Shown in pieces: positions 1 through 64,000 of a stretch of DNA of 64,000 nucleotides (positions are counted from its first letter, which is position 1; every line of letters starts with the position of its first letter). The stretch is from assembly GCA_028284345.1 (NCBI GenBank), contig JANQRY010000003.1, positions 558,001-622,000 of the forward strand. The letters run 5' to 3'. Source of the DNA: Hyphococcus sp. Lineage in GTDB: Bacteria; Pseudomonadota; Alphaproteobacteria; Caulobacterales; Parvularculaceae. The notes under the pieces are model-generated. The model did not search any database. It had not been told where the DNA came from and saw only the letters and a list, made by a program, of their open reading frames with translations. Made by a program: the position numbers and the translations under genes.

Positions 1-57
1 GCCGCGGGCGACCGTCGTGTCATTGATGATGACAACGCGACCGAGATCACGCGCCAT
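1..57 (-). CDS. N-terminal fragment, probable glycosyltransferase (cut by window edge)
   Basis: The minus strand has an ATG at 57-55 followed by 19 open codons running off the left edge. They read M-A-R-D-L-G-R-V-V-I-I-N-D-T-T-V-A-R-G. A short hydrophobic strand followed by N-D-T-(T/S)-x-A-R-G resembles the extreme N-terminus of group-4 glycosyltransferases of alphaproteobacterial exopolysaccharide clusters. The next genes rightwards (BioF2-like acyltransferase, O-antigen polymerase-like protein, acyltransferase-3) fit that setting. Only 19 residues are visible, so the family call is an inference. No strong Shine-Dalgarno is seen; a GGCGGC lies about 9 bases upstream. Confidence 0.4.
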   Translation of the reverse strand, partial: MARDLGRVVIINDTTVARG

Positions 58-331
58 GGGTTGCCGCCGCCGGCGCGGCCGAGACGGCGACCCCCATGGA
101 TTTGACGCGGCGATAACCGGCCGCCGGCGTTGCCCGTGACATTGTTTTCCCGCCCTGTTCTCGGCCGGTTCTCATAACCGGCGCGGATCGGAATGCAAAG
201 CAGCGCCGACGGCGCCTACCCGCAAGCGCGAGCCTAAATCGCATGCGCATCCCGTGGGTTGTGGACGAATATTTCCCGCTCGCATAGTAAGGGCGCATCG
301 GCGGCAATCGCCAGCCGGTTCGGGGGAAGAC

Positions 332-1420
332 GTGAAGGCACGCGTAATCAGACCGCAAGAACTCGACGCCGGCGCCCTGGCGCGCTGGCGGACGATGATC
401 GACGGCGCCCCCCTCTATCGCAACCCGTTTTATGCGCCGGAATTTACACGCGCCGTCGCCGACGCGCGGCAGGACGCCTATGTCGCCGTCATCGAAGACG
501 CCGGCGAAACCGTCGGTTTTTTTCCCTTCCACAAGCTGCGCGGCGGCGTCGCAAAACCGATCGGCGGACCCATTTCCGACTATCAGGGGCCGATCTTCGC
601 AGCGGGGTTTGCTCCCGACCCGCAAGGGCTGCTGAAAGCGTGCGGGCTCGCGTCATACGACTTCAACCATTTGCCGCTGGCGATGCAAAATTTCGCCGAC
701 CTGTCCTACGCGCGCTCGCGCTCGCCCCATGTCGATCTGTCAGACGGGTATGAGACCTACGCCAATGGCCAGTCGAAAAGCTGGAGAAGCGCCATGAAGG
801 CCATGCGCCGACGCTGGCGCAAAACGGAAAGAGAAATCGGCCCGATCCGCTTCACCTATCATGACGCCGCTGACGACATCTACGACCGGCACAAAGGCAT
901 GAAGAATAAACTCTACGAAAAACTCGGCGTGCGGTCCGTGCTGGATGCGCCCTGGGTCGCCGCCGTGCTTGACAGTATTCGCAAGACGCAAACGCCTGAA
1001 TTCGCCGGGGTCATGACGACGGTCCATGCGGGCGAAAAACTGATGGCCGCCCATTTCGGCATGCGCTCACGGACCGTCTGGCACTGGTGGTTTTCATCTT
1101 ATGATCTCGAAACGGCGAATTACGGGTCAGGCATCATACTGATCCACGAAGCCTTGCGTTGCGCCAATGACCACGGCCTCGACATTATCGATTTCGGCCG
1201 CGGCGAGGCCGAATACAAAACGACATTCAGCAATGGCGCAACGCCGCTATGCGAAGGATCGGCGGAACGCGCGGGCACGCTCCCCGGCGCATTGCGAACG
1301 GGCCAGAAGGCGTTGCTGTCCGTTGCGCGGCCCTTGCCCCTCGGAAAGTATGAAAGCTATCCCCGACGGGCGCTTGCGCGGCTGATTTCAGGCATGCGTC
1401 TGCCCGCGCTTTCGGACTGA
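332..1420 (+). CDS. BioF2-like (CelD/GNAT-type) acyltransferase
   Basis: This is a 362-residue soluble protein. The C-terminal half (about residues 150-320) has the pattern of the BioF2-like acetyltransferase domain (Acetyltransf_6): a basic stretch K-A-M-R-R-R-W-R-K followed by H-x-G-M-R-S-R-x-x-W-H-W-W-F-S-S-Y-D, then I-D-F-G-R-G-E-A-E-Y-K. In other bacteria such proteins lie in cellulose and exopolysaccharide clusters and are thought to acylate sugars. The GTG start at 332 is preferred because GGGGGAAGA lies five bases upstream; a GTG at 254 would add 26 residues with no such site. The neighbours are polysaccharide genes, so a role in modifying a surface glycan is likely, but the substrate is unknown. 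Confidence 0.78.
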   Translation: MKARVIRPQELDAGALARWRTMIDGAPLYRNPFYAPEFTRAVADARQDAYVAVIEDAGETVGFFPFHKLRGGVAKPIGGPISDYQGPIFAAGFAPDPQGLLKACGLASYDFNHLPLAMQNFADLSYARSRSPHVDLSDGYETYANGQSKSWRSAMKAMRRRWRKTEREIGPIRFTYHDAADDIYDRHKGMKNKLYEKLGVRSVLDAPWVAAVLDSIRKTQTPEFAGVMTTVHAGEKLMAAHFGMRSRTVWHWWFSSYDLETANYGSGIILIHEALRCANDHGLDIIDFGRGEAEYKTTFSNGATPLCEGSAERAGTLPGALRTGQKALLSVARPLPLGKYESYPRRALARLISGMRLPALSD

Positions 1421-1431
1421 CCGGCGACGCC

Positions 1432-2964
1432 CTAGCGCGGCGCTTTTCGCCAAGCGGTTGCTCTACGCCATCGATCGGTGATTTTTTGTTCGCCGCGCCC
1501 GCCAAAAAACACCGGGCGCCCGGGAAACGAAAACTGCGGGCGCACGCCGGCCGGCTCAATCCCCAGGACGGTCTCAGAACGCCGCACAGACCCATAGGCC
1601 GCCGTCGCCGCGGCGACGAACAACATGAACATCAATCCGCCGTCAATCGTCGCCCCGGCGATCAACTGCGTAAGAATAAGCCCTAAGGCCGCCGCGCGCG
1701 CGGCGGTAAAGACGCGCCGCGCATATCGTATGTCCCGCTCCATGACGGGCGTGCGTTGTTGCGCCCAGGCGCGCAGGAACGACCGGCTGACGAAAGCAAG
1801 GTACATCGCCGTTCCGATAAACCCGACATTGCCGACGAGCGCGGTAAAAAGGCTCGACGCACGGGCGCTGCCAAGGCCAACGCCGAACCCCCTTGTATCG
1901 ACGAAGTTCTGCAGGCTTTGCATATTCCAGGCGGACCGCTCAACGCCGGAGTCCGACTGCAGCTTGACGCCGAAAAGGCGCTCATAAACCTCTTTCGCAA
2001 AATCACGAAACGGTTCGAAGAAAAACAGCAGCAGGAGACCCGTCGCGACGACCGACCCAAAAAATATCGCACTTATCTGGTCGGACGTAATGCCCGACCG
2101 CACAAGATAATAAACCGAATGAAGCCCCCAGAGCGCGACGAGCAATATCAGCGCCGCATAGGCCGTAGTCGACAGGGAAAACGCAGCGCACGCGAGCAGC
2201 AATGTCGATGCGCCGAAATGCCAGAGGCCGCGCGTCTGCATGAAGCGGGTGAAGTTCCATGCGAACAATCCAACGCTCATGGCGCCGAAAACGGCCGGTT
2301 CCGTATAGGACCCGATAATGCGCGGCGCGCCCGCGACCGTATGATGCGCATTAATCGAATAGTTCGCCGTGCGAATAAATTCGAGGAGCGCTTCGGCGGG
2401 CGGAAACGTCGGAAATACGCTGACGACGGCGAAGGCGAGATGGACAATCGTCATGGCGTTGAAGGCGTGGGTCAGGCGTGTAAGACCGCCTTTGCGCGAG
2501 ATCACATACGCCGCGGCGGCGAGAAGCAGAAAGTTGATGGCGATATAGAGCGATTGCGTAAAGTTGCCGGTGGTCGGGTGCAACGGCGACAAGGCGATGT
2601 AGTAGTCCGACGTGCGTTCGAACGAATAGACGGAAATTTCGCCGGCAAACAGTCTTGGCATTAAAAACGCCGACAAGATTGCATAGGCGGCGAATGCGCC
2701 GAACAAAACGACGGCGAAATTGCGCGCGCCATATTGAAACATGCCGGCGAACAATCGCGGCCGGATTGCAATGCCGACGATCAGCGCGCCGGCGAGGAAA
2801 TGAACGCAGATTATGCTGATGTCGCCGACCGCCGGAAGATTGGCGATCGCCGCGGCCTGAAGCGGCGTGAACGCCGCGATCACCGGAAGGCCGAGCGCGG
2901 TCGGCCGCGCAATGATAAGCGCGGCGGCGACAAGCGCCAAGATGCCGATCGGCGTAAACTCCAC
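1432..2964 (-). CDS. O-antigen ligase/polymerase-like membrane protein
   Basis: The 510-residue product is almost entirely hydrophobic, with roughly ten to twelve membrane segments and a larger soluble loop around residues 110-215 containing charged and aromatic residues. This topology is that of the Wzy/WaaL/ExoQ family, which polymerises or ligates lipid-linked oligosaccharides in the periplasm. A basic, proline-rich tail (about the last 50 residues) is cytoplasmic by charge. The gene is convergent with the BioF2-like acyltransferase, whose stop lies 11 bases away. Polymerase and ligase cannot be told apart from sequence alone; the exopolysaccharide context slightly favours a polymerase. 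Confidence 0.72.
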   Translation of the reverse strand: MEFTPIGILALVAAALIIARPTALGLPVIAAFTPLQAAAIANLPAVGDISIICVHFLAGALIVGIAIRPRLFAGMFQYGARNFAVVLFGAFAAYAILSAFLMPRLFAGEISVYSFERTSDYYIALSPLHPTTGNFTQSLYIAINFLLLAAAAYVISRKGGLTRLTHAFNAMTIVHLAFAVVSVFPTFPPAEALLEFIRTANYSINAHHTVAGAPRIIGSYTEPAVFGAMSVGLFAWNFTRFMQTRGLWHFGASTLLLACAAFSLSTTAYAALILLVALWGLHSVYYLVRSGITSDQISAIFFGSVVATGLLLLFFFEPFRDFAKEVYERLFGVKLQSDSGVERSAWNMQSLQNFVDTRGFGVGLGSARASSLFTALVGNVGFIGTAMYLAFVSRSFLRAWAQQRTPVMERDIRYARRVFTAARAAALGLILTQLIAGATIDGGLMFMLFVAAATAAYGSVRRSETVLGIEPAGVRPQFSFPGRPVFFGGRGEQKITDRWRRATAWRKAPR

Positions 2965-3029
2965 AAAACACCCCCAGGCGCCAGCATTGGACAGCGGCGC
3001 GACACGACGTGCGTTCCATGATATCGCAT

Positions 3030-3046
3030 TGGGCTTCAGAAGCCCA
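3030..3046. promoter_or_regulatory. 17-base palindrome in the divergent EPS intergenic region
   Basis: The sequence is TGGGCTTC-A-GAAGCCCA, a perfect 8-base inverted repeat around one central base. It lies between the divergently transcribed polymerase-like gene (start 2964) and acyltransferase-3 gene (start 3191). It is not followed by a T-run, so an operator is more likely than a terminator. No regulator for it is encoded nearby. Confidence 0.35.
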
Positions 3047-3190
3047 TAGTCGTCGGCGGTCTGATAATCATCGCCAGTCGCGCGCGATAATACGCCGACC
3101 CGGCGTCAACCCTTTCTCCGACCGGCCGATTCCGCTACCATATTGTTTGGGGCGGTTGTTGAGTTCGTAGCGCTGTGGGGGGCGTTGTCG

Positions 3191-4330
3191 ATGGGCGTTG
3201 AGAATGAAATCCGCTCTTTGAGCAGGCCAACGGCGGGGGATATACACAATCCGCGTACGCGTATCGCAGTGCTGGACGCCTTTCGCGGCATTGCCGTCCT
3301 GTGGGTGATGCTGTTCCACTTTGCGTTTTTTTGGACGCCTGCGGGCGAAGGCGAAAACCTGCTGCCTTACGACGACGCTCTGGCCGGAATTCCGCTCGCC
3401 GATGTCGGCTCTCTCGGCGTGCGGCTATTCTTCCTCATATCCGGTTACATCATACCGCTTACGCTGGAACGGACGTCAACGTTATCGGATTTCGCCATCA
3501 AACGTATCGCGCGCCTTTGGCCGCCGCTCCTCGTATGCGGCACGCTCACATTCGTCGTCGCGCACCTGATCGGACCGCCATTGCTGCAGGTAAGCATCTC
3601 CGAATTTCTCATCAGCGTGCTGTTTCTGCCGCCGCAACATGTTGGTTTGTTATTGGATGCAACGGACTGGCAGTGGCTTGACGGCGCATACTGGTCGCTC
3701 TGGGTTGAGGTTCGTTTCTATCTGGTGATTGGCGTTTGCTTTTTTCTGTTTCGCAAAAATTGGCTCATCTTGTGGGGCGTCTTCGAATCCGTCGCTTTTC
3801 TTGCGCTGATCGCATATCACGCGACCGGGCATGCTGCGTTCGACTTCATCGAAGGTCTCCTTTTTTCTTACTACGTGCCGTATTTTACATTGGGAATCGT
3901 TTGCTATCTTTTTCATAGCGGTCGTTTTGACAGAACGGCGCAGACCGTCGGCGCTCTGGCGCTGTTCCATCTTGCTTATGCAATCTATCTGTCAGTAAGC
4001 GAATTTTCATTACTTTCGGCGATTGCGGGATATGGCGTTGTGGCCGGCCTTTTCGCCGCATTCGCGTTTTCACCCGGCGTGCTGAAAATTATTGAGGCGC
4101 GGCCGCTCATAGGCCTCGGCCGCGCTTCTTACTCGTTATACCTTCTCCATCAGGTAATCGGCGTGTCGCTCATTGGCTGGATCGCCCGGTTCATTCAGCC
4201 GCAATGGTCCGCGCTCTCCGCCATATTCGCCACAGCCATTCTGATCGCCGCCGCGCGCGCAATGTTTCATTTCGTTGAAAAACCGGCGAATAAAGCAATT
4301 GTTGTGAGACTTATCCCGAAGAGGGCGTGA
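3191..4330 (+). CDS. Acyltransferase-3 family membrane protein
   Basis: This 379-residue protein has about ten membrane segments and the acyltransferase-3 (OafA/NodX/ExoZ) pattern. Near the N-terminus is L-D-A-F-R-G-I-A-V-L-W-V-M-L-F-H-F, with the R and H expected for the family. Later come R-L-F-F-L-I-S-G-Y, a conserved R-I-A-R-L-W-P and, close to the C-terminus, S-Y-S-L-Y-L-L-H. Members move acetyl or succinyl groups onto extracellular polysaccharides or lipids across the inner membrane. The ATG at 3191 is preferred because a GGGGGG stretch precedes it by about 8 bases; a TTG at 3143 lacks such a site. The context suggests acylation of the same surface glycan handled by the neighbouring genes. 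Confidence 0.85.
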   Translation: MGVENEIRSLSRPTAGDIHNPRTRIAVLDAFRGIAVLWVMLFHFAFFWTPAGEGENLLPYDDALAGIPLADVGSLGVRLFFLISGYIIPLTLERTSTLSDFAIKRIARLWPPLLVCGTLTFVVAHLIGPPLLQVSISEFLISVLFLPPQHVGLLLDATDWQWLDGAYWSLWVEVRFYLVIGVCFFLFRKNWLILWGVFESVAFLALIAYHATGHAAFDFIEGLLFSYYVPYFTLGIVCYLFHSGRFDRTAQTVGALALFHLAYAIYLSVSEFSLLSAIAGYGVVAGLFAAFAFSPGVLKIIEARPLIGLGRASYSLYLLHQVIGVSLIGWIARFIQPQWSALSAIFATAILIAAARAMFHFVEKPANKAIVVRLIPKRA

Positions 4331-4392
4331 GCGGAAAAGCGCTCGCCGGCGGCAAGACGCCGGTAACCGAAGAAATTTTCATCATGTCGGCG

Positions 4393-4410
4393 CGCTCGCA
4401 AAAGCGAGCG
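4393..4410 (+). terminator. Possible terminator after acyltransferase-3
   Basis: A perfect 7-base stem CGCTCGC / GCGAGCG with an AAAA loop lies 63 bases after the acyltransferase-3 stop and before the antiporter gene. The following TAATTG is only weakly T-rich, so termination strength is doubtful. Confidence 0.4.
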
Positions 4411-4494
4411 TAATTGTGATTCGTTCAGGAATTGTGTCCCGGGTCGGCGCACCCTAGTCATGGGAAACAAGACGCCGCGGCTGTAGTAAAATTC

Positions 4495-5721
4495 ATGATC
4501 ACCGAACCCCTCATCGTCATTGCGCTTTGCATCGTCGTCTATGGCGTTTTCTCCGCTCGGTTGTCGGCAGGGTTCGTATCAGCGCCCATGGTTTTCACAT
4601 TGGCGGGGCTCGCCGTCGGCGGCGCGGGTCTCGGCGTTGTCGATATCGACATAGACAACCATGTGCTCGAAGGGTTCGGCGAATTGACCCTCGGCCTCCT
4701 GCTGTTCGCCGACGCCGCGTCAACCAACGCCCGCAAGCTGGCGCACAATACGCGCATTCCGCGCCGCCTATTGCTGGTCTCCCTGCCCCTCACCATCGTT
4801 ATGGGAACGCTTTTCGCCATCTGGATCTTTCCGGATCTCGCCTGGCAGGAGGCCGCCCTCATCGCCGCAATCCTTGCGCCCACCGACGCGGCGCTCGGGC
4901 TGGCGGTTGTCACCAGCAAACATGTGCCCGAACGCATTCGTCAGGCGATCCTTGTTGAGTCCGGCCTCAATGACGGGCTCGCCCTGCCGGCGGTGCTTTT
5001 ATTTGCAGCATTGTCGTTTTCGATGATGGAAGCAGAGGGACAAGGCGTCGGCTACTGGCTTCGGTTCGCCGCTCAGCAAATTGTCGTCGGTGCGGTTGTG
5101 GGCGCCGCTATCGGCGCCGTTCTCGGCAAACTTGTTCATTATGCGGACGGGAAGGAATGGATCACGCATTCCTTCCGCAACCTCACCTGCATCGGCGTCG
5201 CCGTGCTGACGCTGTTCTGCGCGCACCTTGCCGGCGGCAACGGCTTTATCGCGGCCTTCGTCGGTGGACTCGTTTTCGGCAGTTTCTGTTCCCGGCGCGC
5301 CGGCTCGCTGACCAATTTCGTCGAAGAGGAAGGCCAGCTCTTCAGCCTGATTATTTTCTTTTTCTTCGGCGCGGTCCTGTTGCCGGCGGCCTTCCCGTAT
5401 GTGACCGCGTTCTGTTTCGTCTACGCCTTCCTAAGCCTCACCGTCATTCGAATGGCCCCGACGGCCCTCTCGGTCGCCGGCCTCGGCCTCAAATGGCCGA
5501 CCATCGGCTTCATCGGATGGTTCGGCCCGCGCGGCCTCGCCTCCATCCTGTTCCTGCTGATCGCCGTCGAACATGAAGAGGTCGGCCGCCTCACCGATAT
5601 AGAGCGGGTCGTCTACATCACCGTGTTTCTAAGCATCCTGTTGCACGGGGCCACCGCGGCGCCGTTCTCGAAATGGTTCGGCGCATCGGCGGCGGCGAAA
5701 GCGGACAGTACGGGCGGTTAA
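4495..5721 (+). CDS. CPA1-type cation/proton antiporter
   Basis: The 408-residue product has about 12 membrane segments and reads as a monovalent cation:proton antiporter (NhaP/CPA1-like). Visible family features are the A-P-T-D-A motif in the fifth/sixth helix region, E-S-G-L-N-D-G with the N-D pair expected in the ion-binding site, and G-P-R-G-L-A-S near the C-terminus. It would exchange Na+ or K+ for H+ at the inner membrane. The ATG at 4495 begins directly at the first helix; a TTG at 4432 would add 21 polar residues. Its stop codon overlaps that of the convergent gene at 5718. A second, degenerate member of the superfamily lies at 58675. Confidence 0.85.
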   Translation: MITEPLIVIALCIVVYGVFSARLSAGFVSAPMVFTLAGLAVGGAGLGVVDIDIDNHVLEGFGELTLGLLLFADAASTNARKLAHNTRIPRRLLLVSLPLTIVMGTLFAIWIFPDLAWQEAALIAAILAPTDAALGLAVVTSKHVPERIRQAILVESGLNDGLALPAVLLFAALSFSMMEAEGQGVGYWLRFAAQQIVVGAVVGAAIGAVLGKLVHYADGKEWITHSFRNLTCIGVAVLTLFCAHLAGGNGFIAAFVGGLVFGSFCSRRAGSLTNFVEEEGQLFSLIIFFFFGAVLLPAAFPYVTAFCFVYAFLSLTVIRMAPTALSVAGLGLKWPTIGFIGWFGPRGLASILFLLIAVEHEEVGRLTDIERVVYITVFLSILLHGATAAPFSKWFGASAAAKADSTGG

Positions 5722-6515
5722 ATGCGGGCGTAAGCGCTGGCGTCAGCCCGGAACTGCAACAGATCGCCAACGCGGACGATCTCCCCTTCCGCCTCCACGG
5801 GATCAGCCACGAGCGGCAAAATATCCATGGGCATCGGCCCGCCCGCCGCGTCCGTCATCAGCAAGACGGACTCACGTCCGTCTTTCGTCCGCACCCAAAA
5901 GCTCGGCGGAATGCCGCCGCGGATGCAGAGACTGGCGCAGGCCTTGTGGGTTTTGCCGCGACCGGGACGCATCACGCCGAAGAAACACTTCGAATCCATG
6001 ATCGTCCCGGCGAGACGCGCGGGACCAAGGGATTCTGGTTCCGGCGCAACAACGACGCCAGGCAGGTCAACCAGCGCCGGCGCCAACCACGCATCAGCGA
6101 ATGGCGGCACTTCCAGCATGCGCCGGTCTTTGCGTTCGATCAAAACGCCCGATGCCTCAAACGGAAGGCCGTCTCTCTCGGCAAGTTGCAAGGCGGATGT
6201 ACACTTGCCTTGCGCGACCACCAGAACCGTGCGCATCCCAAAAGGCGCCGACGGATCGCTGACGCGGATCATCGGATAGGGTTCAGTGATGAGCGCGCCG
6301 GTCACCTTATGCGTCGCATTGGTGAGCCACGCGCCGGCGCCCGGATCGTCAAGTTCTGCTGCGATCAGCCAGCTCGCGCCGCCGCCGGCGATCAGCCCGA
6401 AGGGCAGCGCGCCGAGCAGAAACCGCCGGTCGACCGCCGGCGCCTTGGCCCAGCCGATGAACATTTCCTGCGCGTCGGTTTTCGCCGGATCAATGACGCC
6501 TTTACGAGCGCTCAT
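5718..6515 (-). CDS. Membrane-anchored protein of unknown function with Cys/His motif
   Basis: I do not recognise this 265-residue protein as a named family. One hydrophobic segment (about residues 32-52) follows a short polar N-terminus, giving a single-span anchor with a C-terminal domain probably in the periplasm. The most striking segment is D-S-K-C177-F-F-G-V-M-R-P-G-R-G-K-T-H190-K-A-C193-A-S-L-C197-I-R-G-G-I-P-P, three cysteines and a histidine that could bind metal or haem or form disulfides. The gene starts with ATGA overlapping the stop of the ferric-reductase/Rieske gene, and GGAGG stands 6-7 bases upstream, so the two are translated together. A partner role in electron transfer is inferred from that coupling. 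Confidence 0.7.
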   Translation of the reverse strand: MSARKGVIDPAKTDAQEMFIGWAKAPAVDRRFLLGALPFGLIAGGGASWLIAAELDDPGAGAWLTNATHKVTGALITEPYPMIRVSDPSAPFGMRTVLVVAQGKCTSALQLAERDGLPFEASGVLIERKDRRMLEVPPFADAWLAPALVDLPGVVVAPEPESLGPARLAGTIMDSKCFFGVMRPGRGKTHKACASLCIRGGIPPSFWVRTKDGRESVLLMTDAAGGPMPMDILPLVADPVEAEGEIVRVGDLLQFRADASAYARI

Positions 6516-7576
6516 GACGCGCCTCCGCTCGCAGGAATAAGCGCAGGCTCGGCGCGCGTTCCCGGCTTGTTGGGCTTCGGATCAAGCATCACGCGGCCTT
6601 CTTCGATGCGCACATTGTAGGTTGAAATTTTTTCCGTAAAGGGCGGCGGCGATACGCCATCGTCGGGCCGGTACTGCCAGCCGTGCCACGGACAGGTGAT
6701 GCAGCCGTCAACGACGCGGCCCTCGCCCAGCGGTCCGTTCTGATGACGGCAGGCGTTGGTCACGGCGGAAACCTTGCCGTCATAGCGAAAGATCGCGACG
6801 CGGTCGCCTTTCGGCAGCGGCGCGATGACAGCGCGGTTCTCAGCGATGTCGTCCGGCGCGCAGACATCGATCCAGCCCTTTTCCTTCAGCCGCTTCATGC
6901 CGCTGTCGGCGCCCCATTCGCGCGCGCCGGCGACGAGATGCAACGCCGATACGCCGATAAACGTCGCCGCCGTCAGGACCGGATAGACCAAGGATTTTTC
7001 CGTCATCAGCGCGCCGAGGACGATATGCATGACGAGCAGCGCATAGGCGGGATAGACAGCCATGTGCAGCGCCTTCCAGACCGGCGCCGACAGATTGTTG
7101 AGCCAGAAATCATGGCTCGTCGCCGCCATCGCCATGATGATGAGGAAGGCTGCAAAGCCGAGCGTTTCAAACGGGAACCCCGGTATCGAATCATAAAGCG
7201 GGTTTGAAACGAACAGCGAGACAAGCGGATTGAGCGGCCCGCCGCCGTGATACCACAGGAGCGCGAGGCCGAAATGCGCCGTCGAGACAAGGAACGTCGC
7301 AACGCCCAGATGCCGGCGATTATACAGCATCGGCAGGAAACGCTTGTTCATGCGCGCCAGCGGCCCGATGGCGAGCACGACGGTAAGGAGCGCAAACGCC
7401 GCCGTCCCAAGGGCGCGGATGGCGAGCACGACCGGATCGGCCGTATGACCGCTGTCATGGGTCTGCAATCCCACAACCATGAAGACGCCGACAAAGAGCG
7501 CGACAAAAGCGAAAAGATAAAGATCGTATACGGTCTTGTTGCCGTTCCACTGGATCGCCTTGTACTGATGGCCCAT
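6512..7576 (-). CDS. Ferric-reductase-like transmembrane protein fused to a Rieske domain
   Basis: The 354-residue protein has two parts. Residues about 15-215 form a six-helix b-type haem domain of the ferric-reductase/MsrQ type, with candidate haem ligands H89 (R-R-H-L-G), H101 (T-A-H-F), H171 and H184. Residues about 235-335 form a Rieske [2Fe-2S] domain with C276-R-H278 and C295-P-W-H298, all four ligands present. This predicts transmembrane electron flow between haem and an iron-sulfur centre. No NAD- or FAD-binding domain follows, unlike true ferric reductases. The gene lies 3 bases after the 51-codon gene, with GGAG inside that gene's end, and overlaps the next gene by ATGA. Confidence 0.82.
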   Translation of the reverse strand: MGHQYKAIQWNGNKTVYDLYLFAFVALFVGVFMVVGLQTHDSGHTADPVVLAIRALGTAAFALLTVVLAIGPLARMNKRFLPMLYNRRHLGVATFLVSTAHFGLALLWYHGGGPLNPLVSLFVSNPLYDSIPGFPFETLGFAAFLIIMAMAATSHDFWLNNLSAPVWKALHMAVYPAYALLVMHIVLGALMTEKSLVYPVLTAATFIGVSALHLVAGAREWGADSGMKRLKEKGWIDVCAPDDIAENRAVIAPLPKGDRVAIFRYDGKVSAVTNACRHQNGPLGEGRVVDGCITCPWHGWQYRPDDGVSPPPFTEKISTYNVRIEEGRVMLDPKPNKPGTRAEPALIPASGGAS

Positions 7577-7579
7577 CGG

Positions 7580-7735
7580 CTACTCCGCGCTTTCGTCAAT
7601 GATTTCGATGGCGTCGGGAATTTCGCTGAACGGCGTCTGCGGCCGCTGCATCCAGGCGAAGACGCCGGCGATCAGCGTCGCCGGCGCGAGGACGAGCCAC
7701 ATCAGGACATGCATTCTGCGGTGCGGGCGTTTCAT
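7580..7735 (-). CDS. 51-residue single-span membrane protein
   Basis: The start is an ATG at 7735-7733 with GAGGA about 6 bases upstream, and the stop is TAG at 7582-7580. The product is 51 residues: a basic N-terminus (M-K-R-P-H-R-R-M-H), one membrane helix (about residues 9-24, ending in A-G-V-F-A-W) and an acidic tail E-I-P-D-A-I-E-I-I-D-E-S-A-E. It overlaps the preceding gene by ATGA and ends 3 bases before the ferric-reductase/Rieske start. The tight coupling and size suggest a small subunit of that membrane complex, which is inference. Confidence 0.65.
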   Translation of the reverse strand: MKRPHRRMHVLMWLVLAPATLIAGVFAWMQRPQTPFSEIPDAIEIIDESAE

Positions 7736-7965
7736 GATGCGTCCTCGTCAAGGTCGTTGATTTTCACGCCCGACAGCCAGCGTATCAGCACCGCCGGCCA
7801 GAGCATGACGCAGCCGAGAAAGATCATCGGCCGGAAGAAAAGGCTCGCCCCTTTTGCCGCGGCGTCGATGCGATTGACGCCGAATATCAGGAACACAATC
7901 GCAACGATCGCGCCCATACCGAACCAGGCGCCGAGCAGGGACACAATCAGAACCGCCAGTTCCAT
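7732..7965 (-). CDS. 77-residue small membrane protein
   Basis: The product has two hydrophobic segments (about residues 3-30 and 44-64) and a short acidic C-terminal tail. The ATG at 7965 overlaps the stop of the glutamate-synthase-like gene as TGATG, and a strong GGAGG lies 6 bases upstream; a GTG one codon earlier is less likely. No family is recognised. It sits between two Rieske proteins in an uninterrupted operon, so it may help anchor or assemble a redox complex. Confidence 0.65.
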   Translation of the reverse strand: MELAVLIVSLLGAWFGMGAIVAIVFLIFGVNRIDAAAKGASLFFRPMIFLGCVMLWPAVLIRWLSGVKINDLDEDAS

Positions 7966-9584
7966 CACCGCCCTCCAACGCCGCCAAACGCCACGCCGGA
8001 AAGATCCGCCATATCGCGTTTGAAGGTGGTCAGGTCGTCGATAGTGAAATCCGACAGCCGCGCATGGCCGCAGGCGCGGGCGAGGATCGACATCAGTTCC
8101 GTCGCCGCATCGAAGAAATTCGCAAGGCGTTTCGCGGCGATCTGAATTTCAAGCCGGGCGCGTAGATGTTCTTTTTGCGTCGCGATCCCCACCGGACAGT
8201 TGTTGGTGTGACAGGCGCGCATGCCGAGACAGCCGATGGCCTGCATCGGCGCATTGGAGAGCGCCACGGCGTCGGCGCCGAGGGCCAGGGCCTTCACATA
8301 ATCGGCGGGCTTGCGCAGGCCGCCCGTTGCGACGAGCGACACGTTGGCCGCGCCGCATTTGTCAAGATGGCGTCGCGCCCGCGCCAACGCCGGGATCGTC
8401 GGTACAGAGATGTTGTCGCGGAAGATCAGAGGCGCCGCGCCCGTGCCGCCGCCGCGTCCGTCGATGATGATATAGTCGACCCCCATCTCAAGCGCGGCGT
8501 CGATGTCTTTCTCAATATGCTGCGCCGACATTTTATAGCCGACCGGAATGCCGCCGGTTTGTTCGCGCACTTCCATGGCGAAATCGCGGAACTGGGAAAT
8601 TTCCGTCCAGTCGGGAAAACGCGACGGGGAAATCGCATCCTCGCCGGGATTGAGCCCGCGCACTTTTGCAATTTCGTCTTTCACTTTCGCGCCGGGTAAA
8701 TGCCCGCCAGTGCCGGTCTTGGCACCCTGCCCGCCCTTGAAGTGAAAGGCCGCCGATTCGCGCACCTTGTCCCAGGAAAAGCCGAAGCGCGCCGAGGCCA
8801 GCTCATAGAAATAGCGGGAATTCGACTGGCGTTCGTCGTCGAGAGACCCGCCCTCGCCAGAACAGATCGCCGTCCCGGCCAACTCGGCGCCTTTGGAGAG
8901 GGCGACTTTCGCCTCCCGCGACAGGGCCCCGAAACTCATATCGGAAACAAACATCGGGATCTTGAGCGTCAGCGGTTTCTGCGCGCCGGGTCCGATGGTC
9001 ACCGACGTATCGACCGGGTCGTCGTCGAGCAGGGGCGGCCGATGCAACTGCGCCGTCAGAACCTGAAGGTCGTCCCATGTGGGCAGATCATCCCGCGGCA
9101 CGCCCATGGCGGAGACGACGCCGTGATGGCCCGTCTTTGAAAGACCGTCTCTGGCGTAGCCCTGAATCAGATCGACAAAGGGCTCCTCCGCCTCCGGATG
9201 GGTGTCCGCGTAGAGCCCCTGATAGGCGTTGCGCTGAAAAGGCTGGGGATGGTCCGCCGCCCACACATCGACGGCGTCGCGGTCAACATAGACCTTGCCG
9301 CCTTTCACCTGCGACGGAAATTTCTGCAACGCTTCCGCATTGTTGTAGGCGCTGACGCCGGTGTCGTAGCGATAATCCCAGTTGTGAAGCCCGCAGATCA
9401 GGTTGTCGCCGTCAATATGCCCGTCCGCCAGCAAGGCGCCGCGATGGAGACAGCGCCCGTAAAGCACGGACACATCCTTGTCATACCGGATGACGACAAG
9501 ATCGACCTCGCCGACAAGGGCGTATGCCGGTTTGCGATCCTCAAGGTCCGTCCATTTGGCAATGGCTTCCCAGTTCTTCCCCAT
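7965..9584 (-). CDS. Rieske domain fused to FMN glutamate-synthase-like domain
   Basis: This 539-residue protein starts at the ATG at 9584. Residues about 5-100 are a Rieske [2Fe-2S] domain with C45-L-H47 and C64-G-L-H67. The remainder (about 150-520) is the FMN-binding synthase domain of glutamate synthase, including P-M-F-V-S-D-M-S-F-G-A-L, G-E-G-G, K-G-G-Q-G-A-K-T-G-T-G-G-H-L-P and the 3Fe-4S cysteine cluster C-L-G-M-R-A-C-H-T-N-N-C-P-V-G. The glutaminase domain of normal GltB is absent, so ammonia or an amino donor must come from elsewhere, or the reaction is different. Family knowledge supports FMN and 3Fe-4S; the Rieske fusion and its electron donor are unexplained. It is the first gene of a five-gene operon. 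Confidence 0.82.
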   Translation of the reverse strand: MGKNWEAIAKWTDLEDRKPAYALVGEVDLVVIRYDKDVSVLYGRCLHRGALLADGHIDGDNLICGLHNWDYRYDTGVSAYNNAEALQKFPSQVKGGKVYVDRDAVDVWAADHPQPFQRNAYQGLYADTHPEAEEPFVDLIQGYARDGLSKTGHHGVVSAMGVPRDDLPTWDDLQVLTAQLHRPPLLDDDPVDTSVTIGPGAQKPLTLKIPMFVSDMSFGALSREAKVALSKGAELAGTAICSGEGGSLDDERQSNSRYFYELASARFGFSWDKVRESAAFHFKGGQGAKTGTGGHLPGAKVKDEIAKVRGLNPGEDAISPSRFPDWTEISQFRDFAMEVREQTGGIPVGYKMSAQHIEKDIDAALEMGVDYIIIDGRGGGTGAAPLIFRDNISVPTIPALARARRHLDKCGAANVSLVATGGLRKPADYVKALALGADAVALSNAPMQAIGCLGMRACHTNNCPVGIATQKEHLRARLEIQIAAKRLANFFDAATELMSILARACGHARLSDFTIDDLTTFKRDMADLSGVAFGGVGGR

Positions 9585-9771
9585 GTGATTGCTCGCCCGC
9601 GCCTGCTTCACAGAAGTTTTGAGATTCGTGATTTGCGCAATCCTATGGAGACGGTCAAAAAATGCAAAACACGATTGATCACGGCCGCGCGGGGTGGTCG
9701 TTACATCGCAAAACGATATGCGCTCACGCCTTACGCGCCTTTTCGGCGCCGCGCCGCAGCAAAGGGACGCC
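9585..9771. promoter_or_regulatory. Divergent promoter region between two Rieske-fusion genes
   Basis: These 187 bases separate the start codons of the Rieske/glutamate-synthase gene (minus) and the Rieske/ThDP gene (plus), so both transcription units must start here. A perfect 8-base palindrome TTGCGCAA lies at 9633-9640 inside GATTTGCGCAATC and could be an operator. AAAGGGA at 9761-9767 is the ribosome site of the plus-strand gene. No -35/-10 pair stands out. Confidence 0.35.
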
Positions 9772-11769
9772 ATGACGACTGACCAACAGACGCTTGAATG
9801 GCACAAGGTCGCCGAAAAGGGAAAGTTGCCGGAAGGCCGCGTCGCCAGCGTGACCGCCGGCCGCAAGACCCTCGCCCTCGTTCATTTCGACGGCCGCTAC
9901 GCGGCCATGGACAATCGCTGCCCGCATCAGGGCGGCCCCCTTGGCGAAGGCTCCATTGAGAAAGGCGTCGACGACAAGTGCTGGCTGCGGTGTCCGTGGC
10001 ATGGCTGGGACTTCGATCCTCTGACGGGCAAACCGCCCGGCGGGCATGAAGATTCCGGCCAGGAGATGTTTCCCGTGGAAGAACGCGCCGATGGCTTATA
10101 TGTCGGCGTGCCGCCGGAACCGGACCATGTGCGCACGTCAACGGACGTGATCGCCGAGACCATGGTCAATTGGGGGCTGAAGCGCGTTTTCGGCATGGTC
10201 GGTCATTCCAATCTCGGCCTCGCCGACGCGTTTCGCCTGCAGGAAGAAGCCGGCAATCTCGCCTATGTGGGCATTCGTCATGAGGGCGCGGCGTCCTTCG
10301 CCGCGTCGGGCTACGCCAAGCTGACGGGAAAGCCCGCCGCCTGCATGACCATTGCCGGGCCCGGCGCCACCAACATGATGACGGGCCTGTGGGACGCGAA
10401 AGTCGACCGCGCGCCCATTGTCGCCTGCGCCGGTCAGGTGCAGGTGCAGGTCTTTTCGCCTTTCGCCTTTCAGGACATTGATCTCCACAGCGCCTTCGCG
10501 CCCGTCGGCGAGTTCAACCAGCTCGTGCTTCATGCGTCGAACTACGCCGAAGTTGCCAGCCTAGCCATGAAGTCGGCGATTGTCGAACGGGATGTTTCTG
10601 TACTGATCTTTCCCGACGACGCGCAGACCCTGCCTGCGCCTGACATGAAAGCCGGCAGGCCCGACGGCCGCCTCGCCGCGCCGCGCATGGCCCCGGCGAG
10701 CGATGTGGTCAAAGCGGCGAGCGAGAAAATTTCCGCCGCGAAGCGCCCGCTGATCATCGCCGGCTATGGCGCCCGCGAGGCCATGGACGCGGTCATTGAT
10801 CTCGCCGAAACCTTGAATTGCCCGGTCGTCACGACCTTCAAAGCGAAAGGGCAAATCCCCGACACGCACCCCCTCGCCGGCGGCGTTCTCGGCCGGTCGG
10901 GAACGCCCATCGCCTCGTGGTTCATGAATGAATGCGATCTCATCATCGCGGTCGGCGCCTCGTTTTCCCATCACACCGGCATCGAACCAAAAAAACCGAT
11001 CGTGCAGATCGACTTCGACCGCATGCATCTCGGCAAGGGCCACGCCGTCGACGTTCCCGTCTGGGGCGAGATCGGCCTTACCCTGCCGCTCATTCGCGGC
11101 CGGCTGTCGGCGCAAGGGGCCGGCGGATCGGCGGCGAGCGATCAACGCAAGGAAATCGCCGACCGCTGGGCGATCTGGCGGCAGGAGAAAGAACGCCGCC
11201 TTAGTGACAATCGCGGGCGCGGGATCAACGCCGCTTCGCTGTTCGCGGCGATGACGAAAATCGTTCCCGCTGACGCGGTGATGCCCGTCGACGTAGGCAA
11301 CAACACCTATTCCTTCGGGCGCTATTTCGAACCGTGCGGCCAGCGCATTTTGATGTCCGGCTATCTCGGCTCCATCGGCTTCGGCTTTCCCGCCGCCATG
11401 GGCGCGTGGGCCGCGACCCAGGACTTCCCCGATTATGCGGGGCGCAAAGTCGTCTCGGTTTCCGGCGACGGCGGGTTTGGTCAGTATGCGATGGAGTTTG
11501 CGACCGCCGTTCATTACAACATGGATATCGCTCATGTGCTCATGAATAATTCAGAGCTCGGCAAGATCTCCAAGGAACAGCGATCCGGCGAATGGCCGGT
11601 CTGGCAGACGGGGCTCACCAATCCGAACTTCGCCGAGCTCGCGAAGTCCTGCGGCGGCATGGGCCTGCGCGTCGAAAACGCCGATCAGCTTGAAGCGGCG
11701 CTGAAGGAGGCCATCGCACATTCGGGCCCGGCGCTTGTTGAGGTCGTCACCGACGCGGAACTGGTCTGA
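9772..11769 (+). CDS. Rieske domain fused to a ThDP-dependent (acetolactate synthase/oxidase-like) enzyme
   Basis: This 665-residue protein has a Rieske [2Fe-2S] domain at residues about 8-115 (C50-P-H52 and C74-P-W-H77). The rest has the three-domain architecture of thiamine-diphosphate enzymes of the acetolactate synthase/pyruvate oxidase group. The N-terminal Pyr domain has the catalytic glutamate in R-H-E171-G-A-A, a central domain follows, and the C-terminal PP domain has the G-D-G...N-N cofactor motif (S-G-D-G-G-F to M-N-N). The substrate cannot be read from sequence. The ATG at 9772 is chosen because AAAGGGA lies just upstream. It is divergent from the Rieske operon and convergent with the nitroreductase, whose reading frame ends 7 bases away. 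Confidence 0.8.
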   Translation: MTTDQQTLEWHKVAEKGKLPEGRVASVTAGRKTLALVHFDGRYAAMDNRCPHQGGPLGEGSIEKGVDDKCWLRCPWHGWDFDPLTGKPPGGHEDSGQEMFPVEERADGLYVGVPPEPDHVRTSTDVIAETMVNWGLKRVFGMVGHSNLGLADAFRLQEEAGNLAYVGIRHEGAASFAASGYAKLTGKPAACMTIAGPGATNMMTGLWDAKVDRAPIVACAGQVQVQVFSPFAFQDIDLHSAFAPVGEFNQLVLHASNYAEVASLAMKSAIVERDVSVLIFPDDAQTLPAPDMKAGRPDGRLAAPRMAPASDVVKAASEKISAAKRPLIIAGYGAREAMDAVIDLAETLNCPVVTTFKAKGQIPDTHPLAGGVLGRSGTPIASWFMNECDLIIAVGASFSHHTGIEPKKPIVQIDFDRMHLGKGHAVDVPVWGEIGLTLPLIRGRLSAQGAGGSAASDQRKEIADRWAIWRQEKERRLSDNRGRGINAASLFAAMTKIVPADAVMPVDVGNNTYSFGRYFEPCGQRILMSGYLGSIGFGFPAAMGAWAATQDFPDYAGRKVVSVSGDGGFGQYAMEFATAVHYNMDIAHVLMNNSELGKISKEQRSGEWPVWQTGLTNPNFAELAKSCGGMGLRVENADQLEAALKEAIAHSGPALVEVVTDAELV

Positions 11770-11776
11770 CGACCGA

Positions 11777-12470
11777 CTACGGCTGGTCGGCAAATCCCCG
11801 GAAGCGCGCAAAATCTTCGACCGCGGCGCGGTCCGTGCGCAATCGGTTGAGCGGATGATCGGGATCGCGATAGCCCATGGCCATGCCGGCGAACACCATG
11901 GTCTCGTCGCCGAGCCCGAAGAAGGACTTGATCGTATCCGGGATACTGGGACCACGATTCCTGCGCGCAGGTATCAAGGCCGCGCTCAACAGCGAGCAGC
12001 ATGATCGTCTGCATCAGCATGCCGACGTCGGACCATTGCGGCGGGCCGAACTTCCGGTCGAAGGTAAAAAACAGACCGACGGGCGCGTCGAAAAATTTGA
12101 AATTCTCCGCCATTTGCGCAAGGCGGCCGAGCTTGTCCGCGCGCGCGACGCCGATCAGCGCATAAAGGTCTTCGCCGCATTTGTAACGATACGACCGATG
12201 CGGCTCCCATAATTTCTTGGGATAAACGTCATATTGCGGCGTCTCCATGTCGCCGGACTTCAGCTTGGCGTCTACGATGGCTTTGAATTCCTGGAGCGCG
12301 TCGCCAGTGAGGACGTCAACGTTCCACGGCTGCACGTTGCCGCCCGACGGCGCGCGCCGCGCAATATCGAGAATCTCGTATACGGTTTCATAGGGAACGG
12401 GATCGGGCAGAAACTTGCGCACGGAGATGCGCCGGTCGACCGCTTCCGAAACGCTGACTTTTTCCGTCAC
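11777..12470 (-). pseudogene. Nitroreductase, interrupted by a single-base frameshift
   Basis: From the GTG at 12470 (GGGAG upstream) the frame encodes a classical FMN nitroreductase N-terminus: R-R-I-S-V-R-K-F, A-R-R-A-P-S-G-G-N-V-Q-P-W and, later, C-A-Q-E-S-W-S-Q-Y-P. There homology leaves this frame and resumes one base over as D-T-I-K-S-F-F-G-L, then F-A-G-M-A-M-G-Y, N-R-L-R-T-D-R and the stop at 11777. Removing one base from the GGG at 11940-11942 (CCC in the gene) restores an uninterrupted protein of about 230 residues. It is therefore either a recent pseudogene or a sequencing/assembly error in a short homopolymer. The unshifted frame would run on to 11685 as a non-homologous tail inside the ThDP gene. 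Confidence 0.8.
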
Positions 12471-12495
12471 AATCGGCTCCCGTCGCTCTGTTCGC

Positions 12496-14070
12496 TCAGG
12501 CGCGTTCCCGCGTCTTCAAAAATTTCACGGCAGGGTTCTTCTCTTCCGCATAGCCCGCCTCCCAGGCAGAGCGGGCGAGAAACACCGGCGAGCCGTAGCG
12601 ATCGTGGGCGACCGCGCCCTGGTTTTTGGAAACGAAACTGTTGACGTCGTCCGCCTCGCCGCCGAGCCAGCGCACGGTTTCAAAGCCGCAGGGTTCGAGC
12701 CCCGCGGCGACGCCATATTCGGCCTTTAGCCGTTCCTGAATGACGTCGAGCTGCAGCGCGCCGACGACGCCCACATAAAAGTCTGCGCCAAGGGCCGGCG
12801 TGAAAACCTGACTGGCGCCCTCTTCGGCCAGCGCAATCATCGCCCGTTTCATCTGTTTCGACTTCATCGGATCATCAAGCCGCACGCGGCGGATAATCTC
12901 CGGCGCAAAATCGGGGAGCCCGGAAAACTGCAAACCCTCGGTCTCACTCAGCGTGTCGCCGACGCCGAGGGCGCCGTGATTGGGAATGCCGACAATATCG
13001 CCGGCGACGGCTTCCTCCGCCAGCTGACGATCCTGCGCCAGAAAGAAGATGGGGCTGTTCACCGCAAGGGCCTTGCCGGTGCGCGTCACTTTCAGTTTCA
13101 TGCCGCGATTGAACTTGCCCGAACACATGCGCACAAAGGCGATGCGGTCGCGGTGGTTCGGGTCCATATTCGCCTGCACCTTGAAGACGAAACCGGAAAC
13201 CGCGTCTTCATCGGGCATGATCTCCTGGTCGCCGGCTTCTTGCGCCCGGGGCGGCGGCGCATAGGCGCCAATGCCGCGCAACAATTCGGCCACAGTGAAT
13301 TCCTTAAGGGCGGAGCCGAAGTAAACCGGCGTCAGCGCGCCGTCGCGAAAAGCCTGCGCGTCGAACGGGGCGTATCCTTCGCGCGCCAGTTCCATCTGTT
13401 CGCGCGCTTCCGCCGCCAGTTCCGCGCCGACCGCATCGTCGAATTGCGGGTCATCAAAGCCCGACAGCTCGAGCGCGCGATCATAGTGTCCCGCATCGTC
13501 CGACGACGGCAGCAGCACGCGATGGTCGTCCATATCATAGCAGCCGCGAAAGCGTCCGCCGGTCCCCACGGGCCAGACTTTGGGCGAGACATCAAGGGCA
13601 AGCTGATCGGCGACCTCGTCGATGATCTCGAACGGGTCCCGCCCCTCGCGGTCGACCTTGTTGACGAAGGTGACGATGGGAATGTCGCGCAGCCGGCAAA
13701 CCTCGAACAGCTTGCGGGTCTGGGTCTCAATGCCCTTGGCCGCGTCAATCACCATGACGGCCGAATCGACGGCGGTGAGCGTTCTGTAGGTGTCTTCGGA
13801 AAAATCCTCGTGGCCCGGCGTATCGAGGAGGTTGAAGACATTGCCGTCGAATTCGAACGTCATCGCCGACGTCGTGACCGAGATGCCACGCTTCTGCTCA
13901 ATGGCCAGCCAGTCGGAGCGGGCGCGGCGACGCTCCCCCTTGGCTTTCACTTCGCCAGCGAGGCGAATGGCGCCCGAGGCGAGCAGGAGCTTTTCGGTCA
14001 GCGTCGTCTTGCCGGCGTCCGGGTGGGAAATGATCGCGAAAGTGCGGCGATTGAGATAGGCGTCTGTCAT
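12496..14070 (-). CDS. prfC: Peptide chain release factor 3
   Basis: This is a 524-residue translational GTPase. The G domain has the P-loop S-H-P-D-A-G-K-T-T (about residues 15-23), the switch/G3 motif D-T-P-G-H and the G4 motif N-K-V-D. The E-K-L-L-L-A-S-G-A-I and W-L-A-I-E-Q-K-R-G-I-S-V segments are typical of RF3 rather than EF-G. RF3 removes RF1/RF2 from the ribosome after peptide release in the cytoplasm. Length and domain order are normal. The nitroreductase lies 25 bases downstream on the same strand, and the ATPase gene at 14326 is divergent. Confidence 0.95.
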   Translation of the reverse strand: MTDAYLNRRTFAIISHPDAGKTTLTEKLLLASGAIRLAGEVKAKGERRRARSDWLAIEQKRGISVTTSAMTFEFDGNVFNLLDTPGHEDFSEDTYRTLTAVDSAVMVIDAAKGIETQTRKLFEVCRLRDIPIVTFVNKVDREGRDPFEIIDEVADQLALDVSPKVWPVGTGGRFRGCYDMDDHRVLLPSSDDAGHYDRALELSGFDDPQFDDAVGAELAAEAREQMELAREGYAPFDAQAFRDGALTPVYFGSALKEFTVAELLRGIGAYAPPPRAQEAGDQEIMPDEDAVSGFVFKVQANMDPNHRDRIAFVRMCSGKFNRGMKLKVTRTGKALAVNSPIFFLAQDRQLAEEAVAGDIVGIPNHGALGVGDTLSETEGLQFSGLPDFAPEIIRRVRLDDPMKSKQMKRAMIALAEEGASQVFTPALGADFYVGVVGALQLDVIQERLKAEYGVAAGLEPCGFETVRWLGGEADDVNSFVSKNQGAVAHDRYGSPVFLARSAWEAGYAEEKNPAVKFLKTRERA

Positions 14071-14131
14071 GTTCGGATTTCTGTTCTCGGCCGACGCTTC
14101 ATCGTCGCAGGCGACGCCGACGTCAATGATT

Positions 14132-14150
14132 CCGGCGAATCATTCGCCGG
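14132..14150. promoter_or_regulatory. Perfect hairpin in the prfC/ATPase divergent intergenic region
   Basis: CCGGCGAA and TTCGCCGG form an 8-base inverted repeat around TCA. It lies 62 bases upstream of the prfC start and well upstream of the ATPase gene. No T-run follows on either strand. It could be an operator or a structure in the prfC leader; no further support is seen. Confidence 0.25.
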
Positions 14151-14325
14151 GCGTCCCGCGGGAGAGATAGGGCCGCGGGCCCCGCGCTTCAAGCGGCGGG
14201 CGCGCCGGCCCGTCGGGGACTTTCAGGCCTTCGGGGCCCCGGGGCGCGGGCACCGGTCTTTTAAGGATTTGGCGCCAGTCTGCGTTTGCGGTTAAACCGC
14301 GCCGGACGAGGTTGGCAGGCGACCC

Positions 14326-15165
14326 ATGAAGAAATACAGATCAGGCGATCCGATCGCGGTGCTCGGCATGTCCGGCGTCGGCAAGACCCGCATCGCCGCC
14401 ATGATGCGCCATCAGGCGGACTGGTTCCACTACTCCGTCGATTACCGCATCGGCACGCGCTACATGGACGAGGCGATCGTCGACAACTTCAAGCGCGAGG
14501 CGATGAAGGCGCCGTTTCTGCGCGATCTTCTGAAATCGGATTCGATCTACATCTCGTCGAACATCTCGTTTGAGAATCTCGACCCGCTCTCCACCTATCT
14601 CGGCAAGCCGGGCGACGCGGCAAAAGGCGGCATCCCGTTTGAAGAATATCTGCGCCGCCAGCGACAGCATCGCGACGCCGAGGTCGCCGCCTTACTGGAC
14701 ACGCCGCACTTTGTTGAAAAAGCGCGCAACATTTACGGATACAGCCATTTCATTTGCGACACCGGCGGGTCGATCTGCGAAGTCGTTGAACCGAACGACC
14801 GGAACGACCCGGTCCTGAAAGCCCTGAGCGAGACCTGCCTCATCGTCTATATCGAAGGCGACGCCGCCCACGCCGAAGCCTTAAAGGCGCGCTTCGATAA
14901 GTCGCCAAAGCCGATGTATTACAATGAAGGTTTTCTCAAAAAGTGCTGGGCCGATTACCTCAAAGAGACCGGCGTCAACGAAGACCAGGTCGATCCCGAC
15001 GCTTTCATCCGCTGGGGCTTTGCCCGGCTGATCGAATGGCGCGCGCCGCGCTATAAGGCGATTGCCGACCATTGGGGCGTCACCGTATCGGCGCGCGACA
15101 TTGAGAAAATCGAGACGCCGGACGCCTTTCTGTCGCTGGTCGAAAACGCGGCGGCCGGCCGTTAA
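14326..15165 (+). CDS. Conserved P-loop ATPase of unknown function
   Basis: This 279-residue soluble protein begins with a Walker A motif close to the N-terminus (G-M-S-G-V-G-K-T, residues about 14-21). D-T-G-G-S-I-C-E (about 145-152) probably serves as the Walker B/metal site, as in nucleoside-kinase-like folds. A regular pattern of aromatic and charged residues without membrane segments indicates a cytoplasmic enzyme. I know this type only as an uncharacterised ATPase of alphaproteobacteria. Its last codon shares bases with the stop of the convergent ABC permease gene. The start ATG at 14326 follows GGCAGGCG. Confidence 0.7.
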   Translation: MKKYRSGDPIAVLGMSGVGKTRIAAMMRHQADWFHYSVDYRIGTRYMDEAIVDNFKREAMKAPFLRDLLKSDSIYISSNISFENLDPLSTYLGKPGDAAKGGIPFEEYLRRQRQHRDAEVAALLDTPHFVEKARNIYGYSHFICDTGGSICEVVEPNDRNDPVLKALSETCLIVYIEGDAAHAEALKARFDKSPKPMYYNEGFLKKCWADYLKETGVNEDQVDPDAFIRWGFARLIEWRAPRYKAIADHWGVTVSARDIEKIETPDAFLSLVENAAAGR

Positions 15166-16292
15166 TCCAGCGTGCTGCGATAGCGCAGCATCGCAACCGC
15201 CACCGCCGCAGCGGCGAACAGCGTCATCGCTAAAAAATCGAACTGAAGATCGGCGAACCCGGCGTCTTTCAGCATGACCCCGCGCACAACGCGCAGGAAA
15301 TGCGTCAGCGGCAACACCTCGCCGATCCCTTGCGCCCAGACCGGCATGCCGCGGAACGGGAACATGAAGCCGGACAGGAGCAGCGACGGCAGGAAGAAGA
15401 AAAAGGTGAGCTGCATCGCCTGCATCTGCGACTGCGCTATCGTTGAAAACGTAAAGCCGAGGGCCAGATTGGCGAGGACGAAAATCAGGACGCCCGACAG
15501 CAAAATCCATAAGGCGCCGGCGAAGGGCACGTCGAAGATGAACCGCGCGGCGAGAAGCACCACCCCGGTCTGGACCGCGCCGACCAGCACATAGGGCGTG
15601 ATCTTGCCGATCATGACTTCGATCGGTTTCGCCGGCATGGCGAGCAGGTTTTCCATGGTGCCGCGTTCGGCCTCCCGCGTCATGGCCATAGAGGTGATCA
15701 TCACCAGCGTCATGGTCAGAATAACGCCGAGGAGGCCCGGCACGATGTTGTATTGCGTGAGGCCTTCCGGATTGTACCGACGGTGCACAACCAGTTCGAA
15801 CGGGCCGGGCTGTGCCGCCAGGGGCTGCAGCGGGCCTTTCAGATCATGACGCAGGGCGCGCTCGAAAATGGTCTGCGCCTGGGCGACAGCGTTGCTTGAC
15901 GCCGCCGGGTCGGAGGCGTCCGCCTCAATCAGAAGCTGCGGCCGGTCGCCGCGAATGAGCCGCTCGCTAAACCCCGCCGGGATGGAGACGACAAAGGCGA
16001 CCTTGCCGCTGGCGAGCAGTCGTTCGCTCTCGCGCGGATCATCCGTCTGCAGAACGAGATCGTAATATTCCGACGTCTCAAGCGCCGTCAGGATTGTGCG
16101 CACGATTGGCGTCTGTTCTTCCACGTGAACGGCGGTGGGCAGGCGCTTCGGGTCCATGTTGATGGCGAAGCCGAAAAGAATGAGCTGAATCACCGGCAGC
16201 AACAGCATCATGCCGAAGGTCAGATGGTCGCGCCGCATCTGCACCAGTTCTTTTGAAAAGATGGCGCCAACGCGCCGAAACCGTTCGCTCAT
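15162..16292 (-). CDS. ABC-2 type efflux permease
   Basis: The 376-residue protein has one N-terminal helix, a periplasmic domain of about 130 residues (residues about 45-175) and five further C-terminal helices. That is the topology of YhhJ/YbhS/YbhR-type ABC-2 permeases. The segment M-T-R-E-A-E-R-G-T-M-E-N-L-L is the conserved coupling element of this family. It is the last gene of the TetR-HlyD-ATPase-permease operon, overlapping the ATPase gene by ATGA. Only one permease is present, whereas the E. coli YbhGFSR system has two, so a homodimer is expected. It probably exports toxic amphiphiles. Confidence 0.88.
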   Translation of the reverse strand: MSERFRRVGAIFSKELVQMRRDHLTFGMMLLLPVIQLILFGFAINMDPKRLPTAVHVEEQTPIVRTILTALETSEYYDLVLQTDDPRESERLLASGKVAFVVSIPAGFSERLIRGDRPQLLIEADASDPAASSNAVAQAQTIFERALRHDLKGPLQPLAAQPGPFELVVHRRYNPEGLTQYNIVPGLLGVILTMTLVMITSMAMTREAERGTMENLLAMPAKPIEVMIGKITPYVLVGAVQTGVVLLAARFIFDVPFAGALWILLSGVLIFVLANLALGFTFSTIAQSQMQAMQLTFFFFLPSLLLSGFMFPFRGMPVWAQGIGEVLPLTHFLRVVRGVMLKDAGFADLQFDFLAMTLFAAAAVAVAMLRYRSTLD

Positions 16293-17218
16293 GCATGCAC
16301 CCGCTGATCGGCGCCGGCTTCGGCCATCAGGGCGATGAATGCGTCTTCAAGGCTCGGCCGCACTTCTTGCCAGGCAACGCCGTTGCGCCCGGCGCCGGCG
16401 ACGGCCCGTTCGATAAGGGCGCGTTCGGTTCCGCTCACATGCAGCGCCGATCCGAAATAGGCGACATGCTCGACGCCCGGCTGGTTTTTCATCACTTCCG
16501 ACATGGCGCGCACACCCTCGCCTTCGGCGCGGAACGTCACCAGCGCCGAGCGCTCGATGATTTTCTCAACCCGGCCTTCGGTGACGATCTTGCCGTTGGC
16601 GAGATAGACGATGCGGTCGCAGCGTTCGGCCTCGTCCATATAGTGCGTTGAGACGAGCACGGTCATGCCGTCCGTCGACAGACGATGAATCTCGTCCCAG
16701 AAATCGCGCCGCGCCTGCGGATCGACGCCCGCGGTGGGTTCGTCGAGCAAGAGCAGTTTGGGCGAATGCATTGAAACCGCGGCGAGCGCCATGCGCTGTT
16801 TCCAGCCGCCCGACAGGGCGCCGGCGAGTTGGCCCTGCCGGTGGGCGAGGCCAAGGCTTTCGAGGGTTTCGTCAACGACGCGCCTTAACGGGCGCATCTG
16901 ATAGAGCCGGGCGACGAACTCAAGATTTTCCCGGATCGTCAGATCTTCCCAGAACGAAAATTTCTGGGTCATGTAGCCGGTCTCGCGTTTGATCTTCGCG
17001 GCTTCCCGCGCAATATCGTAGTCGAGACACGTTCCTTCGCCCTCGCTTGCGCGCAAGAGCCCGCAAATCATGCGGATGGTCGTCGTCTTGCCGGACCCGT
17101 TGGGCCCGAGAAACCCCCAGACCGCGCCGCGCGGCATTTTGATGTCGACGCCGTCGACGGCGGTCTTGTCGCCGAAGCGTTTCACCAGCCCGCGAACGTC
17201 GATGGCGAAATCGGTCAT
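16289..17218 (-). CDS. ABC transporter ATP-binding protein (YbhF/CcmA-like)
   Basis: The 309 residues contain a complete ABC nucleotide-binding domain: Walker A G-P-N-G-S-G-K-T (residues 38-45), the Q-loop near Q85, signature L-S-G-G-W (135-139), Walker B L-L-L-L-D-E (155-160) and an H-loop histidine in S-T-H-Y-M-D-E. About 80 extra C-terminal residues are typical of ATPases for ABC-2 exporters. Only a single NBD is present, unlike YbhF, which has two. It is coupled by 4-base overlaps to the HlyD gene before it and the permease after it. Confidence 0.9.
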   Translation of the reverse strand: MTDFAIDVRGLVKRFGDKTAVDGVDIKMPRGAVWGFLGPNGSGKTTTIRMICGLLRASEGEGTCLDYDIAREAAKIKRETGYMTQKFSFWEDLTIRENLEFVARLYQMRPLRRVVDETLESLGLAHRQGQLAGALSGGWKQRMALAAVSMHSPKLLLLDEPTAGVDPQARRDFWDEIHRLSTDGMTVLVSTHYMDEAERCDRIVYLANGKIVTEGRVEKIIERSALVTFRAEGEGVRAMSEVMKNQPGVEHVAYFGSALHVSGTERALIERAVAGAGRNGVAWQEVRPSLEDAFIALMAEAGADQRVHA

Positions 17219-18165
17219 GGCGTTATCACGTCGACGGGCAGACCAGGTTTGAGGCCGTCGGCGTCCGCGGGGCGCGCCTCGATAAGAAAGACGAGCTTGT
17301 CGCGGGACGACGCGCTATAGATGACCGGCGGAGTAAACTCCGCTTCCCGGGCGATGAACGAAATTGTCGCGTCGACCGGCGCGTCGGCGCCGTCCGCCCG
17401 GATCTCGACGGCGCCGCCAACCACGAATTTCGAAAGCTCCGCCTGCGGAACAAAGAAACGGATTTTGAGGGCGTCTTTCGGCAACATCGCCAGCACCGGC
17501 GCCGCCGCGCCCACATATTCGCCTTTGCGATGATAGACCGCCTCAACGGTTCCGGCGGCTTCGGCCTTGACGTCGCGCTGTTCGAGCAGCCACTGCGCCT
17601 CAGCGACAGCGGCGCGGGCCGCCTCCGCCGCGGCGTCCGCCGCCGAACGGCGTCCTTCGCGGCCGCCGAGCTTCGCCACCGAAATCGCCTCTTCCGCGGC
17701 GGAAACGCGGGCCTGCGCCGCCCTGTAGTTCGCCTCCACCTCATCGCCGCGGGCCTCGGACGCGTTGCCTTCGCGCACCAGCGGCGTCCAGCGGTCATAT
17801 TCCGATTTCGCCGCGACAAAACGCGCGCGCGCTTCTTCAAGCTGCGCTTCGAGTTCCTGGACCTCTTCCGGCCGCGCGCCGGTTGAAATGTCGTCGACCA
17901 TGGCGCCGGCCTCTTCGGCGCGCGCAGTCGCCGCCTGCAGCTGTGCCGTCTGCTGGGTCTTGTCGAGTTCGAAAAGAATATCGCCTTCATCGACGCTGTC
18001 GCCTTCGCGCGCATGCGTCGCGACAAGCCAACCGGGCTCGGGCGCGGCGACATAAACATATTCCGCCTCGACATAACCGACAAAAGCGTCGCCATTATCG
18101 TTGCCGCAGGCGCTGAGAAACAAAGCGGCGACCGCTGCGAGTGCAATGGAAGGACCGTTCTTCAC
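17215..18165 (-). CDS. HlyD-family periplasmic adaptor, predicted lipoprotein
   Basis: The 316-residue membrane fusion protein begins with a signal peptide ending in the lipobox L-S-A-C (cysteine at about residue 20), so lipid anchoring is likely. It then has a lipoyl-like half (W-L-V-A-T-H-A-R-E-G-D-S-V-D-E-G-D-I-L-F), a long alanine- and glutamate-rich coiled-coil hairpin (about residues 70-190) and a beta-barrel region. It would join the ABC permease to an outer-membrane channel; no TolC-like gene is in the window. Overlap with the TetR gene upstream and the ATPase downstream shows a single operon. Confidence 0.88.
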   Translation of the reverse strand: MKNGPSIALAAVAALFLSACGNDNGDAFVGYVEAEYVYVAAPEPGWLVATHAREGDSVDEGDILFELDKTQQTAQLQAATARAEEAGAMVDDISTGARPEEVQELEAQLEEARARFVAAKSEYDRWTPLVREGNASEARGDEVEANYRAAQARVSAAEEAISVAKLGGREGRRSAADAAAEAARAAVAEAQWLLEQRDVKAEAAGTVEAVYHRKGEYVGAAAPVLAMLPKDALKIRFFVPQAELSKFVVGGAVEIRADGADAPVDATISFIAREAEFTPPVIYSASSRDKLVFLIEARPADADGLKPGLPVDVITP

Positions 18166-18788
18166 GCCGCCGCCTCCATCTTGAACGCCCGTTTCAGCAT
18201 CACGCTGTGCTGTGCAAACAAAGCGTCGAGATCGATGCGCGCCTCATCGTCATGATCAAAGACAATGCGCCAGACAGCGGAGAGGAGCATCGGCGCGGCC
18301 ATAAGGCGCGCCGCAAGCGCCGGGTCGGCAATATCAATTTCGCCTGTCTCCTTAGCCTTCCTCAGTATATGGATGATTACGGCGAGCACGCGATCAATCA
18401 CATTGCGCCGATACGCCGTCGCCACCGCCGGGAACGCCGGCGCATCGCCGATCAACACTTTGACAATTTTCGGAATGCGCCCTTCGCGGATGATCGCCGG
18501 CGCCAGTTTTGTCAGGGCGTCAATGAGGGCGCTGACGCCGCCCGCGGTTTCTGCAAGCGCTTCAAAGCGCGCGACGGTCGGCATAGCGAAGCTCTCGATC
18601 ACCGCCTCAAACAGCGCCTCCTTGGAATCGAAATAGAGATAAAGCCCGCCCTTTGAGAGGCCGGCGCGGCCGGCGATGTCCTCCATGCGCGCGGCGGCGA
18701 ACCCCTTTTCATAAAACTCATCGAGCGCGGCGGCGACGACGGCCGCCCGGCGATCGTCCTTTGCTTTTTGCGTTCTTGCCCGTTGCAT
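18162..18788 (-). CDS. TetR-family regulator of the downstream efflux operon
   Basis: This 208-residue protein has an N-terminal TetR helix-turn-helix (about residues 15-60: F-Y-E-K-G-F-A-A-A-R-M-E-D-I-A-G-R-A-G-L-S-K-G-G-L then Y-L-Y-F-D-S-K-E). Its C-terminal ligand domain resembles the CecR group. It is the first gene of the operon that includes the HlyD, ATPase and permease genes, and it overlaps the HlyD gene by ATGA. A perfect inverted repeat lies 16 bases upstream of its start, so autorepression with release by an exported toxic compound is the likely mode. Confidence 0.88.
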   Translation of the reverse strand: MQRARTQKAKDDRRAAVVAAALDEFYEKGFAAARMEDIAGRAGLSKGGLYLYFDSKEALFEAVIESFAMPTVARFEALAETAGGVSALIDALTKLAPAIIREGRIPKIVKVLIGDAPAFPAVATAYRRNVIDRVLAVIIHILRKAKETGEIDIADPALAARLMAAPMLLSAVWRIVFDHDDEARIDLDALFAQHSVMLKRAFKMEAAA

Positions 18789-18803
18789 GACCAGCCTTTT
18801 ATC

Positions 18804-18821
18804 TAACTGACTGGTCAGTTA
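18804..18821. promoter_or_regulatory. Probable TetR operator
   Basis: The sequence TAACTGAC-TG-GTCAGTTA is a perfect 8-base inverted repeat with a 2-base centre. It stands immediately upstream of the TetR gene start (18788), followed by an AT-rich stretch that may hold the -10 or -35. Size, symmetry and position fit an autoregulatory TetR site controlling the efflux operon. Confidence 0.75.
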
Positions 18822-18922
18822 TATATTTCCAATCCCTAACACTTCAATAACCGGCCGGGAAAAATAGGATGCCCGCTCGGCGCCGAAACAAATGGCTTGC
18901 ATCTTTGGCAAAAAAATTTTAG

Positions 18923-18938
18923 TTAGTTTTTAAACTAA
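18923..18938. promoter_or_regulatory. Probable MarR-type operator before the nitroreductase-marR operon
   Basis: TTAGTTT-TT-AAACTAA is a perfect 7-base inverted repeat in an AT-rich island between 18911 and 18944. It ends 17 bases before the ATG of the nitroreductase gene and overlaps the expected start of its mRNA. MarR proteins typically bind such AT-rich palindromes of 16-20 bases, and a MarR gene is second in this operon. It lies about 100 bases from the TetR operator, so the divergent units appear to be controlled separately. Confidence 0.6.
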
Positions 18939-18955
18939 TTATAATGGAGGTCGCC

Positions 18956-20116
18956 ATGCCCACTCGCAGAATGATCCTGACCACGGCCGGCGCCGCCGCT
19001 GTCGTTACGGGCGCCGGCGTCCTCGGCGCGGCCTGGGCGCCGGGCGGGGCGACGGCCCGGGCGCCCTGGCGGGTCGCCGGAGAAAGCTTCGGCGATGCGC
19101 GCCTTGACGCCCTCGCCTACGCCATCCTCGCGCCCAACCCGCACAATATGCAGCCATGGCGGTTCCAGCTTGCCGGTGAGGACCGGATCGACATCACCTG
19201 CGATCTCGATAGGCGTTTGCCGGAGACCGATCCGCCGGACCGGCAGATCATCATCGGCTTCGGCGCCATGCTCGAACTTTTGGCGATGGCGGCGGCGGAG
19301 AAAGGATACGCCGTTGAGATAGACTATTTTCCCGATGGCGAAGCGCAGCCGCGGCTGGATCGCCGCCGCATCGCCGTCGCCACCTTTCGCGCCGACGCGC
19401 GCGTTCCAAAAGATCCGCTTTTTCAGGAAACCCTTGCGCGCCGCACAAGCCGCGCGCTGTTCGACGCCGACCGGCCCGTCAGCACCGACACTGTCGATGC
19501 GATATGCGCCGCGGCAAACCGTGGATCATCCGCTGACGGATCAGTTGACGCAGCCAGTCGCGCGCGCCTCATCGACCTCGCCCGGCGCGGCTGGATCGTC
19601 GAATATGAAACCGATGCGACGCGAGGCGAAAGCATCGAGCTGATGCGCATCGGCAATCGTGCGGTTGCAGACAAGCCCGACGGCATCTCCCTCAACGGGA
19701 CCGCCATGGGCCTTCTCAAGATGGCCGGGCTGATCACGCCAGAAAAACTCGATACCCCCGGCGCGACCGCTTACGAACAGGGGCTGTCCACATACATGGC
19801 GCTGATCGACTCAGCGCAAGGCTTCGTCTGGCTGACAAGCGAAACCAACACGCGCCGCGACCAGATGAACGCCGGGCGCAACTGGGTGCGCCTCAACCTC
19901 GCCGCAGAGCAGGCCGGCGTCGCCGTCCAGCCGCTCAGCCAGGTCTTGCAGGAATTCCCGGAAATGGCGTCGCTTTACACGGAAACGCAGGAAGAACTCG
20001 GCGTGACGGCGCCGGGCGTCGTGCAGATGCTGGGGCGCGTCGGCTACGCAAAATCTTCGCCGCCGCCATCGCCGCGCTGGCCGCTTTCCTCCCGCCTCAT
20101 TGACGCGGTCGCATGA
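18956..20116 (+). CDS. Exported Acg-like nitroreductase-family protein (Tat signal)
   Basis: The 386-residue protein starts at the ATG at 18956, with GGAGG 5 bases upstream. The N-terminus T-R-R-M-I-L-T-T-A-G-A-A-A is a twin-arginine signal with a hydrophobic run to about residue 30, so it is probably folded with its flavin and exported. The segment Y-A-I-L-A-P-N-P-H-N-M-Q-P-W (about residues 56-69) is the nitroreductase-like FMN-binding loop in the form seen in Acg-type proteins. The family is thought to bind or sequester flavin; catalysis is uncertain. It is co-transcribed with the MarR gene, which overlaps its stop by ATGA. Confidence 0.8.
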   Translation: MPTRRMILTTAGAAAVVTGAGVLGAAWAPGGATARAPWRVAGESFGDARLDALAYAILAPNPHNMQPWRFQLAGEDRIDITCDLDRRLPETDPPDRQIIIGFGAMLELLAMAAAEKGYAVEIDYFPDGEAQPRLDRRRIAVATFRADARVPKDPLFQETLARRTSRALFDADRPVSTDTVDAICAAANRGSSADGSVDAASRARLIDLARRGWIVEYETDATRGESIELMRIGNRAVADKPDGISLNGTAMGLLKMAGLITPEKLDTPGATAYEQGLSTYMALIDSAQGFVWLTSETNTRRDQMNAGRNWVRLNLAAEQAGVAVQPLSQVLQEFPEMASLYTETQEELGVTAPGVVQMLGRVGYAKSSPPPSPRWPLSSRLIDAVA

Positions 20117-20583
20117 CCGGAATTTCCGAAGAGACGACGCATGCGGTTTTCAGGTTTTTCACCGAGATCGGCATTCTCGATCAGTTCGCGACGGCGGAAC
20201 TCGCCCGCGCACTCAGCCCCGATATGAACCCGTCGGAATTCGGCGTGCTCACCCATTTCATGCGTCTCGATCACGCGGTGACGCCCACCTATCTCGCCAA
20301 GGCCTTTCAAATGGCGAAACCGTCGATGACCGCAATCCTGTCAAAGCTTGAAGGCAAGGGGTTCGTCTCGATCCGCGCCGGGGCCAAGGACCGGCGGCGG
20401 AAATTTGTCGCGCTTACAGATGCCGGACGCGACGCGCACGCAGAAGCCCTCGCCCGCGTCGCGCCGTTGATGGCGGCGCGGCTTTCCGGTTTCGACATGA
20501 GCGCCCTTGCCGCCATCCTGCCGGTGCTGAGCGACTTGCGCGCTCATATGGACGCGGCGCGCAACGAAGCAGACGGGCTTTAG
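20113..20583 (+). CDS. MarR-family transcriptional regulator
   Basis: The 156-residue protein has the winged-helix MarR pattern: T-H-F-M-R-L-D, then a recognition region T-Y-L-A-K-A-F-Q-M-A-K-P-S-M-T-A-I-L-S-K-L-E-G-K-G-F-V (about residues 60-86) and a basic wing A-K-D-R-R-R-K-F-V-A-L-T-D-A-G. It is translationally coupled to the nitroreductase gene. The palindrome at 18923-18938 is its likely target, giving autorepression of the pair. Confidence 0.88.
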   Translation: MTGISEETTHAVFRFFTEIGILDQFATAELARALSPDMNPSEFGVLTHFMRLDHAVTPTYLAKAFQMAKPSMTAILSKLEGKGFVSIRAGAKDRRRKFVALTDAGRDAHAEALARVAPLMAARLSGFDMSALAAILPVLSDLRAHMDAARNEADGL

Positions 20584-21449
20584 CCGTCAAGGAACGCTTT
20601 GAGGTCCGCAATAAAGGCCTCGAAGCTGTCATGGTGCAGCCAGTGCCCGGCGCCGGCGTATTCGGTAACGCGCGCATTGCGCAAATAGGCGGCGCGGCCG
20701 TCCTTTTCCGGATTGGACGCCCAGCTTTTCTCCCCATAGGCGAGCCACACGGGGCATTCAATCGCCGCCAGAAGCGCTTTGAAATCATTATACGGAATAT
20801 CGGACGGCGACCGCCCCATGGCGGCGGGATCATAGGCCCAGCGTACGGTTCCCCCTTTGACGGATTGAATGCCGGTCCGCGTCAGATGGTCGAGCTGGTC
20901 GGGGCGCAGATGGGAATGGGCCCTGGTCATGCGCACCAGGGCTTCGTCAAAATCTTTCATGGCGCGCGAGCGCCGCGACGACTTCGCTCTCCGGTCGTCA
21001 ATCCATTTGAGGAGCCGTTCCTGCGCGGACATGGCCTCGCGCTCGGCCAGCATTTTCGGCGACGGGCCCAGACCCTCAATCGCCGCAAGGCGTTCGACAC
21101 GATCGGGAAACAGGCCGGCGTAGCGCAGGACGATATTGCCGCCGAGCGAATGACCGACAAGACGAAAGCATTGGACGCCGAGATGGTCAACGAGCGAGGC
21201 GAGATCGAAGACGTGATCCATCACGCCATAGTCGCCGTCATTCGCCCAGTCGCTCTCCCCGTGCCCGCGCAGATCAAACGCAACAACGTGATGCCGGCCT
21301 GCAAGCGCCGACGCGGTCCAGTCCCAACTGCGCTTCTGATCGAGACCGCCATGGACAAGGATGATGAGCGGGCTCGCCGCATCGCCCCAGTCGCACGCCG
21401 ACAGCGTCAATCGCTGAGACGAAAACGAAAACTTTCCCGGGTTTTCCAT
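20580..21449 (-). CDS. Alpha/beta hydrolase
   Basis: This is a 289-residue alpha/beta-hydrolase fold protein. The oxyanion-hole H-G-G follows the first strand, the nucleophile elbow G-H-S-L-G-G supplies the serine, and G-A-G-H-W near the C-terminus supplies the histidine. The acid is probably the aspartate in the strand before it. Substrate is unknown; esterase, lactonase or C-C hydrolase activity are all possible. The ATG at 21449 is preferred because the homologous part begins there (M-E-N-P-G-K-F); an ATG at 21518 would add 23 residues and neither has a strong ribosome site. Its stop overlaps that of the MarR gene. Confidence 0.82.
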   Translation of the reverse strand: MENPGKFSFSSQRLTLSACDWGDAASPLIILVHGGLDQKRSWDWTASALAGRHHVVAFDLRGHGESDWANDGDYGVMDHVFDLASLVDHLGVQCFRLVGHSLGGNIVLRYAGLFPDRVERLAAIEGLGPSPKMLAEREAMSAQERLLKWIDDRRAKSSRRSRAMKDFDEALVRMTRAHSHLRPDQLDHLTRTGIQSVKGGTVRWAYDPAAMGRSPSDIPYNDFKALLAAIECPVWLAYGEKSWASNPEKDGRAAYLRNARVTEYAGAGHWLHHDSFEAFIADLKAFLDG

Positions 21450-21732
21450 GGGCGCCAATCTATGCGCGGCGCCGGAAAATGCGAGAACAAAGCGCAGCGG
21501 CGCTGGCATTGCGAGCATTGAAGGCAGTGCAGCGCTGATCAGTCGGGTTTTTGCGCTTGCGCGTCCGCGACTGCCTGAACGTCGTCGCGCTGCCGGGTCG
21601 CCCCTCGTGCTTCACGGGCAAGCGACACCGGAACGCCCGCCTTTTTTCACCGGTTATTGTCCACGCTCTTGTTTGCAAGGCGGCCTTATTTTGACATAAG
21701 CATGCGGGAAACGGGTTAGGCGCAGACGCGAA

Positions 21733-22908
21733 ATGGCGAGATTAGGGTTTAGAGAGTGGATCGCCGTCGGTCAGGTGATCGCCAGCGGACGCACTGTTCG
21801 GTACGGCGAAAAGAAAGGGCCCTTTACCGATCGCTTCGAACGGCGTCTGGCGGAAAAGATCGGCGTAAAATTCGCGCATACGGTGAATAGCGGCACATCA
21901 GCCCTGATATGCGCCCTTGTCGGCGCGGGCGTTGGTCCCGGCGACGAGGTTCTGGTGCCAGCGTATACGTGGGTCGCAACGGCGGCGGCGGTAGCGTCGG
22001 TCGGCGCCGTGCCTGTCCTGGTTGAAATCAACGAAACGATGACGATCGATCCCGACGATCTTGAGTCCAAAATCAACGAGAACACCCGCGCGATCATTCC
22101 GGTGCACATGATCAATCTGGTTTGCGACATGGACGCCATTATGGAGATCGCGGATCGGCGCAACCTGATCGTTATCGAAGACGCATGCCAGGCGGTCGGC
22201 GTTACGTACAAGGGACGGCGCGTTGGCTCTATCGGCCATGTCGGCGCATTCAGTTTTAATTTATATAAGAACATGAATATCGGCGAGGGCGGCGCGGTAC
22301 TCACCAACGACGAGCGCATCTACGCGCGCGCGCGCATGTATCATGACGTTGGCTCCTATACGCGCGGGCACGGCGACGTCGACGAGCCCGTATTCATCGG
22401 TCAAAACTTCAAAGCGACGGAGTTCGACGGCGCCATGCTCAACGCACAGTTGGCGAAACTCGACCCTCTGCTAAACCGTATGCAAAAACGGCGCAAAAAA
22501 ATGGCGGCGATTCTCGCTGCAAGCGACAATTTCGACATCAGCCCCCATAATGATCCGGAAAACGCCGTTGGGCTTACCGTCCGGTTTTCATCGCAGGAAC
22601 AGGCGGCGGCTTTTGCGGACCGGCGCGGGGTCTTTCATTTGTACGATCGCAGCCGGCACATTTACACAAATTGGGAGCCGATCGTCGCGCGTCGCGCCTG
22701 GCACCCGGCATTCGATCCTTGGTCGCACGCGAAGCGGGATGTCGCCTACACTGCTCAAACCTGCCCAAAAACGCTCGATCTCCTGTCCCGGGTCTGTCAA
22801 GTTTCCGTCGGCGAGCAATATCCCTTGCCGCTCATGAGTTATCTTGCGCGCACCTATGTGGCGGCGTCGAAAGATATTGTCGGCGAAACTATATCAGCAC
22901 ACGCTTAA
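21733..22908 (+). CDS. DegT/DnrJ/EryC1/StrS-family PLP aminotransferase
   Basis: The 391-residue enzyme has the sugar-aminotransferase pattern: G-T-S-A-L near residues 54-58, P-A-Y-T-W-V-A-T, E-D150-A-C-Q-A contacting the pyridine nitrogen, and the PLP lysine K179 in F-S-F-N-L-Y-K-N. Family members transfer an amino group from glutamate or glutamine to a keto-sugar or keto-cyclitol. The C-terminal third is less typical than the rest. The gene ends inside the last codons of the convergent GMC oxidoreductase (20 shared bases). A dehydrogenase/aminotransferase pair acting on one sugar is possible but not shown. Confidence 0.85.
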   Translation: MARLGFREWIAVGQVIASGRTVRYGEKKGPFTDRFERRLAEKIGVKFAHTVNSGTSALICALVGAGVGPGDEVLVPAYTWVATAAAVASVGAVPVLVEINETMTIDPDDLESKINENTRAIIPVHMINLVCDMDAIMEIADRRNLIVIEDACQAVGVTYKGRRVGSIGHVGAFSFNLYKNMNIGEGGAVLTNDERIYARARMYHDVGSYTRGHGDVDEPVFIGQNFKATEFDGAMLNAQLAKLDPLLNRMQKRRKKMAAILAASDNFDISPHNDPENAVGLTVRFSSQEQAAAFADRRGVFHLYDRSRHIYTNWEPIVARRAWHPAFDPWSHAKRDVAYTAQTCPKTLDLLSRVCQVSVGEQYPLPLMSYLARTYVAASKDIVGETISAHA

Positions 22909-24637
22909 GATGATCCGCGAGCCGGGTGGCCAAAGCCACGATGGTAAGAGTCGGGTTGACGTGGCTGCTTGTCGGAAAAACGGAACTTCCCGCAATATAG
23001 AGATTTTCAAGCCCGTGCGCACGGCAGTTGGAATCGACAACACCCTCCTCCGGGTTCGTCGACATGCGCGTCCCGCCCATGGCGTGGGCCATATCAATAA
23101 ACACGCCGTCCTCGGGCCGGCCAGCGGTTATCCAGTCTTCCAGAACCGGCGTCGGCAGGCCGGCGCGTTGCAACTCCGAGGCGAATATCTGTGCAAGCCG
23201 CATGATGGACCGGCGCTCAGCCTCGCTGATGCGCCAGTCGACCCGCGCGATCGGCGCGCCTAATGCGTCTTTCTTGTCAGAAAGCAACACACGGCTTTCC
23301 CGATTGGGAAATTGTTCGGTGATGACGTCAATGAAAAGACCATCGAGCTTGTGGGGCACGCCCCGGCGCTGCTGCTGACCGACAGCAAAGTTCGGAAAGC
23401 GCGCAATCATGAAATTGACAACGGCGTCCTTGACCTTTTCCGGCAAGACGTTGCTCGAAAACAACATCATGGCGGCGCCGTTCGCTAGCGTGAACGGGCT
23501 TGTTGCAACGGCGCGTAAATCCGCCCAAGGATCGTTGCTTTCGCGTTTGACGAGGCGTTTTATCGCGTCCCAGGGATCGTCGGCGGCGCGGTCTTCCAGC
23601 AGGTAAAGCGCGCAGTTGACAAGTTCTTCCTGCTTCTGTGCGTCTTCGCTCAATGAAACGCCATGCATGTATAGTTGCCAGCGCCTCCCATCCTTGACGC
23701 CGTAAAATCCGAAGCGGTCATTGACGGCGTTTGCGTCCTCCTTTCTGAAAACACCGACCCGGGCGCCGGGATGGTCCATGAAATATCGTCCGACCGTGTC
23801 GTTTTTATTGGCGACGCCGTTCCGGTGTATTCGGTTTGAAGCCAGCAATAGACGTGGATTTTCAATGCCGCCGGCTGCAAGCACCGCAGCCTTCGCCCGC
23901 ACGACAGAGCGAGCGCCGTCAATCGTTGAAATTTCAAGGCCCGTAAACGCGTCGTCATTGTCATTTGTATTCACATGCGTCGCGGTGGCATTGACGAAAA
24001 GGCGAAGATTCGGCGCCTCAAGCCGCAAAAATTCCGGCGCAATCCGCAATATATCCATCTTGTCGAGTCGCGAACGGGCGAACTGCCAGAAAAAGGAGCG
24101 CAGCAATTTTTTATCGAACGACGGTTGCGGCGGTTCTACGCCGGCGCGAGCAAACAGACTTTCGTCGTAGCAGTTCGGCCCGAGATTCAGTATCGACGCG
24201 GCGCGTTCAAGATACGGCGCCAGCTCTTGCCGGTTAATCGGCCAGCCCGTGTGCGGCGCCCAGGCTCTCTGTTCATAGTCTATTGGCTGAAACGCGGCCG
24301 ACTTTCCCGCCCAGCTCCGCGTCGAGCCGCCGAGACACCGGTTGCGCACGCCGTAGGGCTGCTCTTCGTTCGACCAGGACGGAATGAGGCCGCTGTGAAA
24401 TTCGATGCGCTTTCTGACTTGCGCGTCGGACTTCGGCTCGCCGATTTTTTCCGTCCGGTTAAGCGCGCCATGGCGCGCGTCTTCCTCTTCGAGGCCGCTT
24501 TCGAGGATCAGTATGTCGATGTCGGTTCCGGCAAGCTCCCGAGCGATCGCATAGCTCGCCGGCCCGCTGCCGACGATGACAAGATCAGCCTCAAAGGTCG
24601 AGCCGGCGGGAAAATCGGCGAGGTTTTCCGTTTGCAT
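22889..24637 (-). CDS. GMC-family FAD-dependent oxidoreductase
   Basis: This 582-residue protein begins with the dinucleotide motif D-L-V-I-V-G-S-G-P-A-S-Y (about residues 18-29). R-N-R-C-L-G-G-S-T-R-S-W-A-G is the GMC FAD signature. G-G-I-E-N-P-R-L-L-L lies mid-protein. Near the C-terminus H-A-M-G-G-T-R-M and S-S-H-V-N-P-T-L-T-I supply the catalytic His and Asn. It would oxidise an alcohol, probably a sugar or cyclitol, with FAD. The ATG at 24637 has AAGGCG upstream; a TTG at 24664 is an alternative start. It is convergent with the DegT aminotransferase. Confidence 0.88.
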   Translation of the reverse strand: MQTENLADFPAGSTFEADLVIVGSGPASYAIARELAGTDIDILILESGLEEEDARHGALNRTEKIGEPKSDAQVRKRIEFHSGLIPSWSNEEQPYGVRNRCLGGSTRSWAGKSAAFQPIDYEQRAWAPHTGWPINRQELAPYLERAASILNLGPNCYDESLFARAGVEPPQPSFDKKLLRSFFWQFARSRLDKMDILRIAPEFLRLEAPNLRLFVNATATHVNTNDNDDAFTGLEISTIDGARSVVRAKAAVLAAGGIENPRLLLASNRIHRNGVANKNDTVGRYFMDHPGARVGVFRKEDANAVNDRFGFYGVKDGRRWQLYMHGVSLSEDAQKQEELVNCALYLLEDRAADDPWDAIKRLVKRESNDPWADLRAVATSPFTLANGAAMMLFSSNVLPEKVKDAVVNFMIARFPNFAVGQQQRRGVPHKLDGLFIDVITEQFPNRESRVLLSDKKDALGAPIARVDWRISEAERRSIMRLAQIFASELQRAGLPTPVLEDWITAGRPEDGVFIDMAHAMGGTRMSTNPEEGVVDSNCRAHGLENLYIAGSSVFPTSSHVNPTLTIVALATRLADHLKRVLI

Positions 24638-24705
24638 AAAGGTAGGCGCCTTGATAGGGCGCAACCGGCGCCGGGATTTATGTGTCAGTATATCAAATTG
24701 CCGCG

Positions 24706-25026
24706 TCAGGGGAGCCCCGGGAAGCTCTCCACATACTGGACCTTAATGTCCGGGAAGCTGTCGACGATCTGAATTTTTACGTCCGGAAAGCTGTCAACGA
24801 ATTTCCACTGGCCGCAGTCGTCCGGAAAGCTCTCGACCACCTGCACCTTGAGATCGGGAAAACTATCCACGATTTGCACTTTTAAATCCGGAAACGACTC
24901 AACGATCTCGACATCACCGTAAAGTGGAAAGCCGTTAAACGTGCAGTCGTCCACGATCAGGGTTTCGGCGGATGCGGCGGTTGCTGCGCACATGCAAACA
25001 GCAGATAAGGCCAGCGCTTTTTTCAT
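24706..25026 (-). CDS. Small secreted protein made of six 11-residue SFPD repeats
   Basis: The 106-residue product has a clear signal peptide (cut after A-S-A, about residue 20). From about residue 39 it is a run of near-identical 11-residue units of the form V-x-I-V-(D/E)-S-F-P-D-x-K, six in all. The third is extended by D-C-G-Q, so the periodicity slips once. The only cysteines of the mature part, C28 and C71, could form a disulfide. Alternating hydrophobic and charged residues suggest a beta-strand per repeat, perhaps a small solenoid. The DNA shows the same roughly 33-base repeats with silent differences. GGGGAGA stands 6 bases before the ATG, so it is well translated. Function is unknown. 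It sits between the GMC gene and ubiD. Confidence 0.78.
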   Translation of the reverse strand: MKKALALSAVCMCAATAASAETLIVDDCTFNGFPLYGDVEIVESFPDLKVQIVDSFPDLKVQVVESFPDDCGQWKFVDSFPDVKIQIVDSFPDIKVQYVESFPGLP

Positions 25027-25051
25027 AAATCATCTCCCCTTGGAACTGTGA

Positions 25052-26551
25052 CTATAACCCCAGCTTCGCCCAGATCTCATCGACGCGTCGCACCACATCC
25101 TCGTCCATCTTCATCACCTCGCCCCAGTCGCGTTTGGTTTCCGGTCCGATCTTGTCGGTGGCGTCGAGGCCGATCTTGGAGCCGAGCCCGGACTCCGGCG
25201 AAGCGAAGTCGAGATAGTCAATCGGCGTGTTCTCGATAATGGTGATGTCGCGGGCCGGATCCATCTTGGTCGAAACCGCCCACATCACGTCTTTCCAGTC
25301 GCGGGCGTCGACGTCTTCGCCGACGACGATGATCCACTTCGTATACATGAACTGGCGCAGATAGCTCCACGCCCCCATCATCACGCGCTTGGCGTGGCCG
25401 GCATAAGCCTTCTTCATGCGGATCACGGCAATGCGGTAGGAGCAGCCCTCGGGCGGCAGCCAGAAATCGATGATCTCCGGGAACTGCTGCTGCAGAAGCG
25501 GGATAAAAACCTCGTTCAGCGCCTCGCCCAGTATAGAGGGCTCGTCCGGGGGGCGGCCGGTAAAGGTCGACAGATAAATCGGATCGCGCCGGTGCGTGAT
25601 CGCCGTTACGGTGAAAACCGGGAACCGTTCGACCGAATTATAATAGCCGGTGTGATCGCCGAAGGGGCCTTCATCCGCATACTCGTCAAGGGAGACATGA
25701 CCCTCGATCACGATTTCCGCCTCGGCGGGAACTGTTAGAGGTTGCGTCTTGCAGTCGACGAGATCGACTTTCCGCCCGCGCAACAGTCCCGCGAAATGAT
25801 ATTCCGACAGCGTGTCGGGCACCGGCGTCACCGCCGCGAGAATGGTCCCGGGATCAGCGCCGAGAACGGCCGCCGCCGGCAGCGGCTCGGTCTTCGTCTT
25901 GCCCCAGCGCGCATGATGCTGCGCGCCGCCGCGATGTTTGAGCCAGCGCATAATCGCCTTGTCCGGCGCGATCTTCTGCATACGGTAGATGCCGAGATTG
26001 AAGTCGTCCTCGCCCTTGGCCGTAGGCCCCCGGGTCACGACGAGGGGCCAGGTGATCAACGGTCCGGCGTCCCCCGGCCAGCAGGTCTGGATCGGCAGCG
26101 CGCCCAAATCGATCTCGTCGCCCGTCCTGACGACATCGTGGATCGGACCCGACCCCTTGTTCGCCGGCTTCATGGCCATCACGGTTTTCAGGAGCGGCGC
26201 CATTTTGAGCGCGTCCTTGATCCCGCCCGGCGGTTCGGGCTGGCGCAGGAAGGCAAGCAGTTCGCCGACCTCGCGCAGCTCATCGCCGGTCGTGCGCTCT
26301 TTGCCGTCAAGGGTGACGCCCATGGCGACGCGCTTGACTGTGCCAAAAAGGTTCACCAGCACCGGCGTCGAAGAGATCGAACCGTCGTCCATCACCGGCC
26401 GCTCAAACAGGACCGCCGGCCCGCCCTCGGCGAGGAGCCGCAACTGGATTTCCGTCATCTCAAGCTTGACGGCGACGGGCTCGGCGACGCGGACCAGCTC
26501 GCCCGCCGCCTCCAGCCGCTCAATGAAGTCGCGCAGGGATTTATAAGCCAT
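25052..26551 (-). CDS. ubiD: UbiD-family 4-hydroxy-3-polyprenylbenzoate decarboxylase
   Basis: This is a 499-residue prFMN-dependent decarboxylase, the normal length for UbiD. Recognisable stretches are L-R-D-F-I-E-R-L-E near the N-terminus, N-L-G-I-Y-R-M-Q, the metal/prFMN site region [18 protein letters not shown], and [12 protein letters not shown]. It removes the carboxyl group of the polyprenylated ring in ubiquinone synthesis. The prenyltransferase UbiX that makes prFMN is not in this window. The gene stands alone on its strand; the repeat protein follows 25 bases downstream. Confidence 0.95.
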
Positions 26552-26795
26552 TCGTCCGACTTAGCGCGGTTTTCGCCGGTTGGATATCGGGCCCGCCGCC
26601 GCATGGGCGCGGCCCGCCGCAGCTCGTCGCGCAAGGCCAGCAGTTAAACAAAAAGTTACGTCTCGATTTACTAATTTTTCGCGCCCGGCCTTTACCGTTT
26701 GCGAGGCAGGGCCTAACTAGAAGCAGCGCAGTTTGGCGGCGACCGGGCCCTGCGCAATTCAATCGGGAGCGGGCGGTAAGGAGTAGCGAGCGGCG

Positions 26796-27056
26796 ATGTT
26801 GCCGATTTTGCATCAAGTGGCCGGGTCGACATTGGTGGTGACGGGGCTGATCGTCCTGCCCTTGCCGCTTCCTTTCGGCCTGATCATGCTGGTGATCGGG
26901 TTCGCCCTTCTCGCCCCTTACATTCCGGCCGTGCAACGGCTGATCCGGATGATGCGCCGCAAATGGCCGCAGGTCGACGCTGTCCTGCTGCGCCATCGCC
27001 ACCGCTTTCCGCCGGTGATCAGGCGCACCATCGACAAGACCCATCCGGCCGAATAG
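26796..27056 (+). CDS. Small membrane protein (PGPGW-like)
   Basis: The 86-residue product has two hydrophobic stretches (about residues 7-25 and 26-45) joined by L-P-L-P-L-P-F-G, then a strongly basic C-terminal half (R-R-K-W, H-R-H-R, R-R-T). This resembles the small two-helix PGPGW transmembrane proteins, although the exact G-P-G-W core is not present. AAGGAG lies about 13 bases upstream, somewhat far. Function is unknown. Confidence 0.6.
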   Translation: MLPILHQVAGSTLVVTGLIVLPLPLPFGLIMLVIGFALLAPYIPAVQRLIRMMRRKWPQVDAVLLRHRHRFPPVIRRTIDKTHPAE

Positions 27057-27132
27057 GCCGCGCTTAACCGAAGGGCGGCGCGGCAATCTGCGGGGCTGGT
27101 CTGGTTGAGCCGGTCCGTTATCCTTCGCCATC

Positions 27133-27618
27133 ATGGCGCATATTGTGAAAGCCGTTGGTGTTGCGCTGCCGCACGACGCGTTGCCGACCGGCGACTGGGC
27201 GGACGCCTATCGCGTCACCGTCGCGGCGCCATTTGACAATGCGCGCGCAGCAGGCGACGCCGCATTCTCGACATTTCCCTTTTGGGTGAACGGGCTGATG
27301 GCGTTGCGCAATCTGATCGTGACGCCCCTCGGTTTAAAGACCGGCGCAAAAGAGCAAACAGCGGCCGAGCGGATCGGGTTTTTTCCGATCATTTCCGAAA
27401 GCGACCATCAGGTCGTTGTCGGCATGAACGACCGGCATCTGGACTTCCGCTGCGTTGTCGACATTGCGGACACCGGCGCCGGGCAGGATATTACCATCGC
27501 AACCGTCATTCGTCGGCACAACTGGCTGGGGCGCGCCTATCTTATGATTGTAATGCCGTTTCATCAGCTCATTATACGCACGGCAATGGCGCGCCTGGCG
27601 AATGCGGATGCAAATTGA
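27133..27618 (+). CDS. DUF2867-like protein
   Basis: This 161-residue soluble protein matches the general pattern of DUF2867: an N-terminal A-D-A-Y-R-V segment, L-R-N-x-I-V-x-P-L-G-L-K, E-S-D-H-Q-V-V-V-G-M-N-D-R-H-L-D-F and a C-terminal hydrophobic helix Y-L-M-I-V-M-P-F-H. The family is uncharacterised and looks like a ligand- or lipid-binding fold of the SRPBCC type. It lies 33 bases before the GST gene and may be co-transcribed with it. Confidence 0.72.
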   Translation: MAHIVKAVGVALPHDALPTGDWADAYRVTVAAPFDNARAAGDAAFSTFPFWVNGLMALRNLIVTPLGLKTGAKEQTAAERIGFFPIISESDHQVVVGMNDRHLDFRCVVDIADTGAGQDITIATVIRRHNWLGRAYLMIVMPFHQLIIRTAMARLANADAN

Positions 27619-27651
27619 CGCCGCCATGCGCCGGCCGTAAATCATTCGCTT

Positions 27652-28302
27652 ATGACCGACCTCACCCTCACGATCGGCGATAAAAACCTTTCTTCCTGGT
27701 CGTTCCGGCCCTGGTTCCTGATGACCCAGGCGGGCGTTCCGTTTGCGGAGGAAAACATTGCGCTGGACCGGCCGGAAACGCGCAGCGTCCTGAAAGAAAA
27801 ATCGCCCTCGGGCCTCGTGCCGTTCCTGACCCATGGGGATCTTCAGATCTGGGACTCCCTCGCGATCATGGAATATGTGGCGGACCTCTTTCCGGAAAAA
27901 CGGCTCTGGCCCGAAGAGGCCGGCGCGCGCGCCGTCGCCCGCGCCGTCTCGGCGGAAATGCATTCGGGGTTTTCCGCACTGCGCACGGTCTGGCCAATGA
28001 TGGTCCTGCGGACGCATCCACACCACACGACGCAGGCCGGCGTCGCGCGCGACATCACCCGCATCGATCAGCTCTGGACCCAATGCCGACGGCAATACGG
28101 CGAGAAATCGCCGGCGGGCGGCGACTTCCTGTTCGGACAATTCTCCATCGCCGACGCCATGTATGCGCCGGTGGTCTCGCGCTTTTTCACCTACGGGCCG
28201 GTGGACGTCAGCGCCGAAAGCGCCGCCTATATGGAAACGATCCGCGCAACGGATGCGTGGAAAAAATGGCGCGCCGGGGCGGAAGCGGAGGCGCGCGGAT
28301 AG
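27652..28302 (+). CDS. Glutathione S-transferase family protein
   Basis: The 216 residues contain the thioredoxin-like N-terminal domain (K-N-L-S-S-W-S-F-R-P, S-G-L-V-P-F-L, and W-D-S-L-A-I-M-E-Y, where the D-S binds the glutathione glutamate). An all-helical C-terminal domain follows, with F-S-I-A-D-A-M-Y-A-P-V carrying the N-capping aspartate. The S-S-W near the N-terminus may supply the catalytic serine. It probably acts on an electrophile in the cytoplasm; the substrate is unknown. It is followed by pmbA with an 88-base gap. Confidence 0.88.
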   Translation: MTDLTLTIGDKNLSSWSFRPWFLMTQAGVPFAEENIALDRPETRSVLKEKSPSGLVPFLTHGDLQIWDSLAIMEYVADLFPEKRLWPEEAGARAVARAVSAEMHSGFSALRTVWPMMVLRTHPHHTTQAGVARDITRIDQLWTQCRRQYGEKSPAGGDFLFGQFSIADAMYAPVVSRFFTYGPVDVSAESAAYMETIRATDAWKKWRAGAEAEARG

Positions 28303-28390
28303 TCCTTGTTTCACCTCCTCCGTGCGAGGCGGCAGGAATGCCGTCGCCCCGCCTTGCTTCGCCGTTCGCTTACCCCTATCTCCCGCCATC

Positions 28391-29734
28391 ATGGAAACAA
28401 AAGACGCGCAAGCCATTCTCGAAACGCTGATGCAGGACGCGAAAGCGGCCGGCGCCGATGCGGCGGACGCCGTTCTTTATCACTCGGTGTCGTCGGCCGT
28501 CTCCTGGCGCATGGGCAAGCTCGAAGACGTTGAGCGCTCCGAAAGCGCCGATCTTGGCCTCCGCGTCATGGTCGGCAAGCGCCAGGCGAGCGTATCGACC
28601 ACCGACCACGCGCCGGCGTCGCTGAAAGAGCTGGCGGAACGCTGCGCCGCCATGGCGAAAGCCGCGCCCGAAGACAAATATTGCGGCCTCGGCCCGAAGG
28701 ATCGCCTCGCCAAACCGCCGCACAAGGATCTCGACCTTGGCGACTATAACGAACCGTCGACAGAGACGCTGAAGACCCGCGCCGCCGAATGCGAAGCGGC
28801 GGCCCTTGGCGTCAAGGGCGTCACCAATTCCTCCGGCGCCGGCGCAAGCTATGGCGAAGGCCAGAAATGGCTGATCACGTCGGACGGCTTCTTCGGCCAG
28901 TCCGGCGGCTCCAACCATTCCGTTTCCGTGAGCGTCCTCGCCAAGAACGATGACGGCATGGAGCGCGACTACGACTACGATTCAAAAACGCATCTGTCCG
29001 ACCTGAAACCCGCCGGCGCAATCGGCGTCAGCGCCGGCGAGCGCGCGGTCGCACGCCTCTCCCCGCGCAAGATCAAGAGCCAGTCGGCGCCGGTGATCTA
29101 TGACAACCGCCTGTCGCGCTCGCTCCTGTCGAGCCTCGCCGGCGCGGTCAACGGCGCCGCCGTCGCCCGCGGCGTCAGCTATCTGAAAGACAGGCTCGGT
29201 CAGCAAATCTTCGCCGAACACGTCAACATCATCGACGACCCCCATATGCCGCGGGGCGCCGGCTCGCGCCCGTTTGACGGCGAGGGTCTCGCCAACGAGC
29301 GCATCGATCTCATCGACAAGGGCGTCCTTACGACGTGGATCCTTAATTCGGCGCAAGCGCGCCAGCTTGGCCTTGAAAGCAATGCGCGGGCGACGCGGGG
29401 GACCGGCGGCGCGCCGGGTTCGTCGTCGACCAATCTTTATCTTGAGCCCGGCGCCGGGACGCCCGAAGATTTGATGCGCGCGGCAAAAGCGGGATTGCTC
29501 GTCACTGACATGTTCGGACCGCAGGTCAATCCGAACACGGGCGACTATTCCGTCGGCTGCGCCGGTTTCTGGTTCGAGAACGGCGCGCGCGCGTTCCCCG
29601 TGAGCGAGATCACCATCGCCGGCAACCTGCTCGACATGTTCAAAACCCTTCAGCCTGCGAATGATCTGGAGTTTCTCGGCAGCGCCAACGCGCCGAGCGT
29701 CCTCATCGAAAAAATGACCATCGCCGGCGATTGA
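28391..29734 (+). CDS. pmbA: TldD/PmbA-family metallopeptidase
   Basis: The 447-residue length and the pattern are those of PmbA (TldE): an N-terminal A-D-A-A-D-A-V-L-Y-H region, R-V-M-V-G-K-R-Q-A-S-V-S-T-T-D, and a C-terminal domain with G-S-R-P-F-D-G-E-G, N-L-Y-L-E-P-G and D-M-F-G-P-Q-V-N-P-N-T-G-D-Y-S-V-G-C-A-G-F-W. In known complexes TldD carries the zinc and the PmbA partner lacks it; no TldD gene is in the window. The ATG at 28391 begins the homologous part. The DUF4170 gene follows 20 bases on; in many alphaproteobacteria cysQ stands between them and here it is missing. Confidence 0.92.
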   Translation: METKDAQAILETLMQDAKAAGADAADAVLYHSVSSAVSWRMGKLEDVERSESADLGLRVMVGKRQASVSTTDHAPASLKELAERCAAMAKAAPEDKYCGLGPKDRLAKPPHKDLDLGDYNEPSTETLKTRAAECEAAALGVKGVTNSSGAGASYGEGQKWLITSDGFFGQSGGSNHSVSVSVLAKNDDGMERDYDYDSKTHLSDLKPAGAIGVSAGERAVARLSPRKIKSQSAPVIYDNRLSRSLLSSLAGAVNGAAVARGVSYLKDRLGQQIFAEHVNIIDDPHMPRGAGSRPFDGEGLANERIDLIDKGVLTTWILNSAQARQLGLESNARATRGTGGAPGSSSTNLYLEPGAGTPEDLMRAAKAGLLVTDMFGPQVNPNTGDYSVGCAGFWFENGARAFPVSEITIAGNLLDMFKTLQPANDLEFLGSANAPSVLIEKMTIAGD

Positions 29735-29754
29735 CGATGCGTAAGGAATAAGAA

Positions 29755-29997
29755 ATGAGCGAAACAGAACCCAAACAACTGCTTCACCTGGTTTTCGGCG
29801 GCGAGTTGGAGAGCCCGGAAGAATGTCGTTTTCGCGACCTTGAAGACCTCGACATTGTCGGCATTTTTCCAGACTACGCCGCGGCGGAAAGAGCCTGGCG
29901 CGCAAAAGCGCAAGCGACCGTCGACAACGCCCATATGCGGTATTTCATCGTCCACATGCACAAGCTGCTGGATCCGGACGGCGACGGGAAGTTTTAG
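29755..29997 (+). CDS. DUF4170 family protein
   Basis: An 80-residue acidic protein starting L-L-H-L-V-F-G-G-E-L, with the tail Y-F-I-V-H-M-H-K-L-L-D-P-D. This is the small DUF4170 family that in alphaproteobacteria typically precedes the DUF374-waaA-lpxK genes. AAGGAA lies 7 bases before its ATG. Here four unrelated genes separate it from DUF374 at 34288. Function is unknown. Confidence 0.8.
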   Translation: MSETEPKQLLHLVFGGELESPEECRFRDLEDLDIVGIFPDYAAAERAWRAKAQATVDNAHMRYFIVHMHKLLDPDGDGKF

Positions 29998-30008
29998 AGA
30001 CGGCGGCT

Positions 30009-30893
30009 CTAGCGAGCGCGAGCAGGCGGCCCGTCATCGTTTGCGGGCGCATTGGGCGCCCAGCCCGGCGGCGCGAACAGATACATCCAGACCTCTCGCC
30101 ATGATCGCGCGCTTTTTATGTCGCGAAAGAACCGCGGCAGTTCGGAGAACCATACTGACAGCGGATTGACGTCGTTATAATCCCGCTTGAGTCCGTAACG
30201 TGGCGTTTCCTCTTCCCGCTGGAAGGTGCCGAACAGCCGGTCCCAGATAATCAGAATGCCGCCATAGTTCTTGTCGATGTATTTTTCATCGCAGCCATGG
30301 TGAACGCGGTGGTTTGACGGCGTGTTCAACACCTCGTCGAGCGGCCCGAGCTTGCCGATCAGTTCCGTATGGATCCATGTCTGGTAGGCCAGCACCACGA
30401 TAATGCCGACGAAGATGAGTTCCGGCGGGAACCCGATAAATATAAGCGGCAGATGAAAGATCGTCGAAACGACGCCCTCTAACGGGCCGAACCGGATCGC
30501 CACGCTGACATTCATGAACCGCGAAGAGTGGTGGACCGCATGCTGGGTCCAGAAAACGCGGACCCGATGGGCGATGCGATGCTCCCAGTAATAGACGAAG
30601 TCCGCCGCCAATACCGCCAGCAGGGCCGTGGAAGCCGTGATGGGAAACGTCCAGCTCACAAGTTGATCAGCAAGCAGAACATACCCCGCATAGGCGACTG
30701 ACAGAAACAGGACTTCGATCAGCAAATACGGAATTTGCGTTGAAATGCTGGCGATCATGTCGAATGCGCCGCGCCAGCTCAACGTGCGCGTGAAAAGCCC
30801 TTTCAGAATCTCGATGGCGAAAATCGCAACGCCGATGATGTAGAACGCGTCATCAAAGGCGGCGCCGAACTCAGTAATCGCTTCAGGCGTCAT
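30009..30893 (-). CDS. Sterol desaturase / fatty-acid hydroxylase family protein
   Basis: This 294-residue membrane protein has about five helices and the histidine boxes of the di-iron hydroxylase superfamily: H-R-I-A-H-R, W-T-Q-H-A-V-H-H-S-S and, later, H-R-V-H-H-G. Family members hydroxylate or desaturate sterols, fatty acids, carotenoids or ornithine lipids in the membrane. The substrate cannot be assigned. It overlaps the TetR gene upstream by ATGA, so that regulator very likely controls it. Confidence 0.87.
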   Translation of the reverse strand: MTPEAITEFGAAFDDAFYIIGVAIFAIEILKGLFTRTLSWRGAFDMIASISTQIPYLLIEVLFLSVAYAGYVLLADQLVSWTFPITASTALLAVLAADFVYYWEHRIAHRVRVFWTQHAVHHSSRFMNVSVAIRFGPLEGVVSTIFHLPLIFIGFPPELIFVGIIVVLAYQTWIHTELIGKLGPLDEVLNTPSNHRVHHGCDEKYIDKNYGGILIIWDRLFGTFQREEETPRYGLKRDYNDVNPLSVWFSELPRFFRDIKSARSWREVWMYLFAPPGWAPNAPANDDGPPARAR

Positions 30894-31450
30894 GTCGGCT
30901 GTCCTCCAAGACCGCGCGTCAGGGTGCGCCAGGCGAGATCGGCGGCTTGTGCGTGTGTCGTTTCCCCCGCCTTGACGCTTTCCCAGGCGGCGTAGAGGAG
31001 ATGGTCGAGGGCTTGGGTAATCCAGGCGGTCGGGACGGCGTTGTCGAAAACGCCCTCTTCTTTCGCCGCCGCGACCATCTCTTCGGTTTCACGCAATTGA
31101 CGACTGAATTCGGCGGCGATTTCGGGATCGTTTTCGATCGGCTCGCGCGCCAGAAATCCGTGACGGTCGCCCAGCGGGATCAGCGCCTCAAGGCTGAGGC
31201 GGAGCGCCTCGCCATGGCTTGCCGCGTTTTCACAAACCGCGTCGGCGGCCTCGTCCATCTCCTTCACGGCAAGATGGGCGAGCGCGCGAATAAGATCATC
31301 CCGGCCGGCGAAATGACGATGCAGGGTGGCGCGGCCGACCCCGGCGCGCTCGGCGATATCGCCCAGCGACGCGCCGGGATTCCGGCTCAGGAGGTCAAAC
31401 GCCGCGTCGATAAGCGCGTCTTTGGCGGAAGGGCGGAGGGGGTCAGACAT
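30890..31450 (-). CDS. TetR-family regulator
   Basis: The 186-residue protein has an N-terminal helix-turn-helix (A-S-L-G-D-I-A-E-R-A-G-V-G-R-A-T-L-H-R-H-F-A-G-R, about residues 28-51). Its C-terminal helical domain is typical of small TetR proteins. The ATG at 31450 starts the homologous part; one at 31468 would add six residues. It overlaps the sterol-desaturase-like gene by four bases and is first in the pair. An AT-rich stretch with two ATGATA direct repeats 10 bases apart (minus strand, 31460-31480) lies just upstream and is the likely promoter/operator area. Confidence 0.85.
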   Translation of the reverse strand: MSDPLRPSAKDALIDAAFDLLSRNPGASLGDIAERAGVGRATLHRHFAGRDDLIRALAHLAVKEMDEAADAVCENAASHGEALRLSLEALIPLGDRHGFLAREPIENDPEIAAEFSRQLRETEEMVAAAKEEGVFDNAVPTAWITQALDHLLYAAWESVKAGETTHAQAADLAWRTLTRGLGGQPT

Positions 31451-31507
31451 GAGACAGATATGTATCATTCGATATCATATTGTCAACACCGCTTCGCCAT
31501 CCCTGCC

Positions 31508-31532
31508 CGTGTGGTCATGAACCAACCACACG
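31508..31532. promoter_or_regulatory. 8-base hairpin upstream of the TetR gene
   Basis: CGTGTGGT and ACCACACG form a perfect stem around a 9-base loop. It is located between the TetR gene (minus) and the phosphatase gene (plus), in an otherwise gene-free stretch of about 300 bases (31451-31748) where I see no other coding sequence. No T-run follows, so its role is open. Confidence 0.3.
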
Positions 31533-31748
31533 CATAAGGCGAAAATTGCCATGAATCCCGCATTCGGCGCCTACGTATCACCGTCTTTTCGAGCGACCCC
31601 ATAATACGGGCATGAGGAAGCCGTCCCATGGAAAAATCCGCCGGCCCGGCGCCGGGTCGCATCAACGCGGCGCGCAAACGCCTTATGATGGCCCCATGAT
31701 GAGACAGTGCATGACGCCAATGCGGCGGGACGGCGTTGGAGCGGCGCG

Positions 31749-32444
31749 ATGACGGCGGCGGCGTGGACGGCGGACTATGCGGGCGCGGACGGGCGGCGGC
31801 GGGCCTGGCGCGAGCTGATGCTCGGCGATCACGGGGCGCTGAGAAAACTCTATGACAACAGCCACGAGGTCGCGCCCGGCAAGCTGTGGCGCAGCTACCA
31901 GCCCTCCCCGTCGGACCTTGAGCGCTGGAAGGCGCGCGGCGTCCGCACGGTCGTCAATCTGCGCGGCGACAAACCGAGCGGCTTTCTGTTCCTTGAGCAG
32001 GAGGCCTGCGCCCGGCTCGACCTTGAACTGATCACCTTGCGCGCGTGGTCGCGGGAGGCGCCGCCCAAGGCGTTCCTGCATGAGGCGCGGGATCTTTTCG
32101 CCGGCATCGACTATCCGGCGCTCATTCATTGCAAGTCCGGCGCGGACCGGGCGGGCCTCGCGGCGACGCTGTTCTTGTTCCTGCAAGAAGGCCGGCCGCT
32201 CGACGACGCCATGGAACAGCTTTCCTTTCGCTATGGACATGTGCGCCAGGGCAAGACCGGCGTCATCGATGCTGCGTTTAACGCCTATATCGCCCATGCG
32301 CGGGCGCACGGCATTGCGCTTGATAACGTGGATGCGTTCTTCGACTGGGTCGATAACGCCTATGACCCGGCGCAAATCAAACGGGATTTTCGCGGAACGC
32401 TCTGGGCGCGGATTATGTCAGACGTGGTGCTGCGCCGGGAGTAG
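31749..32444 (+). CDS. Dual-specificity/tyrosine phosphatase-like protein
   Basis: The 231-residue protein carries the cysteine-phosphatase loop H-C-K-S-G-A-D-R-A-G (C128, R134), i.e. C-x5-R. It is preceded by V-V-N-L-R-G-D, the usual general-acid/strand region of bacterial tyrosine-phosphatase-like proteins. The ATG at 31749 is chosen because GGAG lies 7 bases upstream; an ATG at 31707 has none. No signal peptide is present. It is convergent with msbA, 2 bases from its stop. Targets are unknown; inositol phosphates or phosphoproteins are both possible. Confidence 0.82.
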   Translation: MTAAAWTADYAGADGRRRAWRELMLGDHGALRKLYDNSHEVAPGKLWRSYQPSPSDLERWKARGVRTVVNLRGDKPSGFLFLEQEACARLDLELITLRAWSREAPPKAFLHEARDLFAGIDYPALIHCKSGADRAGLAATLFLFLQEGRPLDDAMEQLSFRYGHVRQGKTGVIDAAFNAYIAHARAHGIALDNVDAFFDWVDNAYDPAQIKRDFRGTLWARIMSDVVLRRE

Positions 32445-32446
32445 TT

Positions 32447-34249
32447 TCACGCAAACTGCAGCCCCGCATGATGCGCATAAACGCCGCCCCTGGCGAGAAG
32501 GTCTTTATGGGCGCCCCGCTCGACGATACGCCCCTTTTCCATCACGAAAATAACGTCCGCCTCTTTCACCGTCGACAGGCGATGCGCGATGACAAGAGAG
32601 GTTCTGTCTTTCATCAATGTACTGATTGTCTCCTGCACGCGCGCCTCGTTTTCCGCATCGAGCGCCGATGTCGCCTCATCGAGGAGGAGAATAGGCGCGT
32701 CTTTCAGGAACGCGCGCGCCAGGGCAATCCGCTGGCGTTGGCCGCCGGAGAGGATCGCGCCGCCCTCGCCGAGCGGCGCATCAAAGCCGCCCGGTAAAGT
32801 CGCAATGAAGTCGCTCGCGGCGGCGGCCTCGGCGGCAGTGACGATCTCCTTGCGGCTCGCCCCCGGCCGGCCGAAGGCGATATTCTCAAGGGCCGACATA
32901 TTGAAAATCACCGGTTCCTGACTGACCAGCGCAATCTGCGCGCGCAGAGACCGCAATGTCGCCGCGGCAATATCATGTCCATCAATCAGTATGCGCCCTT
33001 TTTGGGCGTCGTAGAGCCTTGGCAGGAGGTTCATCAGGGTTGTCTTGCCCGCGCCCGATTCGCCGACCAGCGCCGCCGTCGCGCCGGCGGGAATATCGAT
33101 ATCGATGTCACTGACGGCGGCGCCGTTCGGATAGGAAAACGACACGCCTTCGAATGTGATCGCGCCCGCCCCGGCAGGAAGATCCATGGCGTCCTTCCGG
33201 CTCACAATCGCCGGCCGCGTATCGATCAACGCCAGCATCCGCTCAAACGCCGCGAAGCCTTCCTGCATCACCGCGTTCAACGTGCCAAGACCGCGGGCGG
33301 GCTGGGACAGGAGAAGCAAGGCAATGATGAAGCCGACAAATTCCGAGGTCGACAACGCGCCGGCGCCGATGCGCAGGGCGACAATCGCGACAACGATTGC
33401 CAGCGCAACGGAACCGGCGAAAAAAATAAACGGTTCATTGGCGCCGCGCGCAAACGCCATTTTTTTTAAGAGCTGAAATCGCGTTTCAAAGGCGTCGGCG
33501 GCGCGGGCCCGTTCAAGGGGCTCGATCTGGTAAGCCTTCACCATGCGCGCGCCGGCGACGCTTTCCCCGACCAGCCCGGTGATGGCGCCGGCCTGTTCCT
33601 GCGCGCCGGCGGAGGTCCGGCGCAAGAATTTCCCGATCCGCGCAACCGGCAGGCCGATTAAGGGGTATACGCATAAAACAACGAGGAACAGCACCCAGTC
33701 ATAATAGATCATCATGGCGCACAGGCCCGCGAAAGTGAGGAGATCGCGCACAGCGTTGGAAACCCGTTGCAGGGTTTCCCGCAGAACGCTCGCGTCATTG
33801 GTGAAGCGCGAAATAAGCTGGCCGGAGTCCCGGCGGCGCAACTGACCGAAATCAAGGGCCGTCATGCGCTCGAACATGTCGTTCTGCAGGTCCCGAAGCG
33901 TCGACAACGCAGCCGTCGCGGAAAGGCGCGTCTGCGCATATTGCGCAAGCGCGTTCGCCGCGCCGAGACCGATAACAAGCAACGGGCCAAACAGCAGGAC
34001 CTGATTGAGGCTGGGCGCGTATCGGTCGCTGTCGCCGGAAAAGCCCGCATTGATCCATTCAACGCCGGCGGGAATGGCGCTCGCCGACGCGGCGTAAACC
34101 GCCATCGCCAGAAGCGCCAAGACGAGCTTCGCCCAATAGCGTGAAAGATAGTCGCGCCACAGCCTGACAGCGAGGGCGCGCGTCCCGCCTGCCGGCTCCG
34201 GTTGGGGAGGCTTTTGCGTCACATCGCCCTCATCTCGCCGTCGCGCCAT
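32447..34249 (-). CDS. msbA: MsbA-like lipid-flippase ABC transporter
   Basis: This is a 600-residue half-transporter: six membrane helices (about residues 25-310), then an ABC domain with Walker A G-E-S-G-A-G-K-T, signature L-S-G-G-Q-R-Q-R, Walker B L-L-L-D-E-A and the H-loop I-A-H-R-L-S. It is the type that flips lipid A-core across the inner membrane, and it stands divergent to DUF374-waaA-lpxK-lpxL, which fits MsbA. The ATG at 34249 is used; a TTG at 34288 would add 13 residues and overlap the first base of the divergent start codon. Confidence 0.87.
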   Translation of the reverse strand: MARRRDEGDVTQKPPQPEPAGGTRALAVRLWRDYLSRYWAKLVLALLAMAVYAASASAIPAGVEWINAGFSGDSDRYAPSLNQVLLFGPLLVIGLGAANALAQYAQTRLSATAALSTLRDLQNDMFERMTALDFGQLRRRDSGQLISRFTNDASVLRETLQRVSNAVRDLLTFAGLCAMMIYYDWVLFLVVLCVYPLIGLPVARIGKFLRRTSAGAQEQAGAITGLVGESVAGARMVKAYQIEPLERARAADAFETRFQLLKKMAFARGANEPFIFFAGSVALAIVVAIVALRIGAGALSTSEFVGFIIALLLLSQPARGLGTLNAVMQEGFAAFERMLALIDTRPAIVSRKDAMDLPAGAGAITFEGVSFSYPNGAAVSDIDIDIPAGATAALVGESGAGKTTLMNLLPRLYDAQKGRILIDGHDIAAATLRSLRAQIALVSQEPVIFNMSALENIAFGRPGASRKEIVTAAEAAAASDFIATLPGGFDAPLGEGGAILSGGQRQRIALARAFLKDAPILLLDEATSALDAENEARVQETISTLMKDRTSLVIAHRLSTVKEADVIFVMEKGRIVERGAHKDLLARGGVYAHHAGLQFA

Positions 34250-34287
34250 TTTCGCGATGCTCGCGCGCCAAGGCAAGCTATTGACCA

Positions 34288-35025
34288 ATGGCGAGAAATG
34301 ATGAACGCCCCTCGCCGATGCTGAAGTCGTTCCTAAAGTCGCAAGCGGCCGCGTCCATGGCGGCCGGCGTCGGCGCGCTCTATCTGCGCCTGCTTGACGC
34401 CACGTCGGCGAAAACGATTGTCGGGCGCGAACGGTTTGACGAAGCGCGCGCCCGCGGCCGCGGCGTCATTCTGACGTTCTGGCACAGTCGGCTGATCCTT
34501 GCGCCTTTCGTCCGGCGCGAGACCGACGCGGAAATAAACATGCTGATTTCGACCCACCGCGACGGCGAGATGATTGCAAAAGCGGTCCGCGGATTCGGAA
34601 TCCGGTTCATCCGCGGATCATCGGCGAATTTGCGCAAACCGGACAAGTCAAAACACGGGGCGTCTGCGGTGGCGCAAATGCTTGCCGCCCTCGACCGAGG
34701 CGAGGTCGTTGCGATAACGCCCGACGGGCCGCGCGGGCCGGCGGAAGTCTTTCAGGCGGGCGCGGTCAGGCTCGCGCAACGCTCCGGCGCCGTCATCCTA
34801 CCCGCCGGCGCGTCGTCCTCCCGCGGACGGCGCCTCAACAGCTGGGACCGCTTTTTGCTGGCGACGCCGTTTGCGCGCTTTTTTTATGTTGCGGGCGAGC
34901 CCATGACTGTTCCAGAAGATGCCGATGCAGAGACCATCGAACGCCTTCGCGCCGAACTGCAGTCGCGGCTGTCGGCGGCGACGAAGGCGGCGGATGAAAT
35001 GGCGGGGCGTGACGAAACAGAATAA
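34288..35025 (+). CDS. DUF374 lysophospholipid acyltransferase-like protein
   Basis: This 245-residue membrane-associated protein has the acyltransferase pattern: W-H-S-R-L-I-L near residue 65, S-T-H-R-D-G-E, and T-P-D-G-P-R-G-P, the signature of DUF374. Genes of this family stand directly before waaA in alphaproteobacteria, and some members add fatty acids to lipid A or its precursors. The intergenic spacing to waaA is 15 bases, so it is the first gene of the lipid A operon. Codon use is like that of its neighbours. Confidence 0.85.
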   Translation: MARNDERPSPMLKSFLKSQAAASMAAGVGALYLRLLDATSAKTIVGRERFDEARARGRGVILTFWHSRLILAPFVRRETDAEINMLISTHRDGEMIAKAVRGFGIRFIRGSSANLRKPDKSKHGASAVAQMLAALDRGEVVAITPDGPRGPAEVFQAGAVRLAQRSGAVILPAGASSSRGRRLNSWDRFLLATPFARFFYVAGEPMTVPEDADAETIERLRAELQSRLSAATKAADEMAGRDETE

Positions 35026-35040
35026 GCATAGAAGCGAACG

Positions 35041-36342
35041 ATGACCGCATTGCGCGAACCGCTGGGCCTGAAGATCTATCGCGCTGCGAGCCGCGCGGCG
35101 GAACCGGTCGCGACCATGGCGCTCAAACAGCGTCTGCGCGCGGGCAAGGAGAGCGCGGAACGGATCGGCGAAAGACGCGGCGTCGCAACGGTTGAACGCC
35201 CGCGCGGCAAGCTGATCTGGATCCACGGCGCCAGCGTCGGCGAATCGCTTTCCATCTTGCCGCTGGTCGAGAGCCTCAAAGCGCACATGCCAGACGCGAC
35301 GTTTCTTGCAACGACCGGCACGACGACGTCGGCCGCGCTGATGGCCGAGCGCTTGCCGGGCGACGCGATCCATCAATTCGTTCCGCTGGATCACCCGGAC
35401 TTTGTCCGATCCTTTCTTGATCACTGGCGTCCTGACGCCGCGATCTTTGTCGAGTCTGAATTCTGGCCGAACCTTATTCTGCTGACGCGCAAAACAACGC
35501 CTTTCATGGCGCTGATAAACGGCCGCATGTCGCCCAAGTCGTTCGGCGACTGGAAGAGCCAGCCGAACGCCATCCGGTTTATTCTGTCGTCGTTCGATCT
35601 ATTGCTCGGGCAGGACCAGCAAAATGCGGAGCGGCTCAAGTCGCTTTCAGGGCGCGACGTGGGCATGTTCGGCAATCTTAAAAATGCGGCGCCGCCCCTG
35701 CCCGCCGACAGCGACGATATCGAACAGTTGCAAAGGCGGATCGGCGCGCGCGCGCATTGGCTCGCGGCGAGCACGCATCCCGGCGAAGAAGACATCATCA
35801 TTGCCGCCCATCAACATCTCGTCGGCGAGTTTCCGGACCTCCTCACCATCATCGCGCCGCGCCACCCAAAGCGTGGCGAAGAAATTGCGGCGCTCGCCGA
35901 AAAAGCCGGCGCAACGCCGGCCCTCCGGTCGCGCGGCGACATCATCACCGACGACACCCACATCTATATCGCGGATACGCTCGGCGAACTCGGCCTGTTT
36001 TACCGCCTGAGCGACATCGCCTTTGTCGGCGGCAGCATTACGCCGAAAGGCGGGCACAACCCGCTGGAGCCGGCGCGCCTCGGCGCGTCGATCCTGCACG
36101 GGCCCGAAACGTTCAACTTCGTCGAGACCTATACCGAAATGCGCAACGCCGGCGGCGCCGCGCTGGTGCGTAATGATCGCGAAATGGCGTCGGCGGTCAG
36201 GCGGCTGTTCAACGACGCGAAAACGCGCCGCGCCATGGCCGACGCCGCGCAAGAGACCGCGGAAAAGAACGCAGAGCGCACGCTGCACGAGATCACGCGG
36301 CAATTGCTGGACACAATGACAGACGCCGCAGAGCAAGGATGA
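35041..36342 (+). CDS. waaA: 3-deoxy-D-manno-octulosonic acid (KDO) transferase
   Basis: This 433-residue GT30-type glycosyltransferase transfers KDO from CMP-KDO to lipid IVA at the cytoplasmic face of the inner membrane. The N-terminal half has W-I-H-G-A-S-V-G-E-S, with the catalytic glutamate, and the C-terminal half has A-P-R-H-P-K-R, I-Y-I-A-D-T-L-G-E-L-G-L-F-Y and G-G-H-N-P-L-E-P-A. These are characteristic of WaaA/KdtA. The gene overlaps lpxK by ATGA. Confidence 0.95.
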   Translation: MTALREPLGLKIYRAASRAAEPVATMALKQRLRAGKESAERIGERRGVATVERPRGKLIWIHGASVGESLSILPLVESLKAHMPDATFLATTGTTTSAALMAERLPGDAIHQFVPLDHPDFVRSFLDHWRPDAAIFVESEFWPNLILLTRKTTPFMALINGRMSPKSFGDWKSQPNAIRFILSSFDLLLGQDQQNAERLKSLSGRDVGMFGNLKNAAPPLPADSDDIEQLQRRIGARAHWLAASTHPGEEDIIIAAHQHLVGEFPDLLTIIAPRHPKRGEEIAALAEKAGATPALRSRGDIITDDTHIYIADTLGELGLFYRLSDIAFVGGSITPKGGHNPLEPARLGASILHGPETFNFVETYTEMRNAGGAALVRNDREMASAVRRLFNDAKTRRAMADAAQETAEKNAERTLHEITRQLLDTMTDAAEQG

Positions 36343-37325
36343 TTGGCGAACCGTGGTTCTGGCGCGATGAAGGCGTTGCGGCGAGGACGGTCTGCATCGC
36401 TCTGACCCCGCTCGCGTTTTTTTATGAACAAGCGTCAGCGGCGCGAAGACGCTTTACAACGCCGTGGCGCGCCTCGGCGCCCGTGATTTGCGTCGGCGCC
36501 GCATCGGTCGGCGGCGTCGGCAAAACGCCTTTCGCAATTACGCTCGGACGCCTGCTGAAAGACGCCGGCTATGCGCCGCATTTTCTGTCTCGCGGATATG
36601 GCGGAGCGGTCAAGGGACCGATGCGCGTCGATCCGAAAACGCATCGCGCTGCCGAGGTCGGCGACGAACCGTTATTGCTGGCGAAACAGGCGCCGACCTG
36701 GGTCAGCCGGTCCAAACGCCTCGGCGCCGAAGCGGCGATCGCCGCCGGCGCCGATGTCATTGTCATGGACGACGGTTTTCAGAACCCAACCATCGAAAAA
36801 GACTTCGCGATATTGTTGATCGACGCCGGGCAAAGCCGCGGCAACGGCAGGATCTTCCCCGCCGGCCCCATGCGCGAACCGCTCGCGGATGCGCAAAAGC
36901 GCGCCGACGCTGTCGTTGAAATCACTGCAGCGCCCGATGCGCCGACAAGTGATCCTTCAGCCAATTACACAGCGTGGCTTGAACCCGAAACCATCGAGGG
37001 CTGCCAAAAAGCGCTCGCCTTCTGCGGCATCGCAAATCCCGGCAGGTTCTTTGATACGTTGAAAAATGCGGGCGTCGATGTCGCCGACGCCGTCGCGTTT
37101 CCCGATCATTACGCCTATAGCGGCAAAGACATCGCGGCCCTTAAAAAGCGCGCAAACAAACTGGACGCAGCATTGATCACGACGGAAAAAGACTGGGTTC
37201 GGATAAACGCGGAGCAGCGCGACGCCGTTAAAACCCTGCCCGTGCGCATGCGCCTTTCCGATGCGGACGCGTTGCTCGCATCGATCGTCTCGACGATTGA
37301 AAATCGCCGGGAAGAAACGCCGTGA
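36339..37325 (+). CDS. lpxK: Tetraacyldisaccharide 4'-kinase
   Basis: The 328-residue kinase phosphorylates the lipid A precursor at the 4' position. The P-loop is V-G-G-V-G-K-T-P (about residues 58-65), followed by F-L-S-R-G-Y-G-G, G-D-E-P-L-L-L-A, and D-V-I-V-M-D-D-G-F-Q-N, all standard for LpxK. It begins within the end of waaA (ATGA) and overlaps the next gene's GTG start, so translation is coupled. Confidence 0.95.
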   Translation: MIGEPWFWRDEGVAARTVCIALTPLAFFYEQASAARRRFTTPWRASAPVICVGAASVGGVGKTPFAITLGRLLKDAGYAPHFLSRGYGGAVKGPMRVDPKTHRAAEVGDEPLLLAKQAPTWVSRSKRLGAEAAIAAGADVIVMDDGFQNPTIEKDFAILLIDAGQSRGNGRIFPAGPMREPLADAQKRADAVVEITAAPDAPTSDPSANYTAWLEPETIEGCQKALAFCGIANPGRFFDTLKNAGVDVADAVAFPDHYAYSGKDIAALKKRANKLDAALITTEKDWVRINAEQRDAVKTLPVRMRLSDADALLASIVSTIENRREETP

Positions 37326-38269
37326 AAGACAATCTCGACCCGTCAATCGATTTGCCGGCGCGGCGCGGCAACCGCCCGGTGACGATCGGCCATCGCATTG
37401 AATTTCTGTTCGTTGTCGCGGTGCTAGGGTTTTTTCGTCTTCTTCCGGTCGATGCGGCGTCGTCTTTCTCCGGCGCTGTCCTGCGCCATATCGGCCCGCT
37501 GATCCGTCCGATTTCCAAACGCGGAGAAGACAATCTGCGCCTTGTTTTTCCCGACTGGCCGGAAGACAAAATCCGACAGACCATCGCCCATGTCTGGGAA
37601 AATATCGGGCGCACCGCCGCGGAATACGCTCATCTCGACAAATTTTCCGTGAACGGAGAGGACCCGCGGATTATCGCGGCGGGCGTTGACGACATCCTGC
37701 ATGTTTTTGAGGACCCGGGGCGCGCCGTCTTTGTCAGCGGTCATTTCGCCAATTGGGAAATCTCCGGCATTATGGCGAACCAGCTCGGCATGAAGTTCGG
37801 CGTTATCTATCGCGCGCTCAACAATCCGCTGGTCGACGAACTGATCATCAAGAAGCGCGCCGACGTCGCCACGCGCCGTCAGATTCCGAAAGGCGCGGCG
37901 GGCGCGCGGGCGCTGGTCGATCTGTTGAAGGAGGATTGCTGCATCGCGGTTCTCGCCGATCAGAAACTGAACGCCGGCGGCCTCCGTGTGCCGTTCATGG
38001 GCCATATGGCGATGACAGCGCCGGCGGCGGCGCGTCTCGCCGTGCGATTCAAATTGCCGGTTGTTCCAACATCAACGGAACGGCTGAACGGCGCGCGCTT
38101 TCGCGTGACGACCCATCCGCCGATTGATTTCCGCCCAAGCGGCGATCTCCTCGCCGATGTGGAGGCGTTGACCCTCAAGATCAACGAGGCGCTTGAACGC
38201 GATATTCGCGCGCGGCCCGGCGAGTGGCTCTGGCTGCACCGACGCTGGCCAAAAGAGCTATTTCAATAA
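37322..38269 (+). CDS. Lipid A late acyltransferase (LpxL/HtrB-like)
   Basis: This 315-residue protein has an N-terminal membrane segment (about residues 28-45), the catalytic H-F-A-N-W-E (H-x4-E) motif of lipid A secondary acyltransferases, then Y-R-A-L-N-N-P and A-D-Q-K-L-N near the substrate pocket. It adds a secondary acyl chain to KDO2-lipid IVA from acyl-ACP. The start is GTG at 37322, overlapping lpxK. Whether it is LpxL or LpxM cannot be decided from sequence alone. Confidence 0.9.
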   Translation: MKDNLDPSIDLPARRGNRPVTIGHRIEFLFVVAVLGFFRLLPVDAASSFSGAVLRHIGPLIRPISKRGEDNLRLVFPDWPEDKIRQTIAHVWENIGRTAAEYAHLDKFSVNGEDPRIIAAGVDDILHVFEDPGRAVFVSGHFANWEISGIMANQLGMKFGVIYRALNNPLVDELIIKKRADVATRRQIPKGAAGARALVDLLKEDCCIAVLADQKLNAGGLRVPFMGHMAMTAPAAARLAVRFKLPVVPTSTERLNGARFRVTTHPPIDFRPSGDLLADVEALTLKINEALERDIRARPGEWLWLHRRWPKELFQ

Positions 38270-38282
38270 ATCCGTATAGATA

Positions 38283-38621
38283 TTAAGTATCCCGGCATTC
38301 GCCGTCATGGGCGATGCTGGCGCCGGCCGCCGCAGCGCTGCAGGCGTTGCCGTAGGTGACACCGTCGCAGCCGCAGACGGGCCGGTATTCGCGGGTGCAG
38401 ATTTCCGGTTTTGGCGCGCAGACGCCGGCATAGTCAGCGGTGTCCTTACAAACGCCGGGCTCAACGCGGCAATAAAGCGCGTCATCGCCGCACGGGAAGC
38501 CCGCAATACCGCCGCACATGCCGCCCGCTTCGCCGATTTCCGGCCCCGGCGCGCCGGCGTCGGGCGTGCCCGCACAGGCACCAAGAACAAGGAACGCGGC
38601 CGCGGCGAACGCCTTATGCAT
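38283..38621 (-). CDS. Kazal-type inhibitor-domain lipoprotein
   Basis: This 112-residue protein has a lipoprotein signal (V-L-G-A-C, cysteine at residue 16). A cysteine-rich segment ([11 protein letters not shown]) follows, and then a Kazal-like domain [20 protein letters not shown]...H-D-G-E-C. The Kazal cysteines are complete. Such domains block serine proteases in animals; bacterial lipoproteins with them may protect against host or predator proteases, which is not proven here. The gene overlaps the end of bfr by eight bases and may be co-transcribed with it. Confidence 0.82.
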
Positions 38622-39093
38622 CGCCGTCCTTCATCTGCGACTGCATATAGCGTTCTTCGCCGACTTTCTCGATCAGGCCGAGCTGGGTTTCCAAATAGTC
38701 GATGTGCTCCTCCTCGGATTCGAGAATACGCGCGAAAATTTCGCGGCTCACATAATCCTTAACCGCCTCGCAATATTCGATGCCCTCCTTGTAAACGGGA
38801 TGGGCGCGCTGCTCCGCCTTCAAATCTGCTTCGAGGCACTCTTTCACCGTTTCGCCGATATAGAGTTTGTCGAGGTCCTGAAGATTCGGCAGGCCTTCCA
38901 GAAAGAGAATGCGTTCGATCAGTTCATCCGCATGCTTCATTTCATCGATGGATTCTTCGTATTCGATTTTGGCGAGGCGCTTAAAGCCCCAATCCTTCAT
39001 CATGCGCGCGTGCAGGAAATACTGATTGACGGTCGTCAGTTCCAGCTTCAACGCCTGGTTCAGATAGTCGATGACTTTTTGGTCGCCTTTCAC
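38614..39093 (-). CDS. bfr: Bacterioferritin
   Basis: This 159-residue ferritin-like protein has every ligand of the di-iron ferroxidase centre in the usual position (E18, E51, H54, E94, E127, H130) and the haem-binding M52. It stores iron as a 24-mer in the cytoplasm and oxidises Fe(II). The gene for bacterioferritin-associated ferredoxin lies 131 bases upstream on the same strand with a Fur-like box further up, so iron control is likely. It shares eight bases with the Kazal lipoprotein gene downstream. Confidence 0.96.
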
Positions 39094-39224
39094 CGCGATA
39101 CGCTCCTTTTCGAATCAATGGCGCTGAAAATAACGGGCGCCGCCCACTGCACAAGGACTATCGTTGCAACCGCGTCGCAGTTGCGTACGAATTTGTGCGA
39201 ACAAACATCACGCAAAAAGAAAAC

Positions 39225-39419
39225 TTATTCGGCGGCGATTTTCTGCGCGCCTGTGTCGGACGTCCGGGACGTCTCGATGATCTGGGCGACGTCAGGGAGG
39301 CATTTGCCGCATTGGGGGCGACGGCCGCAGCGCCGGAAGACGTCGGCGACCGACCGCGCGCCGCCGCTGGCGGCGGCGAGCTCCCTGTCGCGCAAGGCGT
39401 TGCAGATGCAGATATACAT
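39225..39419 (-). CDS. bfd: Bacterioferritin-associated ferredoxin
   Basis: The 64-residue [2Fe-2S] protein begins M-Y-I-C-I-C-N-A and carries C4, C6, C37 and C40, the Bfd arrangement. An extra cysteine, C31, is also present. Bfd reduces the haem of bacterioferritin to release stored iron. The ATG at 39419 gives the normal Bfd N-terminus; one at 39449 would add ten residues. It lies upstream of bfr on the same strand. Confidence 0.9.
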   Translation of the reverse strand: MYICICNALRDRELAAASGGARSVADVFRRCGRRPQCGKCLPDVAQIIETSRTSDTGAQKIAAE

Positions 39420-39482
39420 GTCCGTCCGCAGTCCATAGAGACGGCCCATGCCGTCAGATCGTGCATGGGAGCATGATTTAGT

Positions 39483-39497
39483 TAAGAATGATTGTCA
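39483..39497. promoter_or_regulatory. Fur-like box upstream of bfd-bfr
   Basis: On the plus strand the bases are TAAGAATGATTGTCA. Against the 7-1-7 Fur pattern TGATAAT-n-ATTATCA, 11 of 14 defined positions match. It lies 64-78 bases upstream of the bfd start, in the only AT-rich stretch of the region. Iron-responsive control of bfd and bfr fits their function. Alphaproteobacteria may use Irr or RirA instead, so the regulator is not certain. Confidence 0.5.
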
Positions 39498-39507
39498 ATA
39501 GCAGAAT

Positions 39508-40536
39508 TTATTCGCCCTCGTCGCCGCCGGCGCCCGGCATCTCGCCGAGGGTCAGCAGCGGGTCGACCAGGCGGCCCCGCCATTTTATCGACCAGTGGAG
39601 ATGCGGCCCAGTGGCGCGGCCCGTGGCCCCGACCGCGCCGATGACGTCGCCTCTTTCAACGCGGGTTCCGGGCTCAACATCGAGGCGCGACAGATGCAGG
39701 AACGCGCTTTCGAGCCAGTGACCATGATCGAGGAGGACGAGCCCGCCCTCAAAATACATGCCCGTTTCGGCGAGGGTGACGATCCCGGGCGCCGGGGCCC
39801 GGATGGGCGTGCCTTGCGGCGCAGCAATGTCGAGGCCCGAATGGGGCCGCTTCGGTTCGCCATTGAGGATGCGCTGGGAGCCGAAGACGCCGCTGATGCG
39901 CCCGGTCACCGGCCAGTCGAAACCGTCGGCCCAGTCCGCGGCGGTCTGCGACGTCTGGCGCGCGGCGTCTTTCTTTTCCCGGTCGGCGGCGATCTTTTCA
40001 AGCTGCGCCGGGGTAAAGCCCGAGACTTTCGACTGATCAAGGCCGTCAATGCGCTGAACCGGGAAATCGCGATCTTCAAGTTCGATGGCGCGGCGTTCAA
40101 CGACGCCGTCGGGCAAGGTCACGACGAGGAGCGCCGACAACGCGCTGTCCCGTCCGAAGCCGATGACGAACAGCCCGTCATCGCCCACCATCACCGTTTC
40201 GCCGTCAAGGCGCGCTTCGGCGCCCGGTTCCGTTTCCCCGAACAGCAGGCCGCCCTGGGCGAATGAGCCGCGAAGGGCGACGCGCTCAAGATTGTCGCCG
40301 AAGACTTTCTGACGCTCTTCGACGTCGCGCATGGCGCCGTTGTATTCAACGCGGCGCGCAATGGCGTCGTCGCTGACGATATCCAGCGCGACATCGGGCG
40401 CAGTTTCTGGCGCGGTGGCCGGCGCCTCGTTTGCGGCGGCGGGCCCGGTCGCCTCGGCGGCGGCCAGCGGCGGCTTGTCGGCGGCGGCGCAAGCGCCCGC
40501 CGTCAGCAGGGCGAGCGGCCGCAATAGTCTCATCAT
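39508..40536 (-). CDS. M23-family (LytM-like) peptidoglycan endopeptidase, probable lipoprotein
   Basis: The 342-residue protein starts with a signal region (L-A-L-L-T-A-G-A-C, possible lipobox cysteine at residue 16), followed by an alanine/proline-rich linker to about residue 60. The C-terminal LytM domain has H-S-G-L-D, H-W-L-E-S-A-F-L-H and G-P-H-L-H-W, the complete zinc ligand set, so it should be enzymatically active on cross-links in the periplasm. Its ATG overlaps the stop of the DUF2093 gene, making a two-gene unit. Confidence 0.88.
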   Translation of the reverse strand: MMRLLRPLALLTAGACAAADKPPLAAAEATGPAAANEAPATAPETAPDVALDIVSDDAIARRVEYNGAMRDVEERQKVFGDNLERVALRGSFAQGGLLFGETEPGAEARLDGETVMVGDDGLFVIGFGRDSALSALLVVTLPDGVVERRAIELEDRDFPVQRIDGLDQSKVSGFTPAQLEKIAADREKKDAARQTSQTAADWADGFDWPVTGRISGVFGSQRILNGEPKRPHSGLDIAAPQGTPIRAPAPGIVTLAETGMYFEGGLVLLDHGHWLESAFLHLSRLDVEPGTRVERGDVIGAVGATGRATGPHLHWSIKWRGRLVDPLLTLGEMPGAGGDEGE

Positions 40537-40745
40537 TCGCCGTCTCGATAGCCGAACCCGACCATCGCCGCAGCGGCGTTGGCGTAAGGCTCCTGCTTGT
40601 CCACATTCCAGTAGCGCAGCGATTTCACCGGGACGCGCGCCTTGGTGACGGCGCAGACCACATAGGCGCCCGGCTTGACGATATGAAATTCGCCATCGTC
40701 ATAATCGAGGATGGCTTCGCCGCCGGCTGAGTCAAAAGGGTTCAT
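40533..40745 (-). CDS. DUF2093 family protein
   Basis: A 70-residue protein of the small DUF2093 family, recognised from A-I-L-D-Y-D-D-G-E-F-H-I-V-K-P-G-A-Y-V-V-C-A-V-T and L-R-Y-W-N-V-D-K-Q-E-P-Y. In many alphaproteobacteria it is close to lpxK. Here it sits about 3 kb beyond lpxK and leads the M23 peptidase gene. Function is unknown. Confidence 0.85.
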   Translation of the reverse strand: MNPFDSAGGEAILDYDDGEFHIVKPGAYVVCAVTKARVPVKSLRYWNVDKQEPYANAAAAMVGFGYRDGE

Positions 40746-40840
40746 GGGCGCTATTCCTGACGGCTGGCGCGGCCAATTTCAAGGCCGTTAAACCAAGGCG
40801 AAATGGGAAAACAGATGGCAGGGACGGTAGCCCCCTTCCG

Positions 40841-40976
40841 CTCTCCCCAGCGAAAGCTGGGGTCCAGATGAGGCGTCTCGAAGCTTGAGTACGTTGAAGC
40901 CCGGATCAAGAATTGTTTTCGCCCATTGTCACTGTCTGTCCAAACGACTTCTCTGGATCCCGGCTTTCGCCGGGAA
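40841..40976. repeat. Inverted pair of REP-like palindromes
   Basis: Between DUF2093 and the next gene lie two hairpin units in opposite orientation. The first is CCCCAGC-GAAA-GCTGGGG (40845-40862) followed by TCCAGA. The second is CCCGGC-TTTC-GCCGGG (40959-40974) preceded by TCTGGAT. Read on the opposite strand the second repeats the first unit (CCxGCGAAAGCxGG followed by ATCCAGA). Such pairs are typical of dispersed intergenic elements mobilised by RAYT transposases. The 300 bases 40746-41045 contain this element and no gene that I can support. Confidence 0.7.
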
Positions 40977-41045
40977 GAACGGGGAAGAGATTTCCACTAT
41001 TGGGATATGACCACGCTCACTTCTCGCGACAGACGCTCCCGCCGC

Positions 41046-41252
41046 CTACTCCTTCTTCGTCTCGCGCAGCACCTGCTTGATGTAGGCCTCGACATCAAGG
41101 TCGCCGGCGGCGCGGCCCTTAATCCGCTCACGGATTTTCGACGGGAGTTCGGACGGATCAATAGGCCCGGCGTTTGCAATGGTCGCGCGGATCAGTTCTT
41201 TCAGCGCGTCTTCATTGAGGTCGGGTTTCCAGTCGGATTTTTTGTCGGTCAT
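41046..41252 (-). CDS. Small conserved-looking protein of unknown function
   Basis: The 68-residue, charged protein starts M-T-D-K-K-S-D-W-K-P and contains L-K-E-L-I-R-A-T-I-A-N-A-G-P-I-D-P-S-E-L-P-S-K-I and I-K-Q-V-L-R-E. It is predicted to be helical and soluble. I do not recognise a family. It lies 10 bases downstream of clpB on the same strand and is probably transcribed with it, which could make it heat-inducible. Confidence 0.6.
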   Translation of the reverse strand: MTDKKSDWKPDLNEDALKELIRATIANAGPIDPSELPSKIRERIKGRAAGDLDVEAYIKQVLRETKKE

Positions 41253-41262
41253 GGCGGCCTCT

Positions 41263-43920
41263 CTAATTCAGCAACGCCCCCGGCGGCGGCACGCTCTCGC
41301 CGGCGCCGGAAAAGGTGAAATGATCGCGCGCCTCGACCTTCTCGCCATTGATGGTGAGCTTGTCGCCGTCGGCCGAAATATTGAGCGTCTCGCCATCGGC
41401 GACCTTGCCGGCGAGCAACAGTTCGGCGAGCGGGTCCTGCAGGGATTTCTGGATGACGCGCTTCAAGGGCCGGGCGCCGTAGACGGGGTCATAGCCCTTG
41501 TCGCCGAGCCAGCCTCGCGCCTTTTTGTCGAGCGACAGGACAATCTTGCGATCGGCGAGCAGGGTCGCGAGCCGGGCGATCTGGATGTCGACAATCGCAT
41601 CCATATGCGGCCGCGCGAGACGGTGGAACAGGATGATTTCATCAAGGCGGTTTAAGAATTCCGGCCGGAACTTCGCCCGCACCGCTTCCATCACCGGTCC
41701 GCGCACGGCAGAGGAGTCCTCGCCTTCCTTCTGGGCCGCAAGGAATTCCGCGCCGAGGTTGGACGTCATGATGATCAGCGTGTTCTTGAAGTCGACCGTG
41801 TGGCCCTGCCCGTCGGTGAGGCGCCCGTCGTCGAGCACCTGCAACAGCACGTTGAAGACGTCCGGGTGCGCTTTCTCCACCTCATCGAAGAGCACGACCT
41901 GATAGGGCCGGCGGCGGACGCGTTCAGTAAGAACACCGCCTTCTTCATAACCCACATAGCCCGGCGGCGCGCCGATGAGGCGGGCGACGGAGTGTTTCTC
42001 CATGAACTCCGACATGTCGATGCGCGCGATGGCCGTTTCATCGTCGAACAGGAATTCGGCGAGCGCCTTCGTCAGTTCGGTCTTGCCGACGCCGGTGGGC
42101 CCGAGGAACAGGAACGAGCCCATGGGCCGGTTCGGGTCTTTGAGCCCGGCGCGCGCGCGGCGCACGGCGGCGGAGACCGCGCCCACCGCCTCGGCCTGAC
42201 CGACAACGCGGGACGCCAGCGCGTCTTCCATTTTCAGGAGCTTTTCGCGTTCGCCTTCGAGCATCTTGTTGACCGGCACGCCGGTCCAGCGCGAGACGAC
42301 GCTGGCGATGTTTTCATCGTCGACGACTTCCTTGACGAGCGCCCGCGCATCGTCGCCGGCGTCGTCCTCCGTTTCCGCAAGTTGCTTTTCAAGGGCCGGG
42401 ATCTGTCCGTATTTCAGTTCCGAGGCGCGCCCGAGATCGCCGCGCCGTTCGGCGTCAGCCAGTTGCTGGCGCAAATGGTCAAGCTGTTCCTTGACCTTGG
42501 TCGCCGAGGCAAGGCTGTCTTTTTCCGCGCGCCAGCGCGCGGTCAAATCCGCCGAGCGCTGTTCCAGCTCCGACAGTTCCTTGTCGAGATTTTCCAGCCG
42601 ATCCTTTGACGCCTGATCGTCTTCCTTCTTCAGGGCCTCGCGCTCGATCTTCATCTGGATGATGCGCCGGTCAAGTTCGTCGAGTTCTTCCGGTTTGGAA
42701 TCGACTTCCATTTTGAGGCGCGAGGCCGCCTCGTCCACAAGGTCGATGGCCTTGTCCGGGAGGAACCGGTCAGTGATGTAGCGATGCGACAGGGTCGCCG
42801 CGGCGACGATGGCGCTGTCGGAAATCCTGACGCCGTGATGAAGTTCGTATTTCTCCTTCAGCCCGCGGAGGATCGAGATCGTGTCCTCCACCGTCGGCTC
42901 GTCAATAAAGACGGCCTGGAACCGCCGGGCGAGCGCCGCGTCCTTCTCCACATATTTCTTGTATTCATCGAGGGTCGTGGCGCCGACGCAGTGCAGTTCG
43001 CCGCGGGCGAGCGCCGGCTTCAACAGGTTCGACGCGTCCATGGCGCCGTCGGTTTTGCCGGCGCCGACCAGCGTGTGCATCTCGTCGATGAAGAGAACGA
43101 TCTGGCCGTCGGCGTCGGTGACTTCCTGCAGCACGGCTTTCAGGCGCTCTTCGAACTCGCCGCGATATTTCGCGCCGGCGATCAGCGCGCCCATATCGAG
43201 CGCGAGAAGGGATTTCTCTTTGAGGCTTTCCGGCACGTCGCCATTGACGATGCGCAGCGCCAGTCCCTCGGCGATGGCGGTCTTGCCGACGCCGGGCTCG
43301 CCGATCAACACGGGGTTGTTTTTCGTGCGCCGGGACAGGACCTGCATCGTCCGGCGGATTTCTTCATCGCGCCCGATCACGGGATCGAGCTTGCCGTCGC
43401 GCGCCGCTTCGGTGAGGTCGCGGGCATATCGTTTGAGCGCGTCGTAGGCCTGCTCGGCCGAGGCCGTATCCGCCGTGCGCCCTTTGCGGATATCGTTGAT
43501 CGCTTCGTTCAGTTTGACCGCGGTGACGCCGGCTTTTTTGAGGATGTCCGCCGTGCCCGCCTGGGCCTCCACCGCCAGCGCGGTGAGGAGGCGTTCGGCG
43601 GTGACGAATTTGTCGCCGGCTTTTTTGCCGATTTCCTCCGCCGCGGAGAAGACTTTCGCTGTGGGCGCGGCCATGTAGATCTGGCCCGAGCCGCCCTCGA
43701 CCTGGGGTAGTTTGGCGAGCGCCTCGTCGGTTAACTGCAGCGCGGCTTCCGGCCGGCCGCCGGCGGCGCGAATGAGGTTGGCCGCAAGCCCCTCCTGATC
43801 GTCCAGAAGCGCTTTCAGGACATGTTCCGGCGTGAATTGCTGGTGGTTTTCGCGGAGCGCGATGGTTTGCGCGGCCTGGATGAGACCGCGGGCGCGGTCC
43901 GTGTAATTCTCAAATTGCAT
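41263..43920 (-). CDS. clpB: ATP-dependent disaggregase ClpB
   Basis: The 885-residue Hsp100 chaperone has an N-terminal Clp repeat domain, a first AAA+ domain ([10 protein letters not shown], about residue 205), a long middle coiled coil (about 410-530) that marks ClpB against ClpA/ClpC, and a second AAA+ domain ([10 protein letters not shown]). It solubilises aggregates together with DnaK in the cytoplasm. GAGGT lies before the ATG and a sigma-32-type promoter 64 bases upstream, as expected for a heat-shock gene. The C-terminus is slightly longer than in E. coli. Confidence 0.96.
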
Positions 43921-43983
43921 ATCGACCTCGAATGAGCGTCAAAATCTTAATGGCGCCCCCGAAGGCGGCGCCGGGTCCAGACG

Positions 43984-44013
43984 ATAAATGGGGTCGCCTG
44001 GTCGATTCGCAAG
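43984..44013 (-). promoter_or_regulatory. Sigma-32 (RpoH)-type heat-shock promoter of clpB
   Basis: On the minus strand the -35 element CTTGCGA (44013-44007) is followed after 13 bases by CCCCATTTAT (43993-43984). The heat-shock consensus is CTTGAAA, 11-16 bases, CCCCATnT; only two bases of the -35 element differ. The position 64 bases before the clpB ATG and directly after the upstream gene's terminator fits. Confidence 0.75.
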
Positions 44014-44036
44014 GCCCCGCGCCGCCTGCAAGGCGC

Positions 44037-44069
44037 AAAAAAACCGGCGCGGATCATCGCCCGCGCCGG
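44037..44069 (-). terminator. Rho-independent terminator of the EF-hand gene
   Basis: Read on the minus strand, a perfect 9-base stem CCGGCGCGG / CCGCGCCGG with an 8-base loop is followed directly by seven Ts (44043-44037). It lies 31 bases beyond the stop of the EF-hand gene and separates it from the clpB promoter. Confidence 0.85.
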
Positions 44070-44099
44070 CTTCAAAAACGTTAATCGCGGCCCGCGCGA

Positions 44100-44444
44100 T
44101 TACATCTCTTTTTTGGCCTCGTACTTGGCTTTTTTCTCCGCCTTTTTGGCGGCCCGATACGCCTTCACTTCCTCCAGCGAGGCTTCGCCGTCATCGCCGA
44201 GATAGTCTGCGCCATCAGCCCACTCTTCTTCAGCCTTCGCCATCCTCGACGCCATGAATTCAGCCTTCGAAACGGTTCCCGAACCGTCCGTGTCCATGGC
44301 GGCGAATCCCTCCTCCAGTTTCGCGTCCATCTTGGCCTGATGCTCCTCGGCTGACATTTTCTTGTCGCCATGATGACCGGCCATCGCCGCGCCCGCCGCC
44401 AGCGCCACCGCGCCAGCCGTCAGTGTAAAGATGGTTTTTCTCAT
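44100..44444 (-). CDS. Exported EF-hand calcium-binding protein
   Basis: The 114-residue protein has a signal peptide (A-L-A-A-G-A-A-M-A, cut about residue 22), one canonical EF-hand loop D-T-D-G-S-G-T-V-S-K-A-E and a second degenerate loop (L-G-D-D-G-E-A-S-L-E-E). A lysine/alanine-rich helical tail follows. It probably binds calcium in the periplasm. The ATG at 44444 is preferred, with AAAGGA 6 bases upstream. A strong terminator follows, so it is a single-gene unit. Confidence 0.82.
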   Translation of the reverse strand: MRKTIFTLTAGAVALAAGAAMAGHHGDKKMSAEEHQAKMDAKLEEGFAAMDTDGSGTVSKAEFMASRMAKAEEEWADGADYLGDDGEASLEEVKAYRAAKKAEKKAKYEAKKEM

Positions 44445-44510
44445 CGGGTGTCCTTTCCCTCTTAAAAGATTTTTTGCGCGCGGGGGCGCGCTGTTGTTGA
44501 TCCACCCTCG

Positions 44511-44600
44511 CATGCCGCGAAGGCATGGTCCTATGCTATCACGACGGCGCCGATGCGACGTGAGTCGCAAATGCAGAATCGCCCCTTACGTTTTCGTAAG
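44511..44600. other. Three consecutive perfect small hairpins
   Basis: Within 90 bases between thiG and the EF-hand gene there are three perfect 6-base stems with 4-5-base loops: CATGCC/GGCATG (44511-44527), TGCGAC/GTCGCA (44554-44569) and CTTACG/CGTAAG (44585-44600). None is followed by a T-run. They lie after the thiG stop and before the EF-hand start on the same strand, so they could be thiG 3'-end structure or an EF-hand leader. Confidence 0.4.
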
Positions 44601-44634
44601 CCGATGAAGCGTTCGTTTGGCGCGGCGAACGGAG

Positions 44635-45405
<771 letters not shown>

Positions 45406-45409
45406 GGGT

Positions 45410-45610
45410 TCAGCCTCCGCCGACAAACTGGACAATCTCGATGCGGTCGCCCGCGGCGACCGGCGTATCGTCATATAGGGAGCGCGGCACGATTTCGCGA
45501 TTGCGCTCCACGGCGATTTTGCGCGCTTGCAATTCCAGCGCGGCGAGGAGGCCGGCGACGGTCGGCTCGCCCCCATGCTCGTATTCTTCGCCGTTCAGGG
45601 TAATATCCAT
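45410..45610 (-). CDS. thiS: Sulfur carrier protein ThiS
   Basis: A 66-residue ubiquitin-like protein ending in G-G-G. The C-terminal diglycine is adenylated and thiocarboxylated to donate sulfur to ThiG. Typical elements are D-I-T-L-N-G-E-E-Y near the start, V-A-V-E-R-N-like I-A-V-E-R-N, and [10 protein letters not shown] at the end. It is directly followed by thiG. No thiamine riboswitch elements were found in the short region before it. Confidence 0.92.
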
Positions 45611-45705
45611 GGCTTTTCAAGCGCTTCTCTTATTGCGGCGCGCGGGCGCGCGCGTCTATATGTAGACCCTTCATAACGGGCGGTGAAGGCGGCGACGGCA
45701 AGTTT

Positions 45706-46152
45706 ATGGCGAAGAAGACGGCATATGTCCTGAACGGGCCGAACCTCAACCTGCTCGGGACCCGCGAGCCTGAGATCTATGGCGGCGACAGCCTCGCCGA
45801 TATCGAAAAAGCGACGCGGGAAAAGGCCGCCGGCCTTGGCCTCGCGGTGGAATTTCGCCAGTCCAACACCGAGGGAACCCTCGTGGACTGGGTTCAGGAG
45901 GCGGGCGCCAAGGGCGCCGGGCTGATCATCAATCCGGGGGGATACACCCATACGTCGGTGGCGCTCCTTGACGCCCTGTCGGCGATCGGCGTCCCGAAAA
46001 TTGAACTGCATCTGTCCAATATCCACGCCAGGGAGGAGTTTCGCCGACGCTCGGTGACGGCGCCGGCGGCGGACGGGTTGATTATGGGGTTGGGCGCGGC
46101 CGGCTACGGCCTTGCGCTCGAGGCGCTTGCGGGGCTCATCAGTCGGGCCTGA
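45706..46152 (+). CDS. aroQ: Type II 3-dehydroquinate dehydratase
   Basis: This 148-residue dodecameric enzyme of the shikimate pathway turns 3-dehydroquinate into 3-dehydroshikimate. The N-terminus L-N-G-P-N-L-N-L-L-G-T-R-E-P-E-I-Y-G contains the catalytic arginine and tyrosine. N-P-G-G-Y-T-H-T-S-V and S-N-I-H-A-R-E-E-F-R-R complete the active site. It is upstream of accB-accC, the standard alphaproteobacterial order, and divergent from thiS. Confidence 0.96.
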   Translation: MAKKTAYVLNGPNLNLLGTREPEIYGGDSLADIEKATREKAAGLGLAVEFRQSNTEGTLVDWVQEAGAKGAGLIINPGGYTHTSVALLDALSAIGVPKIELHLSNIHAREEFRRRSVTAPAADGLIMGLGAAGYGLALEALAGLISRA

Positions 46153-46212
46153 AGAGCGCTTTTGTTCGCCGGCGGAACTTGCTAAGGCCGCTGGGTTTTA
46201 AACGGGAAGCAT

Positions 46213-46686
46213 ATGGCTGGGAACAGAACTAAAAACGATCGCGGCGCGGAAGCACAGTGGATCCGGGAACTTGCCGGGATACTCGAAGAGACGGGGCTGA
46301 CGGAAATCGAAATCGAACGCGACGGCGCGCGCCTGCGCGTATCGCGTCAGGGCGGCGCCGCGCCGGCGGCCGCTTTTGCGCCCGCGCCCGCCGCGCCTTC
46401 CCCCACCCCGTCATCGGCGCCGGCGCCCGCCGCGGCGCCGACGAGCGACCATCCCGGCGCGGTCAAATCCCCCATGGTCGGCACGGCTTATCTCTCGCCC
46501 TCGCCCGGCGCCGACGCCTTCGTCACCGAAGGCGGCAATGTCGCCGAGGGCCAGACGGTGATGATCGTCGAGGCCATGAAAACCATGAACCCGATCACCG
46601 CGCCGCGCGCCGGCAAGGTGACAAAAATCCTCGTCAGCGACTCCCAGCCCGTGGAATTCGACGAACCGCTGCTGATTATTGAATAG
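46213..46686 (+). CDS. accB: Biotin carboxyl carrier protein of acetyl-CoA carboxylase
   Basis: The 157-residue subunit has an N-terminal helical part, an alanine/proline-rich linker (about residues 50-78) and a C-terminal biotinyl domain with V-E-A-M-K-T-M-N, where the lysine receives biotin. It carries the carboxyl group in the first step of fatty acid synthesis. accC follows 17 bases downstream, so the two are co-transcribed. Confidence 0.95.
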
Positions 46687-46703
46687 CGGCGCATACGGAA
46701 TAT

Positions 46704-48047
46704 ATGTTTGAAAAAGTCCTGATCGCCAATCGCGGAGAGATCGCCCTCCGCATTCACCGGGCCTGTAAAGAGCTCGGCATCCAGACGGTCGCCGTGCATT
46801 CAACCGCGGACCAGAACGCCATGCATGTGCGGCTTGCGGACGAAAGCGTCTGTATCGGTCCGCCGGCGCCGAAAGACAGCTATCTCAACATTCCGGCGAT
46901 CATTTCCGCCGCCGAGATCACCGGCGCGGACGCGATCCATCCGGGCTACGGCTTTCTTTCCGAAAACGCCCGCTTCGCCGATATCGTCAAGGCGCACAAC
47001 ATTACCTTCATCGGTCCGGAGGCGGAGCATATCCGCGTCATGGGCGACAAGATCGCCGCGAAAGAGGCGGTCGGCAAAGTCGGCATTCCGCTCGTGCCGG
47101 GCTCGGAAGGCGCTCTCGCCTCCATGGAGGAGGCCCGGACCGAGGCGGAAAAGATCGGCTATCCGGTGCTGGTCAAGGCCGCTGCTGGCGGCGGCGGGCG
47201 CGGCATGAAGCTCGCGCCGACGCCCGGCGATCTCGAAGAGGCGATCTCCACCGCCAAGGCCGAAGCAAAAGGCGCCTTTGGCGACGACGCGGTCTATCTT
47301 GAAAAATACCTGACCAAACCGCGTCATATCGAACTACAGATCATCGCCGACAGCCACGGCAATGTGGTGCAGCTTGGCGAGCGCGACTGCTCGCTGCAAC
47401 GCCGCCACCAGAAAGTGCTCGAAGAAGCGCTGTCGCCAGCCCTCGGTCCGGAAGAACGCGCGCGCATCGGCGAGACGGTTCGCAAAGCCATCGAACAGCT
47501 TGGCTATCTCGGCGCCGGCACCATCGAGTTCCTGTACGAAAACGGCGAATTTTATTTCATCGAGATGAATACGCGCCTCCAGGTCGAACATCCGATCACG
47601 GAACAGGTGACGGATATCGACATCGTGCGCGAGCAGATCTGCGTCGCGGCGGGCGCGCCTCTGAGCATCAAACAGAGCGACGTGCATTTTCGCGGCCATT
47701 CCATTGAGTGCCGCATCAATGCGGAGAACCCGAAAACGTTCCGGCCCTCGCCCGGCAAAATCACGGATTTTCACGCGCCGGGCGGTCCGGGCGTGCGCTT
47801 CGATTCCGCCGTCTACACCGGCTATTCCATCCCCCCCTATTACGACTCCATGATCGGCAAGCTGATCGTCTTCGGCGACAACCGCGAATTATGTCTCGCG
47901 CGCCTGCGCCGCTGCCTTTCCGAGTTCGCCCTGATCGGCATTGAAACCACGATCCCGTTGTTTCAGGCGCTGATCGACGAGCCGGATTTCCAGCGCGGCG
48001 ATTATCACATTCACTGGCTTGAAAACTGGCTGGCGGAAAGCAGCTAG
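46704..48047 (+). CDS. accC: Biotin carboxylase subunit of acetyl-CoA carboxylase
   Basis: The 447-residue enzyme carboxylates biotin on AccB using ATP and bicarbonate. It shows the N-terminal I-A-N-R-G-E-I-A, the ATP-grasp glycine loop [17 protein letters not shown] and [10 protein letters not shown]. Length is normal. In related genomes aat follows directly; here a low-GC gene intervenes. Confidence 0.96.
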
Positions 48048-48077
48048 CGGCAGTTTTTCGCCGATAGCGGTCGTTCG

Positions 48078-48542
48078 TCAGGCAGAAAAACATATGAACT
48101 GAAAAACGCAACGGAACCCACGAGCCCCGACAGCCCACAAGAGAATTGACGGCAACGAAAAAGCAATACTCAGGATAAGAATACCGGCTCTGCTTTTCTT
48201 TGCAAAAGCAAGAAATCCAACGACCGTTAACAACCAAATGGCAGGCAAGATGATCGACAAACTCCATGCAAAGAGGTTGATCGCATTTTGTACTTCAGAT
48301 TTGTCTGTTGGGACGTACGCTTGGCCGAGCCAAGCCAATACGCCAATAACAATGTATGCGAAAAGCGTAGTTGCGAGTTGCTTAACTGGATCGCTCGAAG
48401 AAAAGAACCGATAGAATGCTGGCGGGGCCAATCCGATTATTGTCCAAGGCCACAATGCTCCTTCGGTTAGGATAAGTTTGAGGCCGTGTAGTGCTTGCGC
48501 TAAACCACCGTCTTCCGAAAATATTATGCTTAAGCTATCCAT
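48078..48542 (-). CDS. Membrane protein of unknown function in a low-GC insert
   Basis: The 154-residue product has four hydrophobic segments (about residues 28-42, 58-76, 92-112 and 120-137) and no recognised domain. The ATG at 48542 is preferred over a TTG at 48554. Base composition is clearly lower than the surroundings: one 60-base line inside it (48181-48240) is about 42% GC against more than 60% in accC and aat. It lies on the opposite strand between accC and aat, two genes normally adjacent. This suggests acquisition by transfer. Confidence 0.6.
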   Translation of the reverse strand: MDSLSIIFSEDGGLAQALHGLKLILTEGALWPWTIIGLAPPAFYRFFSSSDPVKQLATTLFAYIVIGVLAWLGQAYVPTDKSEVQNAINLFAWSLSIILPAIWLLTVVGFLAFAKKSRAGILILSIAFSLPSILLWAVGARGFRCVFQFICFSA

Positions 48543-48643
48543 ACCCGTTCTCAACGTAGGGCATCTATCTCTTTATGCAAATGTCCGTTAAGGGCCAATC
48601 CTTGCCATTGCCCGCCGCCCCGATTCAAGGCGATACTCGCCCC

Positions 48644-49309
48644 ATGCCCCGCGACAGCGCCAATGCGATTCCCGTCGACGAGCTGATCAAGGCCTATACG
48701 CTCGGCTACTTCCCCATGGCGCGGGCGCGGGAGGACGCCGCCGTCGTCTGGGTGCTGCCGGAAGAGCGCGGCGTCATCAATCTTGGCGATGCGCGCGCAC
48801 CGAAGCGATTATTGCGGTTCGTCAAAACCGAGCCGTTTGAAATTCGCGTCAATTCCGCCTTTCCGGCGGTGATCGCGGCCTGCGCCGATGAAACGCCGGC
48901 GCGCCCGGACACATGGATCAACGACGCCATTGTCGAGGCGTATACGGAGCTTCACTATCGCGGCGTTGCGCACAGCGTCGAATGCTGGCGCGACGGCGCG
49001 CTGGTCGGCGGGCTTTACGGGCTTGCCCTTGGCGCGGCGTTCTGCGGCGAAAGCATGTTCTCACGGACGCGCGATGCGTCAAAGGTCGCCATGGTTCATC
49101 TGATGGCGCGCCTTAAGATCGGCGGCTTCGATTTCATCGACGCGCAATTTTACAACGAACACCTCGAACAGTTTGGCCTGATCGGCGTTCCCAACGACGA
49201 CTATCAAGTGCAGTTAAGGAGCGCGCTAAGCCGCGAAGCGGATTTCTTCGCGGCCCCGGATCAGCTTTCGACCGCCCGCGTCGTGCAATCGATAACCCAC
49301 ACGTCATAG
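48644..49309 (+). CDS. aat: Leucyl/phenylalanyl-tRNA-protein transferase
   Basis: The 221-residue enzyme adds Leu or Phe to N-terminal Lys/Arg, marking proteins for ClpAPS degradation. Typical elements are A-Y-T-L-G-Y-F-P-M-A near the start, H-S-V-E-C-W, G-G-L-Y-G-L-A-L-G-A-A-F-C-G-E-S-M-F-S and D-A-Q-F-Y-N-E-H-L. The ATG at 48644 leaves a short lead before the homologous part; ATGs at 48575 and 48581 would add about 20 residues, and none has a good ribosome site. Its 3' end overlaps the convergent DUF2155 gene by 49 bases. Confidence 0.9.
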   Translation: MPRDSANAIPVDELIKAYTLGYFPMARAREDAAVVWVLPEERGVINLGDARAPKRLLRFVKTEPFEIRVNSAFPAVIAACADETPARPDTWINDAIVEAYTELHYRGVAHSVECWRDGALVGGLYGLALGAAFCGESMFSRTRDASKVAMVHLMARLKIGGFDFIDAQFYNEHLEQFGLIGVPNDDYQVQLRSALSREADFFAAPDQLSTARVVQSITHTS

Positions 49310-49956
49310 ACGGGGTGTTCCAGCGCGTTGAGCGCCGGGCTTGAGGCGAACATCCAGCCGCGAAAGATGTTTTCCCCTTCCGCCTGCGGACCGTTCAACA
49401 CTTCCGGCGCCGGCAGCGTCGGCACAGGCTCGGACGGCAAGGGCGCAGCCTCCACCGGCGCATCCTCTTCAGCCGCGTCTGCGCCGAAGGCGGGGATTTC
49501 GGTCAGTTCGAGATTCTCGTCGATCGGTTCCGCCTCCGGCAAAGCGTCTGCATCCTCGGCGGTCTCCAGAAGCGCCGGATCGATTTTCAGATCGTCGCCC
49601 CGGGCGCCGAACTCCGTGTCGAAAACTTCCAGAAATGCCGTCGTCTCCGGAAACTCCTCCGGCGGGCGCTTGTCGCAATAGCGCGGCAGCAATTCCAGCG
49701 ACCCGAAGCGCGCGATTTCGTTCATGGCGATGTCGATATCGGTATAGCGCGCGGTGATCTTGTCGAGGGCGCGCAAGGTGACGGAAACCGGCTCGCGTTC
49801 GGTTCTGTCTATGACGCCGGCAAACGGGTCGTCGGTATTGCGCGACAGGGCCTCAAGTTCGTCGAGGCGATCATCCATCGGCGTTTCGAGCCGCTCGTTC
49901 TGGGCCAGCGCGCCGGTCGCGAAACATGCGGCCGTCAAGACAAACAATTTCCGCAT
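49261..49956 (-). CDS. DUF2155 periplasmic protein
   Basis: The 231-residue protein has a signal peptide (cut after A-L-A, about residue 18) and the DUF2155 core near its C-terminus: I-F-R-G-W-M-F-A-S-S-P-A-L-N-A-L-E-H-P-V-Y-D-V-W with a following C. Between them is a long acidic, proline-rich stretch (about residues 115-185). The ATG at 49956 overlaps the mlaD stop as TGATG. The family is linked in alphaproteobacteria to the adjacent MlaD and NDUFA12 genes, but its role is unknown. Confidence 0.87.
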   Translation of the reverse strand: MRKLFVLTAACFATGALAQNERLETPMDDRLDELEALSRNTDDPFAGVIDRTEREPVSVTLRALDKITARYTDIDIAMNEIARFGSLELLPRYCDKRPPEEFPETTAFLEVFDTEFGARGDDLKIDPALLETAEDADALPEAEPIDENLELTEIPAFGADAAEEDAPVEAAPLPSEPVPTLPAPEVLNGPQAEGENIFRGWMFASSPALNALEHPVYDVWVIDCTTRAVES

Positions 49957-50453
49957 CAAAACTCTCCAAGCGGGTCGTCCTCGGACGCATCATCGCTACC
50001 GCCGCCGCCTTGCTGGTTCGTGAACGCCTGTACGGCGAGATTGAGAAGATCGACCGAACCGCGGGTGATGGTGATGCGGTCGCCTTCCTGTAAATAGTCT
50101 TCTGACGCGCCCGGCTCGATGGAAACATGCGCGCCGCCGAGGAAGCCGTCCGAGACGATCTTGGCGACGGAATCGTCCGGGATCTGAACATCGCGGTCGA
50201 TGCGCATGGCGACGGTCGCCTCATAGGTCGCCGGGTCGAGCGTGCTGGCGGCAACCTCGCCGACCTGAATGCCGGCGATCTTGACGTCGGCGCCGACGGA
50301 AAGACCGTCCACGCGGCCGAAGACGGCGTCGAGCTGATAATCGGCGACGCGGGCCCGGTCGCCGCTGACGCCGGCGGCGTACCAGAGGAACGCAGCCGCG
50401 ACAGCGATGACGATCAGTCCGACAATGGTTTCAAAAGCGCCGGCGCGGCTCAT
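49956..50453 (-). CDS. mlaD: MCE-domain lipid-binding protein MlaD
   Basis: The 165-residue protein has one N-terminal helix (about residues 8-28) and a single MCE domain with V-F-G-R-V-D-G-L-S-V-G-A-D-V-K-I-A-G-I-Q-V-G-E-V. MlaD forms a hexameric ring that passes phospholipids between the inner-membrane MlaFE transporter and the periplasm. MlaE and MlaF genes are not adjacent, which is usual in alphaproteobacteria where mlaD lies beside NDUFA12. Confidence 0.9.
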   Translation of the reverse strand: MSRAGAFETIVGLIVIAVAAAFLWYAAGVSGDRARVADYQLDAVFGRVDGLSVGADVKIAGIQVGEVAASTLDPATYEATVAMRIDRDVQIPDDSVAKIVSDGFLGGAHVSIEPGASEDYLQEGDRITITRGSVDLLNLAVQAFTNQQGGGGSDDASEDDPLGEF

Positions 50454-50474
50454 GACGCGTCTCCCCGTTTCCGC

Positions 50475-50903
50475 CTACGCCTCTTCCGGCGTCCAGGCTT
50501 CATAATCATCGTTCACGTCCGCCGGTCCGCCGGCGCGGGCGAGCGAGCCCGGCGGATGATAGGCGAGCGGCGTGCCGGTCATGTTGGGCAGGTGATCCTT
50601 TTCCCATTCCTGGCGGGCGAGCGGTTTCTCGCTCGGCGGCCCATCAAACGTATGGTGCAGCCAGCCATGCCAGTCCGACGGCACGCGGGAGGCCTCGGCG
50701 ACCCCGTGATAAACGACCCAGCGCCGCGGGCGCTTATTGTCGCTGCCGGGGAGCGAGTTCGCCTTTTCCTCAAAATAGCGGTTGCCCTGCTCGTCCTGGC
50801 CGACCTCGCGCGCGCCCTTGCGCCAGAGGGTGAAGGACGTGCCGAGGGTGGCCGAGTTCCACCACGTAAACAGCTTCGAGATCAAAGGACGCTCCTCAAA
50901 CAT
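50475..50903 (-). CDS. NDUFA12-family complex I accessory subunit
   Basis: The 142-residue protein contains the mitochondrial/alphaproteobacterial NDUFA12 pattern: F-T-W-W-N, G-T-x-F-T-L-W-R-K-G, G-V-G-Q-D-E-like V-G-Q-D-E-Q-G-N-R-Y-F-E-E, R-R-W-V-V-Y-H-G and W-H-G-W-L-H-H. It stabilises respiratory complex I at the membrane. The ATG at 50903 with GGAG about 9 bases upstream is used; a start at 51074 would add 57 unrelated residues and reach into nrdJ. It is the first gene of the NDUFA12-mlaD-DUF2155 unit. Confidence 0.9.
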   Translation of the reverse strand: MFEERPLISKLFTWWNSATLGTSFTLWRKGAREVGQDEQGNRYFEEKANSLPGSDNKRPRRWVVYHGVAEASRVPSDWHGWLHHTFDGPPSEKPLARQEWEKDHLPNMTGTPLAYHPPGSLARAGGPADVNDDYEAWTPEEA

Positions 50904-51010
50904 TTCAGGGGCTCCATAGCCCCTTCCCGCGGCGCGAATATGGCGCCCGCCGCTCAGGCCCGCAATATGGCGCAAAATCGCTGGATTCGGGTGGAGGCGC
51001 CGGCCCAGAC

Positions 51011-51026
51011 CCCCTATATATAGTTC
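51011..51026. promoter_or_regulatory. NrdR-type box upstream of nrdJ
   Basis: The 16 bases CCCCTATATATAGTTC contain the perfect palindrome CTATATATAG (51014-51023). NrdR boxes have this form (roughly ACACTATATATAGTGT). It ends 22 bases before the nrdJ ATG. A usual second box about 31 bases away is not clear; two copies of AATATGGCGC (50937-50946 and 50964-50973) lie upstream. No nrdR gene is in the window. Confidence 0.6.
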
Positions 51027-51048
51027 TTCACGAATCAGGCTCCGCGAA

Positions 51049-54000
51049 ATGCACGTAGAACGCCGTTTTTCCAAGGATAAGGGCGCGCCTTATGGCGCGA
51101 TCCCCTTCCGGCGAGCCGATTCGGAAATCCGGACTTTCGCCGGGGAGATCATTTTCGAGGCCCGCGACGTCGAGGTTCCGAAGGACTGGAGCCAGACCGC
51201 GGTCGATATCCTGGCCCAGAAATATCTGCGCAAGGCGGGCGTCCCCGCCGCGACCCGGCGCGTGCCGGAAAAGGGCGTGCCGAAATTCCTGCAGCGCTCC
51301 ATGCCCCATGTGGCGGCGCTGGCGAAACTCCCCGCAGAAGAGCGCTATGGCGCGGAAACCTCCGCCAAGCAGGTGTTCGACCGCATGGCCGGCGCCTGGG
51401 CCTATTGGGGCTGGAAGGCTGGCTACTTCACCGCAGAGAAAGACGCCCAGGCTTTTATCGATGAAATGCGCGCCATGCTGGCGCTGCAGATGGGGGCGCC
51501 AAACTCCCCGCAATGGTTCAACACCGGATTGCATTGGGCCTACGGCATAGACGGTCCCGGCCAGGGCCATTTCTTTGTCGATCATGAGAGCGGCGCGCTT
51601 GCCGAATCCGACAGCGCCTATGAACGCCCGCAACCGCACGCCTGTTTCATTCAGTCAGTGGACGATAATCTCGCCTCGGAAAACGGCGTCATGGATCTGT
51701 GGCGGCGCGAGGCGTTGCTCTTCAAATACGGCTCCGGCACCGGCACAAACTTTTCGAACATTCGCGGCGAGGGCGAGCCCCTGTCGAGCGGCGGCAAAAG
51801 CTCCGGCCTCATGAGCTTCCTGAAAGTCGGCGACGCCGCCGCCGGCGCGGTAAAGTCCGGCGGCACGACCCGGCGCGCGGCAAAGATGGTCATCGTCGAC
51901 GCCGACCATCCGGACATTGAAACCTTCGTCCGCTGGAAGGCGCGCGAGGAAGAAAAGGTCGCCGCGCTCATCGCCGGCTCGCGGGCGCTGGCCAAACACT
52001 TGCCGCTGATCCTCGACGCCTGCTGGGCGATGGAAGACGACGCAGCGCGCATCGATCCGAACGAAAACCCGGCGCTCCGCGCGGCGGTGAAAGCGGCGAA
52101 GACGGCGTTCGTTCCCGACGGGTCGATCCGGCGCGCTATCGAATACGCCCGCGAGGGCTATCGCGACATTGACGTCGATATTTTCGATTTCGACTGGGAT
52201 TCGGAAGCCTATCGCACCGTCTCCGGTCAGAACTCCAACAACTCCGTGCGCGTCACCGATGCGTTTTTAAAAGCCATCGCCGACGACGATGACTGGACGC
52301 TCACGCGCCGCACCGACGGCGCACCCGTCAAAACGTTACGCGCCCGCGATCTATGGGAAGAGATCTGCGCGACCGCCTGGGCCTGCGCCGATCCGGGAGT
52401 GCAGTTCCACGACACCATCAACGCCTGGCACACCTGTCCGGAAGGCGGCGACATTCGCGGCTCCAATCCGTGCTCGGAATATATGTTTCTCGACGACACG
52501 GCCTGCAATCTCGCCTCGGTCAATCTCGTCAAGTTCGAGACCGATGACGGGTTCGATGTGGACGGTTTAGAACACGCCTGCCGGCTATGGACGCTGACTC
52601 TCGAAATCTCCGTCGCCATGGCGCAATATCCGTCCGCGGCAATTGCGCGCCGGTCCTTCGACTACCGCACCCTCGGCCTCGGCTTTGCTAATCTCGGCGG
52701 GCTGCTGATGCGCGCGGGCGTTCCTTATGACAGCGACGAGGGCCGCGCGGCGTGCGCCGGCGTATCGGCGCTGATGACCGGCGCAGCCTATCGGACGAGC
52801 GCGGAAATGGCCGGCTCCCTCGGGCCGTTCGACAAGTTCGGCGACAATCGCGACGCCATGCTGCGCGTCATGCGCAATCATCGCCGCGCGGCCACGGGCG
52901 TTTCGGAAAGCGGTGACTTCGAAGGGCTCGGCGCCGAGCCGTCGCAGTTCAACGACGACGCCTGTCCCTGGCCGGACCTCGCCGAACGGGCGAAGACCGT
53001 CTGGAACGAAGCTTACGAGCTTGGCGCCCTCAACGGGTTCCGCAATGCGCAAGTTTCCGTCGTCGCGCCGACGGGCACCATCGGCCTCGTCATGGATTGC
53101 GACACGACGGGCATCGAGCCCGATTTCGCCCTCGTCAAATTCAAAAAGCTCGCCGGCGGCGGCAATCTCAAGATCATCAACCAGTCGGTACCCGCCGCAT
53201 TAAAGGCCCTCGGCTACACGGATGCGGAGATCGTCGACATCGAGGCCTACGCCCTAGGCCGCGGCACGCTCGAAGACGCGCCAGGGATCAATCTCGAAGA
53301 GTTGCGCAACGAGGGCTTTGAAGATCGCCACATCAAGGCGCTGATCGAACGCCTCAAAACCGCGTTCGACCTTACCTATGCGTTCACGCCGCAGGCGCTG
53401 GGCGAGGATTTCGTTCTGAACATTCTCGGTCTGCCGGAAACCATGCTGACCGCGACCGGCTATGAAATCCTGCGCGACATCGGGTTTACCGACGAAGAGA
53501 TTCACGAAGCCAATTTGTTCTGCTGCGGGGCGATGACCGTCGAGGGAGCGCCGCATCTGAAAGAAGAGCACTACCCCGTCTTCGATTGCGCCAACCGTTG
53601 CGGGCGCATCGGCGAGCGCTTCCTGTCGCTGGAGGCGCATCTCTCCATGATGGCGGCGGCGCAGCCCTTTATCTCCGGCGCCATTTCAAAAACCATCAAC
53701 CTGCCCTCGCAGGCGAGCGTCGGCGACTGCGCGCGCGCCTATATGCTGGGCTGGCGCATGGGGCTGAAAGCCATGGCCGTTTATCGGGACGGCTCGAAAC
53801 TCTCGCAGCCGCTGTCCGCCGCGCTGCTGGCGTCCGCCGACGACAACGATGACGAGTCCCTCGCAGACGCCGTCGCCGACGCGCCGGCGACGGAGAAGTC
53901 GAAAATCGTCGCTGAGCGCATCGTCGAACGCATCATTGAACGCACGCCCGGCCGGCGCCGGCTGCCCGACCGGCGCAAGGGCTACATCCAGAAAGCCATT

Positions 54001-54780
54001 GTCGGCGGACACAAAGTCTATCTGCATACGGGCGAGTTTGACGACGGCGAACTGGGCGAAGTCTTCATCGACATGCACAAAGAAGGCGCGGCCTTCCGCT
54101 CCCTGATGAATAATTTCGCCATCGCCGTGTCGCTCGGCCTGCAATATGGCGTGCCCCTCGATGAGTTTGTCGACGCCTATGTGTTCACGCGGTTTGATCC
54201 GTCGGGCCCGGTGCAGGGCAACGACCAGATCAAGCACGCCACGTCGATCCTCGATTACATCTTCCGCGAGCTTGCCATCTCCTATCTCGGCCGCGGCGAT
54301 CTCGCCCATGTCAATCCGGACGAGTCCTCCGTCGACGCCATCGGCCGCGGCGTGTCGGAAGAAAAAACGCAGGCCGAAGCGGCGAAACTGATTTCAAAAG
54401 GCTTCAGCCGGTCCACGGTCACCGACAATCTTGTCATCCTGCGCGGCGGGGATTTCGACCGTCTTCGCAAGGACGCCGATAGCGAGGCAAACGAAGACGC
54501 CGCCGAAGAGGAAGAGATTGTCGAAGAAGAACCCGTCGCAAAGGCGGAAACGCCGCCCGAAATCGAGGCCCAGGTGGCCAAGCTCGCCGAGGCGGTGAAC
54601 CAGAAAGCCCCCCGCGGCGTCCTGGCGAACCCGGGGCGCTCGCCAAGCCAGTCGCGCGATGAAGCCCGGATCAAGGGCTATGAAGGCGACGCCTGTCCCG
54701 AATGCGGACAGTTCACGCTGGTGCGCAACGGCGCCTGTCTCAAATGCGAAAGCTGCGGCGCGTCAACGGGTTGTTCATAA
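51049..54780 (+). CDS. nrdJ: Vitamin B12-dependent (class II) ribonucleotide reductase
   Basis: The 1243-residue enzyme reduces ribonucleotides to deoxyribonucleotides with adenosylcobalamin as radical source. It shows W-F-N-T-G-L near residue 165, the glutamate/cysteine active-site segment N-P-C-S-E-Y with the radical cysteine, G-T-G-T-N-F-S-N, and a C-terminal extension with a TSCPD-like domain ([10 protein letters not shown]). It ends in a cysteine-rich tail, C-P-E-C-G...C-L-K-C-E-S-C-G, that accepts electrons from thioredoxin. No class I or III RNR gene is visible. The start at 51049 lies 22 bases after a NrdR-type box. Confidence 0.95.
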
Positions 54781-54882
54781 TTTCCTAGGGCCGGGCCGGC
54801 AATTCTCCGAACAGCCTTAATCAATAATTGACGCGCGCAAGGCAGTATTTCCGGCGTTTGGCTTCATCGCGGAATTTGCAGC

Positions 54883-55728
54883 ATGCTGAAATATATCGCG
54901 CTCATTCTTGTCTTCATGATGATGGTGTTCGCCACCATCGCCGCGATCCTGCCCGGTTCGCAATCGAAATCGAATCCGGTTGCGGATATCGGCAAGGAAA
55001 TCGCCAAGCCGCTGGCGAAAGTCGACGACATCGCGCCGGACCTTTCCAGCGCGCTCGACAGCGTGACGCTGCCCGGCCTTACGAAAGCGCCGGCCCCCGA
55101 CACGGACGCCCTTGATGAACGCGCCCTTGCCGATCATTCCGGCGCCCTGTTTTCCAACAAGGACATGCCGAAGGCGAATTTTGCGGGCTCGCTGCTCGCC
55201 AACGCCGCCTTCGACGGCGCCCTTCTCGACAGCGCCGTGCTCGAAGGCGCCAATGGCGAGGGGGTGAACTTCGCCGGCGCCCAGATGGCGAAAGCCAATT
55301 TGACGGCGAGCGATCTGCCGCAGGCGGATTTTACAAGCGCGGAGTTGCGTGAAGCAACGGCCCGCGGCGCCCGTTTCCGCGACGCGATCTTCACCGACGC
55401 CGATATTTCCTTTGCATCGTTTTCGGGCGCCGATCTCGTCGGGGCCGATTTCCGCAAAGCTTATGGCGCGGGCGCCTTTTTCGTCGGGGCCGATCTTTCC
55501 AACGCGAAATTCACCGGCGCGGACCTCACCGGCGTGCGCTTGTCCAATGCGAACCTCAAAGGCGCGATCTTCGAGGCGACCGACATGAAACTTGTCGATC
55601 TGGCGGGCGCCAATATTCACGGCGCAGACCTTTCGGGCGCGATCAATCTGACGCCGGGACAGGTCACCGCCGCCTGCGCCAATTCGGAAACGAAGCTGCC
55701 GGAAGGGTTCGCCGCGACCCGTTGCTAA
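54883..55728 (+). CDS. Membrane-anchored pentapeptide-repeat protein
   Basis: The 281-residue protein has one N-terminal helix (about residues 3-25), then from about residue 75 to 260 about 25 pentapeptide units of the A-(N/D)-(L/F)-x-x type (A-N-F-A-G, A-D-L-V-G, A-K-F-T-G, A-D-L-T-G). These form a right-handed quadrilateral beta-helix. The anchor and export signal place the helix in the periplasm, unlike Qnr-type DNA-gyrase protectors. Function is unknown. It is convergent with the transglycosylase-like gene and overlaps it by 4 bases. Confidence 0.8.
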   Translation: MLKYIALILVFMMMVFATIAAILPGSQSKSNPVADIGKEIAKPLAKVDDIAPDLSSALDSVTLPGLTKAPAPDTDALDERALADHSGALFSNKDMPKANFAGSLLANAAFDGALLDSAVLEGANGEGVNFAGAQMAKANLTASDLPQADFTSAELREATARGARFRDAIFTDADISFASFSGADLVGADFRKAYGAGAFFVGADLSNAKFTGADLTGVRLSNANLKGAIFEATDMKLVDLAGANIHGADLSGAINLTPGQVTAACANSETKLPEGFAATRC

Positions 55729-56546
55729 CGCTGGTCGTTGCGGTCAGACGCAGAGAGCCGCGTCGGATCAAGCGCCTGCAAAATACTTATCGCCAATAGC
55801 GAAAGCCGTCCCGGCATAAACGCCGGCTCGACGCTTTGCCGTGCAATCGCCGCCGGTTTTTCCGTATACGCCGTTTCGGATGCGGGCGCCGTCGATGGGG
55901 CGACCGGATTCGTTTCCGAAACGGCGGGCGCCGTCACGCGCTCGCCGAGCGACGCGGCAAAGGACGCAATCACTTCGCCAACGGTCTTCGCCCGGGCGCC
56001 GTCATAAAAGACGGGCGCGTTCGCTTTCGCCGCCTCGGGAAGAATGTCGGCGGCCTTGACCGTCGCCGCAGCGTTTAAAAGTTTGACCGCGCCGGCGGGC
56101 CCAAGGAAATGCGCCGCGTAAAGATCCGCGGCGGAAGCGGCGCGCCCGAGACGCGTTTCGAGAATGCGCGCATTTTCCTGGGTCAGTTCGCCGGCGAGTG
56201 CGGACGCGGCGGTTGCGTCGTAGCGAAGATCGAGAATTTCGGCGCGCCGCGTCGCATCGGCAACCTGAAACCGGCCGGACGCGTCCTGCGTGACATAGGC
56301 GGCCGCATCGGCGAGGCCGTGGCGGGCGCCGTAAGTCTTCACCGCGCCGAGCCATGTTTGTTCGATAAACTGAAACAGCCCCGCGGCGCTTGATGTCGTC
56401 GCCTTGGCGTTGGCGTCGAGGCTCGATTCGCGCATGGCGGTTTTCATCAGATAGTCGAAGCCGGCGCCGGTCGCCTCGCTGGCGCGCCGGATCGCGGCCG
56501 ATACGGCGCCGCTTGCCGAAACCGCTGATTGAATGTCGCCGGGCAT
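55725..56546 (-). CDS. Transglycosylase SLT-like protein
   Basis: The 273-residue protein has a lysozyme-like fold segment near the N-terminus: M-R-E40-S-S-L-D-A-N-A-K-A, T-S-S-A-A-G-L-F-Q-F-I-E-Q-T-W. E40 is the probable catalytic glutamate. It then has a helical region and an alanine/proline-rich, low-complexity tail. There is no signal peptide. Similar proteins act as peptidoglycan-cleaving enzymes for secretion, flagella or phage-like lysis. It lies about 1.2 kb from a holin-like gene on the same strand, with thiO between. Confidence 0.75.
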   Translation of the reverse strand: MPGDIQSAVSASGAVSAAIRRASEATGAGFDYLMKTAMRESSLDANAKATTSSAAGLFQFIEQTWLGAVKTYGARHGLADAAAYVTQDASGRFQVADATRRAEILDLRYDATAASALAGELTQENARILETRLGRAASAADLYAAHFLGPAGAVKLLNAAATVKAADILPEAAKANAPVFYDGARAKTVGEVIASFAASLGERVTAPAVSETNPVAPSTAPASETAYTEKPAAIARQSVEPAFMPGRLSLLAISILQALDPTRLSASDRNDQR

Positions 56547-56581
56547 GGGACAAAAATAGCCGCCAAGCCGTCAAGAAATCG

Positions 56582-57706
56582 CTAACCAAACCGGTCCGGC
56601 CGGAAAGGGGCGAGGTCAATCGCGGGCTTTTCGCCGAGAATTTCCGTCGCCAGCGCCGCTGCGCTCGCCGGAGCGAGGAGGACGCCGTTGCGGTGATGGC
56701 CGAGGGCGAGCCAGGCGCCGCGGGCTCCGCGCAGGGCGACGCCGAGGATGGGCGCCCCGTCCGGCGTCGCCGGCCGCAATCCCGCCCAGCGCGCAATCTC
56801 GGCGCAATTCTGGAGCGCCGGAACGATCTCTGCGGCGCCGTTGCGAAGGCTTTCGATGCCGGCTGCGGAAACGGCGAGGTCGTCGCGGCCCTCCTGCTCG
56901 GTGGCGCCGATGACGATGCGCCCGCCCGCTTTCGGACAGACATAGGCGCCGGGCCCGCGGATCACCCGCGTTACTGACGCGGGCGCCGGCGGCGCCGCAA
57001 TGGAAAACGCCTCGCCCTTCACAGGAAAAACTGGCGGGCGCGGGACGCCGTCGATGACCCAGCCGGACGCCGCGCCCGTGGCGACGACAATCTGGTCGGC
57101 GACAACACCGCCCCCCTCGCCAAGCGTGACGCGCCAGCCGTCCGATTGTCGTTCCGCAGCGGCGACATGATCGTCAATAAGCGACGCGCCGCGTCGTTCG
57201 AGCGATAACCTCAGCGCCGCAAAGAGTTTCACCGGATCGACCTGCGCGTCGCGCGGCGCGTGCAATGCGGCGGCGATACGGTCCGACAGCGCCGGCTCAA
57301 GGGCGCGCGCCTCGGCGCCGGTCATCAGGGCGACATCGACGCCCCGCCCCGTCAGCGCTTCATACTGGGCGTCGAGCTTTTGCGCCCCGGCCGCATCGAC
57401 GGCGACGCCGAAAACGCCGTCGCCGCGGAAATCAATGTCGGCGCCCGTCTCCTCAACAAGCGAGGCGGCAAAGGCCGGCCACATATCAAGGCTCGCGGCG
57501 CCGAGATCGTAAAGCGCGTCGCCGCCCAGCGCGTCTTCAAAGGACGGCGTGAGCATGCCGGCCGCGGCAAGGGTCGCCGGTGGGATGCGCGATGACGCAT
57601 CGATAACGGCAAGCGCCGGCGTTTTCGGCGCCAGCGCCAGCGCCCGCGCCAGCGCCAGGCCGATCACGCCGCCGCCGAGTATCGCAATGTCGTAACGCGC
57701 CTGCAT
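56582..57706 (-). CDS. thiO: FAD-dependent glycine oxidase-like protein
   Basis: The 374-residue flavoprotein begins D-I-A-I-L-G-G-G-V-I-G-L-A-L-A (FAD-binding G-x-G-x-x-G), has A-A-G-M-L, P-V-K-G-E-A-F, and ends with G-A-W-L-A-L-G-H-H-R-N-G-V-L-L-A-P. These match ThiO, which oxidises glycine to the imine needed by ThiG. The thiS-thiG pair is 11 kb away in the same window, consistent with that role, though other amino-acid oxidases of the DAO family look alike. The ATG at 57706 is used; 57724 is also possible. Confidence 0.85.
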   Translation of the reverse strand: MQARYDIAILGGGVIGLALARALALAPKTPALAVIDASSRIPPATLAAAGMLTPSFEDALGGDALYDLGAASLDMWPAFAASLVEETGADIDFRGDGVFGVAVDAAGAQKLDAQYEALTGRGVDVALMTGAEARALEPALSDRIAAALHAPRDAQVDPVKLFAALRLSLERRGASLIDDHVAAAERQSDGWRVTLGEGGGVVADQIVVATGAASGWVIDGVPRPPVFPVKGEAFSIAAPPAPASVTRVIRGPGAYVCPKAGGRIVIGATEQEGRDDLAVSAAGIESLRNGAAEIVPALQNCAEIARWAGLRPATPDGAPILGVALRGARGAWLALGHHRNGVLLAPASAAALATEILGEKPAIDLAPFRPDRFG

Positions 57707-57757
57707 CGCCGATCCGTCTTCCATCAACGCCGGACCATGACGCCGCGGGCGCGGAAT

Positions 57758-58345
57758 TCAACCGCGCTTTTCCGACGCAGCGCCGTCCGCGGGATCGGAC
57801 CCGAACGCCATCAGCCGGGTCTTTTCCTTCGAGCCCGCCGAGGAGCCGAAGAAATAATTGACCACCGCCGCGGTCATGGTGGCAAGGGCGCCCAGCATGA
57901 TCGAGAACTCCGTTTCCGTTCCCGCCGGCAATCGCCGCGCAACCATGGCGCCGAGCACGATAAAGAAGCCGAGGATGATCAGCGCGCCAAGCGCCGACGG
58001 CGTCCAGTCGTTGAGCGCAACCTGGCGCCCGCGCGCATCAGCGCGATCGCCGACGTCAATGCGCAATTCTTCTAGCCGCGTCTCCCGGAGTGCAATCTGA
58101 AATTCCTGCTCCGCTTTTTTCAGGGCAAGGAGATGCTCCGGACTTGCTGCAGCAAGAGTTTCGGCGAGCGCCTCTTCATCGGCGTCCGGGGCGCCGAAAA
58201 TAGCGCGGGAAATCTGCGCCGCCGCCGCCCCGGCGAGCGGTCCGCCGAGCGCATGGGCAAGCTGCGGCGCAACGCCCGCGATCGCCCGTTTCAGTTTGCC
58301 CCGTGATTTTTGCTTCCGGTTCGTCAAGCTTGAAGCCTCCGTCAT
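57758..58345 (-). CDS. Holin-like protein of phage/gene-transfer-agent type
   Basis: The 195-residue protein has a basic N-terminus, an alanine-rich segment (about 24-48), a charged helical part with E-F-Q-I-A-L-R-E-T-R-L-E-E-L, then D-A-R-G-R-Q-V-A-L-N-D-W-T-P, two membrane helices (about 118-136 and 147-166) and V-V-N-Y-F-F-G-S-S-A-G-S-K-E-K-T. That last pattern and the D-A-R-x-R...D-W-T-P block are typical of three-helix holins of alphaproteobacterial phages and gene transfer agents. No other phage genes are nearby except a transglycosylase-like gene 1.2 kb downstream. Holin activity is inferred from sequence likeness. Confidence 0.65.
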   Translation of the reverse strand: MTEASSLTNRKQKSRGKLKRAIAGVAPQLAHALGGPLAGAAAAQISRAIFGAPDADEEALAETLAAASPEHLLALKKAEQEFQIALRETRLEELRIDVGDRADARGRQVALNDWTPSALGALIILGFFIVLGAMVARRLPAGTETEFSIMLGALATMTAAVVNYFFGSSAGSKEKTRLMAFGSDPADGAASEKRG

Positions 58346-58674
58346 GGCGTTTCAAAAAATACCGTCACGGCAGAATACGGGCGCCGGCGCCCCATGCGGC
58401 GCATGCTGCGCCCGCAAAATTCTTTCGCGCCTCCTGCAGATTCTGACGAATACGGACGAAGTCCTTGTTTTGATTGGAATTGATTCAAAGCGCCTGAAAC
58501 CCCGCGCGCGCCAGCGCCTACAACCTCAGGGCGTTGTTTGTAACGCCGCGCGCAACAACGGCGTTACGCAGGTTTTAGAAATTTCAAATTGATTTTAAAA
58601 ACGGATCAATTCACCGTCGCCAGACTTGATTCGCGAGCCTCGCCAAGGGCCGAATCGCAACGGCGGTTGACCAT
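58346..58674. other. Intergenic region with an inverted repeat
   Basis: These 329 bases separate the holin-like gene and the antiporter-like gene and show no supported coding sequence. GTAACGCC (58540-58547) and GGCGTTAC (58560-58567) form an 8-base inverted repeat with a 12-base spacer, followed by an AT-rich stretch (58575-58610) that could hold the promoter of the rightward gene. Confidence 0.35.
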
Positions 58675-59883
58675 ATGATTTTTGCGGCGTCCGCGGCGAT
58701 CCTCGCTGCGATTCTCGTGAGTCTCGACCGGGCGAACGTTCTTGAAAAAGCAGCGCGCGCGCCAGCGCTCCTGATGCTTGCCGGCTTTGGCGTCGCCATG
58801 GTCTATCGCAGCGCCGGCGGTCCCGCCGCGCCGGCCGAATGGGTCGCCGCCGGGGCCGACGCCCTGCTCGCCGCCCTCGGCTTCGCCGCCGCGGCGCAAT
58901 TCCGGATTTCCCGCCTCGCCACCATCTGTCCGGCGTCCTTTCGCCTGACCATTGGCGGCGCACCGCTGTTCCTCATTGTCTGCGGCCTCGCCGCCTTCAT
59001 CCTGGCGCCAAACCTGACGCTCGGCTCGGCGTTTCTTCTCGCCGGCGCGTTGACGCTCAACGGCGCGGCGTTTGACCGGCGCGCGGTCGCCGACGCGCCG
59101 GCGCCCGCCGTCATCAAGGCCGCCGTCCGGCTTGAAAGCGCCGCCATTCTGGCCCTCGGCCTGCCGGTCGCAATTTTCCTCGAAGCCGCGGCGACCGTCG
59201 CGCCGGAAACCATGCCTGCGGCGACGCCGGTTTTCGAGGCGAGTTTTTCCGCCCTCGGCGCCTTCGCCCTTGGCGGGCTCGCGGGGCTCAGCGCCGCGAT
59301 CGCCGGCAATCTCGCCGCCAACAAACGCCGGCGCGCGCCTTACGCCATCGCCGCCGGCGTGATCGCCGCGCTGCTGGCCGCGCCCTTCGGCGCCCATCCC
59401 GTCTTTGCCGCGACCGCCGCCGGATTGCTGTGGGGCGAAGAAACCGCGGCGCCGTCGACGACCCGGGTGCGCATGCGCCGCGCCGTCGACAAGCTCGTCC
59501 TGCCGGCCGCCTTTTTCGCCTTCGGCGCGCTGTTGGGCCCGCAAATCCTGCAAGCGGACATGCTGACGGTGGTGTTCGCCATCGCCGCCATTACGGTCCT
59601 GCGCGCCGGCCCCCGCCTCGCCAGCCTCGGCTCCCTGTCGCTGGCCAAGGAGAGCCAGTTGTTCCTCGCCTGGTTCGGCGGCGCCCCCGGCGCAGCCTCG
59701 GCCCTGTTCTTGATCTCGCTGTTCGACGCGCCGTCGATCATGGCCCTTGACGCGGTGCTCACCGTCGGCGCGCTCACCGTGATGCTGAGCATCTTTGCCG
59801 CGCGCATCACCTCGCGCCCGCTCCTTAATGTGTTGCTGAAAGAAACCGCCGTCGCCCGCAAGCGCGCGCTTTACGTCGGGTAG
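58675..59883 (+). CDS. Degenerate cation/proton antiporter-like membrane protein
   Basis: The 402-residue protein has about 12 hydrophobic segments and the spacing of CPA1 antiporters. The active-site residues are altered. The segment corresponding to E-S-x-x-N-D-G reads L-E-S-A-A-I-L-A-L-G-L-P-V, so the N-D pair is lost. The helix-5 motif is L-N-G-A-A-F-D instead of A-P-T-D, and W-F-G-G-A-P-G replaces W-F-G-P-R-G. It is therefore probably not a standard Na+/H+ exchanger. Extremely high GC and alanine content are notable. Compare the intact family member at 4495. Confidence 0.6.
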   Translation: MIFAASAAILAAILVSLDRANVLEKAARAPALLMLAGFGVAMVYRSAGGPAAPAEWVAAGADALLAALGFAAAAQFRISRLATICPASFRLTIGGAPLFLIVCGLAAFILAPNLTLGSAFLLAGALTLNGAAFDRRAVADAPAPAVIKAAVRLESAAILALGLPVAIFLEAAATVAPETMPAATPVFEASFSALGAFALGGLAGLSAAIAGNLAANKRRRAPYAIAAGVIAALLAAPFGAHPVFAATAAGLLWGEETAAPSTTRVRMRRAVDKLVLPAAFFAFGALLGPQILQADMLTVVFAIAAITVLRAGPRLASLGSLSLAKESQLFLAWFGGAPGAASALFLISLFDAPSIMALDAVLTVGALTVMLSIFAARITSRPLLNVLLKETAVARKRALYVG

Positions 59884-59890
59884 CCGGCTC

Positions 59891-60607
59891 TTACGCCCAC
59901 TCAAACGTCTCAAGATGGGCGCGCAAATGATAGATCGACGGAAACTTCTTTAAGATCAGATCCGACCGAAGCCCGAGGCAAATCTCGCGCACCGGCGCGA
60001 TCTGTTTCCGGTAATGCGCGCGTCCGCCGGTGAGGTCGTATAAAAGCCGGATAATGGACAGAATGTCGGCGCGCCGTTCCACCGCCGGCGACCGGCCCCA
60101 TTCGTGAAAATCAATGGTGCGCAGGTGAAAGGCGACGCCGCGCCGTTCGACGAAAATATTGCCGGCGTGCAGGTCGCCGTGAAATTCTTTTCGCGCATGA
60201 ATCTCCGCAACGCCCCGGGTCAGTTCATAGATCAGGTTCAGCGCCTCGAACGCCGGCATCCGCTTGCCGCGATAGGTCGCGAGCAGATCCTCAAGGCTGC
60301 CGCCGTCGAAATATTCGGAGATAAGGCAGTCGATAAACCGGTCGCCGATCCGGACTTCCTCCGTGTGGAGATATTTAACGACAATATCGCAGTCCTTCAG
60401 CGCGTCGAGCTTGCGCGCATAGCGAACGGCCGTGCGCGACCCATGACGGCTCTTGAAATAGAGCTTCGCCGCACGAAAAAGTCCCGTCGCCTTTTCGCGG
60501 ATCTTGTAGACCTCGCCTTCAGCGCCGGCGCCGAGGCGCTCGATCACCTCATAGCGCCAGGTCAGGCGATCGCCAGGGGAAAGGCCGAAGCCTTGTCGTT
60601 TTGCCAT
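59891..60607 (-). CDS. Protein-kinase-fold protein (serine/threonine kinase-like)
   Basis: The 238-residue protein has an N-lobe G-A-G-A-E-G-E-V-Y-K (about residues 26-35) with the ATP lysine at K48 (A-A-K-L-Y), and a C-lobe with H143-G-D145-L-H-A-G-N150, the catalytic loop. The metal motif is D166-F-H instead of D-F-G. No membrane segment or extracellular domain is present. The H-G-D form resembles aminoglycoside-kinase/RIO or lipopolysaccharide-kinase types as well as Hanks kinases. It faces the divergent TipN-like gene. Confidence 0.75.
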   Translation of the reverse strand: MAKRQGFGLSPGDRLTWRYEVIERLGAGAEGEVYKIREKATGLFRAAKLYFKSRHGSRTAVRYARKLDALKDCDIVVKYLHTEEVRIGDRFIDCLISEYFDGGSLEDLLATYRGKRMPAFEALNLIYELTRGVAEIHARKEFHGDLHAGNIFVERRGVAFHLRTIDFHEWGRSPAVERRADILSIIRLLYDLTGGRAHYRKQIAPVREICLGLRSDLILKKFPSIYHLRAHLETFEWA

Positions 60608-60823
60608 CGGCGCTTCCTGTCAGAGCCGCCAGGCGCAATCAACGCCCTTTTGCGGCGGCCGCGGGGCCGGCGCGCCAGCCGCGCTCAGCGGTTGCGAGGG
60701 TCCGGGCAAGAGGGTCTAGCCCTATGAAATACGCAGATTCTTTTCAGCGCCGGCGCGGCCCGGCGATTGGCGGGCTACCGAAAATCCGCTATGCGGGTGT
60801 TTTTTTGGCGGCCGGAGAAGGTT

Positions 60824-63154
60824 TTGACCGAAACGCCCGACGATAAGGACGAAAACGCGGGGAAAGCCGTCATTGGGGATAATGGCGACCAGCGCGGCCG
60901 CGTCCGCTTCAAGGGCATTGTGGAGTCGGACCATGTTCGGGACGAGTATGGCGTCTTAACGATTGGTCACGATGCGCGCCGCTGGACCGCCATGAGCCGG
61001 CAGGTCTGGCAGGCGAGCCGGCTTGTTGCGCTGTTTGTCTTTTTCTCCTTCGTGATCGGTCCGCCGCTCGGCAATTACCTGGCGCATCAGCAGATTTACG
61101 GGTCCGCCGACGGCTGGAACCCCTTGAGCGCCTACGGCACGGAAACCATTCTCTTCGCCTTCATCGTGCCGGTCCTCGTGCTCGTGATCGGCTATGCGGT
61201 GTCGCGCATGGCGACGATGATGAACGCCGCGGAATCAATCGCCTTCGCGGCCCAGCAATATGTGACGCCGGACGTCACCGCCGCCCATAACGCCGACGCC
61301 GTCGGCGAAGTGGTGCGCGGTCACATGGTTGCGCTCAATGAAGGGCTCGACGGGGCGCTGACGCGGCTGGCCTCGGTCGAGGCGATGATCCGCCAGCATG
61401 TTGAAGCCATCGAGATCGCCGGCGAGGCCATCGAACATAAAGCCACCGGCGCCGTTGCGCGCGTCGCCGACGAACGCTCGCGGCTGATGGAACTGACCGA
61501 GAGCCTCAACACCCATGCGGATTCCTTCGCCGCCGCCATCGCGGAGCGGGCCAAGACCTCCATCGAATCCCTGCAATCGGCGGACAAAGTTTCAAGTCGC
61601 GCGGAACAGGATTTTCAGGAGCGGCTCGGCAATCTTGAAGCAGCCGCGGGCCGCGCCGTCGCCAGTTTTGAATCCCTGCGCTCGGCGCTGCAGGAATCGT
61701 CGTCAAACTTCACCGCCTCCGTTTCGACCATCGACGAAGCGGCGCGCCAGACGGAAACGGCGACCAAGCGCGCGGACGCCGCCGCCAACGCCGCTGCGGA
61801 ATCGGCCGCGCGCAACGCCGCCAATGTGGCCGCATCGACGCAACACGCCTTCGACAACAGCCGCAAGGCCGCGGACGAAGCGATTGCGGCGGCGATGAAA
61901 GACGCCGAACGCATCGCCGACACCGCCATCAGCGCCGCGGCGGAACAGACCACGCGCGTCAAAGACGAGGCGACAAAAGCCGTGAGCGACATGTCGGCGA
62001 AAACAGGGGAAGCCGTGAAAGCGGCGAGCGCCGATGCGGAAAAAGCGGCGAAGGCCGCGGCGGATGTTTCCGACGCCGCGCGACAGGCCGCAGACGTCGC
62101 CCAGAAAGCCTCGCAGGACGTCGCCGCCGCCAGCGAGGCCGCGCGCAAGCATTCGGAAGACGCGCTCAACTATTCGCAAAGCGCCGCGGAAAAAATCGCC
62201 GACCGCAACAAGGCCCTCGCCGACGCCCGCGCCGCCCTTGAGAAAGAAAATCAGCGGCTGGAAAACCTGATCGACGAACAGCGCCAGCGCGCGGACCGGC
62301 TCGCCGACGCCATCGCCTCGCAAACCGACCGCCTGACCAAGCTCGCCGAGGCGCAACTGCGCGAGCAGGAGACCGCCGCCCGTCTCGCCGAGGCCCATAA
62401 CGAAGCGCAGGCGCGCGCCGCGGAAGAGGCCAACCGCATCCGCAAGGCGGCCGATGACATGAAGGCGCGGGAAGCGGAAAAAGAAAAAGCGCCGGCGCCC
62501 GCCGCCAAACCGACACAACCCGCCAAGGCCGAGCCCGCCGCCAACGGCGCCGGCGCGGCGCGCCTTGACGAACTCGCCCGCGACATCGCCGAACGCCGGC
62601 CGCGCAAACGCAAGGGCCGCGCAAATCAGTCAACGCCGGAACGGGCGGGCGCAGCCGCCCACGCCAAAGCGGCGGGCGAAGCGAAGTCCCGCCGGGACGT
62701 TTCCTGGCGGGAAATTCTCGACGCCGCCGACGACGCCGAACCGCTGGAACTGAACAAACCCACGCCCAAAAAACCGGCCGAGAAGCGCGACGCGGCGGAC
62801 GACGCCATCCGCATCATCGCCAACCTCCAGGCGTTCACCTGCGATCTCGAAACGCGCCTTTACGGCGATCCACCGCCGGCGTTGCAGGAACGCTATGAGC
62901 GGGGCGACCGCAATGTCTTCGCCAATCGGCTCCTGCGCCTCAACGAAGCCGACGTCAAACGCCGCATCCGCTCAGAGTCGGCCCGCGACCGCGACTTTGA
63001 ACGCAACGTGCAGGATTTCCTGCAAAGCTTCGAAAGACTGCTGGAAGACGCAACGACATCGGAAACGGCGGACGAAGAACTCGAAGAGTACCTCTCCTCG
63101 CCGCTCGGCCGGGTCTATCTCCTGATCGGCGCGACGGTGGGGTATTTTGCCTAA
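60824..63154 (+). CDS. Long coiled-coil inner-membrane protein, TipN-like
   Basis: The 776-residue protein has two membrane helices (about residues 67-85 and 109-126), a long alanine- and glutamate-rich coiled coil (about 150-530), a basic proline-rich linker and a conserved-looking C-terminal domain with L-Y-G-D-P-P-P-A-L, Y-E-R-G-D-R-N-V-F and Y-L-S-S-P-L-G-R-V-Y-L-L-I-G. This plan, two N-terminal helices plus a long coiled coil, is that of the Caulobacter polarity factor TipN. The TTG at 60824 is chosen as start because GGAGAAGG precedes it; an ATG at 60791 has no ribosome site. TipN identity is an inference. Confidence 0.6.
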   Translation: MTETPDDKDENAGKAVIGDNGDQRGRVRFKGIVESDHVRDEYGVLTIGHDARRWTAMSRQVWQASRLVALFVFFSFVIGPPLGNYLAHQQIYGSADGWNPLSAYGTETILFAFIVPVLVLVIGYAVSRMATMMNAAESIAFAAQQYVTPDVTAAHNADAVGEVVRGHMVALNEGLDGALTRLASVEAMIRQHVEAIEIAGEAIEHKATGAVARVADERSRLMELTESLNTHADSFAAAIAERAKTSIESLQSADKVSSRAEQDFQERLGNLEAAAGRAVASFESLRSALQESSSNFTASVSTIDEAARQTETATKRADAAANAAAESAARNAANVAASTQHAFDNSRKAADEAIAAAMKDAERIADTAISAAAEQTTRVKDEATKAVSDMSAKTGEAVKAASADAEKAAKAAADVSDAARQAADVAQKASQDVAAASEAARKHSEDALNYSQSAAEKIADRNKALADARAALEKENQRLENLIDEQRQRADRLADAIASQTDRLTKLAEAQLREQETAARLAEAHNEAQARAAEEANRIRKAADDMKAREAEKEKAPAPAAKPTQPAKAEPAANGAGAARLDELARDIAERRPRKRKGRANQSTPERAGAAAHAKAAGEAKSRRDVSWREILDAADDAEPLELNKPTPKKPAEKRDAADDAIRIIANLQAFTCDLETRLYGDPPPALQERYERGDRNVFANRLLRLNEADVKRRIRSESARDRDFERNVQDFLQSFERLLEDATTSETADEELEEYLSSPLGRVYLLIGATVGYFA

Positions 63155-63164
63155 CTCATCCGTA

Positions 63165-63785
63165 TCAGGATGAAGTGCCGGCCGCCCCGCCCCGTTCGAA
63201 CGTCCAGTTGACGACATCGGCGACCACTGTTTTCAGGGCCGTGTCGAAGGCGGCGGCGACGTCGTCGCCGGACTGGCTGCGCGCAGGCGCCGCGGCGCTG
63301 AACGCTTTTGCGGCGAAGACTTTGGAACGGCCGTTTGTGAGGCGGACATAGACGTCGACGCGCGCGGCGCGTTTTCCGCCCGCGACGTCGAGATCGAGCC
63401 GGCGGATGTCGGTCTGGAGGGCCAGGTCGCTGAGGCCGATGTCGGCGCGATTGCCGACGGCAAGGATGCGGCCTGAATCTTCAAACGCCTGGATCATCGC
63501 CATTTGCACGACAACCGGCGCGCGGCTCGCCCATTCCCCGTCACCGAAATATTCGATGCGTCCGGGCGCCGGCGATACGGCGATTTTGGTCGTATCATAG
63601 GCGCGGGACGCGCCGGGGTTTTCAACGATCAGCGACCAGTCGACATTTGCGCCGGCGACGGCGCCCGCGTCGACAAAGCCGATCAGGTACCGGGGTTTCG
63701 GCGGGCTGGTTGCAAGGATGTCAGAAACGCAGCCCGACGCCGCAAAGGCAAAGCCGATCATCGCAAGGCGTAATGCGTGCTTCAT
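63165..63785 (-). CDS. ABC-type transport auxiliary lipoprotein (PqiC-like)
   Basis: The 206-residue lipoprotein has a signal with A-S-G-C (cysteine at residue 19), then P-P-K-P-R-Y-L-I-G, a strand-rich domain and V-V-A-D-V-V-N-W near the end. It fits the ABC_trans_aux family that works with MCE proteins in lipid transport between the membranes. Its ATG overlaps the stop of the upstream MCE gene as TGATG, as expected for one operon. Confidence 0.8.
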   Translation of the reverse strand: MKHALRLAMIGFAFAASGCVSDILATSPPKPRYLIGFVDAGAVAGANVDWSLIVENPGASRAYDTTKIAVSPAPGRIEYFGDGEWASRAPVVVQMAMIQAFEDSGRILAVGNRADIGLSDLALQTDIRRLDLDVAGGKRAARVDVYVRLTNGRSKVFAAKAFSAAAPARSQSGDDVAAAFDTALKTVVADVVNWTFERGGAAGTSS

Positions 63786-64000
63786 CAGTTTGCCTCCGCA
63801 TCATATTCAGGCGTCGCTTCGCCAAGGAAAAACGCCTTCGGATCGCGCTCGATTTCGCGCAACATATAATCGAGGCTGCGCATGAGCTGGCGCGCTTCGG
63901 CGAGCGCCGGCGCCACCTGGCCGAGACCCTGATCGGTGAAGTACCGGAACGACTCGCGGTTCTCGCTCACCAGCGCTTCGGTTTCCGCAATCAGCGTTCT
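63785..64000 (-). CDS. C-terminal part of an MCE/MlaD-family protein (cut by window edge)
   Basis: The frame is open through the right edge. The visible 71 residues read as a helical tail: E-T-E-A-L-V-S-E-N-R, T-D-Q-G-L-G-Q-V-A-P-A-L-A-E-A-R, then I-E-R-D-P-K-A-F-F-L-G and an acidic end. The R-D-P-x-x-F-F-L-G element is typical of the C-terminus of MCE-domain proteins of ABC lipid importers. The lipoprotein gene follows at once, which supports the call. The start is outside the window. Confidence 0.65.
   Translation of the reverse strand, partial: RTLIAETEALVSENRESFRYFTDQGLGQVAPALAEARQLMRSLDYMLREIERDPKAFFLGEATPEYDAEAN

Follow-up and report, generated by a model that had tools for sequence, protein, structure and literature searches.

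The window examined here, namely the whole stretch of 64,000 nt analysed from Hyphococcus sp. (assembly GCA_028284345.1, contig JANQRY010000003.1, positions 558,001-622,000, forward strand), contains three adjacent genes in which a Rieske domain is fused to three different partners. As the preliminary description of this DNA had reported, all three are present and their Rieske domains score above the Pfam cut-off. FRE-Rieske (6512-7576, minus strand) consists of a six-TM ferric-reductase domain and a C-terminal Rieske domain. Rieske-GltS (7965-9584, minus strand) carries an N-terminal Rieske domain followed by the FMN/3Fe-4S glutamate-synthase domain, and ThDP-Rieske (9772-11769, plus strand) an N-terminal Rieske domain followed by a complete pyruvate-oxidase/AHAS-like ThDP enzyme. 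In the Pfam scan of the window proteins, the Rieske domains (PF00355, cut-off 20.3 bits) scored 58.3, 49.4, and 62.8 bits, respectively, and the partner domains 50.2 (Ferric_reduct), 303.6 (Glu_synthase), and 103-125 bits (three TPP-enzyme domains). All four Rieske ligands are kept without exception in alignments which include the window sequences and exclude rows under the length limit (FRE 82/82, GltS 22/22, ThDP 21/21). A chance grouping of Rieske genes is excluded, because three of the eight Rieske matches in the genome belong to this cluster and two to a second, paralogous locus. The motifs of the window proteins read CRHQNGP...CPWHG, CLHRGAL...CGLHN, and CPHQGGP...CPWHG. Rieske proteins of the bc1/b6f type have an extra cysteine pair (C-x-H-x-G-C ... 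C-x-C-H), which by motif reading is absent from all three window domains; the bc1-type pattern is shown by the L008 protein of the same genome.

Three further genes are located between or next to the fusions on the minus strand, that is, two small membrane proteins of 51 aa (s51, 7580-7735) and 78 aa (s78, 7732-7968), and a protein of 265 aa (hereafter cap, 5718-6515) with one predicted N-terminal TM helix, two predicted beta domains, and a Cys/His/Met motif. The ThDP gene adjoins this group as previously described, but it lies on the opposite strand and is divergent from the five-gene operon, the presumed starts of the two being separated by a region of 187 bp (9585-9771). Likewise, the overlaps of start and stop codons ascribed to the interleaved genes hold for GltS/s78, s78/s51, and FRE/cap, but s51 is separated from FRE by a 3-nt gap. 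A nitroreductase had also been counted with the cluster. It does not belong here, since it is convergent with the ThDP gene and was matched in only one of 19 other-genome regions (several of them cut by contig ends), namely the closest relative (L031), compared with which the window gene is split over two reading frames. The earlier account omitted a cation:proton antiporter gene (PF00999; 4492-5721, plus strand; start uncertain, the ORF opening at 4432), which is convergent with the cluster.

The genes s78, s51, FRE-Rieske, and cap compose a module which recurs in many phyla and in which the two small proteins and the 265-residue protein accompany the haem protein, in support of the earlier account. 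Relatives of the haem protein (E 1e-3) occur in at least 558 DNA stretches, and the 80 relatives kept from these match it over nearly the full length. Its Ferric_reduct score exceeds the 28-bit cut-off and places it in the FRD superfamily; against the MsrQ equivalog model it reaches 43.1 bits, below the cut-off of 130. The histidine pairs H89/H101 and H171/H184 are invariant in all 82 aligned proteins, and in the predicted structure H89, H101, and H184 are placed inside helices and H171 at a helix end. NOX, STEAP, and MsrQ/YedZ share with FRE-Rieske the six-TM PF01794 domain and two His pairs for two b haems, with transmembrane electron flow expected. NOX, however, has a FAD/NADPH domain at its C-terminus, whereas FRE has the Rieske domain there (ligands C276/H278/C295/H298) and neither a FAD- nor a NADPH-binding domain was found in this part with Pfam and NCBIfam. 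In the fold search, the TM part was unmatched among the 50 matches listed, which showed Rieske ferredoxins, oxygenases, and similar proteins. The available part of Zhang et al. (2013; PMC3591440) lists Rieske on FRD proteins as one architecture, M4, and gives no partners or function for it.

Lysine and arginine are on average more frequent in the predicted inner loops of FRE (1.39 and 1.34) and in the tail after TM6 (3.36) than in the predicted outer loops (0.20, 0.45, and 0.50). The excess in inner loops and tail, together with the family, favours a cytoplasmic Rieske domain; the N-terminal segment, which is poor in both residues (0.43), speaks against it. The cap protein, whose motif is D174-x-K-C177-x4-M182-x7-H190-x2-C193-x3-C197, is probably extracytoplasmic; charge counts do not fix its side. 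It showed no Pfam or NCBIfam match and no meaningful match among PDB sequences (best E 0.97), and the fold search with its predicted structure gave weak OB-fold matches (best E 5.8e-4, TM 0.20/0.25). FRE and cap are naturally fused in one locus (L118). In other phyla, the neighbours of module loci include Acetyltransf_5/FeeM-like genes, VTT with a weak TTL match, TANGO2, and a weak DinB match.

In Rieske-GltS, the cysteines C452/C458/C463 (C-x5-C-x4-C), which we take to be the ligands of the 3Fe-4S cluster, are kept in 22/22 sequences and align with those of 7mfm/1llw. Neither the N-terminal glutaminase domain of GOGAT nor a CDGSH domain was found in it with Pfam; the Rieske domain stands there instead. 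The nearest relatives bear CDGSH, which is another [2Fe-2S] domain, at the same place. In the tree, rooted at its midpoint, Rieske-GltS falls within the CDGSH-GltS proteins of alphaproteobacteria, and the difference amounts to one change and one independent pair, which ruled out independent exchanges as a replicated test. Among the 47 genomes in which the N-terminus of GltS was examined, FRE is present in 12 of the 19 with the Rieske type and in none of the 28 with the CDGSH type (an incomplete FRE-like match, interrupted by three stops, in the CDGSH-type G519 was not counted), and ThDP-Rieske in 12/19 and 1/28, respectively. The link of FRE with the Rieske form is thus without replicate, because the exchange was a single event. 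Two genomes with a cut GltS N-terminus were dropped from these counts (G127, with ThDP-Rieske and no FRE; G587, with neither), and two others (G211 and G423), classed as Rieske type in the class draw by match extent alone, were excluded from the tree. The type-5 CISD proteins, described in PMC3174974 as tandem CDGSH fused to the glutamate-synthase FMN domain, share the C-terminal Glu_synthase domain with Rieske-GltS but have the CDGSH pair where the latter has a single Rieske domain.

The ThDP-Rieske protein has a complete ThDP fold, with 1pow, 3eya, and 6lpi (pyruvate oxidase, PoxB, and acetohydroxyacid synthase) as its best PDB matches, which are FAD-binding enzymes. It differs from these enzymes in its N-terminal Rieske domain, and it remains below the pyruvate oxidase/PoxB equivalog cut-offs (PRK08611, 367.5 vs 742 bits; PRK09124, 291.5 vs 792). 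In PoxB, Phe465 plays a role in electron transfer; in an alignment counted by hand, its position is occupied by Lys598, found in 21/21 ThDP-Rieske sequences.

Within the window's genus, all three fusions are found in 15 of the 23 other genomes, the same 15 for each fusion and with some genes cut at contig ends, and the remaining eight are without cap, ThDP-Rieske, and Rieske-GltS (the FRE search among these covered G021). In 50 further FRE-bearing genomes, that is, the first 50 (L064-L113) of the 68 loci L064-L131, whose kinship to this genus is not stated, ThDP-Rieske occurs in 14, Rieske-GltS in 16, and both in 12 (Fisher p 1e-6 for their association, relatedness ignored). Among 16 GltS-negative controls (9 + 7), hand-picked from the listed genomes and not random, FRE was found in none and ThDP-Rieske in one. 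In four genomes (L142, L187, L188, and L189), GltS, s78, FRE, cap, and ThDP all run in one direction.

The earlier interpretation is partly supported. Co-occurrence of the fusions with the membrane module speaks for it, but each fusion is also found without one or both partners, which the earlier account had named as an observation that would refute it. GltS and FRE occur without ThDP in G330, G425, G045, G053, G059, and G088 (completeness of G045-G088 not stated), ThDP and FRE without Rieske-GltS in G060 and G070 (completeness not stated), and GltS and ThDP without FRE in G463 and G791. Rieske-GltS has neither partner in G797, G489, G542, G574, and G580 (the last four of family f170), and the same applies to ThDP-Rieske in G090 and in G810, which also has a CDGSH-type GltS. 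Since, in addition, neither soluble fusion is present in 32 of the 50 FRE-bearing genomes, no partner is obligatory and the module must have other donors; a role of the module as satellite of the two enzymes is ruled out by the same count. A fourth fusion, Rieske-FMN reductase, adjoins the module in two loci (L085 and L104), whose genomes (G061 and G080) are without ThDP-Rieske and Rieske-GltS. The Rieske domains of the four fusions form separate groups in a short alignment with long branches, their branching order being unresolved, and the copying of one cassette into all fusions is unsupported.

While the full set recurs in distant bacteria, part of it occurs in archaea. ThDP-Rieske and Rieske-GltS, with their Rieske motifs read, are located together on three haloarchaeal plasmids, which are all three of the records with a GltS match covering the Rieske part and three of the five ThDP-Rieske records among 72,556 plasmids; at E 1e-40, no FRE match was found on the plasmids carrying the pair. 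Such a distribution could mean that the two soluble enzymes work as a pair, ThDP-Rieske oxidising a 2-oxo acid and passing electrons through the Rieske domains to Rieske-GltS, which would make glutamate as counter-ion for the antiporter's cations, while FRE would be either an overflow valve that the pair can do without or a neighbour with no relation to it. This is consistent with G463 and G791, and with the two genes overlapping by 4 bp in L125 and G791 (L155/L194) or lying 2 bp apart in L096. The nearest models of the window's antiporter are K+/H+ antiporters, with scores below their cut-offs. Of 16 loci from other genera, 7 have a cation:proton antiporter directly upstream of Rieske-GltS on the same strand, among them those of the FRE-less G463 and G791, and in Halorarius ThDP-Rieske is followed by genes for a sodium:proton antiporter and an ion channel. 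In the survey of antiporter neighbours, two of 51 hits were of the "module only" kind, and both are contigs from the window's genus that are cut short. The antiporter is a recurrent neighbour, associated with the cluster and not a proven member. However, the eight genomes in which FRE accompanies only one of the enzymes speak against such a pair, the gene which GltS overlaps in the window is the first one of the membrane module and not ThDP, and in the 47-genome set Rieske-GltS is accompanied by ThDP no oftener than by FRE. We consider this pairing rather unlikely, though a serious candidate.

The five genomes holding Rieske-GltS with neither partner, G090 with ThDP-Rieske alone, and the many thiol/sulphur-redox genes around the haloarchaeal pair, would also suit Rieske domains acting as redox or iron-sulphur sensors which switch the fused enzymes, co-occurrence then reflecting a shared stress regulon. 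Yet the host enzymes themselves belong to redox or ThDP families, the GltS relatives bear another [2Fe-2S] domain at the place of the Rieske, and operons are shared with the haem conduit, all of which make a sensor role improbable.

According to the reading which we prefer, the Rieske domains serve as one-electron connectors of an interchangeable kind, and FRE with cap is a transmembrane outlet for cytosolic enzymes; we regard this as about evenly balanced between true and false. Co-occurrence within and beyond the genus, the one-direction gene sets, the Rieske-FMN reductase beside the module, the FRE-cap fusion, and the invariant His pairs speak for it. The unreplicated CDGSH/Rieske difference, the fusions found without partners, the FRE-less haloarchaeal plasmids, and the separate grouping of the Rieske domains speak against it. 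ThDP-Rieske would take electrons from an organic substrate, probably by oxidative decarboxylation of a 2-oxo acid, and Rieske-GltS would donate electrons as an FMN/3Fe-4S amino- or imino-acid redox enzyme, with Rieske-FMN reductase as a further cytosolic donor in some genomes. Each enzyme's own cluster may pass single electrons to the cytoplasmic Rieske domain of FRE, from which they would cross the membrane via the two b haems towards cap, with its Cys/His/Met site outside the cytoplasm, or a quinone. FRE would then be a conduit like NOX or MsrQ, but where NOX has its FAD/NADPH domain it would offer a socket to several plug-bearing enzymes; in FRE-less genomes electrons may pass directly between the two soluble enzymes. 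The flow might be inward instead, a quinol or outside donor reducing the FRE haems and the Rieske domains feeding reductive amination by GltS, by analogy with MsrQ, which takes quinol electrons and to whose ferric-reductase family FRE belongs. Inward movement would nevertheless oppose the membrane potential, and a ThDP enzyme is hardly an electron acceptor, so that this direction appears very improbable.

Outward transfer through FRE resembles the MsrQ-like, NapH-like, and PepSY flavinylation systems, for which PMC8238504 describes transmembrane haem/Fe-S conduits with varied cytosolic donors and outside acceptors. It differs in that the donor interface is a Rieske domain and cap is without a Pfam family, and among the nine window proteins scanned there is no FMN-binding or ApbE domain, nor, in contrast to MsrPQ, a molybdopterin (MsrP) protein. 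No description of this Rieske-fusion cluster was found in the open-access literature, most subscription journals being outside its coverage. We tentatively propose, at somewhat less than even confidence, a modular electron-export bus, in which a NOX-like bis-haem protein offers a generic Rieske socket to ThDP, GltS-FMN, and FMN reductase plugs and cap is the Cys/Met/His extracytoplasmic receiver, a bus which haloarchaea share in part with bacteria and which is coupled to a charge- or pH-balancing cation:proton antiporter. If true, cells would use one small iron-sulphur domain over and over to join metabolic enzymes of unrelated kinds to a haem wire across the membrane, and there would be a ThDP enzyme that gives off electrons singly with no 4Fe-4S cluster. 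It would also explain the CDGSH and Rieske forms of glutamate-synthase-like enzymes and give a function to a widespread membrane module.

A minus-strand operon of five genes and one divergent gene make up the locus in the window. The operon begins with a Rieske domain joined to an FMN/3Fe-4S glutamate-synthase domain (Rieske-GltS, 7965-9584), continues with two small membrane proteins, s78 (7732-7968) and s51 (7580-7735), and FRE-Rieske (FRE, 6512-7576), a ferric-reductase-type bis-haem membrane protein with a C-terminal Rieske domain, and ends with cap (5718-6515), a putative extracytoplasmic Cys/His/Met protein of 265 residues. The divergent gene encodes a ThDP enzyme with a Rieske domain (ThDP-Rieske, 9772-11769). 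The three Rieske fusions of the preliminary description are all over the Pfam cut-off. Among the matches listed, the closest named record is a Marinicaulis MAG, with 92% over FRE-Rieske. The nearby nitroreductase (11685-12470) occupies two reading frames, compared with 230 aa in its closest relative (L031), indicating a broken copy or a sequencing error.

The component families of the cluster are known ones. Rieske-bearing FRD proteins (PMC3591440), CDGSH-bearing GltS (PMC3174974) and the combination of CDGSH with Glu_synthase (PMC5859297) are already published. Searches of an open-access library gave no paper describing ThDP-Rieske, the replacement of CDGSH by Rieske or the system as a whole.

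FRE-Rieske relatives are encoded in at least 558 stretches of the named genomes scanned. For the module s78-s51-FRE-cap, 80 of these loci were kept (Alphaproteobacteria, Acidobacteria, Planctomycetes, Verrucomicrobia, KSB1, Nitrospirales, a Gemmatimonadetes, a cyanobacterium and others) and a second locus of the window's own genome (G000) was added, giving 81. That the small proteins and the 265-residue protein travel with the haem protein was borne out: on the same strand, on the expected side and within 800 bp of FRE, s78 was found in 77/81, s51 in 52/81 and cap in 78/81, contig ends having cut some loci. Profile matches per locus amounted to 79, 63 and 80, respectively, the s78 and s51 profiles each having been begun from two sequences. 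In locus L118, FRE and cap form a single protein of 603 residues. In the 15 loci of cluster c5 (including L070, L071, L075, L086 and L118), a longer protein, of 169 residues at the median, takes the place of s51; the extra C-terminal part of the one tested gave no Pfam match.

All 82 FRE sequences keep the four Rieske ligands and five histidines (89, 101, 155, 171 and 184) unchanged. With its two His pairs, FRE is reminiscent of the two-haem pattern described for the FRD superfamily (PMC3591440). In cap, D174, C177, M182, H190 and C193 are invariant in 77/77 sequences and C197 in 76/77. AlphaFold gave mean pLDDT values of 88.0 for FRE and 90.7 for cap, the model of the latter showing a weak resemblance to an OB-fold. 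Charge counts in 44 sequences speak for a cytoplasmic location of the Rieske domain of FRE, although the N-terminal segment of the protein is poor in K+R; for cap, they are not decisive on topology.

Within the genus, cap, ThDP-Rieske and Rieske-GltS are all present in 15 of the 23 other genomes and all absent from the remaining eight, three of which are less than 90% complete. FRE was read in all 15 positives and, among the negatives, searched in G021 alone; from one genome (G011) only GltS residues 1-191 were recovered, at a contig end. Of fifty further genomes chosen for FRE, 14 contain ThDP-Rieske, 16 contain Rieske-GltS and 12 contain both. Evenly drawn genomes of the class (387) gave ten others with a GltS match spanning the Rieske part, of which nine have FRE and eight ThDP-Rieske (author-picked GltS-negative controls: 0/9 and 1/9). 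Similarly, 397 genomes of the phylum gave 12 of the Rieske type, one common to the class draw, with FRE in 6/12 and ThDP-Rieske in 7/12 (author-picked controls: 0/7 for each). GltS, s78, FRE, cap and ThDP all run in the same direction in four genomes (L142, L187, L188 and L189), and in L096, L125 and L155/L194 (the last two being of one genome, G791) the GltS gene overlaps or adjoins the ThDP gene. In L112 (Maricaulaceae), Rieske-GltS is seemingly split inside the Rieske domain into two frames (7936-8151 and 8027-9601).

The preliminary description would have been contradicted by fusions occurring without their partners, and here the outcome is divided. The fusions do co-occur, but every pair exists without the third (GltS with FRE, ThDP with FRE, GltS with ThDP), and Rieske-GltS stands alone in five sampled genomes. 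A fixed three-protein pathway fails to explain such pairs, whereas a shared Rieske connector explains them.

GltS relatives matching only from about residue 128 onward carry CDGSH motifs at their readable N-termini, two in all but one of 28 genomes (Pfam was run on one); they are type-5 CISD proteins. In the 47 genomes with a readable GltS N-terminus, FRE accompanies 12/19 Rieske-type versus 0/28 CDGSH-type proteins, and ThDP-Rieske 12/19 versus 1/28. A quick tree built from only the GltS domain shows the Rieske type as a single clade (SH-aLRT 99) that includes the Acidobacteria and Planctomycetes proteins and that midpoint rooting places next to alphaproteobacterial CDGSH proteins (97). Since the tree holds one CDGSH/Rieske change, the association with FRE and ThDP-Rieske is a single evolutionary event and not a repeated experiment.

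A partial second set, without a second Rieske-GltS, lies about 470 kb from that of the window (L009; G000:C5 1030572-1041386). Its own ThDP-Rieske is 69% identical to the window's, and about 7 kb away is a diverged module of unchanged gene order, in which two small genes are accompanied by FRE-Rieske (50%) and cap (38%). Nearby are a glyoxalase-fold protein, a protein weakly matching DUF5996, which by eye resembles one abutting Rieske-GltS in L139, and a standalone FMN_red protein, 55% identical to a flavodoxin-family protein of a Mycobacteroides plasmid, itself near a ThDP-Rieske. A fourth fusion, Rieske-FMN reductase, adjoins the module in L085 and L104, in whose genomes neither ThDP-Rieske nor Rieske-GltS was found; on a Methylocystis plasmid the same fusion has no FRE listed within 10 kb. 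In ten loci from Acidobacteria, Verrucomicrobia and further phyla (L079, L080, L086, L089, L096, L097, L102, L109, L120 and L125) the module adjoins an Acetyltransf_5/FeeM-like acyltransferase, often beside a VTT-domain protein (weak tubulin-tyrosine-ligase match), a TANGO2 protein or a weakly DinB-like one, perhaps another client pathway.

A cation:proton antiporter is located directly upstream of Rieske-GltS (gap of 4 to 39 bp) in 7/16 loci of other genera, after cap in L108, and beside cap or up to 1.5 kb off in eight loci close to the window. Within 5 kb, it occurs at 14/47 loci with GltS and/or ThDP, 2/51 with the module alone and 0/5 with CDGSH-GltS. Antiporters of other subfamilies lie near ThDP-Rieske in Halorarius and Mycobacteroides. 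The presence of the cation:proton antiporter also with FRE-less GltS/ThDP pairs speaks for a self-contained soluble pair of ThDP-Rieske and Rieske-GltS, a reading which we consider rather unlikely overall. For haloarchaea, judged from plasmids, it is the better one unless the chromosomes hold FRE. Three haloarchaeal plasmids (Halorubrum, Halorarius and Salinirubellus) encode both fusions, about 60% identical to the window's; each of the six proteins bears a Rieske motif. Among 72,556 plasmids, these three are the only records with a GltS match covering the Rieske part, while ThDP-Rieske is on five, the other two being those of Haloferax larsenii and Mycobacteroides. The DsrE, TusA, rhodanese, TauE/SafE and merA-annotated genes near the haloarchaeal fusions (L195, L201 and L202) suggest a thiol or sulphur redox context. 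Plasmid matches of FRE (E 1e-40) are five, every one from Rhizobium; the two regions examined have two small genes 5' of FRE and a cap homologue 3' (36% in the one compared). Two Rhizobium plasmids, L199 (5045-6676) and L200 (5085-6713), have a ThDP enzyme and a CoA transferase within a few kb of the module, the enzyme of L199 having no Rieske domain.

For the shared Rieske connector with FRE-Rieske as outlet, we judge the chances to be evenly balanced. The composition, the ligands, the linkage and the domain exchange are direct observations. Against it stand the five genomes with solitary Rieske-GltS, the lack of both soluble fusions in most of the 50 FRE-bearing genomes, the antiporter's company with FRE-less pairs and the haloarchaeal case described above. 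Contact, electron direction, substrates, acceptor and antiporter role are what we infer. ThDP enzymes of the pyruvate-oxidase-like kind use 2-oxo acids as substrates, and the GltS domain retains its 3Fe-4S cluster cysteines, so both could act as one-electron donors to a Rieske cluster. The extra cysteines of the bc1 type are missing from the window fusions, which suggests a low, presumably dioxygenase-ferredoxin-like, potential. Electrons would next travel through FRE-Rieske to its haems and outward to cap or quinone.
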